Shown here piece by piece: positions 1 through 44,614 of a stretch of 44,614 nucleotides of DNA (within the stretch, counting starts at the first letter, position 1; the number at the start of each line of letters is the position of its first letter). Origin of the DNA: a virus; the IMG/VR virus record IMGVR_UViG_3300049927_000218, positions 1 to 44,614 of that record; one strand, 5' to 3'. The notes beneath the pieces are model-generated. The model saw nothing but the letters and a program-made list of their open reading frames with translations, was not told the DNA's origin and ran no database searches. The position numbers and the translations under genes are program-made.

Positions 1-36
1 GTCCGGGGGATGGGGGTTGCAGAGATTTGCCCCCCC
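1..36. other. left end of window, possible cos-side sequence
   Basis: A short non-coding stretch downstream of the HNH gene stop. It contains a G-run and a C-run (GGGGG at 13-17, CCCCCCC around 30-37) that could pair around a short loop. In circular or concatemeric form it would join positions 44572-44614 and form the roughly 80-base gap between the HNH and small terminase genes, where HK97-like phages usually carry cos. No end-to-end repeat with the right end is visible. The cos assignment is inference. Confidence 0.35.
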
Positions 37-426
37 CTACCTCCGGGCCGGATGGAGCCAGCCGGAGACTTGACGGTCGAGGCGGAGGAGCGTGGGCTCC
101 GCTTGGCCGTTCAGCCAGGCCATTTCGACGGCGCGCTTGATATTCTCGTGGCACCAGCGGCAGAGGCCCTGCCAATTGCCGCTGTCCCAGAACCTCGCCA
201 TGTCGCCCTTGTGGGGCTCGATATGATCGACGAGCTCGGCTCCGTGAGGAATGCCATTGGCCAGGCAGCAGACGCAGAGCGGATGCTTGGCGAGATAGGC
301 CTTGCGGGCCTTCTCCCATCGGCTGTCATAACCCCTTTCCCTCGCCGAGCCCCGGTGCTGATCGTATTCGCGTTTGGGAACGGCGGGCAGCCAGGGTGGC
401 CTGAAGGTCGAAGGCGCAATGGCCAT
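37..426 (-). CDS. HNH endonuclease, phage DNA-packaging type
   Basis: A 129-residue protein of the small phage HNH family. The N-terminal Arg-rich part (RGSARERGYDSRW) is followed by a CVCC cysteine pair, the VDHIEPHKGD core and the closing C-x2-C-H (CRWCHENI). These give the metal-bound beta-beta-alpha nuclease fold. In HK97-like phages such nucleases are encoded beside the terminase and assist terminase cleavage at cos. Here the small terminase gene would be the next gene across the window ends, which fits. I start it at the ATG at 426 because family members begin with this proline-rich segment; an in-frame GTG at 462 is possible. Confidence 0.88.
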   Translation of the reverse strand: MAIAPSTFRPPWLPAVPKREYDQHRGSARERGYDSRWEKARKAYLAKHPLCVCCLANGIPHGAELVDHIEPHKGDMARFWDSGNWQGLCRWCHENIKRAVEMAWLNGQAEPTLLRLDRQVSGWLHPARR

Positions 427-520
427 TACATGGCGTGTTCCCGAAATGGAAGAGCCCGGCACGCGATCAAGCGTCCGGGCGGATTTCGACAGTGGTAACG
501 CTTGTCAATGATTCGTGTCA

Positions 521-1099
521 CTATGTCAAGCCCCTCCCTTCGACCCGCCACAGGGAAAGCCGGAAGCCCGTCATGGCGTCGAGGAAGGCGAGGAACAGGG
601 CATGGAACTCGGCGTATTCTGCGAGCCGCTTGGCCACCACGTGGGCCGGCTCGCCCTGCCAGTCGAGGATGCATAGATAGGGCTGCCACTTGCCGTTGCT
701 CTTCTTGAGCTCCGTTGCGATCGAGCCGTCGCGGTTGTACATGGGATAGGGCCTGGCGAGGGGTACGACGATCTCACCCGGCGGGGGCTTGGCCCTTTCG
801 GCGGCCCGGATGGTCCTGATGAGGCGCCGCGAATCGTTGTCGAACCATTCGATCAGCTTGGCATCGATCAGCAGTGCATCTTCGTGGGCCGCCAGGAAGC
901 CATTGATCAGGCCGCCCGACACGCGCTCGCGGGTCATCGGAACCGAGGCGGCGTCGGTCCTAGCATAGCGATCGGCCTCGACATTGCTCGCCGCCCGCAC
1001 ACATTCGTCGCGATAGGCCCAGACCAGGGCCCGCCAGGCGGTGATCGGCCTTCTAAGGTCAGCCTTGGCTTTTTCCCCTGTTCTATTACCTTGTCCCAT
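521..1099 (-). CDS. conserved-looking phage protein of unknown function
   Basis: A soluble protein of about 192 residues, rich in charged helices, with no signal peptide or membrane segment. I do not recognise a family. The ATG at 1099 is preceded by GGAG at about 9 nt, so I prefer it to an upstream TTG at 1108. It lies between the inverted-repeat region that follows the primase gene and the HNH gene, and is probably the penultimate gene of the leftward early operon. A role in replication or packaging is suggested only by position. Confidence 0.7.
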   Translation of the reverse strand: MGQGNRTGEKAKADLRRPITAWRALVWAYRDECVRAASNVEADRYARTDAASVPMTRERVSGGLINGFLAAHEDALLIDAKLIEWFDNDSRRLIRTIRAAERAKPPPGEIVVPLARPYPMYNRDGSIATELKKSNGKWQPYLCILDWQGEPAHVVAKRLAEYAEFHALFLAFLDAMTGFRLSLWRVEGRGLT

Positions 1100-1154
1100 G
1101 CGGTCCAACTCCGGTCCATGCTGCCTTAATTCAAAAGACCCCTGATTTCCTTGG

Positions 1155-1306
1155 TTAGGTCCAGGCAGTCCAGGTGTCCCAGGCCCTTCTCTTAGGGAGA
1201 CATGAAAATTCCTCAGTCTCTCGGCCCGCCCCGCTCAGCGCCCGCCCCTCACTCGCGCGCGCGCGCACGGGAACCTGCATGGGACACCTGGCCCGCCTGG
1301 ACCTAA
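1155..1306. repeat. large inverted repeat (26-bp arms, 24/26 matches) with GTCCA iterations
   Basis: The left arm 1155-1180 (begins TTAGGTCCAGGC) and the right arm 1281-1306 (ends GCCTGGACCTAA) are reverse complements except for two central bases. They are separated by 100 bp that include an alternating GC tract (about 1252-1265). GTCCA is repeated near the left arm at about 1103, 1114, 1159 and 1168. The 247-bp gap 1100-1346 holds no gene I can support. It sits just downstream of the primase-helicase gene. It could be a replication origin, a regulatory RNA structure, or a protein-binding array; the sequence does not decide between them. Confidence 0.75.
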
Positions 1307-1346
1307 GCCCTTCCCATATGGGTTTTTCGTGTTTTCGCCGCCTGGG

Positions 1347-4043
1347 TCAGTCAAGGCCCGCATGGACCTCCCCTTCAAATTCGGGGGTTTCCTCGCCCCA
1401 GTCGATCTTGTGGCCGACGACGTTCTCGAAATCGAGCCGCGCCACCTCGAGGCCCGGAAGCCGATGCACATGGCGCCGCTTGTCCCCCTCGCGCACCCGG
1501 GCCGGCATGACGCCCTTCATCAGCCTCGCCACCGCCGAGCCGAAGGAGGCCTCGCCGAGCGGATGTCTCGCGCCATAGCGCTCGCAGCGCTTGAGATAAG
1601 CCTGATGGAAATCGCTCCTCGCCACCCATTGGGGCCAGGAACCGCCGTCAGTGAAGCCGCCGCGGGCCAGGAACTCGAAGATGAAGCTCTGGGCCGGATC
1701 GAAGCTCCGGATCTTCTGGGCGAACAGCGCGTCGGTCGCAGGGATCCGGCGGAGCGCCGCCCTGTCGATCTTCCAGTTCATCAGGGCATGGAGGAGTGCT
1801 GCCTTGGCCTCGGGGCGTTTGTAGAGTTCGACCAAGTCGCGGAAATAGGCCTGGTCGCCGATCCGGTGGGCCGCCACGTCGACGACACAGTAACGCCGGG
1901 CCTCGGGCCCCACTGGCACCACCCAGTCCTCGTTCGACGAGATGAGCAGGTGCACGAAGTTGGGAAGCCTGATGGGATCGACACCCTTCATTTCGATCAT
2001 GTTGAACGACGAAGTGATCAGGCCCTTGAGCTGGCCCTCGGCCGCCTTGTCGCCGGCCCAGAATCCCTCATCGGCCTGGAGCAGCAGGCAGGCCGCCATG
2101 TGGGCGTTGAACTGTCCCGTCAGATAGCGCCCGCTGTCGATCAGGAAATAGGAGGCGGGAAAGAGCGAGCCCACGATGTTGCCGGCGATCGTCTTGCCCG
2201 CGCCCTCTTTCCCCCGCATCACCAGCGACGTGCCGAAGCGCTCGCGGGGGAACTGGATGAGTGAGGCGAACCAGGCGATCACCCATTCGGCGACGTGGGC
2301 GTTGCCGCCGCACACCACCTCGCTGATATGATCGAGCCAGGGGGCGGCGAGGCTATCGTCTGCACACGGATCGATGTCATAGCCCCGCCACAGATTGTAA
2401 TAGCTGTTGGGCCTCGCCGCCTCGCCGGGCGCCAGGGGATAGAATTCGACGCCGCGGAACTGGCGCCGCTCCTTGTGCTGGAGCCACCAGTCGGCATAAT
2501 TCTGGAGCCTGCCGCCTTCCATCACCCGCCGTGGCCGCATCCAGGCCGAGAAGCCGTCCAGCGAATAGATGCGGAAGCGCTCCATGGAATGCGCCGCGTC
2601 GACCGGATTATCGGCGATCACCACGGCCTTCTGGCCCAGCATGACAAGCGCATAGTCGCGGTTCATCTTGTCGAGGATTGCTCCGTGGTCGGAGAATTCG
2701 CTCGTAGCCTTGTCGCGTTTTTTCTTCCGGTCGAACTTGACGATCGCCGCCGTGACCTTCCGCTCTTTCCAGAGGCTGCGAAGCCTGCCGGCGAACTCGC
2801 CCTCATAGGCCCCCCGTGCCGCGTCGTCGGCGATCGCCGAGCATGCTTCGGCGACGGCGGTGGCGAGTGCCGCGCGGCCTTCCGGCGTGTCGACCTTGGC
2901 TTCCGCCACAAGCCCCCGCCAGACCATTTCGCTCAGCGGCACGCCGCCCCTAAGCTGCTGAGAGAGCCCTTCGCCGCCATAGGAATTAATCCATTGATCG
3001 GGGTCTTTTCCTTCGCCAAGCGTCACAAAGCGTAAAGACCGCCCCGGCGCGGCATGGGGTAATGCGAGTGTGGCGAGACGGGCCGCCGCTTTCTCGCCCG
3101 CGTCGTCGCCGTCGAGACAGACGATGGCGTCGGGAGAAAGCCGCCACAGGCCCTCGAGCTGCAGGTCCGATATGGCCGTGCCCATGGGTGCTACCGCCGC
3201 AAAGCCGGCCCGCTCGAGCGCCATCACATCGAAATAGCCCTCGGCCAGAACGGCGCGGCCCGATATCTTGACAAGCTCCCGGGCCCGGTCGGCGTTCCAC
3301 AAGATGCTGCCCTTGTCGAACAGTGGCGTCTCCGGCGAGTTGAGGTACTTCGCCCGGTCCTTATGGTCCTCGAGATCGCGGCCGGCGAAGCCAACGAGCC
3401 GCCCCAGCCGATCGCGGATCGGAAACATCAGGCGTCCGCGGAAGCGTTCATAGGTGAAGCCATCGGCCTCGTTGCGGCCCGTCAGTCCCGCCTCGAGGGC
3501 GAGCTCATGACCGATCTTCCGTTCACGGAGGATCGCAATCAACCCGCCCTGGGCCGGCGCCAGGCCAAGGCCGAAAGCCCTGGCCTGGTCTTCGGGAACG
3601 TTGCGGGTGGCGAGGTAGGCGCGGCCCATGATCCCAGCCTTGTCATCCCACAGGGTTTTCGCGAACCATTCGGTGGCAACCTCGAGCGCCTCGCGCAGAC
3701 TCTTCCGTCGTTCCTCCTTGGCGAGCGCTTGGGGATCGGCGGCGGGCATTTGTAGCCCCGCCCGTTTCGCCAGCTCCTGGGCCGCCTCGAAGAAAGTGAG
3801 GCCCTTCGCCTCCTCGAGATATTTGAAATGATCGCCGGAGACCTTGCAGCCGAAGCAGTGATAGAAGCCCTTTCCGTCATCGACATGGAAGGAGGCCGAC
3901 TTCTCGCTGTGAAAGGGACAGCAGGCCCAATAGTCGCCGCGCTTCGGGTTCGACTTCTGGGAATCCCATACCAACGACAGAAGCTGCGACAGGGGCACCC
4001 GCGCCTTCGCCTCATCGATGAAACTTTGCGGCAGCAGGCTCAC
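1347..4043 (-). CDS. fused DNA primase-helicase
   Basis: An 898-residue replication protein. The N terminus is a DnaG-type CHC2 zinc finger (C42, H45, C63, C66; motifs CCPFH and CFGC). A DnaG-like catalytic core with Toprim motifs follows (AEGYFDV near 268, CLDGDDAG near 310). The C-terminal half is a D5/DUF5906-like superfamily 3 helicase ATPase with Walker A GKEGAGKT near 617 and a sensor-like LLISSNEDW. It would prime and unwind phage DNA, and is the only replication enzyme in the window; no DNA polymerase is seen. The start is GTG at 4043, overlapping the upstream stop as GTGA, which implies translational coupling. Confidence 0.93.
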   Translation of the reverse strand: MSLLPQSFIDEAKARVPLSQLLSLVWDSQKSNPKRGDYWACCPFHSEKSASFHVDDGKGFYHCFGCKVSGDHFKYLEEAKGLTFFEAAQELAKRAGLQMPAADPQALAKEERRKSLREALEVATEWFAKTLWDDKAGIMGRAYLATRNVPEDQARAFGLGLAPAQGGLIAILRERKIGHELALEAGLTGRNEADGFTYERFRGRLMFPIRDRLGRLVGFAGRDLEDHKDRAKYLNSPETPLFDKGSILWNADRARELVKISGRAVLAEGYFDVMALERAGFAAVAPMGTAISDLQLEGLWRLSPDAIVCLDGDDAGEKAAARLATLALPHAAPGRSLRFVTLGEGKDPDQWINSYGGEGLSQQLRGGVPLSEMVWRGLVAEAKVDTPEGRAALATAVAEACSAIADDAARGAYEGEFAGRLRSLWKERKVTAAIVKFDRKKKRDKATSEFSDHGAILDKMNRDYALVMLGQKAVVIADNPVDAAHSMERFRIYSLDGFSAWMRPRRVMEGGRLQNYADWWLQHKERRQFRGVEFYPLAPGEAARPNSYYNLWRGYDIDPCADDSLAAPWLDHISEVVCGGNAHVAEWVIAWFASLIQFPRERFGTSLVMRGKEGAGKTIAGNIVGSLFPASYFLIDSGRYLTGQFNAHMAACLLLQADEGFWAGDKAAEGQLKGLITSSFNMIEMKGVDPIRLPNFVHLLISSNEDWVVPVGPEARRYCVVDVAAHRIGDQAYFRDLVELYKRPEAKAALLHALMNWKIDRAALRRIPATDALFAQKIRSFDPAQSFIFEFLARGGFTDGGSWPQWVARSDFHQAYLKRCERYGARHPLGEASFGSAVARLMKGVMPARVREGDKRRHVHRLPGLEVARLDFENVVGHKIDWGEETPEFEGEVHAGLD

Positions 4044-4228
4044 AGCAAGCTCCCCTGGCGGGGTGGCGGCGGCGCAATGGTGGTGAGAGGCGTTTCGCTC
4101 CTCGCCTCGTCCGGCCAGATCAGGCCGCGATGGTCAAGGCAAGCGAACTTGATGGTGTCATGGCGCAGCGACCCGAAGCCATAAAGGGCGAGTCTCGTGC
4201 AGCCTCGCATGACGCACTGCTTCTCCAT
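4040..4228 (-). CDS. small possible zinc-binding protein
   Basis: A 62-residue protein with C-x4-C near the N terminus and C-x2-H further on (CVMRGC and CLDH), which could bind one metal ion. The C-terminal part is proline-rich. Its stop overlaps the primase GTG start. Function unknown; tight coupling to the primase suggests a replication-linked role, but that is only positional. Confidence 0.65.
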   Translation of the reverse strand: MEKQCVMRGCTRLALYGFGSLRHDTIKFACLDHRGLIWPDEARSETPLTTIAPPPPRQGSLL

Positions 4229-4234
4229 CGTGCT

Positions 4235-4417
4235 TCAACCCGCCGCGGCGCGGATGCGCCCAATGTCCCGCCGTGCCTCCACGTCGAGAATCTCGCGGCG
4301 CAAATTCTCCGCCGCCGCGATCTTCGCTTCGACCGAGGCAAGTTCGGCTTTGAGCGAGTCCCGATAGTGTCTCGCCGACCTGATCCGCACCGCCGGTTCG
4401 CGCAGCGTCTCGCTCAT
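4235..4417 (-). CDS. small coiled-coil protein
   Basis: A 60-residue, highly charged protein predicted to be almost entirely helical, with Leu/Ala heptads (AELASVEAKIAAAENLRREI). Its ATG overlaps the upstream stop as ATGA at 4414-4417. No family recognised. Confidence 0.65.
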   Translation of the reverse strand: MSETLREPAVRIRSARHYRDSLKAELASVEAKIAAAENLRREILDVEARRDIGRIRAAAG

Positions 4418-4767
4418 ATAAGGCCCTCGCTGGCCGCTTGCCTGGCCCGGGCGATGTCGCCGCGATTGACCCCGAGACGCGCGCGGATTTCGTCCAGGCT
4501 CACCCCGTCATCGCGGAGTTTCAGGATGGCGCGGGCCAGGCTGCAATCGATCTTTTTCTTCCCCGTGCCGCCGTTATGGTGGCCACGGCCGCCGGACATC
4601 GCCCCGGCCATCTGCCCCTTTTCCGTCGCCGCACCGATCGCTGCATAGTCGGGAGAAAAATCGCAAGGCACCCGGCGGTCGCGGAACTCGACGCCATGAG
4701 CCCGGTGGACGATCACCCGGAAATAGCCGTCGAGATTGTCGCGTATATCTTGTTCGGTGATGATCAT
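4414..4767 (-). CDS. putative helix-turn-helix DNA-binding protein
   Basis: A 117-residue protein. The start is set at the ATG at 4767 because it forms an ATGA overlap with the upstream methyltransferase gene; a longer frame to 4857 would lie inside that gene. The last 45 residues look like a helix-turn-helix (VSLDEIRARLGVNRGDIARA), preceded by a Gly/Lys-rich linker. Likely a small regulator or DNA-structure protein; target unknown. Confidence 0.7.
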   Translation of the reverse strand: MIITEQDIRDNLDGYFRVIVHRAHGVEFRDRRVPCDFSPDYAAIGAATEKGQMAGAMSGGRGHHNGGTGKKKIDCSLARAILKLRDDGVSLDEIRARLGVNRGDIARARQAASEGLI

Positions 4768-5468
4768 GCACCCTCGCGCTCGAATAGGCTCGCCTGGCGC
4801 TGGTCGCGCCGGTCCATCGTCAAGAACTTGGGATCGCCCATGAAGCCGCGCTCCCAAATGAACCAGCCATTATAGGTCGGCGGCGCCCCCCCGCCGGTGA
4901 AGTCGATCTTCCAGCGCATCAGATAGACCCGGGCCGGGGGATGGGCTGCCCACAATTCCGCGGTGCCGAAGGCGCCGGGCCATGACCAGGGGAGCAAAAG
5001 CGCCATGTAATCGACGGCAAGAGTTTCAAGCGCATGCCACATCCATTGGCAATCGCCGTCCCTGGCATTGCAGCGGTTGAAGGGCGGATTGGTGACGATC
5101 GCCCGAGCAGGCGCACGGTCGAAGGCGAAGAAATCCTTGATCAACGCGCCGCAGCCGCGGTCGCGGAGATCGGAAGCGAAGACGCCATGACCGCATCGTT
5201 CGAGATCGCGAACCATGCGGCCGTCGCCTGAGGCCGGTTCCCATAGAACCGGGTGAAGCTTGAGCCGCTCCGCCTCGTAGTGGCAAAGCGCCAGCGTTGG
5301 GTCCGGTGGCGTCGGCGTAAAATCGTCTTTGGCCCTGGCGACGGTTTCAACTTTCGCATAACTGCCATCGAGCAGCCGCACAGGCTTCAGCTTAGCCGTG
5401 TTGCCGGTGGCGCGAAATAGGCCTCGGGCCGACGCTGCCGGAGGCGGCCCTTTTAACGGCGCCATCAC
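4764..5468 (-). CDS. SAM-dependent DNA methyltransferase, adenine-N6 type
   Basis: A 234-residue protein. SAM-binding motif I is WEPASGDG (about 76-83) and the catalytic amino-methyltransferase motif IV is NPPF (127-130), the form typical of phage adenine-N6 enzymes. It would methylate phage DNA, perhaps against host restriction or as a replication or regulatory mark. No cognate nuclease gene lies next to it, so it is an orphan enzyme. The start is GTG 5468 (GTGA overlap with the upstream stop) or the ATG directly after it. It may matter that a second, Dam-type methylase near 17824 is broken. Confidence 0.85.
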   Translation of the reverse strand: MMAPLKGPPPAASARGLFRATGNTAKLKPVRLLDGSYAKVETVARAKDDFTPTPPDPTLALCHYEAERLKLHPVLWEPASGDGRMVRDLERCGHGVFASDLRDRGCGALIKDFFAFDRAPARAIVTNPPFNRCNARDGDCQWMWHALETLAVDYMALLLPWSWPGAFGTAELWAAHPPARVYLMRWKIDFTGGGAPPTYNGWFIWERGFMGDPKFLTMDRRDQRQASLFEREGA

Positions 5469-6013
5469 TCCACCGCCTCCAGGCGATAGCCTCCGAAATA
5501 ACCCTTCCTGACCGCGATCAGCGCGGCGGCCGGGGCCAGCTTTTCGTTGAGGCCGCGCAGCGCCTTCCGCGTGGCGTCTTTACTGTTATCGAAGATCGCC
5601 CGCACATTTGAGCCTTTGCACCACTCGCCGTCGGCCAGGCTGTTGAGCAGTTCCATGGTGGCGAACTGCTGCTCGCTGCAGGCGATCTTCTGGCCGTTGA
5701 CCTCATAGGTCTGGGTCTCGTCCGCCGCGGCGGCGGTCCGTCGCGTGGGTTTCGGCTTCTTGTAGGCCCGCGTTTTCTGGTGGGTGATCCGCAACGGAGC
5801 CTCAGCCACGGCAGCGCCCCCCCGGGCCAGCAGCTCACGCGCCAGCTTGAGGCCGTCGAGCTCGTGGGCGCGCCGCTTGATCTCCCCATCGAGGATTGCA
5901 AGTGCCGTTGACGTCCCGCTCATTGTTTCACTCCCGTTCGATCTGCTCGGAGCCCGCGCGCGAAAGCCCCCCGTCATGGCGGTGTCGAAGTCAGGTTCGG
6001 GCCGCTCGCTCAT
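5465..6013 (-). CDS. unknown protein with C-terminal winged-helix-like segment
   Basis: A 182-residue protein from the ATG at 6013, which gives an ATGA overlap with the upstream stop. An internal ATG at 5923 has a clear GGGAG ribosome site and could be a second or the real start (152 residues). A middle Lys/Arg/Ala-rich linker (around residues 85-110) separates a helical N-terminal region from a compact C-terminal domain that looks like a winged helix. Probably DNA-associated; no precise family recognised. Confidence 0.68.
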   Translation of the reverse strand: MSERPEPDFDTAMTGGFRARAPSRSNGSETMSGTSTALAILDGEIKRRAHELDGLKLARELLARGGAAVAEAPLRITHQKTRAYKKPKPTRRTAAAADETQTYEVNGQKIACSEQQFATMELLNSLADGEWCKGSNVRAIFDNSKDATRKALRGLNEKLAPAAALIAVRKGYFGGYRLEAVE

Positions 6014-6384
6014 GCCGCCTCCAAATGTTCCGCCATGTCGGCGATTTCGTAGTGTCCGACCCGCCAACGGATCAGCCCGAGGCCGAAGGGCGTCAGGTGG
6101 CGTTCAAGACTCCACAGCATCACATGAAGAATATTCAGAGGGTCGAGCGGTCCACCGTCCGGATCGTCGCCATAGATGATGGGAACCAGTTGGGGGACGG
6201 TCAGGGCGCGCCCCCAATTGACGATAAAAGTGACGAGAAGTGCGAAAGTCGTTTTTCCGAAGCGGCGCCTGAGTCCGAAGCGCCGGAGCTCGCAGATTCT
6301 GAGATCGAGCACGAGGCCGAACCCCTGGGGCTCGAGCGATGCCCCGCAGGCGATGACGACGGAGATGGGAAAATTGGGCCTCAT
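6010..6384 (-). CDS. winged-helix protein resembling OmpR-type DNA-binding domains
   Basis: A 124-residue protein whose C-terminal 60 residues follow the pattern of a response-regulator effector domain: ALTVPQLVPIIYGDDPDGGP, then a long recognition-type helix, then a hairpin ending WRVGHYEI. No receiver domain is present, so regulation by phosphorylation is unlikely. Such stand-alone domains occur in alphaproteobacterial phages. ATGA overlap downstream. Confidence 0.7.
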   Translation of the reverse strand: MRPNFPISVVIACGASLEPQGFGLVLDLRICELRRFGLRRRFGKTTFALLVTFIVNWGRALTVPQLVPIIYGDDPDGGPLDPLNILHVMLWSLERHLTPFGLGLIRWRVGHYEIADMAEHLEAA

Positions 6385-6575
6385 TCCTTGATCGCCCCGG
6401 CTCTCAGGCGTTCCGCCACGAAGCCCGACAGCTGTTCCAGCCAGCGGGCCGCCAATTCAGGGCCCACCTGCTTGTCGTGGACCTGGCCGTCCACCGTCTT
6501 CACCACCAGCTCGAGCCCCTCTTCGCCATCGGAGCGCAGCGTGACCAGTGCCAGCTTGGGATGGATCGAGGTCAT
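6381..6575 (-). CDS. small unknown early protein
   Basis: A 64-residue protein. The start at 6575 is chosen because its ATG overlaps the upstream stop as ATGA; the longer frame to 6812 is antisense to neighbouring genes' coding frames and less likely. The pattern is beta-rich N terminus, helical C terminus. No family recognised. Confidence 0.65.
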   Translation of the reverse strand: MTSIHPKLALVTLRSDGEEGLELVVKTVDGQVHDKQVGPELAARWLEQLSGFVAERLRAGAIKE

Positions 6576-6790
6576 GGGCGCGCCGGAAAGACTGGGGCGT
6601 GGGACGGGGAGGATTGGCGCTTGGCCCATCGCCGCGTTGCACACTCCCGGATGAAGGCCCAAGCCTCGCCTTCGGTCTCGCAGGTCCGTGTCGAATAACC
6701 ATGCGCACCGAAATGGTTCGCACGATATTTCCACTTTCCGGATTGGGCATCGAACCAAGGCGTGCAGCGCGGGTCGCTCACGGCGTTCAT
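6572..6790 (-). CDS. small protein resembling AP2/integrase-like DNA-binding fold
   Basis: A 72-residue protein rich in aromatic and basic residues, with the order FDAQSGKWKYRANHFGAHGY then EGEAWAFIREC. This strand-strand-strand-helix arrangement recalls AP2-like and integrase arm-binding domains found as small phage proteins. That family link is a guess. Both ends form ATGA overlaps with neighbours, supporting the gene itself. Confidence 0.65.
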   Translation of the reverse strand: MNAVSDPRCTPWFDAQSGKWKYRANHFGAHGYSTRTCETEGEAWAFIRECATRRWAKRQSSPSHAPVFPARP

Positions 6791-7170
6791 GACGCCGCCC
6801 CTTGCCGGTCATCGGGAATCGGTTGAGCCTTAGCAGGTTTCAACCCGGGAGGAGGCACGACATGACAAACACCGCGGCTATCGAAGACGCGCTGGGGCGT
6901 CTCGCGGCGCTTGAAGTCCTCGCTGTCCATCTGATGGCGGAGATTCTCAATCGCTTCGGCGATGAGCGGCGCATGGCCGAGCTCATGAAGAACGTAGAGA
7001 ATGATCTGCGTGGCGAAATCCTCTCCGCCGAGTTCGCCAACCAGAGGGTGCTGGAAAAGGCGCTGGCGGCGCACTTCAAGTTTCGCGAGATGCTCCGCCT
7101 CTAGCCGCGCCATCAAGACTTTGTGGCCGGGATCATCCGCAGCCGGGGATGGTTTCTGTGCCTCGCTCAT
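6787..7170 (-). CDS. unknown early protein
   Basis: A 127-residue helical, charged protein. A strong GGAGG ribosome site lies 7 nt before the ATG, inside the end of the upstream gene, and both ends form ATGA overlaps. No domain recognised. The opposite strand of this gene carries an open frame (6862-7104) with its own good ribosome site; see findings. Confidence 0.68.
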   Translation of the reverse strand: MSEAQKPSPAADDPGHKVLMARLEAEHLAKLEVRRQRLFQHPLVGELGGEDFATQIILYVLHELGHAPLIAEAIENLRHQMDSEDFKRRETPQRVFDSRGVCHVVPPPGLKPAKAQPIPDDRQGAAS

Positions 7171-7475
7171 TCCGCCGCCTCCAGCTTTTCGTTCGCCTCT
7201 TCCCCTGCGGGAGAGGAAGGCTGAACGTCCCGCGTTGCGGCGGGTGAGGGCCCGACCGGATGCAGCGCCAGGAGATAGTCGCGGAGGGCGAGCTCCTCGC
7301 TGACAACCGCCTCGGTCAGGCGGTGCAGATTGCGCCTAAGTGTCGAACCCGGCTGCTGCCGGGCGCGGTAGTAGGTCCCGAAATTCACCCCGGCCATATT
7401 GGCCAATACTTTGGGCGGCAGGCGTAGCCGGGCAATTCGTTTGTCAATCTCTTCAATCTGGAGTATCGGTTGCAT
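7167..7475 (-). CDS. Cro-type helix-turn-helix regulator, first gene of the leftward early operon
   Basis: A 102-residue protein with a Cro/CI-type fold: IDKRIARLRLPPKVLANMAGV holds the scaffold and first helix of the HTH (residues 9-29), followed by a recognition helix in NFGTYYRARQQ. The C-terminal 30 residues look disordered. It heads the leftward operon and is divergent from the repressor-like gene, the classic cro position. Its start codon lies inside an operator-like repeat (7469-7487), so autoregulation is likely. Confidence 0.78.
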   Translation of the reverse strand: MQPILQIEEIDKRIARLRLPPKVLANMAGVNFGTYYRARQQPGSTLRRNLHRLTEAVVSEELALRDYLLALHPVGPSPAATRDVQPSSPAGEEANEKLEAAE

Positions 7476-7582
7476 ACTTTCAACTGAGTGAAGTGATTTC
7501 CGTCAACTGTCAAGCGTACAACTACGACATTCCGCAATTGGATTTCCGGTGCAAACAATCGGTCGCATGAATGCAACCGATA
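7464..7582. promoter_or_regulatory. divergent immunity switch: operator pair and promoters
   Basis: A perfect 12-bp inverted repeat (TATCGGTTGCAT at 7464-7475, ATGCAACCGATA at 7571-7582) covers the start region of both divergent genes. A 19-bp sequence at 7469-7487 (GTTGCATACTTTCAACTGA) recurs with 17/19 identity at 8711-8729. A consensus -35 TTGACA reads leftward at 7514-7509; its -10 is weak. These are the best operator candidates for the repressor and Cro-like proteins. Assignment of protein to site is inferred. Confidence 0.7.
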
Positions 7583-8175
7583 AGCCGCATGACACACAGC
7601 ACACGAGCCGCCGGACCCTACGCGATAGCGCTCGCGCCCAGCAGCAATCCTATATTCGCGGCATCCTGGCGGCGAATCACGGGCTGACCGTCACGGATAT
7701 CGCCCGCGTGACCAAGCTGTCGCGCTCAACGCTCACGCGCTTCATGAACGATCCGGAGATCACCACCGTTTTAAGCGGGCCGACGATTGAGGCCATCGCT
7801 CAGGCCTTTTCCAAATCGGCGGGAGCCGGTGGCGGCATGGCTGAGCCCGAAGTTTCACCGCTCCCGCCGCCGACTCCCGGCGAAGATACGGGCCTTGGCC
7901 CCAACCAATATGATTGGCGCATTGGTAAGGTCTTCAATGGGCTGCCTGGCTATCTTCCCGGCGATTTTTTGCGGGTCGAGATGGGCCTTGAACCTCGAAA
8001 CGGCGATGACGTGCTGATTCAGGTCGAGACCCGTGGCGGCGCCACCACTCATCTGCGCCGCTTCCGCCGCAACTTCGCCTTCACCGGCCACGACGCCGAT
8101 CCGCTGTTCGTCGACGGCGAACGCGTGCGGGTCGCCGCCGTGGTTGTCAAAAGCTGGCGGGAGCGCGAAGGCTGA
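7567..8175 (+). CDS. CI-like phage repressor with degenerate S24-like C-terminal domain
   Basis: About 202 residues from the ATG at 7567; a GTG at 7549 is also open, and neither start has a good ribosome site. An N-terminal HTH (LTVTDIARVTKLSRSTLTRF, about residues 40-59) is followed by a proline-rich hinge and a C-terminal domain that aligns in outline with LexA/CI peptidase folds (YLPGDFLRVE, then GDDVLIQVETRGG). The Ser of the usual G-D-S-M motif and the catalytic Lys are not seen, so self-cleavage looks unlikely. Divergence from a Cro-like gene and flanking operators support a lysogeny repressor. Confidence 0.72.
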   Translation: MNATDKPHDTQHTSRRTLRDSARAQQQSYIRGILAANHGLTVTDIARVTKLSRSTLTRFMNDPEITTVLSGPTIEAIAQAFSKSAGAGGGMAEPEVSPLPPPTPGEDTGLGPNQYDWRIGKVFNGLPGYLPGDFLRVEMGLEPRNGDDVLIQVETRGGATTHLRRFRRNFAFTGHDADPLFVDGERVRVAAVVVKSWREREG

Positions 8176-8266
8176 TTTCGTCCATTGCCATAGCGGCAGA
8201 TCGGCCTTAACGTCAGCCCAATGAGCGGAGGACCGGGGAACCGGAGCCGACGGATAGGTGGTGAAA

Positions 8267-8659
8267 ATGAGGTTGGGGCTCGCCTTGGCGCTGGCTTTTA
8301 CCATTGGTGCCGTTACCGCGCCATCCACGGCTCAAACTATTCCGGGCGGACTCACGAACTTCGATGTGATCGATATCCAGTTCGACATTCAAGACACATG
8401 GAGCGCGCTCCATGATTCTAACTCCTATCTCGCTCAATTTTTCAGGGCCAATAATAAGCAGATCACCGGCGACCCCCACGACCTTCTCGTATTCGCCGCT
8501 CTATTTGCCGGCGTGCCGATCGACCAGCAGAAAGAGGTTATGGAGCAGATTATTCCCCTGCCATCGCGCAGATACATCGAGATTTTGGGAAGTGGCTATG
8601 GGCCGAATTTATTTGCCCTGTGTCCGATGGATGCAAGAGGTTTTGTGGACTGCAAATGA
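8267..8659 (+). CDS. small secreted protein, possible lysogenic conversion gene
   Basis: About 130 residues. A clear Sec signal peptide (RLGLALALAFTIGAV) ends in an A-x-A-type site near STAQ, leaving a mature protein of about 107 residues with two cysteines near the C terminus (CPMDARGFVDC) that could form a disulfide. The ATG at 8267 follows AGG at about 8 nt; GTGs at 8258 and 8261 are alternatives. It lies directly downstream of the repressor gene and before the regulatory block, a place where genes expressed in the lysogen are often found. Function unknown; superinfection exclusion or host modification is conceivable. Confidence 0.7.
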   Translation: MRLGLALALAFTIGAVTAPSTAQTIPGGLTNFDVIDIQFDIQDTWSALHDSNSYLAQFFRANNKQITGDPHDLLVFAALFAGVPIDQQKEVMEQIIPLPSRRYIEILGSGYGPNLFALCPMDARGFVDCK

Positions 8660-8682
8660 CCCGCGTGAGCGACAGTATAGAA

Positions 8683-8698
8683 TGTTTCACGTGAAACT
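8683..8698. promoter_or_regulatory. parS-like centromere site
   Basis: TGTTTCACGTGAAACT matches the bacterial chromosomal parS consensus (TGTTTCACGTGAAACA) at 15 of 16 positions, with a perfect 14-bp palindrome GTTTCACGTGAAAC. parS sites are bound by ParB. It lies in the non-coding gap 8660-8769, and a ParB-domain gene lies 2.7 kb downstream at 11416. It may recruit host ParB, the phage ParB-like protein, or both, or act as an operator. Confidence 0.85.
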
Positions 8699-8717
8699 TG
8701 CAACTCAACAGTTGCAA
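8698..8717. repeat. perfect inverted repeat next to parS
   Basis: TTGCAACT (8698-8705) and AGTTGCAA (8710-8717) are exact reverse complements around CAAC. The outward flanks GAAA and TTTC extend the symmetry with small offsets. The half-site TGCAAC is the same as in the immunity switch repeats, so this is a probable regulator-binding site of the same family. Confidence 0.7.
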
Positions 8718-8729
8718 ACTTTCGACTGA
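8711..8729 (+). promoter_or_regulatory. second copy of the operator-like sequence
   Basis: GTTGCAAACTTTCGACTGA matches 7469-7487 at 17 of 19 positions. It lies upstream of the rightward operon that begins at 8770 and just after the parS-like site. The likely reading is that the repressor or Cro-like protein controls both operons through this shared sequence. A promoter must lie near here, but no convincing -35/-10 pair is visible. Confidence 0.7.
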
Positions 8730-8769
8730 TGTGACACGGTATCACCCGAATCATCCCCGGGGGCCGCCC

Positions 8770-8967
8770 ATGTCGGAAGCCAAGTTTCCCTACAACCTGT
8801 TCCTGCGATTTTTCGCGGCGCGCTACGTGACACTCAAGGTGCACAAAGCTTGCCTGCCTCATCTCGGCAAGATCGGAAAGGTCCTCATCGCCCAAGGGGC
8901 CGGGAGGCCGGATGGCATCTTCATCCCGAAATTCCGGATCGATCCGCGGGGGTCACCCCCATCATGA
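8770..8967 (+). CDS. small unknown protein, first gene of the rightward operon
   Basis: A 65-residue basic protein starting MSEAKFPYNLFLRFF. A longer frame begins at 8698 but would run through the operator-like sequence, so the ATG at 8770 is preferred. Its stop overlaps the next start as ATGA. No family recognised. Confidence 0.6.
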   Translation: MSEAKFPYNLFLRFFAARYVTLKVHKACLPHLGKIGKVLIAQGAGRPDGIFIPKFRIDPRGSPPS

Positions 8968-9401
8968 GCGTCGCTCTCGCCGTTCCAGCCGAAGCCCTGG
9001 GCGCCATTGGCAAGCCTTCCCTAACGCCGTCGCCCTTGCGGTCCCCGTGTGTCGCGAGTCCGCCCGTCGGCCACTTTTGCGATTATGGTTGTCAGTTCGC
9101 CGAAGGCGAGCTCTATTTCCCGTTCGCTCTGTGGTGCATCGTCCCGGGCCGTGTAGGCGATGAACTGAGCCCGGAAGCGCGCCAGGAGCGCCGCTTCTAC
9201 TTCGCCAATCGTATCGGCGGCGGTCTTCGGGTCTTTCCGAACGAGGGCGGTGGCGAATTCATGCACCATCCATTCGACGCCCCAGCGGAAGTGTTTAAGG
9301 ATCATTTCGGGATCGGGATCGAGGTGGCGCGGTGGCTGACGTCTTGTCATGAAGCCCAGCCTGCCGCGGGCGCCGATTCGCCGCAAGGAGGGGCGCCATG
9401 A
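8964..9401 (+). CDS. unknown protein (strand uncertain)
   Basis: A 145-residue frame with ATGA overlaps at both ends, which is the main reason to accept it. It contains a cysteine pair CDYGC and aromatic stretches. The minus strand of the same DNA has an equally protein-like helical frame (9021-9350, starting MTRRQPPRHL), sharing codon boundaries. I favour the plus strand because of the operon chain, but either could be real. Confidence 0.5.
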   Translation: MSVALAVPAEALGAIGKPSLTPSPLRSPCVASPPVGHFCDYGCQFAEGELYFPFALWCIVPGRVGDELSPEARQERRFYFANRIGGGLRVFPNEGGGEFMHHPFDAPAEVFKDHFGIGIEVARWLTSCHEAQPAAGADSPQGGAP

Positions 9402-9736
9402 GCGTCCCCTTCCTGCCCATCACCAAAGCCCAGGCCGTCGCCGCCCGCGACCATCTGCGCAGCGCCAGCCAGCACTTCATGGCCTTCTATTATGGCGCCG
9501 TCTGCAACGACGCCCTCGCCCACCAGGGGCTCACGGCCCTGGCCCAAGCCGTCTCGGCGCTGGGCTATGACATGGTTCCCCGCGCACAACCCACCGAGGA
9601 GCCGGGCTACCACCGGTCCGGATACGTGGCCCCCGAAGATTGGAGCGAACCCGAACCCCCGGCCGTGACCGAAGCGGCAGGCTTCGACGGCCGCGCCCGC
9701 CCCGGCGATCGCGGCGGCTTCGTGATCGGCCACTGA
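9398..9736 (+). CDS. unknown phage protein
   Basis: A 112-residue protein with a helical N-terminal domain (about 1-60) and a flexible acidic, Pro/Gly-rich tail. AAGGAGG lies 6 nt before the ATG. No function recognised. Confidence 0.72.
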   Translation: MSVPFLPITKAQAVAARDHLRSASQHFMAFYYGAVCNDALAHQGLTALAQAVSALGYDMVPRAQPTEEPGYHRSGYVAPEDWSEPEPPAVTEAAGFDGRARPGDRGGFVIGH

Positions 9737-9737
9737 C

Positions 9738-9890
9738 ATGGACACCCTCCTCGCCGCCCACCCCCTCCTCGCAGCACTTGCAGGCTTCATAGGCGTCGCA
9801 CTTCTGGCCCTCCTGCTGGGCGGCCTCGCCCTCCTCTCGCGCTCACGCCCCGACGACGATTTCGACGGAGGCTTTGACCATGACGCCTGA
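9738..9890 (+). CDS. small single-span membrane protein
   Basis: A 50-residue gene. Residues 4-33 are almost all Leu/Ala/Gly/Val, one transmembrane helix (ALAGFIGVALLALLLGGLAL), followed by a short Arg stop-transfer sequence and an acidic tail. It begins 1 nt after the preceding stop and overlaps the next gene by 11 nt. Function unknown. Confidence 0.62.
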   Translation: MDTLLAAHPLLAALAGFIGVALLALLLGGLALLSRSRPDDDFDGGFDHDA

Positions 9891-10077
9891 TCTAGCCCAC
9901 CTCCTCCAGGCCCTCGCCCGCAACCGTAGCCGCTCCGAAGCGTTGGAGCGCCGGGCCTTCATGATCGAATCTCTCACTCTTCCCGCCGGATCTTCCCCAG
10001 CCACCCAGCCCGAGCCCGGCGGCCCCGTGTGTTGCGTACCGCGTTCCTTTTTCGCTTGCGATTCTTCCTCCCCATGA
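9880..10077 (+). CDS. small unknown protein
   Basis: A 65-residue protein from the ATG at 9880, preceded by GGAGG at 8 nt. The N-terminal 30 residues are a charged helix; the C-terminal half is Pro/Ser-rich with three cysteines. No family recognised. It overlaps the membrane-protein gene before it. Confidence 0.58.
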   Translation: MTPDLAHLLQALARNRSRSEALERRAFMIESLTLPAGSSPATQPEPGGPVCCVPRSFFACDSSSP

Positions 10078-10133
10078 ACCTGTCCCCCGGAAGCCTCACG
10101 GCCCTGGGGGACCTTTTCCGAAAGGATGCCCCC

Positions 10134-10445
10134 ATGCGCCAATCAACCTCGCGACTCAGAAAAACCCTGGCCGACGCCGAAGCCGCCGACGACGCCCAGG
10201 CCGCCAAACTCCAGGGCCTCATGTCGTTCCTCGACAAGGCCGAGCGCGGCCGCATCGAGCGCGACAACGCCCTCAAGGCCGCGATCGACGAGGACCAAGC
10301 GCAGTTCATGGCCGAGCTCAAGGTCATGGAAATGGAGCTCGCCGCCTTGATCGCCGAGCTTCGGGGCCAGCCCGTCCATATCGAGGGCGAGAGCGCCGAC
10401 CGCACGCTCAAGGCGCTGCCCGGCGGCAAGCGCGACAGCCAATGA
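10134..10445 (+). CDS. coiled-coil protein of unknown function
   Basis: A 103-residue, mostly helical protein with long heptad-like stretches (AELKVMEMELAALIAELRG). The start at 10134 has AAGGA at 7 nt; an in-frame ATG at 10074 overlaps the preceding stop as ATGA and would add 20 residues. Its stop overlaps the next start. Confidence 0.65.
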   Translation: MRQSTSRLRKTLADAEAADDAQAAKLQGLMSFLDKAERGRIERDNALKAAIDEDQAQFMAELKVMEMELAALIAELRGQPVHIEGESADRTLKALPGGKRDSQ

Positions 10446-10648
10446 CGCCATTCCTGCGCCCCCCATCCAGCCGGACTCTGGACCGGCTCCGGGCCCATGG
10501 CCTCACGAAGGTCATGGGCGGCTGGGCCTCGCTGGATCCCGCCTCGGACCCCCGCGATCTCGACAACCACCGGACGGTCGCGGCCCTGGTCGCCCGCGGC
10601 CTGGCCACGATCGATGCCGAAGGCCGTGAGGCGAGGGCCAGCCCATGA
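10442..10648 (+). CDS. small unknown protein
   Basis: A 68-residue basic protein, coupled by ATGA overlaps to both neighbours. The segment DLDNHRTVAALVARGLATID could be part of a small winged helix. No family recognised. Confidence 0.62.
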   Translation: MTPFLRPPSSRTLDRLRAHGLTKVMGGWASLDPASDPRDLDNHRTVAALVARGLATIDAEGREARASP

Positions 10649-11244
10649 CAACGATCGTCCGCACCTATTCCGGCGCCGCCGTCGATCTCCTCAAACCCGA
10701 TGCGGCGGCCATCGATATGGGCGACATCGCCCATCACCTGTCGATCATCAATCGCTTCGCCGGCGCCTCGGAATTTCCCATTCCCGTGGCCCAGCATTCG
10801 CTCCACGTCGAACGCATTCTGGGCCAGAGGGGCGCGACGGCAGCGCGGCGCTTGCTGGGACTGCTGCACGATGGCCATCAATATATCCTAGGCGAGATCA
10901 TCACGCCCGCCGCCCAGGCCATTAAGATCATGGCGCCGGTTTCCGAATTCGATCGGATTGATTTCATCAAGGGCCTGGTCAATACCGCCCTTTTCGGCAA
11001 ACTCGCCATTTGCGGCATCACCGCGGCCGACTGGGAAATGGTTCGCCTGGCCGACGCGATCGCCTTCGCCACCGAATGGCGCTTCGCCATGAAGGGGCCC
11101 TGCCCCATCGCCGTTCAACCGGCCAGCTTCGAAGTGCGCGAAATGCACTGGACCATCGCCAAGCAAAAATTCCTTGAGAAATTCGATGCTCTCGCCATCC
11201 TCTGCGGCCTCCCGGCCCGCCAGAGCCGCGGAGCCCCAGCATGA
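10645..11244 (+). CDS. HD-domain phosphohydrolase, YfbR-like
   Basis: A 199-residue protein with the HD-hydrolase layout: IAHHLS (H30/31), VAQHS (H51), then LLHDG (H75, D76) followed by a helix like the usual Y-L-G-D/E-I. YfbR-type enzymes remove phosphate from deoxynucleoside 5'-monophosphates. In a phage this could adjust nucleotide pools or deplete them for the host. The fourth metal ligand is not certain by eye, so activity is inferred. Confidence 0.78.
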   Translation: MTTIVRTYSGAAVDLLKPDAAAIDMGDIAHHLSIINRFAGASEFPIPVAQHSLHVERILGQRGATAARRLLGLLHDGHQYILGEIITPAAQAIKIMAPVSEFDRIDFIKGLVNTALFGKLAICGITAADWEMVRLADAIAFATEWRFAMKGPCPIAVQPASFEVREMHWTIAKQKFLEKFDALAILCGLPARQSRGAPA

Positions 11245-11411
11245 TCCCCATGCGCCCCGAAAAACGCCAGAAGATCGAGGCCCTGATGCAGGAGCTCATC
11301 CAGCTCTGCCGCGACGCCGTCGCGGCCGACCGGCTCGAGGCGTCGCTGGCCCGCCCGGCGCTGCTGCCCTTTTCGCCGCCCGTCACCATGAAGACTATCA
11401 TCGAGGATTGA
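11241..11411 (+). CDS. small unknown protein
   Basis: A 56-residue protein starting MIPMRPEKRQKIEALMQELI, with an N-terminal charged helix and a Pro-containing C terminus. Its ATG overlaps the HD gene stop as ATGA. It lies immediately before the ParB-domain gene and is probably cotranscribed. No family recognised. Confidence 0.62.
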   Translation: MIPMRPEKRQKIEALMQELIQLCRDAVAADRLEASLARPALLPFSPPVTMKTIIED

Positions 11412-11415
11412 ACCC

Positions 11416-13272
11416 ATGCGCCTTGCCACCGTCACGCTCTCCCAGCTCCGCTACAACCCCCTGATCAACGCCAGGGGCTCGACCGAAACCGAGATCGGCG
11501 AGTTGAAGGCGACGATCAAGGCCAAGGGCCTGGGCCAGCCGCTCCTGCTCCGCCAGGCCGCCGACGGTCTCTTCGAGCCCGTCGAGGGCGGAAGACGTTA
11601 CCGGGCCCTGACCGAACTGGCAGCCGAGGGCGCCCTGCCGCCCGATCACCCGATCCCGGCCCTGATCCGCGAGCTCTCCGACGCCGAGGCGCTCGAGCTG
11701 TCCCTCGCCACCGCCGTCACCCGCCTGCCCCTCAACGCGGCGGATGAGGCCGTGAGTTTCGCAACCCTGGTCGAGGCCGGAACCGACGCCACGGAGATCG
11801 CCGCGCACTTTGGCGTGCCGGTGAGGCGCGTCTGGCAGCGCCTGGCCATCGCCAACCTGCCGAAGAAGATTGTCGCGGCGCTGCGCCAAGGCCGGATCGG
11901 CGTCGAAATCGCCGAGGCCTTCACCCTGGGCACCGATGCCAAGCAGGTGGGGAAGCTCTTCGACGATGTGATGAAGAGCGGAGACCTCGACAACGCCCGG
12001 TTCATCCGCTCGCAACTGGTTCAGAAGCGCGTGCCGCTCGGCGCGCGCGAGGGAAAGTTCGTGGGGGTCGACGCCTACCAGGCGGCGGGAGGCGTCATCG
12101 ACGAGGACCTGTTCTCGTTGGATCGCTGGTTCGCCGACGGCAAGCTGCTCAACAAGCTCTTCGATGCTAAGCTAAAATCCGAGGAGAAGCGGCTGGCTGA
12201 CGAAGGCTGGAGCTTCGTGATCGTCGACACGGAAACTTATTCCTCGAAATATTTCGGCTGGCCCGGTCTCAAGCCCGAAGCCCAGCCCAATCTGACGAAG
12301 GAGCAGAAGGCCCGCCGCATCGAACTCGCCACCGAGATCAAGAAACTGCGCAAAGCTCTGGATGGCGACGACGAGGACGGCCAGATCTCCGATGCCCTCA
12401 CCGCGGCTGAAGAGGAGCACGACGCGCTCATCGCCGGCACCTTCACTGAAGCCCAGAAGAAGAAGGCGGGGGTGGTGATCAACTTCAGTGGTGACGAAGT
12501 CAAAATCCGCCTCGGCGTAATGCGACCCGCCGCCGCGAAGAAGGAGCAGGCCACCAAGAAGTCCAAGCAAACTAAAAATTTGTCATCCCCGGGCTTGTCC
12601 CGGGGACCCATCGACGAGCCCGAGGCCGATTTCAGCCAGGCCAACACCGTCGAGATGGCCAGCGCCATGACGCAGGCGATGCAAGCCAAGATCGCCGAGA
12701 CGCCGGCGCTCGCCGCCCGCGCCCTCTGCGCCGCGCTTCTCCATCTCAGCGACGGCACGAATGCGTCGCCCTTCGAGATCGAGCCGGGCCACATCACCGG
12801 CGGCCCCCTCCAGAAAGCCCTAGCCACGGCCCGCAAGCCCTTCAGCGATAAGCAGGGCTTGCTCGAGCTCGGCGACGTCTTCGCCAGGCTCGAGTCCTCG
12901 GACGCCACCACGCTTGCCAGCCTTCAGGCCCTGGCCCTCGGCGCGCTGTTCAGTTGCGGGGGCGCCATCGACGAGGAGCTCCGCCCATTGATCGACGCCT
13001 TCGATCCACATATCACCCTCTGGCAGCCCGGCGAGGAATTCTTCCGCCGCCTGCCCAAGGAGGCCCTCGCCCAGGCACTCGGCGAAGCGGCGATCGCCGG
13101 CGTCACACCCTCGAAGAAGAAGGCCGAGTTGGTGGCGATGTGCCTCAAGAGCCTTGTCCCCCTCGCCTGGCTGCCCAAGCCGCTCCGCGCCCCCAGCTAC
13201 AAGGGTCCCGGCTCTAACACATGGAGCGATGCCCACGCCGCGAACCTCGCCGACCAGATCGCGGCGGAGTGA
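11416..13272 (+). CDS. ParB/RepB/Spo0J-domain protein, large form
   Basis: A 618-residue protein. The N-terminal ParB domain carries GGRRYRAL (58-65), the counterpart of the GERRxRA CTP-binding motif. The second box (LATAVTRLPLNAADEA, about 97-112) lacks the usual E-N-x2-R residues, so CTP switching may be altered. An HTH follows at about 122-143 (TEIAAHFGVPVRRVWQRL). Beyond 200 come a charged coiled-coil (about 290-360), a Lys-rich linker, and an unrecognised C-terminal domain. True ParB proteins are near 300 residues; large plasmid and phage forms like this are less understood. No ParA gene is seen. Possible roles are centromere binding at the parS-like site, transcription control, or interference with host segregation. 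Confidence 0.82.
   Translation: MRLATVTLSQLRYNPLINARGSTETEIGELKATIKAKGLGQPLLLRQAADGLFEPVEGGRRYRALTELAAEGALPPDHPIPALIRELSDAEALELSLATAVTRLPLNAADEAVSFATLVEAGTDATEIAAHFGVPVRRVWQRLAIANLPKKIVAALRQGRIGVEIAEAFTLGTDAKQVGKLFDDVMKSGDLDNARFIRSQLVQKRVPLGAREGKFVGVDAYQAAGGVIDEDLFSLDRWFADGKLLNKLFDAKLKSEEKRLADEGWSFVIVDTETYSSKYFGWPGLKPEAQPNLTKEQKARRIELATEIKKLRKALDGDDEDGQISDALTAAEEEHDALIAGTFTEAQKKKAGVVINFSGDEVKIRLGVMRPAAAKKEQATKKSKQTKNLSSPGLSRGPIDEPEADFSQANTVEMASAMTQAMQAKIAETPALAARALCAALLHLSDGTNASPFEIEPGHITGGPLQKALATARKPFSDKQGLLELGDVFARLESSDATTLASLQALALGALFSCGGAIDEELRPLIDAFDPHITLWQPGEEFFRRLPKEALAQALGEAAIAGVTPSKKKAELVAMCLKSLVPLAWLPKPLRAPSYKGPGSNTWSDAHAANLADQIAAE
12581..12611. repeat. palindromic interspersed repeat inserted in frame in the parB-like gene
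   Basis: TCCCCGGG (12586-12593) and CCCGGGGA (12599-12606) are exact inverted arms around CTTGT, within a segment like the short GC palindromes scattered in alphaproteobacterial genomes. It is translated as SSPGLSRGP at about residues 391-399, in the linker before the C-terminal domain. The identification with a host repeat family is from memory. Confidence 0.65.
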
Positions 13273-13310
13273 GACTCTTGACGAACGCCGCAAATCGGTT
13301 CAGCCTCACG

Positions 13311-13456
13311 GGTGGAGTTAGAACCTCCGTCCGTGGCGGTGCCCACCGGCCTAACAGGCATGGGATTTCCGCTTTAGTCCAGGGTCCACGCGTGCATGTC
13401 CAAGGCGAAAGCCCAAAGACGCGCGGACACGACCTCGGCCGTGGTTCTAACCCTGG
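13311..13456 (+). ncRNA. candidate c4-type antisense RNA upstream of the antirepressor
   Basis: The 245-bp gap 13273-13517 is highly structured. The loop TTAGAAC (13318-13324) sits on a GGAG/CTCC stem and is complementary to GGTTCTAA at 13443-13450, upstream of the antirepressor start. A second TTAGAACCT copy lies at 13470-13478. Other stems are CGGTG/CACCG (13337-13348), GGTC/GACC (13383-13386 with 13431-13434) enclosing TGTCC/GGACA (13397-13401 with 13425-13429), and GGC-GAAA-GCC with a GNRA loop. In phages P1 and P7 c4 RNA is made ahead of ant and pairs with its leader to block translation. Layout and sequence style match; assignment is by eye. Confidence 0.65.
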
Positions 13457-13517
13457 GCGCTTGCGGCATTTAGAACCTGCCTCCCGCGCTCACAACCGGA
13501 GCCCGAGGAGCGCCCTG

Positions 13518-14564
13518 ATGGCCACAGCCCCCGCACGTCCAAGCCTTTTACTTATTCAATGCTACATCAATGACGCCGATGCGATCATCACCGCGGCAGG
13601 CATCGTTAATCTTTCGACGGAACATCCCCAGCAGCGCCGCGCCGTGCTCGAGGGCCTTCTAAATATCGCCACATCGATGCTGGCCGAAGCCAACAAGCGC
13701 ATCGACGAACTTGAGCGGCCCCCCCCTCTATCATGGCGAAGCCGAATGAACGCGACCTCGATCAATTGCTATGCTTTCGACGATCATCTGGTACGCGTCA
13801 TCATGATCGACGGCAGCCCGTGGTTCGTCACCATGGACATTTGCCACATTCTTGGAATCAAAAATTGGCGCGACGCAGTCGAAAAGCTTGATGACGATGA
13901 AAAGGGTGTCGCTTCAACCGACACCCTTGGCGGCAAACAGGAGGTTTTGATCGTCTCCGAGAGCGGTCTATACACGATCATCCTGCGTTCCCGCGCCGCA
14001 ACCACGCCCGGAAGCCCCGCCCATCGCTTCCGCAAGTGGGTGACCGCCGAAATCCTGCCGCAAATCCGCGACACCGGCACCTATTCCGCCCCCAACACGC
14101 TGGCCGATGAGGCGCCCGACCCGGACGAGGAGGCGCTCATCCCCTCCGGCACCCTCAGATGGGCGGCCGAGCTCGCCATGATCCGAGAATGCCGCAGAAT
14201 ATACGGCATCCCGTCATGCCGCGCCCTATGGCCGCAGATCGGCCTTCCCACCGTTCCCGAAATGGCGCCGCGCCTTATCGAGATTTTCGCCGGCGGCGCG
14301 AATGAAGGCAGCACGTCCCTGTTTATTCAGGATTGCTGCATCGAGTTGCCCGGCCATGACACGAGCTTCCTGTCTCTGTGGCAGTCCTATTGCAAATGGT
14401 GCGAGGCGCAAATGCAGGCGCCCGAATCGGTCAACGCCCCCGGCCGCAGCCTTTGCGCGCGCTACGCCAAGAGAAGGAAGCGGGGGCCGAACGGCGGGCG
14501 GTACTACTGCTATATGGGCGTGGCGCTGAAGGACGAAGGGGCTGCGGAGAAAAGCAAGGCATGA
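13518..14564 (+). CDS. BRO-N domain antirepressor
   Basis: A 348-residue protein. The start at 13518 has GAGGAG at 7 nt; the frame is open further upstream but crosses the structured RNA region. A helical N-terminal extension (1-75) precedes a BRO-N domain (about 80-185) with the typical SPWFVTMDICHILGI and SGLYTIILRSR segments and the closing HRFRKWVTAEILPQIR. The C-terminal half is unrecognised. BRO/Ant proteins bind and inactivate phage repressors. With a repressor that seems unable to self-cleave, this is the likely induction factor. Confidence 0.82.
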   Translation: MATAPARPSLLLIQCYINDADAIITAAGIVNLSTEHPQQRRAVLEGLLNIATSMLAEANKRIDELERPPPLSWRSRMNATSINCYAFDDHLVRVIMIDGSPWFVTMDICHILGIKNWRDAVEKLDDDEKGVASTDTLGGKQEVLIVSESGLYTIILRSRAATTPGSPAHRFRKWVTAEILPQIRDTGTYSAPNTLADEAPDPDEEALIPSGTLRWAAELAMIRECRRIYGIPSCRALWPQIGLPTVPEMAPRLIEIFAGGANEGSTSLFIQDCCIELPGHDTSFLSLWQSYCKWCEAQMQAPESVNAPGRSLCARYAKRRKRGPNGGRYYCYMGVALKDEGAAEKSKA

Positions 14565-14755
14565 GCATCTACGATCTCATCGACGTGACCGTCATCCTCC
14601 GCCACCAGACCGATCGTGCGGTACTCGTCGACCATGGCGACAGGGCACCCGTCTGGCTGCCGCTGGCCGAAATCGAAATTGCTCCGAACACGGACGGAAA
14701 GACCCACACCGTGACGCTGCCTCAATGGCTCGCCGAAGAAAAACGGATGGTGTGA
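14561..14755 (+). CDS. small conserved-looking phage protein
   Basis: A 64-residue beta-rich protein from the ATG at 14561 (ATGA overlap), ending in TVTLPQWLAEEKRM, a C-terminal motif I associate with small phage proteins of unknown function. A longer frame to 14378 lies inside the antirepressor gene and is rejected. Confidence 0.72.
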   Translation: MSIYDLIDVTVILRHQTDRAVLVDHGDRAPVWLPLAEIEIAPNTDGKTHTVTLPQWLAEEKRMV

Positions 14756-14997
14756 TGAAAAACCGCCTGAGCGATCTCAACAACCATCTTTTCGCCCAGC
14801 TCGAGCGGCTGTCCGACGAAACCCTTTCCGCCGAACAGATCGCCCAGGAGGTGACGAGGGCCGAGGCGATCGTCGGACTCTCGGGCCAGATCGTCGCCAA
14901 CGCCGCCGTGCAGTTGAAGGCGGCCCATCTGCTCGCCGACCACAGCGGCCGCGCCAAGCTGCCGGAGATGCTGGCGATCGCGGACAAGACCCCATGA
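14755..14997 (+). CDS. small helical phage protein
   Basis: An 80-residue protein from the ATG at 14755 (TGATG overlap with the preceding stop). Pattern: LFAQLERLSDETLSAEQIAQ, then a long helix, ending with LPEMLAI. Similar small proteins are common in alphaproteobacterial and enterobacterial phages beside HNH genes; function is unknown. Confidence 0.75.
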   Translation: MKNRLSDLNNHLFAQLERLSDETLSAEQIAQEVTRAEAIVGLSGQIVANAAVQLKAAHLLADHSGRAKLPEMLAIADKTP

Positions 14998-15620
14998 AGG
15001 GCATCCCCATCGTTTACAGCGCCACGGAGCTCGCCTGGATCAAACGCCACGCCACCCTGGCGCGCGCGCCAGCCCACGCCGAGTTCTGCCGCCGCTTCGG
15101 CCGCAGCGATGTCAAGATCGGAACTTTCAATGAGCTGTGCAAGCGCCGGGGCTGGCTGACCGGCCGCTGCGGCCGTTTCGAGAAAGGCATCGTCCCCCAC
15201 AACACGGGCCGCACCATGCCCTTCAATGCCAACAGCGCCGCCCACCGCTTCAAGAAGGGCAACCTGCCGCACAACACCAAGTTCGAGGGCCACGAGCGGC
15301 TGTCGAAGGATGGCTATGTCGAGATCTCGGTAGCCCAGGTCAATCCGCATACCGGCTTCGCGCGCCGCTATGTCCAGAAGCACACATATTTGTGGGAGAA
15401 GGCCAACGGCCCGGTGCCGAAAGGCATGTGCCTCAAGAGCCTCGACGGCGACAAGTCGAACAGCGACCCCGGCAATTGGCAGCTCATGCCGCGGGCCATG
15501 CTGCCGCGCCTCAACGGCATCCATGGGCGGGGCTATGACGCGGCACCGCCCGAGCTCAAGCCCACCCTCCTGGCGATCGCCAGGCTCGAGCAGAAGGCCT
15601 TCGAGAAGGGCAAGTCATGA
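14994..15620 (+). CDS. HNH homing-type endonuclease
   Basis: A 208-residue protein. The N-terminal 60 residues look like an HTH for DNA recognition. A basic linker with repeated FKKGN/HNT-like motifs follows. The C-terminal HNH module is YVQKHTYLWEKANG (about 122-135), SLDGDKSN and NWQLM. This is the phage HNH_3 type, usually a free-standing nicking or homing enzyme. ATGA overlap with the preceding gene. Confidence 0.85.
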   Translation: MKGIPIVYSATELAWIKRHATLARAPAHAEFCRRFGRSDVKIGTFNELCKRRGWLTGRCGRFEKGIVPHNTGRTMPFNANSAAHRFKKGNLPHNTKFEGHERLSKDGYVEISVAQVNPHTGFARRYVQKHTYLWEKANGPVPKGMCLKSLDGDKSNSDPGNWQLMPRAMLPRLNGIHGRGYDAAPPELKPTLLAIARLEQKAFEKGKS

Positions 15621-15639
15621 TCCACGAGGAATTCCCGCG

Positions 15640-15873
15640 ATGAAAGCAACGATTAAGTTCCGCCCCATCGACGAGAGGACACTCGCCTTGCTTCTCCATG
15701 TAAATGAGGAGGAATCAAGCGATGCGGTTGCAACATTCTCCCGGCTCATGAGCGCTGCGATGATTGCTGGCGCACTCATCGGACTCACTAAGGAGCAAAT
15801 CGTCGATCTGGCTGAGACGCTATCGGAATATGCCGCCCTGGCCGTCGCCGAGAGAAGGGATATCTTCGGATGA
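15640..15873 (+). CDS. small unknown protein
   Basis: A 77-residue helical protein with a central small-residue stretch (MSAAMIAGALIGLTKEQIVD). GAGGA lies 9 nt before the ATG. Its stop overlaps the next start as ATGA. No family recognised. Confidence 0.62.
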   Translation: MKATIKFRPIDERTLALLLHVNEEESSDAVATFSRLMSAAMIAGALIGLTKEQIVDLAETLSEYAALAVAERRDIFG

Positions 15874-16109
15874 CCCATTCGGGCGGCCAGCCGCACACCA
15901 ACATCGGAGACCGGGGTCAACGCTACGAGGTTCGCAGCCGCGGCTATCCCAAGCCTGAATCATCCGTCATCGGATGGTCCGACACGCTTGAAGGCGCACA
16001 CGAGATCGCGACGACAATCCGTCAGGCGCCCGGCTGCACAAGCACCACAATTTTCGACCGCACGGAAAACAAGCCGGTGATCAAACAATACGCGGGGATT
16101 CTTCGATGA
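15870..16109 (+). CDS. small unknown protein
   Basis: A 79-residue, basic, beta-rich protein. The RYEVRSRGYPKP ... IFDRTENKPV pattern recalls small phage proteins of an alpha-beta type, but I cannot name a family. ATGA overlaps join both neighbours. Confidence 0.62.
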   Translation: MTHSGGQPHTNIGDRGQRYEVRSRGYPKPESSVIGWSDTLEGAHEIATTIRQAPGCTSTTIFDRTENKPVIKQYAGILR

Positions 16110-16411
16110 AGGCAATCTCGCTCTGGCAGCCATGGGCCTCGCTGATCGCCGCCGGTCTCAAGCCCTATGAGACGCGGAACTGGGCACCTGCCCCCTCTAT
16201 GATCGGCCAGACCATTGCCATTCATGCGGCGAAAAAGATCGATCGCGACGCCATCGATTTCGCCGAGGAACTCTTCTATGGCAGACATGCCGATCAGATT
16301 GCCTCGACCTACGACGAGGCGCCGGACGAACTGATGGGTCTCTTCGGCCAGGTCGTGCTTCCAATCGGCTGCATCGTTGCGGCACTAGGTAGCAAGCGCA
16401 GGAAGCGCTGA
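16106..16411 (+). pseudogene. ASCH-domain gene, truncated by the inverted-repeat element
   Basis: The N-terminal 90 residues are a clear ASCH domain (MKAISLWQPWASLIAAG, ETRNW, IAIHAAKKID), the fold of YTH-like RNA- or modified-nucleotide-binding proteins found in many phages. Normal members run to about 140-160 residues. Here codon 91 onward is read from the terminal repeat at 16376 and gives a short basic tail (VAALGSKRRKR). The conserved C-terminal strands are missing, so function is probably lost. Confidence 0.8.
16376..16406 (+). repeat. left terminal inverted repeat
   Basis: 31 bp beginning GTTGCGGCACTAGG and ending GCAGGAAGC. It is an exact reverse complement of 17793-17823. It provides the last codons of the truncated ASCH frame. 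Confidence 0.9.
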
Positions 16412-16494
16412 AGCCGGTGCCGGGTAGGAGAGACCCGGATGCGACTATTCAAGATCGGAACAGGCCGGACTCCCGCTCAACCGGGTTTTGCTGC

Positions 16495-17382
16495 ATGGTG
16501 GGTGAAATGGTCAAAAAGCATATCGCATGGATTGGCTGGGGGCTGGACCGCATCGGGGCTTGGGCAACCGGCATCGCCGTCTTGGGTGCGGCCATGACTT
16601 GGCTTTGGCATGAGGTTTCATGGTTCGGCCCACTGCCATGGCCAGAAGCCATTTTACTTGGGATTGGAGCCTCTCTCGTAGTGGCGCTCGTTCTTTCGGC
16701 TTGCCTTGTCGCTTGGCGCGTCTTTCGTCCTATCGAACTCCAAACCGGCAATGAGGTCGATTCCAAACAGCAGTCATCGCAGGAAATCGAGGAAGAACTT
16801 AAACTGTACCGAGAATATAACGCCAAAAACGTAAAGGCATGGACCGATCTAGAAGGACGTATCGGCCTACTAGAGGCGGTGCCTCAACAAACGATTGGAT
16901 TGATGGCCGATACCCGCAATGAACTCTCCCAAAGAATTGAAGCCGCACAAGCCTCAATCCATTCGATCAAGCATCGGCAGACCGAATTCGAAAGCATGGT
17001 GGTTTCGGCATTGCGGGCAAGGTCCGCTATGACCACACTGAAAACTATCATGGGCAAGATTGAACCGCTTGCCAAGCGGCTGCTACTGGCCGATCAAGGA
17101 GTCTATTCCAGCGCTGAACAATGGTCGGATGACTATTCGAGATGGCAAGGTCTGATCAACGAATGCTTCATGGTAATTGCCCCTTGGAGCAACGAAATCC
17201 CGAATCCGATGAAAATTGACCCTCACGAGTTTGAGGTAGACATAAGACTGCCTGAGAATTCAATATTTTTCGTGGACGGCATCATCGTGCAAAAATACAA
17301 AACGCTATCTGTTGCGCACAAGAAGTACCTTTCGGTCAGAGGCGCCGCAATATCCCGATTGGACGAGAAGTCGTTCGTCTAG
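16495..17382 (+). CDS. two-span membrane protein with long coiled-coil, element cargo
   Basis: About 295 residues from the ATG at 16495; ATG 16507 is also possible, and no strong ribosome site is seen for either. Two transmembrane helices (about 15-35 and 50-75, for example GIGASLVVALVLSACLVAW) are followed by a cytoplasmic coiled coil (about 85-190) and a C-terminal soluble domain. I recognise no family. Lower GC and different codon use from neighbours point to separate origin. It could be a membrane-anchored effector or exclusion protein; that is speculation. Confidence 0.72.
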   Translation: MVGEMVKKHIAWIGWGLDRIGAWATGIAVLGAAMTWLWHEVSWFGPLPWPEAILLGIGASLVVALVLSACLVAWRVFRPIELQTGNEVDSKQQSSQEIEEELKLYREYNAKNVKAWTDLEGRIGLLEAVPQQTIGLMADTRNELSQRIEAAQASIHSIKHRQTEFESMVVSALRARSAMTTLKTIMGKIEPLAKRLLLADQGVYSSAEQWSDDYSRWQGLINECFMVIAPWSNEIPNPMKIDPHEFEVDIRLPENSIFFVDGIIVQKYKTLSVAHKKYLSVRGAAISRLDEKSFV

Positions 17383-17762
17383 AGAATCCGAACTTCTTTC
17401 GCCTCAATCGCCATCATGACCTGTACGGCCTTGTAGGCGATAGCCTTGCGCAAGTGCCGGTCGCCTGTATCGAGCCCCTTGGCGGTCATGACGGCCTCGG
17501 CAATGGCGACTGTGGAGAGGCCAGCCGGTGACGCCTCTAGCGCCACTCTGGCCAGCTTGGGAAGCTCGTGGCGGGGGAACAGCTTGGCCAGGTTCATGTA
17601 GGCCGTGACGCGCGGGCCATCGGCTGAGAACACCTTGATTGCAGCTAGGATGGCTGACAGGTCGCGCCTCGCCTGTTCCAAGTCCCGCTCAAGGGAACCG
17701 ATGTGGCCCTCGATCTCGCGGCGTTTGTCGGAAAGGGTGTGGAGAACTTGTGGTTCGTTCAT
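17379..17762 (-). CDS. coiled-coil plus winged-helix protein, element gene
   Basis: 127 residues. The first 50 form a strongly charged coiled coil (KRREIEGHIGSLERDLEQAR). The last 75 resemble a winged helix (LSTVAIAEAVMTAKGL, then RKAIAYKAVQVMMAIEAKEV). Small proteins of this build are abundant in alphaproteobacteria and often look mobile, as I recall without a search. It lies 30 bp inside the right terminal repeat, so it may bind the repeat. GGCCACTATAGGCC just before the ATG is a possible promoter or operator. Confidence 0.72.
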   Translation of the reverse strand: MNEPQVLHTLSDKRREIEGHIGSLERDLEQARRDLSAILAAIKVFSADGPRVTAYMNLAKLFPRHELPKLARVALEASPAGLSTVAIAEAVMTAKGLDTGDRHLRKAIAYKAVQVMMAIEAKEVRIL

Positions 17763-17792
17763 GGCCTATAGTGGCCGAACGGCGCTCGGAAA

Positions 17793-17823
17793 GCTTCCTG
17801 CGCTTGCTACCTAGTGCCGCAAC
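17793..17823 (-). repeat. right terminal inverted repeat
   Basis: The exact reverse complement of 16376-16406. The Dam remnant begins in frame at the next base (17824), marking a sharp junction. Confidence 0.9.
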
Positions 17824-18285
17824 TATCCGGCAGCACTTGCCGCCACCATCGACCGGCTGCGGGGCGTCATCATCGAGAATCGCGACGGGCTGCGCGTCAT
17901 GGCCGATCACGACGGGCCCACCACCCTGCACTATCTCGATCCTCCCTATGTCTGGGACACCCGGTCGCCCGGCAATCCCGATGACCGCAGCTATGGCGGC
18001 TACGTCCATGAGATGACGGACGCCGATCATCGCGAGTTGCTGGCGTTTGCAGGCCAGCTCGAGGGCATGGTGGCGCTCTCCGGCTACCGCCACCCGATCT
18101 ATGAGGAAGCCCTGGTAGGGTGGCAGCGCCATGACATGGCGGCCCATGCCGATGGCGCCCGGGCGAGAGTCGAAAGTCTCTGGCTCAATCCCCTTTGCGG
18201 CGAACGACTCCCCTCCCCGGCCCTGCAGTTTGATCTGGTGGCCGTTACCTCAAAAGCGAAAAGCCCGTCAGCCACTGAGGGCTGA
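17824..18285 (+). pseudogene. Dam-type (D12) adenine methylase, 5' part missing
   Basis: From the first base after the terminal repeat the frame reads as the C-terminal 153 residues of a D12-class adenine-N6 methyltransferase: a helix ATIDRLRGVIIENRDGL, catalytic LDPPYVWDTR, then HEMTDADHRELL and SGYRHPIY. The N-terminal SAM-binding FxGxG part is absent and no start codon precedes it except an internal ATG at 17899. The stop falls inside a hairpin. It should be inactive, leaving the methyltransferase at 4764 as the only intact one. Confidence 0.85.
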
Positions 18286-18290
18286 CGGGC
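18263..18290 (-). terminator. terminator hairpin, distal copy for the late operon
   Basis: Perfect 11-bp stem GCCCGTCAGCC / GGCTGACGGGC with a 6-nt loop. On the minus strand it is followed by TTTTCGCTTTT. On the plus strand no T-run follows, so it mainly stops leftward transcripts, but the stem may also slow rightward ones ending at the Dam remnant. Confidence 0.75.
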
Positions 18291-18310
18291 GGGACGGTTT
18301 ACAGATTCGC

Positions 18311-18343
18311 AAAAAAACGCCGCCAGCTGTTAAGCTGGCGGCG
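18311..18343 (-). terminator. strong intrinsic terminator of the late operon
   Basis: Perfect 10-bp GC stem CGCCGCCAGC / GCTGGCGGCG with loop TGTTAA, followed on the minus strand by seven T residues. It lies 48 bp after the endolysin stop, ending the 26-kb leftward late transcript. Confidence 0.9.
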
Positions 18344-18390
18344 CCGGAGAGCCGGTCAAGACGGGAGGGGTATGGGCCCGCGCAACCGGA

Positions 18391-19314
18391 TTAGGGTTCT
18401 GGCGTCGGACAGACCAGCGGCACCAGTTGAGAGTCGACGGTGCTAATCAGAGCCGTCACGAGCGGGCCGATGCCGGGATAGAAAAAACCTCCGATGCTCA
18501 CGGCAAACTTGAGGAAGCCTTTGATCTTCGGCCATGCAGAGCAAAATGTCTGTTGGATGCCGCCGATAGTCGGCAATGCCGCCAACTCGGCATGCTGATC
18601 GGCCGTAAGAGCCGCTTTCATTGTGTCATGATTCTCAGGCTTCGCGGCTTTCGGTGCCTGCTTGGCAAGACTTTCCTGCCAATTGGCCTCGAAACTTGCA
18701 GCTAATTTTTCATCAAACATGGTCTTCTCTCCTTGTTGCTCGATTCCGTCGAGCGCCGGTTTTGTCAGCGCCGCCTCGAAGTGTTGCGCGTAGCCGGCGA
18801 TCAGGGCGGCGCGATCGCGGCCGTTCACGACGCGGCGCATGTCGAGATAGTCTGCATAGTCGGCGAGCTTCTTGCCGGTAAACCAGCCTTCGGTCATGCC
18901 GCTGACGATGATCTTCGCGGCGATCACCGAATCCATGGCAAGGTCGGGATTGGCCAGGAGGTCGACGCCCGTCACCCGGGAGGCGCGGTTATAGTTGCGG
19001 CGGCCGGTGATCTGCACGAAGCCGCGGCCGCGGAAACGGTAGCCATCGCCCGGCAGGCTATTGCCAAGGCGGCGGCCCAATGCGGTCGAGGCATCGTACT
19101 TGGAGAAGTAGGCCTTGGAGCCCCGCTCCGGGATAGGCTGCATCGTCCGGGCGGTCTCGTGCCAGGCCGTCGCCATAACATAGGCCCGGTGCCTCGCATT
19201 CAAGGCGCTCGTGGCATCGAGCAAAATGTTGAAGCCATCCACTTGGCTTTGAGAAAGGGCGCCGGTGAGCTTCCTTGCCTCGGCAAAAAACGATTGCGAT
19301 GTCATCATCTCCAC
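18391..19314 (-). CDS. endolysin, glycoside hydrolase 19 (chitinase-like), with C-terminal extension
   Basis: 307 residues. The N-terminal 200 are a GH19 lysozyme/chitinase fold: MATAWHETA with the catalytic-type Glu near 53, YFSKYD, PGDGYRFRGRGFVQITGRRNY (about 89-109). It cuts peptidoglycan sugar bonds at lysis. No signal peptide, so it needs a holin. Residues 199-307 form a separate-looking region ending in a hydrophobic stretch (KGFLKFAVSIGGFFYPGIGP) and could be a distinct product, because a near-perfect internal ribosome site precedes M199. Start codon choice (GTG 19314, ATG 19308 or 19305) is unsettled. Confidence 0.88.
   Translation of the reverse strand: MEMMTSQSFFAEARKLTGALSQSQVDGFNILLDATSALNARHRAYVMATAWHETARTMQPIPERGSKAYFSKYDASTALGRRLGNSLPGDGYRFRGRGFVQITGRRNYNRASRVTGVDLLANPDLAMDSVIAAKIIVSGMTEGWFTGKKLADYADYLDMRRVVNGRDRAALIAGYAQHFEAALTKPALDGIEQQGEKTMFDEKLAASFEANWQESLAKQAPKAAKPENHDTMKAALTADQHAELAALPTIGGIQQTFCSAWPKIKGFLKFAVSIGGFFYPGIGPLVTALISTVDSQLVPLVCPTPEP
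18718..18734 (-). promoter_or_regulatory. internal ribosome site and in-frame start within the endolysin gene
   Basis: AAGGAG (18734-18729) lies 8 nt before an in-frame ATG (18720-18718) that would give a separate 109-residue C-terminal product starting MFDEKLAASF. Either two genes have fused through loss of a stop codon, or the gene makes two products from one frame. Confidence 0.6.
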
Positions 19315-19326
19315 CAGTTTCCGCCA

Positions 19327-19425
19327 TCATCCTTTCATCAAAACCCAAATCCCGACGGCGAGCGCAGCGCAGAAGATGCCGACGACGCCGAGGATTTGGA
19401 GATGCCAAACCACATCGGCGGTCAC
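19327..19425 (-). CDS. 32-residue single-span membrane protein
   Basis: Starts at GTG 19425, which overlaps the protease stop as GTGA and has GGAGG at 7 nt. The protein MTADVVWHLQIL... is one transmembrane helix (ILGVVGIFCAALAVGIWVL) and ends with two basic residues. Placement between protease and endolysin suggests a lysis accessory such as a small holin or pinholin-like peptide; this is inference. Confidence 0.6.
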   Translation of the reverse strand: MTADVVWHLQILGVVGIFCAALAVGIWVLMKG

Positions 19426-20192
19426 GTCTCCGCCTCCATCTGCCAGAAGTCGTCCGAGAGATCGGGCCGAGTGAGGTAGGCGTAGGGAAGGGTGAAATAG
19501 CCGGCGAGCCCCCAGCCGGCTCCCCAGGAATTCCGGCAGATGATGCGCTTGGCCGGATGATTGTAGCCCACGGCCAGCACGGCATGACCGCCGAGCATTT
19601 TCTCGCCAGCCTTGGGCATCGGCACCTTGCCCGTCTTGGCAACCGTGGCCGTTTCGAAGGACTCATAAACTGAAAAGCCGAAGACCACGGGCAACCCGCC
19701 GGCCAGCACGGAGCGCAGCTCGTTGATGTTGCGGGGCTCGATGCCGAAGACCCGCTGATAGAGGGTGAGCTTCTCGGCCTTGGCCTCCGTGTAGGCGGTG
19801 GGCGGCGGCTTCCTGTCGAACTTGGAAATCAGGTAGGGCCAGGTCTTCTCGTCGGCAACGCCCTGCTTGGCGACGGACTTGACGCCATCGCGGATCATGG
19901 CGCCAGAGTCGGACTCGACGGAGCCTTCGATCACGCGCTCGTTGTAGTAGATGAAGAGCCTGGACGGCATGAAGTCGTCGCCCTGCTTCATCGAGAGGTA
20001 TTCATAGGCCGCACCGATGGCGTTGGCCGTGCAGCTCCCGAGGTTTCCCTGGTCATAGACCGGCGGCATGGCGGGTGTGAGGTCGACGGCGTCCGGCAGC
20101 TTGGCGGTGTCCTGGAATCGCCGCGGCACCCTGAAGAGAAAGTCGCGCTGATCCGGCGTGTCGGGCGTCCACCCGAAACGGTGATTTTCCAT
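19422..20192 (-). CDS. papain-like (C1 family) cysteine protease
   Basis: 256 residues from the ATG at 20192 (AAGG at 8 nt). The catalytic triad is visible: Cys54 in QGNLGSCTANA, His203 in LGGHAVLAVGY and Asn221 in RNSWGAGWG, in C1 order. There is no signal peptide and no long propeptide. It lies in the lysis module upstream of the endolysin. Possible roles are cleaving host surface or periplasmic proteins at lysis, cutting peptide stems, or acting on the virion; none is proven by the sequence. Confidence 0.85.
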   Translation of the reverse strand: MENHRFGWTPDTPDQRDFLFRVPRRFQDTAKLPDAVDLTPAMPPVYDQGNLGSCTANAIGAAYEYLSMKQGDDFMPSRLFIYYNERVIEGSVESDSGAMIRDGVKSVAKQGVADEKTWPYLISKFDRKPPPTAYTEAKAEKLTLYQRVFGIEPRNINELRSVLAGGLPVVFGFSVYESFETATVAKTGKVPMPKAGEKMLGGHAVLAVGYNHPAKRIICRNSWGAGWGLAGYFTLPYAYLTRPDLSDDFWQMEAET

Positions 20193-20253
20193 GAGGCTTG
20201 CCTTTTTGTGAATGGTTAAAGTGGCCGGCACTCGGGGGCGCAGGCGAATCGTC

Positions 20254-20601
20254 TCACATTCCCTTGTCGTGTGGCTTCACGTAGTCTCGCACCGCGTAGT
20301 CTTTGCCCGACGCCGCCATGCACATCATCCCGTCAGGCCTGAGATACAAGAAAGTCCAAGTGCCGGTTTTCGGATTGCTCAGCATCATCACCGCGAGCTC
20401 GCCGTTGGCGGTGGTGCCGGTCATGACGCCGGCCTCGCCATACTTTTCAGCCAGGGCGGCCATAAGTTGCGCCCGGTCGGTGCAGGCCGATTGAGCATTC
20501 GCCGGGACTGGCATTATCCAGCCCATGAGCACCATCACGGCGGCGACGACGAGCATCCAGATGACGATCAGCCCGAGGTGCAGCCCGGTGTCCTCTTTCA
20601 T
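20254..20601 (-). CDS. membrane-anchored or secreted small protein
   Basis: About 115 residues. An N-terminal hydrophobic segment (LIVIWMLVVAAVMVLMGWIM) ends near ANAQ, either a signal peptide or an anchor. The rest is a compact domain with two cysteines (SACTDRAQLM and MMCMAASG) and a GTWTF core, a pattern seen in small alphaproteobacterial exported proteins. An in-frame ATG at 20619 is an alternative. Sits in the lysis cassette; role unknown. Confidence 0.7.
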   Translation of the reverse strand: MKEDTGLHLGLIVIWMLVVAAVMVLMGWIMPVPANAQSACTDRAQLMAALAEKYGEAGVMTGTTANGELAVMMLSNPKTGTWTFLYLRPDGMMCMAASGKDYAVRDYVKPHDKGM

Positions 20602-20608
20602 GGCGGCA

Positions 20609-20803
20609 TCAGAAGGCATGAACGCCCAGCAACGGCAACGCCCTTGCCAGGATGAAGAGGACGCAGATCAGCAGCAGCAAGAGGTTGGCGATCTGCTTGA
20701 AGTTGCCTTCAATGGGCAACAGGTTGATAACCAGCTTCAGCAAATAATAGACAATACCGACGACGATGACGACGATAAATAATCCTATTAGAGCGTCGAC
20801 CAT
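20609..20803 (-). CDS. two-span small membrane protein, holin candidate
   Basis: 64 residues from the ATG at 20803 with AGGAG at 8 nt. Two hydrophobic helices (IGLFIVVIVVGIVYYLLKLVI and IANLLLLLICVLFILARAL) are joined by a short polar loop. Size and topology fit a class II holin. Other small membrane proteins nearby are also candidates. Confidence 0.65.
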   Translation of the reverse strand: MVDALIGLFIVVIVVGIVYYLLKLVINLLPIEGNFKQIANLLLLLICVLFILARALPLLGVHAF

Positions 20804-20820
20804 GGCTAGTTCTCCTTTGC

Positions 20821-21174
20821 TTAAATCCCGCAGATCGGAATCCCGGTATATCCGAGCTCCCGGCTTAACGAGCAGTAGCGCTGCCGCTCCAGGAATTCCA
20901 GCGTCCCGTTCTGTTGCAGCTTCGCATTGAGGGTGCCCCATTCGGCGCGATCGGCCACGGTGGTTAGCGTCTCGATCTGGGCCTGCACCACTTTGAAGTT
21001 GTCGTTGATCTTGTCGAAGTTCTTGATGGTCTCGGCCTGCATGAGTTTGAGGTCGCGGCTAAGGACCGGCGCTATGTCGAGCCATGCGAGTGCCTGGCCG
21101 CCGAAGGTGAAGAGTGCGACGATGCCCAGCAGCGCGCCGGAGAGTGAGCCCATGGCTATGATCCACTTCTTCAC
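20821..21174 (-). CDS. membrane-anchored coiled-coil protein, spanin-like candidate
   Basis: 117 residues. An N-terminal anchor (WIIAMGSLSGALLGIVALF) is followed by a periplasmic coiled coil (SRDLKLMQAETIKNFDKIND) and a tail with two cysteines. Orientation and build resemble an inner-membrane spanin, but no overlapping lipoprotein partner is seen. Overlaps the upstream stop. Confidence 0.6.
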   Translation of the reverse strand: MKKWIIAMGSLSGALLGIVALFTFGGQALAWLDIAPVLSRDLKLMQAETIKNFDKINDNFKVVQAQIETLTTVADRAEWGTLNAKLQQNGTLEFLERQRYCSLSRELGYTGIPICGI

Positions 21175-21377
21175 TTTGATATCCTCCCCGCTGCGAAGGC
21201 CATCGCGCTCGCCAGTACCGCCGTCACCAGATCGACAACCCGGCCTTCCTGTGGGCAGGCTAAGCTTGGCCAGGCGATGCAGGCCGTAACATATTCCATG
21301 ATCAACGCCATGATGGCGCCGACGGTGGCGGCAACCAACCAGAATGCAGCACGTTCTGGATTGAACTCAGGCATCAA
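21171..21377 (-). CDS. two-span small membrane protein, holin candidate
   Basis: 68 residues. Two hydrophobic stretches (FWLVAATVGAIMALIMEYV and VDLVTAVLASAMAFAAGRI) are separated by a loop with two cysteines. It overlaps the next gene by 4 nt. Another class II holin candidate. Confidence 0.62.
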   Translation of the reverse strand: MMPEFNPERAAFWLVAATVGAIMALIMEYVTACIAWPSLACPQEGRVVDLVTAVLASAMAFAAGRISK

Positions 21378-21389
21378 AGCCCCGCCCCT

Positions 21390-21824
21390 TCATGGCCTGA
21401 TCTCGAAATACAGGTCAGGCAGTTCCCGCACTTGCGGCCAAAGGCGCTGAATAAAATTGCACTGCCACTCGACGACAACGTTGTATTCGGCCCGGCCCGG
21501 CGCTGCGTAGTAGGGGATCAAGAAGGTCCGTATTTCGGCGGAGCGGTTTTCGCCCAGCGTGCCGGAGCCAGGTCTGTACTCCGAGTCGGCAAAAATCCGT
21601 GTGCCCGACGCATCGAAGATAGAGCGATAGATCAGAGCCGAGCACGAAGTTGTCGTGGTAAGACCATTATGGATGACGAAATTTCCGCCCGGCTTTACGA
21701 CTGGAGTCTCCACGGCGCGGGTTGACTTTGGCGATGGTGGCTGTTGGGTGACCAGGCCTTCGAGCATTACGGCAATGCCAGCCATGGCGGCGATCATAAG
21801 CACGACGAGCGCGCGCAGAATCAT
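21390..21824 (-). CDS. membrane-anchored unknown protein
   Basis: 144 residues from the ATG at 21824 (ATGA overlap). An N-terminal anchor (LRALVVLMIAAMAGIAVML), a Pro/Thr linker, then a beta-rich domain of about 100 residues. Function unknown; part of the lysis module by position. Confidence 0.68.
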   Translation of the reverse strand: MILRALVVLMIAAMAGIAVMLEGLVTQQPPSPKSTRAVETPVVKPGGNFVIHNGLTTTTSCSALIYRSIFDASGTRIFADSEYRPGSGTLGENRSAEIRTFLIPYYAAPGRAEYNVVVEWQCNFIQRLWPQVRELPDLYFEIRP

Positions 21825-22099
21825 TTGGTCCACCCCACCTTGTAGATCAGCAGACCCATGAAGGCGAGCAGAACAACGCCTATGAAGCCGAAAACGGCAG
21901 TCCTGAGCGGCGCCAATTGAGCGACGACGAGCGCCCACTCCGCGCGAGTGACATAGTTCCGCGACACGTCACGGTCGAGCCTGTCGAGCTTGTCGTTTGT
22001 CTCGAGTCGGAGCCTGTCGAGCTTGTCGTTTGTCTCGGCTCGGAATTCAGATAGCATCGTCAGGAGAACGTCGGGGCTTGGCGGGCGGGCGGCGTTCAT
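21821..22099 (-). CDS. coiled-coil plus transmembrane protein, XhlA-like
   Basis: 92 residues. Residues 14-60 form a coiled coil that contains a tandem duplication (ETNDKLDRL twice, 33-bp unit at 21977-22042). One C-terminal transmembrane helix follows (LRTAVFGFIGVVLLAFMGLLI). This matches the build of XhlA-type lysis accessory proteins. A GTG at 22102 is an alternative start. Confidence 0.65.
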   Translation of the reverse strand: MNAARPPSPDVLLTMLSEFRAETNDKLDRLRLETNDKLDRLDRDVSRNYVTRAEWALVVAQLAPLRTAVFGFIGVVLLAFMGLLIYKVGWTK

Positions 22100-22857
22100 C
22101 ACTTGACCGCCAGCAGCGCCAGTGTCAGCGCGTCGAGTTGGGCCTGGGTCATGGCGCCGGCGACGGCGATGATGCGGCGGACGGCTGCCAAGGGTTGAGC
22201 GCCAGCCCCGGACCTTCGCGCGAACCGGATCGTCGTCACGGTAGGCATTGCACAGGAAGAATCGGTTGAGAGCCCATTGACCCCGCCGTTCACGCTCGAA
22301 ACGGTGTTGTTGGTCTGGAAGCTGGCAGCCATAGCGGCGCGTTGGCCGTTTGGCACGATGGCTGCCGTGCCTGTTACGTTGACAGTATTTGCGCTCGCGA
22401 CGATAACCAACGTCGCTACATTGGTCGAATTAGATTGGTTGATCTGCGCCGCATCAGTGGTTGAATCACCGCCATCGATGCAGCATAGGCTGCGCCCGCC
22501 CCCAGGGCTAGACGTCGGATAGAAGATCGCCGCAAGCGTAAATGGGAAAGCAAGCCCCGTCGCGGCAAAGCTCAGGGTTATGTTGGTCGACGATGACGGG
22601 TTGAGCCCCGCATCCGCAGCACCTGGAGTTCCGAAAACCGGAGAGGTGAAGGTTGCAAAGTCGCTTTCCGCATGCGGGCTGCCTGCCCAGAAATACTTGC
22701 GGCGAACGAAATCGCAGTCGAGCGAGGCTCCGGGATAAGGCGACCAGCCGCCGGCCAGCACCACCGCCAGCTTGCGCGACGCGGCTTCGACGTCGCTGGG
22801 AAGCGCGGAATAGGCTGCGAGCGCGGCCGCACCGCGGATTAACTGGCGGCGGTCCAT
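22099..22857 (-). CDS. putative tail-fibre/receptor-type protein with Tat-like leader
   Basis: 252 residues. The N terminus MDRRQLIRGAAALAAYSAL resembles a twin-arginine signal. The body is Ser/Thr/Gly/Asn-rich and beta-stranded, like a LamG/concanavalin-type domain. It follows the tailspike and another virion-like gene, so it is probably an accessory fibre or adhesion protein. An export signal on such a protein is odd; see findings. Confidence 0.6.
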   Translation of the reverse strand: MDRRQLIRGAAALAAYSALPSDVEAASRKLAVVLAGGWSPYPGASLDCDFVRRKYFWAGSPHAESDFATFTSPVFGTPGAADAGLNPSSSTNITLSFAATGLAFPFTLAAIFYPTSSPGGGRSLCCIDGGDSTTDAAQINQSNSTNVATLVIVASANTVNVTGTAAIVPNGQRAAMAASFQTNNTVSSVNGGVNGLSTDSSCAMPTVTTIRFARRSGAGAQPLAAVRRIIAVAGAMTQAQLDALTLALLAVK

Positions 22858-22862
22858 GCTGC

Positions 22863-23735
22863 TTACATCTGGACGGTATGAAGCGTCACGACATAGACGC
22901 GCGACGCGGTGGGCGTATAGGTGCCGACCGTCACGAGGTAGCAGAAGATGTTTCCGCTCGCCGTGGTGATCTGCTTGTTGATCCCGCTCGCCTCGACATA
23001 GAGGGTCGAGCCGCGATCGACCGGCGTGCCCAAGAGGATTTCACCGATGCCTTGGAAGCTCGCCCGGTCGCCCGAGGGAATGTCCCAAGCCACGTTGTCG
23101 CCAAGCGCCGAGGGCGGCGTCACAGAATAGCAATCGAGGTTATAGCTGGTCTCTCCCGAGATCACCGCCGCGGCGTCGATCTCAAGCGATGCCGAGGTGA
23201 TCATCCACTGCCCGGCACCGGGCGCCACCGCGAAGGTCAGCGCGGCGGTCGAGCCCGTGGCGGCGCCGATCACATCATTGGCGGCATAGACGTTGGTGTC
23301 GTTCGTCCGGGTGACCGAAACGACGGGGCCGAAGGCGTCGTTGGATGGCGTCGTCACCGGAATCGAAAGCGCAGAAGTCGCGGGGCCGAGCGCCGGCAAC
23401 TTGCCATTGATCGTGGTTAAATTTTGCGCGATACGCTGCTCTCGGCCATTGAGGCCGGACGAAGCGGTATCGGACGCCGGCGCCGTTTCATTGACCGGGC
23501 CGATGCGCGCGTCGTCGGTGGCGATCGTCACGGACGTGGACGCCGCCATGGTCTTGGCGCCAAGCGATGCAGGTAATCCCGCAGTCATGGCCGCATAGAG
23601 ATCTTGCACCGTTTGACATATTGCGGCGGAATCGGTCGCCACCGTGTTGCAAACGTAGGGCGGCAAGGCCGCCGCGGGCTGACTGGCCAAGATGACGCCG
23701 ATCAGCGCCGCCGCCCAGATGCGGAGGTTTTTCAT
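22863..23735 (-). CDS. putative virion/tail protein with Sec signal
   Basis: 290 residues from the ATG at 23735 (AAAGGAG at 8 nt). A Sec-type leader (LRIWAAALIGVILASQPAAA) is followed by a beta-rich, Thr/Ser/Ala-rich body with the style of phage fibre or head-decoration domains (ITSASLEIDAAAVISG ... GTPVDRGSTLYV). It sits directly downstream of the tailspike gene. Function inferred only from neighbourhood and composition. Confidence 0.6.
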   Translation of the reverse strand: MKNLRIWAAALIGVILASQPAAALPPYVCNTVATDSAAICQTVQDLYAAMTAGLPASLGAKTMAASTSVTIATDDARIGPVNETAPASDTASSGLNGREQRIAQNLTTINGKLPALGPATSALSIPVTTPSNDAFGPVVSVTRTNDTNVYAANDVIGAATGSTAALTFAVAPGAGQWMITSASLEIDAAAVISGETSYNLDCYSVTPPSALGDNVAWDIPSGDRASFQGIGEILLGTPVDRGSTLYVEASGINKQITTASGNIFCYLVTVGTYTPTASRVYVVTLHTVQM

Positions 23736-23756
23736 GGTCAAGGCTCCTTTGATTGC

Positions 23757-26090
23757 TCAGCCCTCAGTGGGCTTGTTGATGTTGAACCAGAGAGTGCAGC
23801 CCAAGAGCACTGCTGCTCCTGCAAGAAAATCATCGGCACTGGCAACTTTGCGGTCGATCTGAAAGAAGCCGCGCCCGCCTGGCGTCAACGTCCCGGATGG
23901 CGTGAATTCCGGGCTCTCGCTGGTGCGCTGAAGTCTGTTGGCCGCAATGAGCAAGTCGGGGACGACCACACCGGTTCCATAGTCTTGATCCAGCGCGTCT
24001 CCATCGTTCCTGATAGCGGCCTGGATGCTCCAGACGACGCCATCATTCGCCGAGCCGGCCGGAGCGAGCCAGTCGAATTGCGCCGTGATATCGCTGCCGT
24101 CCCAATTGGCCGGAATACGGGTCTCGAATTGGACATGGCGCACTATGCTGACATCGTCGGCATAGGACCATCCGCTGACATTGACCTTGCTTGTCGGTAG
24201 TTCCGCCGTATAGGCCGAGGCGCCCTGTGTGATTCTCGTCTTCATTTCCGAGGCAGGAACGTATATGGGATGGCGCCCGAGCCCGGAGCCGGAGCCGATC
24301 AGCTCGTAAGGCACGTTCTCATAGACCGCCAGGTCTTCCTCGTCGCGAAACACCAGCGTGTCCGACCGATCAATGAAATCCATCGCCCCGAAATCAATGT
24401 CGATGAAGTTGCGGCGGATTGCAATATTCTTTGAAAGTTTAGCGCCCCCCGACCTGACGCATTTAATTATGAGGGAAGGATGGTCGCCGGCGGCGCGGGC
24501 TTCGAGGAAGGTGTTGTCCTCGATCTTCACGTTGTCATTGCCAATACCGAATTGTGTACCTATGTCGATGACGCGGATGGTCGTATAGGGCCGCGGCATC
24601 CCGGCCAGCGCCTCGGTTCCCTGGCCGAAGTCATATGCCTCCGAAAATGGCCCATAGGGATATGGCACATTTACGCCGATATCCTTGATCCTGTTGTGGT
24701 GGACGTGAAGATGCTTGACGCCCGAGATTGACAGCGCCAGCCCCCCGCAGTTCTGAATAGTGTTTCCTGAGATTTCGAGATGCTTCGATCCGCCCTTGCA
24801 AGAGATACCGTTGCCCTCGATGTCGTTGCCGATGATGTTACGGAGCTTGTTGTTGCGGATGATGCCCCGCCCACCATTATAGGCGAGCCACTCCGACACC
24901 CGGATGCCAGCTTCCTGCCCGCCATTCAGTTCGTTGTCCTCGCAGATGCCGCCTTGCGCCGGGCTGAAATTGACGAACATGCGGCGAAGGTCGGTGCCGC
25001 TATTCCGTGCGATATAAACGTTGTCGCTTGGCGCGTAGGCCACATGGCCGCTGTCTGGAGATTTGTAGCTTCTCGACCAAATGCAGTAAGCGTCCTGATC
25101 GACCTTGCCGATACGGACGAGATTGTTATCGACAATTTGAAAATTTTTGCAGCCGAGATCGACGATTCCGGCGTTGCCGTGATCCACTAGGGTAACGCCG
25201 GATACACCGCCTCCATCAACTTTCCTCATCATGACGGCATAGCCGAGACTGTTGTAGTTTGGGTTCCGCCTGTTGACCGATGGATCGGCCAGCAGATGGA
25301 TATCGGCATAGCCCCCGCGCTCGCGAATGCCGGTGACCACCGTATAATTCCGGCCGCCGTCGTCAATATTGACGCTTGTCAGTTGGCCGCCGACGATCCT
25401 GCCATGAGCTGAGCAATCCTCGCCGTCGCCGAAAATCTCAAGCCCCACCGTTGCGTCCAGATACGGATAGACCGGATGGCCGCCGAAATTGCTGCCGGGA
25501 ACGCTGACCGCGATATTGGTGATGATGCCGCCCACAATCGTGACCGCGCCGAAGATAGTGGGGGTGAGGCCAGAGCCAAGGGCTCCCGTGATCGGCACAT
25601 AATCGGCCTCGGGATCGGTAATCGGTGTCTTGTCGAGTTTGGACAGCCACGGAGTCCAAGTCCTGAGGCTTCCATCGATCGTCAGGTTCTTGACCCAGAT
25701 ATTGGCGTCAAGACGCGCCGCCGAGGTCTCATCGACGTTGGCGTTCTTTATGAACCATGCCTCCTCGTCCATTGAGCCTAGCTCTTTGAGGATGCAATTT
25801 GCGTTGAGACCACGCAGCGTCCTGTTGCCCGGAATGACAATTTCGCTCGAATGAAACGTTCCTTCGGGGACGATCAACTCCGGAATTTCGTCAATCGCCT
25901 CTTGGATGAAGGGGGCATTGTCGTCATTGTCAACATGGCCGCCGACATCGGTGAGCAAGGCAATCGCGCCAACTGTGACGGCAAACAGATTGCCGATGGC
26001 GCCGGGCGGTCCTTGGGGCCCGCGGATGAGCTGCCTCACCACGCGCGGCTGGCCCGGCGAAAAGACGCGGATGTAGCGGGGATCAGTCAC
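23757..26090 (-). CDS. tailspike, pectate-lyase-like beta-helix
   Basis: 777 residues, GTG start at 26090. The N terminus carries a short collagen-like RGPQGPPGAIG and a small virion-binding region. Residues about 55-530 show right-handed beta-helix turns (repeated N-N and G-x-N-x-I patterns: RIGKVDQDAYC, ISGNTIQNCGG, HHNRIKDIG). A beta-sandwich C-terminal domain follows. Such proteins bind and often cut capsule or O-antigen sugars. Catalytic residues cannot be assigned by eye. Confidence 0.82.
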   Translation of the reverse strand: MTDPRYIRVFSPGQPRVVRQLIRGPQGPPGAIGNLFAVTVGAIALLTDVGGHVDNDDNAPFIQEAIDEIPELIVPEGTFHSSEIVIPGNRTLRGLNANCILKELGSMDEEAWFIKNANVDETSAARLDANIWVKNLTIDGSLRTWTPWLSKLDKTPITDPEADYVPITGALGSGLTPTIFGAVTIVGGIITNIAVSVPGSNFGGHPVYPYLDATVGLEIFGDGEDCSAHGRIVGGQLTSVNIDDGGRNYTVVTGIRERGGYADIHLLADPSVNRRNPNYNSLGYAVMMRKVDGGGVSGVTLVDHGNAGIVDLGCKNFQIVDNNLVRIGKVDQDAYCIWSRSYKSPDSGHVAYAPSDNVYIARNSGTDLRRMFVNFSPAQGGICEDNELNGGQEAGIRVSEWLAYNGGRGIIRNNKLRNIIGNDIEGNGISCKGGSKHLEISGNTIQNCGGLALSISGVKHLHVHHNRIKDIGVNVPYPYGPFSEAYDFGQGTEALAGMPRPYTTIRVIDIGTQFGIGNDNVKIEDNTFLEARAAGDHPSLIIKCVRSGGAKLSKNIAIRRNFIDIDFGAMDFIDRSDTLVFRDEEDLAVYENVPYELIGSGSGLGRHPIYVPASEMKTRITQGASAYTAELPTSKVNVSGWSYADDVSIVRHVQFETRIPANWDGSDITAQFDWLAPAGSANDGVVWSIQAAIRNDGDALDQDYGTGVVVPDLLIAANRLQRTSESPEFTPSGTLTPGGRGFFQIDRKVASADDFLAGAAVLLGCTLWFNINKPTEG

Positions 26091-26460
26091 TGTTGGGGGA
26101 AACCTTCACATTGACGAAGCCGCTGCTCAGCGCACCCTGTTGCGCGCCGTTTCGCCATTCATAGCCAAAGCGCGCCAGACGCCCGACCGGCAGGGCCCGC
26201 GTCTCGGCCAGCGTCGGAGTCCATGTGACCTTGGCCGTTCCGGCATCGACCGCGATCGATGCGGCATCGGCGGTCGTGTTCTTGGCGATCAATGTCTGGC
26301 CCTTGTCGGTTATGGTGAGATAGACCGTCGAACCGGTGAAATCGAAGAGGTCGGCGGGCACGGGCTCCTGGGTGTCGGGAATGTCGTTGACGAGATATTG
26401 CCGGATATCCGGCGGATCGTTCTCGCCCTGGATGATGATGATATCGCTGTCGGTGATCAT
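26083..26460 (-). CDS. tail-tip beta-sandwich protein
   Basis: 125 residues from the ATG at 26460 (ATGA overlap with the tail-tip gene). The pattern DFTGSTVYLTITDKGQTLI ... GTAKVTWTPTLAETR matches N-terminal domains of phage baseplate/fibre attachment proteins (BppU-like). It likely links the tip to the tailspike that follows. Confidence 0.72.
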   Translation of the reverse strand: MITDSDIIIIQGENDPPDIRQYLVNDIPDTQEPVPADLFDFTGSTVYLTITDKGQTLIAKNTTADAASIAVDAGTAKVTWTPTLAETRALPVGRLARFGYEWRNGAQQGALSSGFVNVKVSPNSD

Positions 26461-28565
26461 GGCACGGTGACCGTCTGTGGCCCTGCGAAGGTTGAAGTCA
26501 TGCCGGCGGCACTTTGGGCTACCACCCAATAGTCGTAGGTGGCCGATGGCGGCGTCCCGTCGATGAAGCTCATGGTGGCTAGTGCCGCTCCGGCGACCGC
26601 CCCAGAAACATCACTGGCGAGGGCGAAGCTCGAGCCGGTCAACCCGCGATAGACCCTGGCGTGATCCATGTTGGCCGAGTTGGGCGCGGTCCATGCGAGA
26701 TGCACATCGGAGCCAACCAGCCCGCCGGTGAAACTCGTGGGTCTTCCAGGCGCCGGCGCCGTCGCATCGACTTCCGACGGCGGCGTCGACCAGTCGGAGG
26801 TCCCATGCTTGCCGTTCCTGACCTCGAAATCGAGATCGGCGGGGGCGACGCTATTGACGGTCAGCCTGATCGTGTCGCCGATTTTCTCGACCGCCGAGCC
26901 CGAATATCCGAGCTCTGCGCTCCACCCGCCCGGCGTGCCGTCGCCGACATCATGGATGCGGTAATGCACATTGTAACTCTCGTTGGAGGTATCGAGATTG
27001 GGATCGTCGAAGACCAGGATGATCCGCGTATTGGAGGCGATGAGTTCGGCCACCGCCACCACACCCGAGGGCGCCACCGGCCCGTCGCCGATCGGTTCCG
27101 TCACCACCGGCTGCAGGGGCCCCTCTTCGGTCGCAGGATCCCAGGCATCGAGCACGGTTGGGTCGATCACCCGGAAATCGATCTCATGCAGCCCCTTGGC
27201 CAGGTCATAACGCACCGCGTCGAGCTTGATCACTGCATCGGCAAGAGCCGGATCGTCAGAACACTGAATTCTTGCGAAGCGCCGATCGAGCACCGCGACG
27301 CCCAGCATGGTCACCACCATGGTGGCGGTCACCTGCGCCATCTCATAGACGGCGATGCGTTTTGACAGGCGCTGGGCCTGGATGCCGTGCTGGCACCAGA
27401 TGATCGAAGCCGAGCGCACCCGGCGGTCGTTGCCGCTGTCGGGATAGGCATCGCGCGGCCATACCGGCGCATCGATCACCGAATATTCATGGGGCGGCGA
27501 ATTATATTTGACGATGACCCCGGTGATATCGTCCTCGTCGGGCTTGAAGCGCCGCACATGCAGCGAGACGATATGCTTGTCGGTGAAGGTGATGTCGCAG
27601 TCGTCTTCGTCAAACTGTCCGGCCCTTATGGTGAAGGCGCCGTCGCCCCGCTCGCACATGAAGCCGTCGCAGGCGCCGAGGATGGCGGCAAGTGTGTCGC
27701 CCGGCGGATCGTCGTAGCTCCAAAGCCCGCCACCCCGATAGCGCTTGTGGGTGCCGCCGGCCTTCAGTGGAATATCCTCGTCGCAGATGTCCGCCTGGCC
27801 GCCCACCTCATCGACGACGGGGAGAAAACATTCCTCGAAATCGAGGCCCAGGCCGCCGCGCGAGATCGATGTCACCGCGAAGGTGACAGCCTGGAGGATC
27901 GGGTTGTCGTTGTTGGCAAACTTCCAGGTCGAGGGGTCGGCCCAGTCCTGGCTGGTGTCGCGGGGATCGAAGACTCGTCTGGAATTGATCGCCGCCGAGA
28001 AGATGGGCAGGCCGTTGGGGAAAACCTTTGCTTGCGAATCGCCGCCTGCATCGCCGCACAGCATCGCCACCGAGGTGATGCCATCGCCGCGATGATCCAC
28101 GGTCCACAACCCCGGCACCACGGCGCTGGCTTGCGGAAAATAGGTTTCTGGCGAGGCGCCGTGGCGGAAATAAAGCGCGATCTTGTGATTGCTGTAACGG
28201 CCATCGTTCAGTCCATCGACGGTATTGTCACCCTGGAGGATCACCACGTCATTGTGGAGATAGAGGCGTTCGAAACTGTTGGACTCGCCATCGCACATCG
28301 CCAGCACGTCCACCGATTGATCGCCCGAGGGCTTCGCCGAATAGAGCATATAGGCCCCGGCCGACCGCGCCGTTCCCATGATGCCAAGCCGCGGCGGTAT
28401 GGATTGGCGGATGGGAATTTTCGTCTTGTCGGGATCCGGCACCTTGGGGGCGAAAAGCAGCGACAACCCGACCAGGGCCGCTGAGAAGATCACATCACCG
28501 GCCACGGCGGCGACGGTGGCGGAAACTCCGGCTTCGACCAAAGCGGCAGCGATCAGCGGCGGCAT
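26457..28565 (-). CDS. tail tip/host specificity protein (gpJ-like)
   Basis: 702 residues from the ATG at 28565 (GGGAG at 5 nt); the longer frame to 28826 is antisense-like and rejected. A hydrophobic segment (30-50) is followed by a hub domain similar to central tail proteins of lambda-like phages (IPPRLGIMGTARSAGAYML, SYDDPPGDTLAAIL) and one or two C-terminal fibronectin III-like domains. It forms the tail tip that contacts the receptor. Confidence 0.82.
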   Translation of the reverse strand: MPPLIAAALVEAGVSATVAAVAGDVIFSAALVGLSLLFAPKVPDPDKTKIPIRQSIPPRLGIMGTARSAGAYMLYSAKPSGDQSVDVLAMCDGESNSFERLYLHNDVVILQGDNTVDGLNDGRYSNHKIALYFRHGASPETYFPQASAVVPGLWTVDHRGDGITSVAMLCGDAGGDSQAKVFPNGLPIFSAAINSRRVFDPRDTSQDWADPSTWKFANNDNPILQAVTFAVTSISRGGLGLDFEECFLPVVDEVGGQADICDEDIPLKAGGTHKRYRGGGLWSYDDPPGDTLAAILGACDGFMCERGDGAFTIRAGQFDEDDCDITFTDKHIVSLHVRRFKPDEDDITGVIVKYNSPPHEYSVIDAPVWPRDAYPDSGNDRRVRSASIIWCQHGIQAQRLSKRIAVYEMAQVTATMVVTMLGVAVLDRRFARIQCSDDPALADAVIKLDAVRYDLAKGLHEIDFRVIDPTVLDAWDPATEEGPLQPVVTEPIGDGPVAPSGVVAVAELIASNTRIILVFDDPNLDTSNESYNVHYRIHDVGDGTPGGWSAELGYSGSAVEKIGDTIRLTVNSVAPADLDFEVRNGKHGTSDWSTPPSEVDATAPAPGRPTSFTGGLVGSDVHLAWTAPNSANMDHARVYRGLTGSSFALASDVSGAVAGAALATMSFIDGTPPSATYDYWVVAQSAAGMTSTFAGPQTVTVP

Positions 28566-29053
28566 GGCAACTCCCACGCGACGATCACCGGAAAGGCGTG
28601 GGCGATATGACCTTCGAGCCCGCGCACCCGCCAGCGCCCCGAGGGCATCAATATGCCCCCCATGGCGAAGAGCGCCGCGCGCTTGCGCTTGACCAAGACC
28701 CCGAAGGCCTTGACCAGGCCGATATCGCCGGGCCGGGGTTCCAGCGTTTCCTCGAGCCCCATGGCCGCCGCGTCGTGCCGCAGCGCCTTGACGATTCCGC
28801 CCTGCTTTCGAAACAGCGCGCGGCAACTCTCGGCATCGTCATAGCGCCCACGATAGTTGGCACTCGCCTCGAGCCCCGACGAAACCTTCAGCCAGTCGGC
28901 GATGTCGAGCATGCAGTCCCATTGTCCCCAGGTGAAATCATGGCCGTTGCTTTCCGCCGCATAGTGGGACCAGCCCTCGGGCATCCGAGCATGTCCCGCC
29001 AAAGTGCAAAGCGGTTTGGCGGTAAGGACATGCTCCATCAAAGATTCGGCCAT
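28553..29053 (-). CDS. tail assembly protein, DUF6950-like
   Basis: 166 residues from the ATG at 29053 (GGGAG at 5 nt). The motif FTWGQWDCMLDIADWL, then YRGRYDDAESCRALF and PRPGDIGLV is the pattern I know from small phage tail proteins named DUF6950, distantly like NlpC/P60 folds. Lies between tail protein and tip gene. Confidence 0.78.
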   Translation of the reverse strand: MAESLMEHVLTAKPLCTLAGHARMPEGWSHYAAESNGHDFTWGQWDCMLDIADWLKVSSGLEASANYRGRYDDAESCRALFRKQGGIVKALRHDAAAMGLEETLEPRPGDIGLVKAFGVLVKRKRAALFAMGGILMPSGRWRVRGLEGHIAHAFPVIVAWELPCRR

Positions 29054-29859
29054 GACTTCTCCCAATGGTTGAGAAGTGGCGTCCGTTCGCAGAAGCGGTC
29101 GTCACTCGAACCGGACCGCGATTGCTGATCGGCGTTGGTCCATGTTCCCTGGCCTCCCACCTTGCGGCCGGTGAAGAAACTGCCAACCGAAAGCTCGATC
29201 GATTTGAGCCGCGTCGCTCCCGGGCCGGGGCGATTGTCGGTCTCGATCGTGTCGATGCGTCCGCGCTTCAGCCAGCGCACCGGCCCCACCTGGGCCCAGG
29301 CATCGTCGAAGATGACGAGGCCCAGCCGGACGGCGGCGAAATGCACATCGTCGGCGAGATCGTAGACGATCGCCCGCATGTCGTCGGTCACCCCGTTCAG
29401 CGTGACGCTCACCCGCTCGGCGATGCCGTTGATCAGCCGCTGGAACTCAGGCAAGCCGATCAGCCGCCCGGCGCCCTGGTAGATCGCGCCGTCGGCGTCG
29501 AAATTCGAGTTGTCGACCGGCAGGTCGCCCGGCCCGGTCCAAAGCCTGACCGGGGTTGGCGTGGCGATCCTGATCAGCCCGGCATAGCGGCAGGCCCCAC
29601 CTTCGAGGATCAGCTTTTCGGTGTTGCTATAGACGATGCGGCTCGACGCGGTGGCCGAGTAGAGGAGCGTGGCGATCGACCCCGCCACCGCATAGATGCC
29701 GCCCTTGGCCTTGAGCGGCTTACCCTTGACGAGAGCCGCCGCCGTTCCCGCGATGCTATAGCTGCCCGCCGCCGCCGCGATCAGCCGGCCATGGATTAGC
29801 GAGGCACCGGCCCCGCTTACCGCATAGGTGCCGCCATCGGCGGTGATCGTCAGGGCCAT
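29038..29859 (-). CDS. minor tail protein with N-terminal repeats
   Basis: 273 residues; TAGGAG at 7 nt. Residues 8-75 contain three repeats of about 22 residues of the form G-x-Y-x-V-x-G-x3-L (GTYAVSGAG, GSYSIAGTA, GIYAVAGSI). The body (RLWTGPGDLPVDNSNFDADG and the C-terminal GTWTNADQQSRS) is typical of distal tail proteins of alphaproteobacterial siphophages. Confidence 0.78.
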   Translation of the reverse strand: MALTITADGGTYAVSGAGASLIHGRLIAAAAGSYSIAGTAAALVKGKPLKAKGGIYAVAGSIATLLYSATASSRIVYSNTEKLILEGGACRYAGLIRIATPTPVRLWTGPGDLPVDNSNFDADGAIYQGAGRLIGLPEFQRLINGIAERVSVTLNGVTDDMRAIVYDLADDVHFAAVRLGLVIFDDAWAQVGPVRWLKRGRIDTIETDNRPGPGATRLKSIELSVGSFFTGRKVGGQGTWTNADQQSRSGSSDDRFCERTPLLNHWEKSWPNL

Positions 29860-29874
29860 GGGGCGGCTCCTATG

Positions 29875-30141
29875 CTAGCGCACGTCCCAGAACGGCCGTT
29901 CGTCGCCGCCGCCGATCATGAAGCGTCGATGCTGGCGCCCGCACGAGCAATGGAAGACATAGATATCGGGCAGCGGCTCATCGGCGCTGCTGCGCAACGC
30001 TTCGATCTCGTGATGTTCGGGATGGCGGCAGCACGAGGCGATCTGCTGGTTCTGTTCCAGCGTTTCGAAAAACTTGGATGGGATCAGGCCAGGCGGCAGC
30101 TTCGCCACCGGACGGCGCGGACAGGCGGCAATCTGCATCAC
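29875..30141 (-). CDS. small zinc-binding-like phage protein
   Basis: 88 residues with cysteine/histidine clusters (ASCCRHPEHHEI and FHCSCGRQHRRF) that could bind one or two metal ions, and a conserved-looking C terminus (ERPFWDVR). Lies among tail genes; ATGA overlap upstream. Function unknown. Confidence 0.72.
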   Translation of the reverse strand: MMQIAACPRRPVAKLPPGLIPSKFFETLEQNQQIASCCRHPEHHEIEALRSSADEPLPDIYVFHCSCGRQHRRFMIGGGDERPFWDVR

Positions 30142-30554
30142 GATATGCTCAGAATGTTGGCGCCGAAATCCACCGTGAAGGTCTCACCATTGCCCAGCGT
30201 GAAATTCGATCCGTAATCCCAGCAGCAGATCAAGGGATCGCCGGCCGCGGTGTCGTCATAGAGGCTGATATAGCGCCCGGCGGTCCAGTCGCCGGCTCCC
30301 GCCGTCCACACGAAATCGACCCCCGTCATGGTGACGGTGCCGCCGGTTCGCGTGCTGTCGTTCTGGCTGTCGCCGCCGCCTGCTGTGTAGCCGGTGCCGG
30401 TGAGTTGCGTGAGGTCGGCCAGTTCGTCGTCGCTCGCCACCACCGGCGCATCGCTGTGAATGACGACTTTGAGCGTGTCGGTGGTGCCGAAGAGATCGAA
30501 TTCCTTGTTCATCAGCTTGCCGATGAACGGCTCGTATTTCACATAGGCCGCCAT
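30138..30554 (-). CDS. putative virion protein
   Basis: 138 residues. The order FDLFGTTDTLKVVIHSDAP, then a Thr/Gly-rich central region, then ICCWDYGSNFTLGNGETFTV is typical of small phage structural proteins in this gene position. Probably a minor tail or tail-fibre-associated protein. Confidence 0.7.
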   Translation of the reverse strand: MAAYVKYEPFIGKLMNKEFDLFGTTDTLKVVIHSDAPVVASDDELADLTQLTGTGYTAGGGDSQNDSTRTGGTVTMTGVDFVWTAGAGDWTAGRYISLYDDTAAGDPLICCWDYGSNFTLGNGETFTVDFGANILSIS

Positions 30555-30569
30555 GAAACTTATTCCTCT

Positions 30570-31217
30570 TCAGAACGCTTCGATGAAACTTGCCGATGGC
30601 GACCCGCGCTTCCTGAGCTCGAGCTCGAGGTCCATGTCATCGGACTTCGCAAGCTTCATCACGCAGCGCGGGGCCTCGAATTCAAGAGCGTGATTGTCGG
30701 CGATGGCGAAGCGCAGAGGCGGCCAGAAGGTGATGTCCCGCTGGGTGGGCTGGCCGCCGACGGCCGCCACGCTGTCGATCCGGTAGAGCCGCCAGCCATA
30801 GAGTGCGGCATCGTAATCGGCGAAGTGCATGCCGGCAGCGAGCTCGCCCGAATTCTCGAGATCGACTCTGGCCGCCATATCGCGGGCCGCCAGAGCACCC
30901 ACCGCCGTCACCACGATCGCCGTCAAATTGGCGGGCCGCGGCCTTTGGCGGCAGAGCAGCAGTGGCACATCGATGGGCTGAAGGCCGCCTTGCGCGCTGA
31001 CCTCCATGGCCTGCCAGGCGAGGAGCTGTTCGCGGCCCCGCAGCTGTTCGGTGCCGAAGGCCGCTTCCCACAAGCCCCCGCCATTGATGTTGCGCACCTG
31101 GATCGAGCCATCGAGCGTCGGCGGCGAATGCTCGTTGCCGAAGCGCGGGCTCCAGCGGAGCGAGCGCTCGCGCTCCAGGGTAGTGGGCCAGGTGAGCGCC
31201 GAAGGGATCGTCGCCAT
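30570..31217 (-). CDS. minor tail protein
   Basis: 215 residues, beginning MATIPSALTWPTTLERERSL; contains NINGGGLWEAAFGTEQLRGR and a beta-rich C-terminal half. It directly follows the tape measure gene (adjacent, no gap), the usual place for distal tail proteins. Family not named. Confidence 0.75.
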   Translation of the reverse strand: MATIPSALTWPTTLERERSLRWSPRFGNEHSPPTLDGSIQVRNINGGGLWEAAFGTEQLRGREQLLAWQAMEVSAQGGLQPIDVPLLLCRQRPRPANLTAIVVTAVGALAARDMAARVDLENSGELAAGMHFADYDAALYGWRLYRIDSVAAVGGQPTQRDITFWPPLRFAIADNHALEFEAPRCVMKLAKSDDMDLELELRKRGSPSASFIEAF

Positions 31218-34181
31218 TCAGGTGCCGAGCTGGTTGAACTTGGCGATGCGCGACGGGCCTTGCCGGTTGGCGGTGCGGAGCGTTCCGGCATCGCCGGTCC
31301 TGGCGATCCGCGAGGCCCTCGCATCGGTGGTGGCGAGAAGAAGGGGGCTCGCGTCGATCGAGACCGAAACTGCCATATGCTGGCGGGAAGAGCCCATCCC
31401 TGTAAGTTGCGGCATGGTGGGCATACGGAGCGGCGCAAGAGCGGCAAGGCCGGTATTGCCCGGCCCATCGACCGATCCACCATCGGCGAAACGTGGAAAC
31501 GGATGGCCATTGTTGATTGCCTCCAACAGGCCGCGATGGCGCTTCGTCGAATCGGCGTTGACGATGAATTCCCCCTTGGAGACCCGGGCCACGATGCTGT
31601 CCGACGTGCCGGTGCCCGGTCCATCGATCGATCCACCGCCCGCATAGAGCGATGCACCGCCGCCGCCGAAGATCAGGCCGAGGAGTTGTGGGAGAATACC
31701 GCTAGCGGCGCCTGCGGCGGCACCCGCGTTGGGTCCGCCGATGGCGCCGATAATCTGCGCGAGCGCCGGGCCGAAGGACGTGGCGAAGCCATCGGCGCTT
31801 GTCGCCGCGGTCTTGGAAACCTGGGTGAGCGAAGTGGCGAGTGTCTTGCCCGAGCTCGCGATCTGCTCCTGATAGGCCGCGAGGATGTCCGGCGAGGCAA
31901 CATTATTGAGGCCCTGCCATTCGTTCCGGAGACCGCCGGTATCGGGCCCCCGCTGCTGCATCAGGGTGGTGGCCAGCCGGTCCTGCATGGCGGGATCGAA
32001 AAGCTCGTTGCCCTTGAGCCCCAGTTGTTGCTTGAGGCTGTCGAGAGTTTGTCCAGTGATCTGGTAGCGCCCCACCGCCGAGGAATTGAAGGTGTTGGCC
32101 GGATTGGCCAGCATCTTGTCCTGAAGCTCGCGAATCTGGTCGAGGGACATCGACGTGAGGTTGCGCGGGCCTCCGGTATAGGCGCCATAGCCCAGGGTCT
32201 CGTTATAGCCCCGGCCCTTGTCGGTCCCTTCGGCCTTTCCGACCAGGTCGAAGAAGGCACGCGATGCCGCGGAGCCCGATGCCACGAGATCGGCGGAAGC
32301 CACCGGCGCCACGGTGGCAGCGACGGCGGCATGGCGGTCGCCGCTGACCGGGACGGGTGTGACGGCGGCGGCCGGAAGACTTGGGAGCGCCGGCAACAGC
32401 TTGGTCAGTAAACCCATGAGGCCGGTGTTGCCGGTGCCCGGCGTGCCGTTTTCCACCGTGTCGAGTAGATTGTGCACGGCGAGCTTCGCCTCATCCTTGA
32501 GGATCGAGGCCACCATCTCCTTGAATGAAAACTTGCCGGTATCGATGAAACTGTCGATGGCATTTTCCATGCCCTGGAAGGCCGTGTCGGTCACCCCTTT
32601 GAGGGCTGCGATTTCGCGGGCGTTATCGGCGATCGCCTGGGCCACCCGGCCATAGGCGGCGGCGAGGGCATTGACCGTCGAGATTTCCTGCGGCGTCACA
32701 GCACCTCCATGCTGGCGGTGCTCGTCCTCAAGCTGGTTGAGGAGGTCCTGCTGCTTTTTCTGGCGCTGGATGTCATAGATCGACTTGCCGCGCAGCGCCG
32801 CCTCGGCCAGCATCGCGGATATCTCGCGCCGCGTCGCGGTGAACAGCACCTCGGTCGCTTCCGCCAGTTTGAGCTTTTCCTCGGCGAGGTCGTGGGCCGT
32901 CTTGATGGCGGATTTCTCCGCCGCTTTCTCGTCATCGGCGGGCTGGACGGGAACCACCGTCGCCATCGGATGGGCGGCGGCGGCATGGCGGTCGACGCCG
33001 CCGGTCAACATCTTGAGGCGGCCCTCGAGAACCACCACTTCCGCGTTCAAATCGTCAAGCTGAGCCTGGGTGACCGCCAGGTTATTGTCGTTGCCGCTTT
33101 CGCGCATGGCGGCGATCTGGGCCGCCAGCATGGCACGCTGCGCATTGACATCGGCGATCTGCTTGGTGACGCTGGGAGCCGCGAGTGCCGCATTCTCCTG
33201 CGATGGAGTCCCGCCCAATGAACGGATGCGTGCCTCGACTTCGCCAAGCTGCCTCTTCATATTTTCCTGGCTGCCCACTCCCACCGCGAAGAAATTGTCG
33301 ATCGGCGACGATTGCAAAAACGCAATCGATTTGCGGAGCTCGTCAGCCCGATTCCTGAGTTGGACCAGCATCATGTCATTGACATGCGTGAAGGCCGCCT
33401 CGAACTGGAGAGCGATTTCTGCCGCGGCCCCTATCGCCTGGTCCTTCCATCCCGCAATGCTTTTCGCCCAGCGGACGGCAAATTCATCGGCCGCCAGCAC
33501 TAGGTTTGTTCGGATCACCGCGCCCGCGCCCTCGGCGGCCCCCATGCTCTTGCGGATTTCATCGCCGCCCTGCTTCAGGAAGGCCACGGCATCGGCGCCG
33601 CCGCGGCCCAGCGCCATCACCGTGATCAGCTGGGCTTCCTCGGCACTGCCTGCATTCTTCACCAGATCGGCGGCTTGCGCCAGCAGCTCGACGTTGTCGC
33701 GCACCGCCCCATTGCTGTTGCGGATCGCAATGCCATTGGCATCGAAAAGTTTCTTGAGATCGCCGCCCTTGGTGGCAGCCTCCCCCAGCTTCTTGTTAAA
33801 ATCCTCCATGATGGCGACGATGCCGGACGCCTCGGTGCCGGTGCCGATCCCGGCGAAGGTAAGCTTCTGGAAATCGGCGATCGAAACCCCGGCCTTCTCG
33901 GCGGAGACCTTGATCTCGGCCAGATGCCGGACCGCCTGCTTGGCAAAATCGGCGATGCCCGCCGCCGTCACCGTGCCGAGAATGGCGCCCACGTTCAGGC
34001 CGGAAAAGAAGTTCTTGCCGAAACCCTTGAGCGCTTGTTCGGTTTTCTGGAAACGCCTCTCGATGGCCGAAGCGCTCTTGTTGGTGACGCCTTCGGCCCT
34101 GGCCATGGCCTTGTTGTATTGATCCATGCGGGCTTCAAGCGACACCACGAGGCGGGTCAGATCTTCCTGCGTCCGGGCCAT
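31218..34181 (-). CDS. tail tape measure protein with embedded murein-hydrolase-like domain
   Basis: 987 residues. N-terminal coiled coil (LEARMDQYNKAMARAEG), a hydrophobic segment (GLNVGAILGTVTAAGIADFA), long helical middle. At about 640-755 a lysozyme-type domain appears: FFDLVGKAEGTDKG, GYGAYTGGP, NSSAVGRYQITGQTL. The C terminus has the glycine-rich pattern of tape measures (YAGGGSIDGPGTGTSDSIVA, FADGGSVDGPG). It sets tail length and probably opens peptidoglycan during DNA entry. TGATG overlap with the tail chaperone gene. Confidence 0.9.
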   Translation of the reverse strand: MARTQEDLTRLVVSLEARMDQYNKAMARAEGVTNKSASAIERRFQKTEQALKGFGKNFFSGLNVGAILGTVTAAGIADFAKQAVRHLAEIKVSAEKAGVSIADFQKLTFAGIGTGTEASGIVAIMEDFNKKLGEAATKGGDLKKLFDANGIAIRNSNGAVRDNVELLAQAADLVKNAGSAEEAQLITVMALGRGGADAVAFLKQGGDEIRKSMGAAEGAGAVIRTNLVLAADEFAVRWAKSIAGWKDQAIGAAAEIALQFEAAFTHVNDMMLVQLRNRADELRKSIAFLQSSPIDNFFAVGVGSQENMKRQLGEVEARIRSLGGTPSQENAALAAPSVTKQIADVNAQRAMLAAQIAAMRESGNDNNLAVTQAQLDDLNAEVVVLEGRLKMLTGGVDRHAAAAHPMATVVPVQPADDEKAAEKSAIKTAHDLAEEKLKLAEATEVLFTATRREISAMLAEAALRGKSIYDIQRQKKQQDLLNQLEDEHRQHGGAVTPQEISTVNALAAAYGRVAQAIADNAREIAALKGVTDTAFQGMENAIDSFIDTGKFSFKEMVASILKDEAKLAVHNLLDTVENGTPGTGNTGLMGLLTKLLPALPSLPAAAVTPVPVSGDRHAAVAATVAPVASADLVASGSAASRAFFDLVGKAEGTDKGRGYNETLGYGAYTGGPRNLTSMSLDQIRELQDKMLANPANTFNSSAVGRYQITGQTLDSLKQQLGLKGNELFDPAMQDRLATTLMQQRGPDTGGLRNEWQGLNNVASPDILAAYQEQIASSGKTLATSLTQVSKTAATSADGFATSFGPALAQIIGAIGGPNAGAAAGAASGILPQLLGLIFGGGGASLYAGGGSIDGPGTGTSDSIVARVSKGEFIVNADSTKRHRGLLEAINNGHPFPRFADGGSVDGPGNTGLAALAPLRMPTMPQLTGMGSSRQHMAVSVSIDASPLLLATTDARASRIARTGDAGTLRTANRQGPSRIAKFNQLGT

Positions 34182-34330
34182 CAGTGAATCATCCTCGATA
34201 TGATTTCGTCATATTCTTCTTCGCTTGGCGGCAGGGGTTTGCCGTCGCCACGGGCTTTGTTCCAGCCCTCGATCGAGGCCGAAAATTCCCATAAGGACAT
34301 GGCGTCGACCTCAGCCGGGGTGAAGCCCAT
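34181..34330 (-). CDS. second tail assembly chaperone (TAC_6-like)
   Basis: 49 residues starting MGFTPAEVDAMSLWEF. The ATG overlaps the stop of the first chaperone gene as TGATG, so re-initiation is likely. The frame stays open upstream into the first chaperone, in the -1 phase, past GGGAAAAA at 34373-34366, so a -1 frameshift fusion as in lambda G/GT is also possible. Fits the GTA-type arrangement of two small chaperones before the tape measure. Confidence 0.75.
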   Translation of the reverse strand: MGFTPAEVDAMSLWEFSASIEGWNKARGDGKPLPPSEEEYDEIISRMIH

Positions 34331-34746
34331 CACGGCGCCGCTGCCGTAGAGACTTGCGAAGGCGATTTTTCCCTTGGCGAGCGCTCCGCCTTCACCTTCC
34401 GCGCCCGCATCGCTTTTCCCAGGGATTTCTCGTCGATCGGACCGAGGATCGCCGCCTGCAGCACCGCCCAGGCAGGGATACAGTTCGCGGCGTAGCTGGA
34501 ATCTTCCTCGACAAACTTCCTGACCTTGTCGAGGGCTTCGCCCTGGGCCATGCCGCCGCCGATCAGCCCGAGCCGCAGCGTCTCGCGCACATCCTCGACC
34601 CGCCATTGGTCGCCGCGCAGCCGGTTGGCGATCCAGGCGGGCCCCGCGTCGCACGCCTCCTGCAATTGCCGGAGCTGGCCGTAGCCCAGGCGAAAGCGGT
34701 AATCACCGTCGCCCCAGCCCAGGGTGATTTCGCCATGGCGGCTCAT
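34330..34746 (-). CDS. tail assembly chaperone, GTA gp10-like
   Basis: 138 residues: HGEITLGWGDGDYRFRLGYG, LRQLQEACDAGPAWI, ETLRLGLIGGGM. This is the GTA gp10/tail tube chaperone pattern found in alphaproteobacterial phages. It would keep the tape measure soluble during tail assembly. ATGA overlap with the major tail gene. Confidence 0.82.
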   Translation of the reverse strand: MSRHGEITLGWGDGDYRFRLGYGQLRQLQEACDAGPAWIANRLRGDQWRVEDVRETLRLGLIGGGMAQGEALDKVRKFVEEDSSYAANCIPAWAVLQAAILGPIDEKSLGKAMRARKVKAERSPREKSPSQVSTAAAP

Positions 34747-35201
34747 GCCGTGTCGACCCAGGCCCAGGCGCCATCCGACATCAAGGTGCCTTCGAACGTC
34801 ACCTTGTTCTTGTTGCCCGCCGCTTCGAGCTTATGGCCCGAGATGATCGCGGCGCCAAACCAGTGACCGCCGCCATCGGCGCCCGACGCCACCAGCTCTA
34901 CCTGAATGTTTCGCGAATTGCCCGAGAGAAACCAGTCGCGGAACGGTTTGTAGGACCGGGTGTCGAGCATTCCGGCAACCGGGATGGAACACGACAGGCC
35001 ATCGACCTCACGCGACACCCATCCCGGTTCATCATCGTCTGGAGGACAATTGGGAATCAGCGTCTCGATCGGACTCGAGGTGAATTCGATGCCGCGATTG
35101 GTATTGATCACGCAGTGGTGGGTGAAGGTTTCGGGCGTCGCGCCGTCGCCCAGGCGGATGAGCAGTTTGGTGCCATTGACGGAATTGACCGGCGTTACCA
35201 T
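34743..35201 (-). CDS. major tail (tube) protein
   Basis: 152 residues with N-terminal VNGTKLLIRLGDG and PETFTHHCVIN, then SREVDGLSCSIPVAG and a C-terminal GNKNKVTFEGTLMSDG. This is the usual layout of TP901-1/GTA-type tail tube proteins. Position between DUF3168 and the chaperones agrees. Confidence 0.85.
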   Translation of the reverse strand: MVTPVNSVNGTKLLIRLGDGATPETFTHHCVINTNRGIEFTSSPIETLIPNCPPDDDEPGWVSREVDGLSCSIPVAGMLDTRSYKPFRDWFLSGNSRNIQVELVASGADGGGHWFGAAIISGHKLEAAGNKNKVTFEGTLMSDGAWAWVDTA

Positions 35202-35211
35202 GATAAGTCTC

Positions 35212-35622
35212 CTATTGTGGATCGACGAGATAATTGAAGGTGAGAACGCCTTCGGTCAGCAGGGGATCGGCGCCCGGCCGGTAGACCGAAGCGCCGAACG
35301 CCGAGACGCTGGTGGTGAAGCCGTCGAACGCCAGATTATCGGCGGGGGCCAGGGCCGCCCGGACCAGGGCCCCGATGCGTTTGGCCTCGATGGTGCCCAC
35401 CGCATTCGACCAGACATGGAGGGTCACATGGACATCGCTGGCGTCGGAACAGGTATTGCTGTCGTCGAGTACCTCGATGGCGCCGATGGCGATATAGGGA
35501 TAACCGGGCGGCGGATCGGGCACCCGGTCGAAGACGCGGCCCCCCACCAGGACATAGAGCGCCGTTTGCGGCAGGGCCAGGATGTCATGGACGGCCTTGT
35601 GAACCGCTTCCTCGACGCCCAT
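35212..35622 (-). CDS. tail completion protein, DUF3168 family
   Basis: 136 residues: VGGRVFDRVPDPPPGYPYIA, then HVTLHVWSNAVGTIEAKRI, the conserved blocks of DUF3168 (GTA gp8-like) proteins that join the head-tail interface. One-base TGATG overlap with the gp10 gene upstream. Confidence 0.87.
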   Translation of the reverse strand: MGVEEAVHKAVHDILALPQTALYVLVGGRVFDRVPDPPPGYPYIAIGAIEVLDDSNTCSDASDVHVTLHVWSNAVGTIEAKRIGALVRAALAPADNLAFDGFTTSVSAFGASVYRPGADPLLTEGVLTFNYLVDPQ

Positions 35623-36080
35623 CAGCTTCGCGCCACCTTCTTGATGGCCTCCGACATGGCGCGCGACATGCGTCCGCGCAGCAATTTTTTGAGGGCGCGA
35701 TAGGCCGGAAAAAAGAACGGCCTCGCCTTCACGCCGGGATTCCAGCTGCCGGCGAAGCGGCCCTTGTTGCGATGGGGCTTCGTGCCATCTTCCACCATCA
35801 AGGCCTCGTCGAGAACGACGCCGGAACTCTGGCGCACCTCCCGCTTGGTGGCAGGCGTTCCGCCGGCGATCACCAGGACGCCGAACCCTTCCGCCCCCGG
35901 CTCCGGCTCCACCCTGACCGAGTCGCGTAAATTTCCCTTGTCGGTGGGGGCGAGCCGCTTCACCATGCCCGCCAGTTCGGCACCGGCGGCCGGCACCGAT
36001 TTTTCGATGGCGCGCCGCACCTCGACCGGCATGGCGCGGAACTTTCGATTGAGCGCCGCCAATCCCTCGATCTTGACCAT
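35622..36080 (-). CDS. HK97 gp10-like head-tail joining protein
   Basis: 152 residues from the ATG at 36080 (TGATG overlap). Pattern: VKIEGLAALNRKFRAMP, APTDKGNLRDSVRVEP, VEDGTKPH and ARPFFFPAYRALK, as in the HK97 gp10 family. A longer frame to 36224 is rejected because it runs inside the adaptor gene. Confidence 0.86.
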   Translation of the reverse strand: MVKIEGLAALNRKFRAMPVEVRRAIEKSVPAAGAELAGMVKRLAPTDKGNLRDSVRVEPEPGAEGFGVLVIAGGTPATKREVRQSSGVVLDEALMVEDGTKPHRNKGRFAGSWNPGVKARPFFFPAYRALKKLLRGRMSRAMSEAIKKVARS

Positions 36081-36424
36081 CAGGTGGGAACTCCCGTTTC
36101 GGCGAGGAAATCGATCTCGCGATTCTTTTCGTCGAAATTGGCGAGCGAGCGGATATTGTAAATTACGCCCGTCCGGTCGTTCTCCACCCGCCATCCCGCC
36201 GTCACGGCACGGGCCGCGGCGCAAGAGCGGATGGTGATAATGACCGGCTGAACACCCGTGAGCCTGGCCGCGATCACCTGTTCCGAACCCTTGAGCGGCC
36301 TGACCCGGCCCTTGGCGAGGAACTGCATGGCGAAGGCCGTTTCGCGGTTGCCATAGCCGTCGTCGGCGGCGGCGACCCGCTTCTGGAACTGCAACAGCTC
36401 ATGTTTCTCGCCGGCGCCGGGCAT
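36080..36424 (-). CDS. head closure/adaptor protein (SPP1 gp16 type)
   Basis: 114 residues: LLQFQKRVAAADDGYGN, WRVENDRTGVIYNIRS and a C-terminal REIDFLAETG, the phage head-tail joining family. Connects portal-connector complex to the tail. Confidence 0.85.
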   Translation of the reverse strand: MPGAGEKHELLQFQKRVAAADDGYGNRETAFAMQFLAKGRVRPLKGSEQVIAARLTGVQPVIITIRSCAAARAVTAGWRVENDRTGVIYNIRSLANFDEKNREIDFLAETGVPT

Positions 36425-36593
36425 ATTCGATTTCCTCTTCCGTGGCGGGGCGCGCCACGCCTTCAGCGAAGGCCCGGACCGCCGCTTCCCTCACCAGCAA
36501 CACGACGTGTCCCGGTTCATAGGCAACCGCGAAGTGGCCCCGGTAGCAAACGGGCCGCCAGAGCCATGGAGACTCGAAGGCGGCCCAGGGCAT
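36399..36593 (-). CDS. small phage protein at the head-tail junction
   Basis: 64 residues: FESPWLWRPVCYRGHFAVAY, GHVVLLVREAAVRAFAEG, ending in a charged tail. Small proteins of this kind (beta-hairpin plus helix) usually lie beside the head-tail connector genes. It overlaps the adaptor gene start by 26 nt. Function unknown. Confidence 0.62.
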   Translation of the reverse strand: MPWAAFESPWLWRPVCYRGHFAVAYEPGHVVLLVREAAVRAFAEGVARPATEEEIEYARRRRET

Positions 36594-36612
36594 CGGCTCA
36601 TCAGCCCATCAA

Positions 36613-37212
36613 CTAAGCAGAGCGGCCGAGAATGACGATCGTATAAGTAACGGTCGTGCCAGACGACGAGTTGGCGATATGCAGGAGATCGGCAGTGGCG
36701 GCGGTGACCGCGCCCAGCCCGCTCGCGTCATAGGCGACATCGGCGAAGAAGCCGCCGGGCTTCACATTAACCACGTCGTTCGCGGCGCCAAACATGCCAA
36801 ACCAGCCGTTGGCGGAGGCACCGCCCACCACCACGTCGTTGGTGTTGGCGGTTTCCGCGAAGACCAGGACGCCGACGATCTCGGCATTGGCGATATTGGC
36901 ATTGAAGGCGCTCTTCAGCGCCGTGCCGGTCAAGTCGAGATCTTCGCTGCCCGAGGCGGCAAGCGTCCGCTTGTCGACGAAGAGCACGTCATACTGGCCC
37001 GCACCTGTGCCGTTGGCGAATTGCAGGAGCTTGTCGACGACCGGCGTGAAGGCGGGCGAGCTGATATTGTTGGAGCTCACCTGGTTGGCCGAGAAACGCA
37101 AGCGAACGTCGCTCGAATTGAGGGTGGTGGCGGCATAGGCGATCGTGGCGATCGCGGCGGCGAAAGCAAGACCGGCGAAGAGTCGGTGGAAGAGTCGGTG
37201 GAAGAGTTTCAT
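36613..37212 (-). CDS. virion-like protein carrying an N-terminal signal peptide
   Basis: 199 residues; AGGAG at 6 nt. A leader (RLFAGLAFAAAIATIAYA) precedes a body with the features of small phage structural proteins (GQYDVLFVDKRTLAASGSED, GGFFADVAYDASGLGAVT, TYTIVILG). A 12-bp tandem repeat (CTCTTCCACCGA) at the start encodes the FHRLFHRLF part of the leader. Lies between the connector genes, where a head or connector protein is expected. Confidence 0.68.
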   Translation of the reverse strand: MKLFHRLFHRLFAGLAFAAAIATIAYAATTLNSSDVRLRFSANQVSSNNISSPAFTPVVDKLLQFANGTGAGQYDVLFVDKRTLAASGSEDLDLTGTALKSAFNANIANAEIVGVLVFAETANTNDVVVGGASANGWFGMFGAANDVVNVKPGGFFADVAYDASGLGAVTAATADLLHIANSSSGTTVTYTIVILGRSA

Positions 37213-37225
37213 GACTTTCTCCTGT

Positions 37226-37846
37226 TCAGAAACGGGTGACGCGGTATTTTTCGAGAAGGGCCGTGGTGGCGAAGGGCATTTCGGAAAGCGTCAGCTGGCT
37301 GAGGCTCGCCGTCTCGCGGTTTTCGTACCAGTAGGCGATGAGCATCAGGAGGCCATGACGCAGGTCGGCCGGAACATCGGCGGCGGTCGGCCCATAGCCC
37401 GCCTGCCAGATGACCTCGACCGCATCGGCGCGGGCGTAGATACTCGGCCATTGCTGTAAGGGCTTGAGCGCCACGAAGGGGCCGGACTCGTCGCTGAAGG
37501 CCTGATAGACGGTGACGGCGAGCGTCTGCTGGGCGTTGTTCGTGTCGTAATATTTGACCGAGGTGAGGGCGATCAGATCGCCCAGCGGCAGCCGGAGGAT
37601 CGGCGAGCCGTCATAATACCACCGTCCCTGACACAGAAAGTCCCTGAATGTGGCTTTCCAGCTCTGGGTCAGAAGAGCCCGGCCCAATGTGCCGGAGCAG
37701 GCATCGGCCCGGGCGATCGCCGCTTCGGTCAAGGCCCGGATCAGCGGATCGTCGTCGTCGAACAGCACGTTCAGCTGCGCCTTGACAGCGTCGAGCGGCA
37801 GCAGCGTATCGGTGGCCGGCGCCACCGTGCGGACCGGCTTCAGCAT
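37226..37846 (-). CDS. head-tail connector protein (gp6-like)
   Basis: 206 residues: LPLDAVKAQLNVLFDDDDPL, RADACSGTLGRALLTQSWKA, VPADLRHGLLMLIAYWYENR. This is the Phage_gp6-like connector family that docks on the portal. Confidence 0.88.
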   Translation of the reverse strand: MLKPVRTVAPATDTLLPLDAVKAQLNVLFDDDDPLIRALTEAAIARADACSGTLGRALLTQSWKATFRDFLCQGRWYYDGSPILRLPLGDLIALTSVKYYDTNNAQQTLAVTVYQAFSDESGPFVALKPLQQWPSIYARADAVEVIWQAGYGPTAADVPADLRHGLLMLIAYWYENRETASLSQLTLSEMPFATTALLEKYRVTRF

Positions 37847-37847
37847 G

Positions 37848-38084
37848 TCAGCGGCCGTGGCGCCGTGACTTGGGCGGCGAGCGCATGGCGTTCTCGGGCA
37901 CAGCGATCATTTCCGAGTCCGGGATCACCTCTTCCCTCGCCGGGATTACCTCTTCCCCAGCCACGGCTTCGGCGTGGCCGCCCTCGACCAGGGCCTTCGC
38001 CATGGCGTCGGGCAGGTCGGGCGAGGCGCCGGCCTCGAAGGATCCCGCGATGCCGGAAATCGGCTCTTTGAGCTTGACCTTCAT
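37848..38084 (-). CDS. small unknown head-region protein
   Basis: 78 residues. The N-terminal 40 (MKVKLKEPISGIAGSFEAG) fold like small phage 'gpX' beta-hairpin proteins; the rest is an acidic tail with a short internal repeat (EEVIPA/EEVIPD). Position suggests a structural accessory. Confidence 0.62.
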   Translation of the reverse strand: MKVKLKEPISGIAGSFEAGASPDLPDAMAKALVEGGHAEAVAGEEVIPAREEVIPDSEMIAVPENAMRSPPKSRRHGR

Positions 38085-38086
38085 GG

Positions 38087-38512
38087 TCAGGTTCCGATCG
38101 CGATCCAGTAGAAGGATTCCGTGCCGGTCGAGGCGACCAGCGTCGGGTCGGTGCCGCCGGTATTCTTCCAGGCATAGACGTCGAAATCCGCCGTGCCGAT
38201 GAGGCAGGTGAGGACCGACGTATTATCGCCCGGCGCCGCCGAGCCCTTGAGGGTGGCGACGGCCGCGATGCAAGTCGTGAGGCCCGTGGTGATCGGCGTC
38301 GGATTGCTGCCATCAAGCGCCGCCTCGCCGCGAGCGACCTTATAGCCGGCGGCGACGCCCGCGGTCGCCGTTGCCAGGGCCGCCGTGCGGTCGCTGCCGG
38401 CGATCTTGAGCGCCGCGCCCGATTCGAAATCGACTTCGCCGCCCGAGGCCACGCCGATCTTGTCGCCGCCGGACTCGCGGCGGATTTTGCTTTGATAAGT
38501 TGCATCGGCCAT
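38087..38512 (-). CDS. head fibre/decoration-type protein
   Basis: 141 residues from the ATG at 38512 (AAGGA at 7 nt). Pattern: ADATYQSKIRRESGGDKIGV, then VARGEAALDGSNPTPITTGL and STGTESFYWIAIGT. Similar proteins lie near the capsid gene in many phages and decorate the head. Confidence 0.75.
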   Translation of the reverse strand: MADATYQSKIRRESGGDKIGVASGGEVDFESGAALKIAGSDRTAALATATAGVAAGYKVARGEAALDGSNPTPITTGLTTCIAAVATLKGSAAPGDNTSVLTCLIGTADFDVYAWKNTGGTDPTLVASTGTESFYWIAIGT

Positions 38513-38543
38513 GGCCACATCCTTTGCTGATTGGAGAGCAAAG

Positions 38544-38566
38544 GCCGGGACACGCCGCCCCGGCCC
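38544..38566 (-). terminator. weak intercistronic hairpin in the head operon
   Basis: GGCCGGG / CCCGGCC stem in the 61-bp gap after the 38574 gene stop, followed on the minus strand by TTT only. A TTTGCT/AGCAAA inverted repeat overlaps it. May cause partial termination or protect RNA ends, adjusting protein ratios. Confidence 0.4.
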
Positions 38567-38573
38567 CCTTCGC

Positions 38574-39023
38574 TTAAGCCGTGCCGGCCGCCGGGCTGAC
38601 CCAGAGCTCCTGGCCGGTCACCGTCGCATCCTTGGTGATGGGGAGAAGCCCCGCATGGCCATACTGCTCAGCGACGATCGAGTTCAAGACGGCGTTCTGG
38701 GTGGCGCGCTTGACGAAGGGCCGGATATAGCGCTGGCGGGGCTTGTAGATGTCGAGGATGAAGAGCGTGTCGTCGGCGGTATCGGCCACCGCGATCTTGG
38801 TGCCCGCCAGATCGTCGGTGCCGGGCGTCGGCGAGCTGGTATCGAGGCCCGCCGCCGCCACCGAACTCACCGAGCCCGAAGTGATGGCGCCGAAGGAGTA
38901 GATGAACCGCACCCCCTCGAAACCCGTCATGTCGATGGCCGTGGCATCGGTGATGTCGGTCGTGCCCGCCGCCACGGCGGTTTTGCAAAGGGTGGTTTTT
39001 ACCCGGTTGGTAAGCTGGGACAT
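38574..39023 (-). CDS. virion structural protein
   Basis: 149 residues: TTLCKTAVAAGTTDITDATA, FEGVRFIYSFGAITSGSV, IDMTGFEG, IYKPRQRYIRPFVKRATQNA and C-terminal WVSPAAGTA. I recognise this as a recurrent phage virion protein encoded next to the major capsid gene. Exact role unknown. Confidence 0.75.
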   Translation of the reverse strand: MSQLTNRVKTTLCKTAVAAGTTDITDATAIDMTGFEGVRFIYSFGAITSGSVSSVAAAGLDTSSPTPGTDDLAGTKIAVADTADDTLFILDIYKPRQRYIRPFVKRATQNAVLNSIVAEQYGHAGLLPITKDATVTGQELWVSPAAGTA

Positions 39024-39052
39024 GGTCCTGGTTTCCCTTGATGAGGAGGATG

Positions 39053-39077
39053 GGGCCGCCGTTCGTCACGGCGGCCC
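39053..39077 (-). promoter_or_regulatory. strong hairpin directly after the capsid gene
   Basis: Perfect 9-bp arms GGGCCGCCG and CGGCGGCCC around TTCGTCA, 10 bp after the capsid stop on the minus strand. No T-run follows, so it is more likely an RNA-stabilising or processing hairpin than a terminator. Confidence 0.5.
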
Positions 39078-39087
39078 ATGTGGCTCG

Positions 39088-40311
39088 TTACGCCAGCGTG
39101 ACGCGGGCGAACGCTTCGCCCAAGACCGGCATGCCGTCCACTTCCTGGCGGCCGATGAAGCCCACCTGGTTGGTTTCGGCATAGAGCTCCGAGAGCCGCT
39201 GCATCTGCATGTTCATGGCATCGGCGATCCAGTAGAAGCTCATGTCGCCGAACAGCCCGACATAGAGGCCGGTGGTGAAGGTCGAGGGCGCATATTCCGA
39301 GATATCCAGGGGGTGGCCCAGGACGGTATCGGGCTCGCGCTCGCGCGTCGAGGGACGCCAGAGATATGCCCCGTCGCCATCCTTGAGCTTGGAGACCATC
39401 TTCACGGCGTCGCGATGGAAGATCCAGCTGGCCTTCTTCCAATATTGAGCCTTGACGCTGTATTTGGCGTTGATCAGTCCGTCGAAGCGAATGGCCGTCG
39501 TCGTGTTGTCGGTCGAGACATCGCGCGTCGTCGGAATGCCGTCGGGCGAGGCGGTGAAGACGCCGAGGGGCCTTGCGACGCCAGAACCCGTCATGAAACC
39601 CTTCTCCTCGGTGACACCAAACTTGTAGGCGAGACGCTGGGTCACGAGGTTCTCGACGGGGATCAGCGACTTGCGCAGCAGGTCGTTGGAGACCTTGATG
39701 CGCTTGGCGAAGGGGTGCGGCATCAACACCCGCTTGCCGAAGGCCATGCTGCTGTCTTCGGAACCGGTCTGGAGTTCCGTGGTCCAATCGGCGTCATCGG
39801 GGTCGGCCGCAAGAGTGGGACAACCCAGCGAAGTCGCCGTCGGCACCGGGATTACGGTTGCGCGCCGCCGAATGAACACCTCGTTGTCGACGGCCTTGAT
39901 CAGTTGCTGGACGAATTGCTCGGGCGTCACCGTGTAGCCGCCCTCGGTGTCGGTTCCAACCGAAAGCGCCCGGAATTCGGCCATGCCCTCGCCGGAATTG
40001 GCGCCTTTGAGCCAGGAGCGGAAGCCCTTCATGGGGAGTTCGGACGCCGGGTGCGACGTTTTGCCGTCGGGCTTCCTGGCCCGCTGTTCCTCGTCGCTGG
40101 TCCGCGCCGTTTCGCGGTCGAGCTCGATCTGGCGGGTTTCGAGGTCGATGGCCTTCCGGGCTTCCTCCGTCTTGGCGAACATCTCCTCGTATTTGGTGTT
40201 CTCCTCGGGCGTAGGCGAACGCTTCTCGGCGGTGGCGGCATCCAGGATCTCGCGCATGTCTGCGACGATCTTGGCGCGCCCTTCGCGCAGCTCTTTCAGA
40301 CGATGAGACAT
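39088..40311 (-). CDS. major capsid protein, HK97 fold
   Basis: 407 residues. The first ~105 form the delta scaffolding domain (coiled coil: EEMFAKTEEARKAIDLETRQ), which the protease gene upstream should remove. The mature part has GTDTEGGYTVTPEQFVQQLI, DWTTELQTGSEDSSMAFGKR, and the E-loop and A-domain pattern ending with VDGMPVLGEAFARVTL. AAAGGA lies 9 nt before the ATG. Confidence 0.94.
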   Translation of the reverse strand: MSHRLKELREGRAKIVADMREILDAATAEKRSPTPEENTKYEEMFAKTEEARKAIDLETRQIELDRETARTSDEEQRARKPDGKTSHPASELPMKGFRSWLKGANSGEGMAEFRALSVGTDTEGGYTVTPEQFVQQLIKAVDNEVFIRRRATVIPVPTATSLGCPTLAADPDDADWTTELQTGSEDSSMAFGKRVLMPHPFAKRIKVSNDLLRKSLIPVENLVTQRLAYKFGVTEEKGFMTGSGVARPLGVFTASPDGIPTTRDVSTDNTTTAIRFDGLINAKYSVKAQYWKKASWIFHRDAVKMVSKLKDGDGAYLWRPSTREREPDTVLGHPLDISEYAPSTFTTGLYVGLFGDMSFYWIADAMNMQMQRLSELYAETNQVGFIGRQEVDGMPVLGEAFARVTLA

Positions 40312-40362
40312 CGTGTTTGATCCTTTCTGTCTCGGTTGAGCGGTAGCGGGATTGGAACCCGG

Positions 40363-40929
40363 CTAGATGCCGGCCAGAAGGCCCAGCATTTTCATGCGGG
40401 CCAGGAGGCCCGGATCGGAGTGTTGGCGGCTGCGGAAGTCGGCGAGTGCCCGGACGGCGACGGCGGTTTGCGGGAATGAGGGAAAGGTGACGGGGCTGAC
40501 GTCGAAGAGATCGACATCGATCAGGGTACGGACGATCTTGCCCCCGATATCCTCCCAGATATCGGAGCGCGTGAAGAAGCCGAAGCTCATCTGGGAAACG
40601 TCGCCGCGCTTGATCGACGTGAGGAGGTCGCGGGCCGCTTCCGTGTCGGGCGGATCGATCTCTATCGCCAGTCCCTTCGGGTCCTCGGAAAGCCGTAACG
40701 TTTTCGACTTGGTGCGGCCCAGGATGAGGTTCGAATCGTGATTGAACAGCGCCCTCACGTCGTTGCCGAGCGATTTGGTGAAGGCGCCGGGTGCTATCTT
40801 CTCGCGGAAGCCGCCTAGATCATCGCTCAACTGGTTGAACACCGCCGCATATCCGGCGATCACAGGCTTGTCGGGCGTGCCGTCGAGGCTACGAATTTCA
40901 AGATCAAGTGTCGAGAGTCTACGTTCCAT
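40363..40929 (-). CDS. HK97-type prohead protease (U35)
   Basis: 188 residues: VIAGYAAVFNQLSDDLGGFR, ALFNHDSNLILGRTKSKTLR (catalytic His), and GDVSQMSFGF (catalytic Ser), the U35 pattern. It processes the delta domain of the capsid protein. Overlaps the portal gene end by 11 nt. Confidence 0.92.
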   Translation of the reverse strand: MERRLSTLDLEIRSLDGTPDKPVIAGYAAVFNQLSDDLGGFREKIAPGAFTKSLGNDVRALFNHDSNLILGRTKSKTLRLSEDPKGLAIEIDPPDTEAARDLLTSIKRGDVSQMSFGFFTRSDIWEDIGGKIVRTLIDVDLFDVSPVTFPSFPQTAVAVRALADFRSRQHSDPGLLARMKMLGLLAGI

Positions 40930-42199
40930 CGTTCGGAATCCCCGTGGTTTGCGGCCTGACCGGCGCCTTCATCAGCACGTCGAGCAACTGGTCGAGCGGC
41001 GCCATGTTGATCTGCACGTAGGTTTTCTCGGCGGCCTCGCCTTCGAGCGGATCGAGGCCTTCGAGGCGGCAGGCATCGTTGGGCTTGAGCGCCCCGATCG
41101 CGAACAGCGTCCGGTAAAGGGCGGCCCGGGCCGCGCTGTCGCCGCGCAACAGGCCGTTGAGATCGAACTCGACCTTCATGGTCCGGCGTTCGGCGGGCGA
41201 TAGCAGCGAGATGGTCATCCGGTCTTCCCAGCGATCGACCCAGGGCCGGAGCGTATCGGTCACGAACTCGATCGACTGCTGCTCGATGTTCGAGAAGGTG
41301 GCCTTCGAGAGATCGCCGATCTTGTGGGGCTGGACGCCGAAGATGCGGGCGATATCGGAGATCGAAAGCTGCATCAGCTCGACATACTGGGCATCGTCAT
41401 TCGTCATGCCGATATTGACCCACTCGAGGCCGCCATGCAAAATGGCGATCTGGCCGGCATTGTCTGGCCCGCTATGGCGGTCGTTCCAGTTCTTGCGCAA
41501 CGCCTTGATCGCTTCGTCGCCAAGCGGCACCGGCGTCTTGATACCGCCCTTGGGCACCGCCGAATTGGCCCACAGGCGCCCCTGGTATTCGGTCGAGACC
41601 ATGGAATTTCCGATGGTGTTGCGGTGCAGTTCGATGGGCGAGAGCGAGCGGCCTGTCGGGTCGAAGGAGAGGCCCGGAAGGCGCAGCACTTCCGAATCGA
41701 GAAGATACTCGGTGCCGCCTTTCACCGGCAGATGGCGGAACGCGATGCGGCCGTTGGCGGCGAGGAAAGGCCAGACGCGATCAGGATGGAGCGGCACCAG
41801 CTTCTCGATCTGGCCGGCGGCGTTCAGAAAAATTCGCGAATAGGCATCGCCCCGAAGCGCACAATGGGCGACGCTCGATTCCCGCCATTCGAAACTGGTC
41901 TGCCAGTCATTGGGCTTCAGATGCAGGAGCTCATAGAGAGGATGATCGGTGGCCCTGGCGAAGCCGCCGTTCGGCATGGTGCGATAGAGATGCAGGGGCG
42001 ACTGCGCCACCGCCTGGGCGAGAACCCTGACGCAGGCATAGACGGCGGCCACCCGCATTGACGAGTCGGCGGTGACCGAGGCCCCCGAGGCCGAGATCGA
42101 GCCGAAGCCGAACATCGACGCCAATGCCGGGTCGCCGGGGTGCATGGGATTGACGCTCGAGCGCTTGAAAAACCCGGAGACCCAGGAGATCACGCTCAC
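40919..42199 (-). CDS. portal protein, HK97 family
   Basis: 426 residues starting at GTG 42199 (GTGA overlap with the terminase stop); an upstream extension to 42271 is rejected. Characteristic blocks are VYACVRVLAQAVAQSPLHLY, PNDWQTSFEWRES, SDIARIFGVQPHKIGDLSKA and LLRGDSAARAALYRTLFAIG. It forms the dodecameric DNA gate of the head. Confidence 0.93.
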   Translation of the reverse strand: MSVISWVSGFFKRSSVNPMHPGDPALASMFGFGSISASGASVTADSSMRVAAVYACVRVLAQAVAQSPLHLYRTMPNGGFARATDHPLYELLHLKPNDWQTSFEWRESSVAHCALRGDAYSRIFLNAAGQIEKLVPLHPDRVWPFLAANGRIAFRHLPVKGGTEYLLDSEVLRLPGLSFDPTGRSLSPIELHRNTIGNSMVSTEYQGRLWANSAVPKGGIKTPVPLGDEAIKALRKNWNDRHSGPDNAGQIAILHGGLEWVNIGMTNDDAQYVELMQLSISDIARIFGVQPHKIGDLSKATFSNIEQQSIEFVTDTLRPWVDRWEDRMTISLLSPAERRTMKVEFDLNGLLRGDSAARAALYRTLFAIGALKPNDACRLEGLDPLEGEAAEKTYVQINMAPLDQLLDVLMKAPVRPQTTGIPNDGT

Positions 42200-43947
42200 A
42201 TCACGTCTCCGGCCCGGGCGAGAATCTGGGCTTCGGTCAGGAATTCCGATTTGCCGCCTTCGGCCATCCACAATGCGACTGTCATCACGGCTGCCTGAAT
42301 CCCGTCTATCTTGTCGGCCGAATGCTTCTTGTCGGGCACGAAATTCATGTTCTCGTCGAAACGCACCGCCACATGGCCAGCCATCCAGCCGAGCACCGGA
42401 TGGCCGCCGTGATCCAGCTTGCCGGCCAGGACCAGGCGCTCGAATTCCTTCGACGGCTCGCCCAGCGTCCGATGGCCCTGGCGGAGATCGACGATGAGCT
42501 CCGGATTGACGCCATCCTTCTGGAGGTCGGTCACCAGCTTGATGGTGTTCCAGGGATCGCGGCCGATCTTCACGACTTCAAAGTTCTTGAGCCATTCCTC
42601 GATCGCCTTCTTCATGAAGTCCTGGTCGACGACGTCGCCCGGCGTGGCGGTCAAGGCCCCCGTCTTCGCCCAGTCGTCATAGAGCACCCGGTCGCGCCGC
42701 GCCCTGAGCGGGATCGTCTCTTCCGGCACAAAGAAGCGGCAGAGCAGCTTCAGCGGCTCGCCTTCATCGACCGGCGGAAACAGCGCGAGCAATGCCGTGA
42801 TATCCTGCGTCGCCGAAGCGTCTAAGGCCACATAACATTTGCGGCCCTTCATGGCCTCGAAGCGGAGAGTCCAGGCTTCGGAATCAGGGGCACAGGCCTC
42901 CCACCTCTTGCGGTCGAGCCAGCGCACCGCCTGGTCGACCCACTGGTTGAGGTGATAGCGCCGGAAATGCGCTTCGGCCCGCGGCGACTCCTTGGCCAGT
43001 GCCGCTTCCGTCCGCAGGAACTGCAGGGTGGGCGATACCGGAAAGGTGGGGTTGGCCTTGGGCCAGACTTTCTCGTCGGCCCAGTCGTCGTCTTGATCTG
43101 CGGCGAAGACCACGGCGAGCGTCGTCGGCTCCTCGATCCGGCCGTCGACGATGGCCATCGTCTGTTCCCAGAGGCCATAGCCGGTGCGCGCCGTCTTGAG
43201 CCCCGCCGTCGAGGCATAGAGCTCGACGGGCTCGAGCCTGGCGCCGGTGCCCTGGCGGAGCGAATTCGACAGCTCGAGCGTGCCGTCGGTCCATTCGTGC
43301 ATCTCGTCGCCGGCGATCACCGTAGGCGAGCGGCCATGCTTGCCCTCGGCCTTGCCCGAGAGCAGCTGGAACGAGGACTTGATCTGGGCGACCCATAGGC
43401 TCTTCTTGAAGCAGACCACCTTCTTCTGGAGGCGCGGCGACAGCTGGATCATCGCCGCCATCTTGTCGAAGACCATGCGGCCTTGCGCTTCGTTGAGCGC
43501 GAAGGCGAAGCCCTGGCCGCCATAGACGCCCTCGACGATGAAGACGATCAGCGAGATGCCGGCGATGAATTCGCTCTTGCCGTTCTTGCGGGCGAGCCAG
43601 ATCAGCAGTTTGCGAAACTGCCTGACCTGGATGGTCTTGGGGCGGCCGGTCGTCTCGTCGATCGTATCGACCGGCACCTTCCAGCCGAAAAAAAGCTTGA
43701 TGACGATCTGTTCCCAGCCATTGAGCCAGAAGGGCCTGCCGGCGAAGCGGTCATCGGTGTGGACGATGAGATTGGGCCATAGCGCCACGATGGCGTCGGC
43801 CTTCCCTTCGTCGAACCAGGCGCCAGGCACCCGCGAGGCCCGGTTCCAGGCGCTGGCGGCCCAGGCATAGCCGCTCGTGGCGATCCAGTCGGGCGGCGGC
43901 GGCATGGCGGGGACCGGCAACGCCACGGCTTGGGTCAGGCCCTCCAT
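42196..43947 (-). CDS. large terminase subunit
   Basis: 583 residues, Terminase_1-like. N-terminal ATPase with Walker A-like WLARKNGKSEF (about 118-128) and Walker B VIAGDEMHEW (about 214-223). C-terminal RNase H-like nuclease with YVALDASATQDITAL and later acidic residues (DKKHSADKIDGIQA). It cuts and pumps DNA into the prohead. Confidence 0.94.
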   Translation of the reverse strand: MEGLTQAVALPVPAMPPPPDWIATSGYAWAASAWNRASRVPGAWFDEGKADAIVALWPNLIVHTDDRFAGRPFWLNGWEQIVIKLFFGWKVPVDTIDETTGRPKTIQVRQFRKLLIWLARKNGKSEFIAGISLIVFIVEGVYGGQGFAFALNEAQGRMVFDKMAAMIQLSPRLQKKVVCFKKSLWVAQIKSSFQLLSGKAEGKHGRSPTVIAGDEMHEWTDGTLELSNSLRQGTGARLEPVELYASTAGLKTARTGYGLWEQTMAIVDGRIEEPTTLAVVFAADQDDDWADEKVWPKANPTFPVSPTLQFLRTEAALAKESPRAEAHFRRYHLNQWVDQAVRWLDRKRWEACAPDSEAWTLRFEAMKGRKCYVALDASATQDITALLALFPPVDEGEPLKLLCRFFVPEETIPLRARRDRVLYDDWAKTGALTATPGDVVDQDFMKKAIEEWLKNFEVVKIGRDPWNTIKLVTDLQKDGVNPELIVDLRQGHRTLGEPSKEFERLVLAGKLDHGGHPVLGWMAGHVAVRFDENMNFVPDKKHSADKIDGIQAAVMTVALWMAEGGKSEFLTEAQILARAGDVM

Positions 43948-43956
43948 GTCATGGGA

Positions 43957-44571
43957 TCAGTTGACTGGCGTTCCGGGCGGGGCCGAATCGAGCTTGGAGA
44001 GCAGGCCCACCACGTCCTCGTCGGCGGGTGCCGGAGCTTCGTCCGGTGTTTCGTCGGGCCGGGGCCTGAAAAGCGGGCCCGGCGCATTTTGATGGGCCTG
44101 GTCCTTCATCAGCTGGTAGCGGTCGAGCGGCGTCAGCCCGAAGCGCTTGGAGAGCTCGAGGATGAACTTGACGGCGATCTCGCGCCTCGACACCGCCGGG
44201 TTGTCGCGCGGCATCTTATCGCCCGAGACCGTCTTGACGTTCACCGAATATCCCTTGAGCAGGATCTCCTCGTTGGCGGCGGCGAAGTCGGCCATGAAGA
44301 CACAGAACACCGCGAAGGTATGGCGGTCGGTGGCGTCCAACAAATTATTATTGCGCAGTTGCGGCGCGTAATCCTTCCACACCTGGAGCGCCGGGGCCAT
44401 GCGGGCGTCGGCCAGGAGGCTCGGTGCGCCCACGGGATCCGCCGGCGCATCGGCCAGCAGTTTGGCCAGCCGTTCGGCCTCGGCGATGGCGCGCTCGGTC
44501 TTCGACCGGCGGCGCGAGGGGAAGCCCTTGGCCGCCTGGGTTGTGGGATCATCAGCCTTACGGCCCATCAA
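43957..44571 (-). CDS. small terminase subunit, P27 type
   Basis: 204 residues. The central LQVWKDYAPQLRNNNLLDATDR with FAVFCVFMADFAAANEEILL and PAVSRREIAVKFILELSKRFGLTPLDR is the P27 small-terminase pattern. The C terminus is Pro/Asp-rich and flexible. It recognises the packaging site, expected in the nearby gap to the HNH gene. Confidence 0.9.
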   Translation of the reverse strand: MMGRKADDPTTQAAKGFPSRRRSKTERAIAEAERLAKLLADAPADPVGAPSLLADARMAPALQVWKDYAPQLRNNNLLDATDRHTFAVFCVFMADFAAANEEILLKGYSVNVKTVSGDKMPRDNPAVSRREIAVKFILELSKRFGLTPLDRYQLMKDQAHQNAPGPLFRPRPDETPDEAPAPADEDVVGLLSKLDSAPPGTPVN

Positions 44572-44614
44572 ACAAAACTTTCCAGCAAAAATTTCGCGCC
44601 CATTTCTTCTTTAT
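44572..44614. other. AT-rich leader of the small terminase gene, right end of window
   Basis: The 43 bases before the terminase start are clearly AT-rich against the surrounding GC-rich genome, with a near-palindrome GCAAAAATTTCGC at 44586-44598. Such a stretch could be the late promoter, a bend site beside cos, or both. No firm promoter boxes are visible. Confidence 0.35.

Follow-up and report, generated by a model that had tools for sequence, protein, structure and literature searches.

The C4 RNA of phages P1 and P7 is trimmed by RNase P, which cuts at the 5' end of helix P1 to leave ~77 nt, and represses translation of the antirepressor in trans. The annotation of the phage P1 record places, in order, a1, b1, the C4 RNA, a2, and b2, with the a1/b1 pairing given as putative only, and in the Rfam C4 alignment the outer stem of the phage P1 RNA encloses hairpin 1 and then hairpin 2, whose loop holds b', with a' following before the stem closes. 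A second small RNA, sRNA-Xcc1 (RF02221) of Xanthomonas, is an 88-nt transcript proven by Northern analysis and end mapping, for which that study did not establish a function (PMC2996969).

The window, by which we mean the whole 44.6-kb stretch of DNA analyzed, is a virus record in which phage structural genes are present. Its stretch 13273-13517 is flanked by a ParB-N gene and by an ORF with a BRO N-terminal domain (13518-14564, + strand; Pfam Bro-N, 3.7e-20; PHROG anti-repressor Ant, 8.6e-48), which is the putative regulated gene. An antirepressor (BRO) gene is a phage gene able to end dormancy. The ParB-like protein had no relatives among the viral contigs searched. Inside the BRO coding sequence there is a run of eight C residues (13719-13726), past which, in the neighboring frame, a TGA stop overlaps an ATGA start (13746) just before the BRO domain, and because of this overlap the 76 residues preceding the domain may originally have been encoded by a small ORF of their own; as a possible icd/orfX analogue, these 76 N-terminal residues had no detectable similarity to the small ORFs of the other loci. 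Elsewhere in the window, a divergent pair at 7167-8175, made up of an HTH protein (7564-8175, + strand; Pfam HTH_26, 23.2 bits against a cut-off of 22) and a 102-residue ORF (7167-7475, - strand), is a candidate lysogeny switch. The HTH protein is a candidate Cro/C1-type repressor, and two-part immunity in this phage, with the HTH protein as its second part and a presumed link to BRO, is only plausible.

A preliminary description of this gap had proposed an antisense RNA of the c4 type upstream of a BRO antirepressor, in the arrangement of phage P1, and the order of the parts, the three-helix fold, and the kind of target gene agree with that proposal, with strong covariation; the strings it quoted are all present in the sequence at the positions it gave. 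The element occupies 13378-13457 (+ strand, like its helices, boxes, and sites below; 83.7 bits with our covariance model R1), and folding of the stretch 13377-13458 by itself returns helices P1 to P3, including the inner hairpin of P2, at -33.9 kcal/mol, an energy at which 8 of 200 shuffles fold as well. Helix P1 pairs TCCAGGGT (13378-13385) with ACCCTGGG (13450-13457) and is the CCAGGG/CCCTGG pair noticed earlier, which covaries in 64 distinct sequences. Helix P2 pairs 13386-13393 with 13419-13426 and encloses the conserved core AUGUCCAA-GGC-GAAA-GCC-CAAAG (13396-13418), in which the GAAA tetraloop, also already noticed, caps the inner hairpin. The P3 hairpin, CACG-loop-CGTG (13428-13443; helix 5, 97.5% of cells paired), displays the b' box CCTCGG in its loop (13433-13438), and the strand from P3 to P1 contains the a' box GGTTCTAA (13443-13450).

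Complementary sites lie on both sides of the element. Upstream is the a1 site GTTAGAACC (13317-13325), which complements a' perfectly over 9 bases, and it is followed by a probable b1 site, CCGTGG (13331-13336), read from the sequence at roughly the offset where locus L067 has a perfect b1; it has one mismatch with b' and is weak in the window itself. Downstream is the a2 site TTAGAACC (13470-13477), so that a' is complementary to TTAGAACC at both 13470 and 13318, and the complement of b' is found in the b2 site CCGAGG (13503-13508), which overlaps the Shine-Dalgarno GAGGAG (13505-13510). The complementarity of TTAGAAC described earlier is thus real, but the hairpin at 13318 is the a1 site and not the antisense arm, the antisense RNA being 13378-13457; likewise, the a-type pairing had been noticed, and the second pair, CCTCGG with CCGAGG, had been missed. 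The crossing pairs that had suggested alternative structures are also real and reflect two alternative states of GGTTCTAA, which either pairs with a1 or a2 or stays unpaired within the folded RNA. These crossing pairs had also raised the idea of a ribozyme fold, HDV-like or other, which we abandoned on recognizing P3 and the unpaired a' strand.

Further upstream, TTGACG (13279-13284) is probably the -35 box of a promoter that drives the transcript of the RNA and BRO. This assignment comes from its placement across loci, with TTGAC found 70-145 bases upstream of the element in 33 of 60 loci (expectation from shuffled sequence, 3.8), most often between -98 and -129, and with the TTGACG of the window at -100; no accompanying -10 box was identified.

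Within the window taken singly, these signals are modest. The string TTAGAAC has three copies in 44.6 kb, all within 160 bases (13318-13324, +; 13444-13450, -; 13470-13476, +), a count that is weak alone (0.92 expected; 6 of 100 shuffles reach three), and the folding energy of the whole leader is unremarkable compared with shuffled sequence (z -0.55). Evidence beyond chance for the leader signals is comparative. In relatives the three copies co-vary, reading TCAGAAAC/GTTTCTGA/TCAGAAAC in L067, and in L060 they read TCAAAAC/GTTTTGA/TCAAAAC, all three having changed together.

Relatives were reached by several routes. A distant BLASTN match showed the leader to be 74% identical over 13376-13518 to a stretch of the phage MW202613 that carries no annotated gene and precedes an unannotated Rha-type ORF, and the 23-base core matched Shinella plasmids. 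Core patterns gathered 26 viral contigs and 45 loci from named genomes, the latter mostly Alphaproteobacteria with a few MAGs labeled otherwise, e.g., Desulfovibrio. Since selection by pattern fixes the core by construction, its conservation in this set is not evidence, and model R1 was therefore used to search whole genomes without the core pattern; in the members found in this way the core is also conserved, mostly as AUGUCCAR - variable hairpin - YAAAG. The family was present in 30 of 289 genomes sampled from the class of G001 (the Rhizobium genome of locus L089), with up to seven copies per genome, and C4 in 3 of 278 genomes sampled from the same class, so that in these samples from one class the family is about ten times commoner than C4; a phylum-wide draw found it in 39 of 299 genomes. 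No Rfam family matched this element in the window or in 15 relatives, and our literature searches, which covered few subscription papers, found no prior description. By these sequence criteria, the element is a member of a widespread C4-like RNA family that is absent from Rfam 15. A compact relative at L078:53-110 scores only 30.5 bits with R1 and combines the core string and a GGTCCGG/CCGGACC stem with a shortened body. In the viral contig of L075, a match to the type II hammerhead ribozyme (L075:238-318, 55.4 bits) lies ~700 bases upstream of the RNA element.

The covariance support that the preliminary description had asked for in related phages was found in two sets of sequences. In set 1 (64 distinct model-aligned sequences), 98.7% of cells are in standard pairs and the covariation score is 0.680, compared with 0.187 for shuffled controls and at most 0.106 with the partners slid. 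In set 2 (33 distinct sequences from genomes searched with R1 and not with the core string), 97.6% are paired, with a score of 0.738 against at most 0.129 when slid. Both alignments were fitted to the model and so lean toward its structure, though the margin is nonetheless very large. Helix P1 has 99.6% of cells paired and both-side changes in 7 of 8 pairs, and helix P2 has 97.6% and both-side changes in 8 of 8. An RNAalifold run without guidance also arrived at helix P2, with identical compensatory changes. In some rows MAFFT shifted P1 by one position, which the covariance model resolved.

The boxes were examined by comparing b' and a' of each locus with its own flanks and with the flanks of all other loci, counting perfect complements of at least 6 bases. 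Among the 42 antirepressor-type loci (group 1), a1 was found in 90% of own flanks versus 19% of swapped flanks, b1 in 79% versus 14%, a2 in 62% versus 15%, and b2 in 88% versus 14%, such that about 38% of group 1 loci have no 6-base match for a2. Duplex energies agree with these statistics; the loci are mutually related and the counts not independent, which the swapped control corrects in part. In the second, model-found set the corresponding values were 82% versus 18% for a1 and 85% versus 13% for b1, and the a2/b2 signal is weaker there because many of these loci are not of the antirepressor type. Applied to phage P1, the same box finder recovers the annotated a1, b1, a2, and b2.

Antirepressors are among the downstream genes. 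Among 59 downstream ORFs, Pfam gave Phage_pRha for 7, ORF6N for 7, Bro-N for 3, P22_AR_N for 3, and AntA for 1, with over half having no match to the antirepressor Pfam families, and the PHROGs hits of the downstream ORFs are mostly anti-repressors. The remaining 20 of 62 loci form group 2, defined by CACCA immediately 3' of helix P1, in which a1 is kept in 95% and b1 in 90%, and a2 is found in 25% and b2 in 5%. Because group 2 has a1/b1 and not a2/b2, not every member functions in antirepressor control, and these figures suggest that a1/b1 are retained in their own right. The group 2 loci inspected lie on plasmids and chromosomes alongside unrelated genes, often upstream of a protein of ~100 residues with one hydrophobic stretch, and several model-found members have a terminator-like hairpin and T run downstream. 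Chromosomal copies such as L089:4630-4710, L102:4250-4329, L108:2843-2921, and others of group 2, several per genome in some species, have a1/b1 without a2/b2. Downstream of them are CACCAG hairpins and a small protein that seems to span the membrane once, in place of which L084, L111, and L127 have hydrophobic peptides of 35-38 residues.

Very probably, the element gives an antisense RNA of ~80 nt (13378-13457) that pairs with a2/b2 and blocks BRO translation. This reading builds on the fold, its covariation, the complementarity of the boxes with their order and place, and the association with antirepressor genes, and by analogy with phage P1 c4 we infer that the RNA is transcribed from a promoter upstream of a1, processed, and active in trans as a repressor of translation. 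The structured RNA would be cut from the 5' part of the BRO transcript and, folded as P1, P2, and P3, would expose b' in the P3 loop and a' in the P3-P1 strand. Pairing of a' and b' with a2 and with b2, at the BRO Shine-Dalgarno, would then block translation, and it is from this block that the antirepressor is proposed to be off in the lysogen; the BRO gene is probably silenced, given that the RNA carries two segments complementary to its ribosome-binding region. The a1/b1 sites may pair with the same boxes and probably control precursor folding, processing, or availability of the RNA.

Since every box is on the one transcript and has the same orientation, the leader might instead act only in cis, as an mRNA that switches between a1:a' and a':a2 pairing to set BRO translation (or termination) with no separate RNA, and the retention of a1/b1 in group 2 (95% and 90%) where a2/b2 are absent, as well as the terminator-like hairpin and T run that follow several members, would fit such a switch. 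We consider this unlikely, since phage P1 c4, built in the same way, works as an antisense RNA after processing (PMC5320573, PMC12197685), and since a cis switch has no need for the differing, self-matching boxes seen in paralogs of one genome. In some cases such paralogs are nearly identical except in the boxes: in four Rhizobium skierniewicense copies the P3 loop differs and the matching b1 differs with it, the two Rha loci of G020 have different a and b boxes, matched by corresponding changes at a1, b1, a2, and b2, and the two ORF6N loci of L128 do likewise for most boxes. Own box pairs are generally at least as long as cross pairs, with some ties, a pattern expected of trans-acting RNAs that must not cross-react and thus an indirect sign of action in trans.

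The conservation of the AUGUCCAR/YAAAG core, which extends to members found without it and exceeds the needs of a plain hairpin, could also point to a ligand-sensing riboswitch or a protein-binding leader, with the P2 core as sensor and the box pairings as expression platform. This is very improbable: no metabolic gene context is shared, the boxes diversify fast and track their own targets in the manner of antisense recognition, and the core may instead bind a host protein or stabilize the RNA. Repressor-bound DNA repeats acting as operators, to which the occurrence of TTAGAACC twice as direct and once as inverted copy might be attributed, are scarcely credible, because several distinct helices show compensatory changes and the unpaired core is conserved, both signatures of RNA, and because even paralogous loci that are otherwise almost identical have different box sequences. 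A chance resemblance within a GC-rich leader, for which the count of TTAGAAC and the average folding energy of the leader leave room, is refuted by the covariation in 64 and 33 distinct sequences together with the swapped-flank controls, and we regard it as close to impossible.

The antisense reading would extend c4-type control of lysogeny to a large uncatalogued RNA family, mostly of Alphaproteobacteria, linked to five antirepressor families. It would offer a map of phage immunity specificity, through prophages that share a and b boxes, and a natural set of orthogonal antisense RNAs, as well as comparative evidence bearing on the role of the a1/b1 sites.

By every feature that can be tested in sequence the element works like C4, yet it is not a member of RF01695. 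Shared with C4 of phages P1 and P7 are the order a1 b1/RNA/a2 b2, a size near 80 nt, an outer stem enclosing two hairpins (here P1, P2, and P3, with covariation), b' in the loop of hairpin 2 (here CCTCGG), and a' between hairpin 2 and the outer stem (here GGTTCTAA). The a2 and b2 sites likewise lie downstream, with b2 near the start of the next ORF, here overlapping the ribosome-binding site GAGGAG, and the downstream gene is an antirepressor, here Bro-N. As for complementarity of the c4-a1b1 type, a1 occurs in 90% and b1 in 79% of group 1 loci, and in the window a1 is perfect over 9 bases and b1 has one mismatch. The first hairpin differs, being a plain UUCG hairpin in C4, whereas here it contains the AUGUCCAR/YAAAG core. 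The Rfam C4 covariance model, which the preliminary description had proposed to run, gave no match at E<=10 in 12800-14000; the C4 (RF01695) and c4-a1b1 (RF03163) models had no match in the window or in 15 relatives, whereas in phage P1 as positive control they score 68.8 and 51 bits, and R1 in turn does not match phage P1 c4. Because the Rfam C4 and c4-a1b1 models fail to match, we treat this as a separate C4-like family. Among other RNAs, sar of phage P22 is similarly a small antisense RNA that represses antirepressor translation (PMC12197685), but it is not described in that paper as having three helices with split a/b boxes. The C4-related group 1 sRNAs of Acinetobacter baumannii are multicopy, phage-derived, and diversified in their target boxes (PMC5320573), like the Rhizobium paralogs here, but they match Rfam C4 and the present family does not.

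The sRNA-Xcc1 RNAs form a separate Rfam family with no match in the window or 15 relatives, and the RF02221 model matches only L004, L007, and L010 (L004:3862-3948, L007:3859-3940, L010:3863-3948), where copies of 82-87 nt lie directly ahead of BRO genes with matching boxes of the C4 type. These are most complete in L010, in which a' is complementary to TCGAAA upstream and TTCGAAA downstream, and b' to TAATCAG on both sides, the downstream copy immediately preceding GAG. A further C4-like RNA upstream of a BRO gene, L003:3892-3956, scores weakly with R1 (22.6 bits), has no Rfam match, and contains the matching boxes TCGAAAAC/TTCGAAA and CCAAAAA/CCAAAAA. It is conceivable, and we put it forward only tentatively, that C4, sRNA-Xcc1, and the present family are branches of one widespread modular antisense class, and that in the present branch hosts took over many chromosomal copies. 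If so, a constant three-helix scaffold would carry two quickly changing address boxes, new copies would gain new specificities, and the copies taken by hosts would have lost the a2/b2 targets and kept and re-diversified a1/b1, so that the a1/b1 pairing, having been kept after the loss of a2/b2, would be the ancestral working part. The comparison also suggests a function for the sRNA-Xcc1 copies that lie upstream of phage antirepressors.
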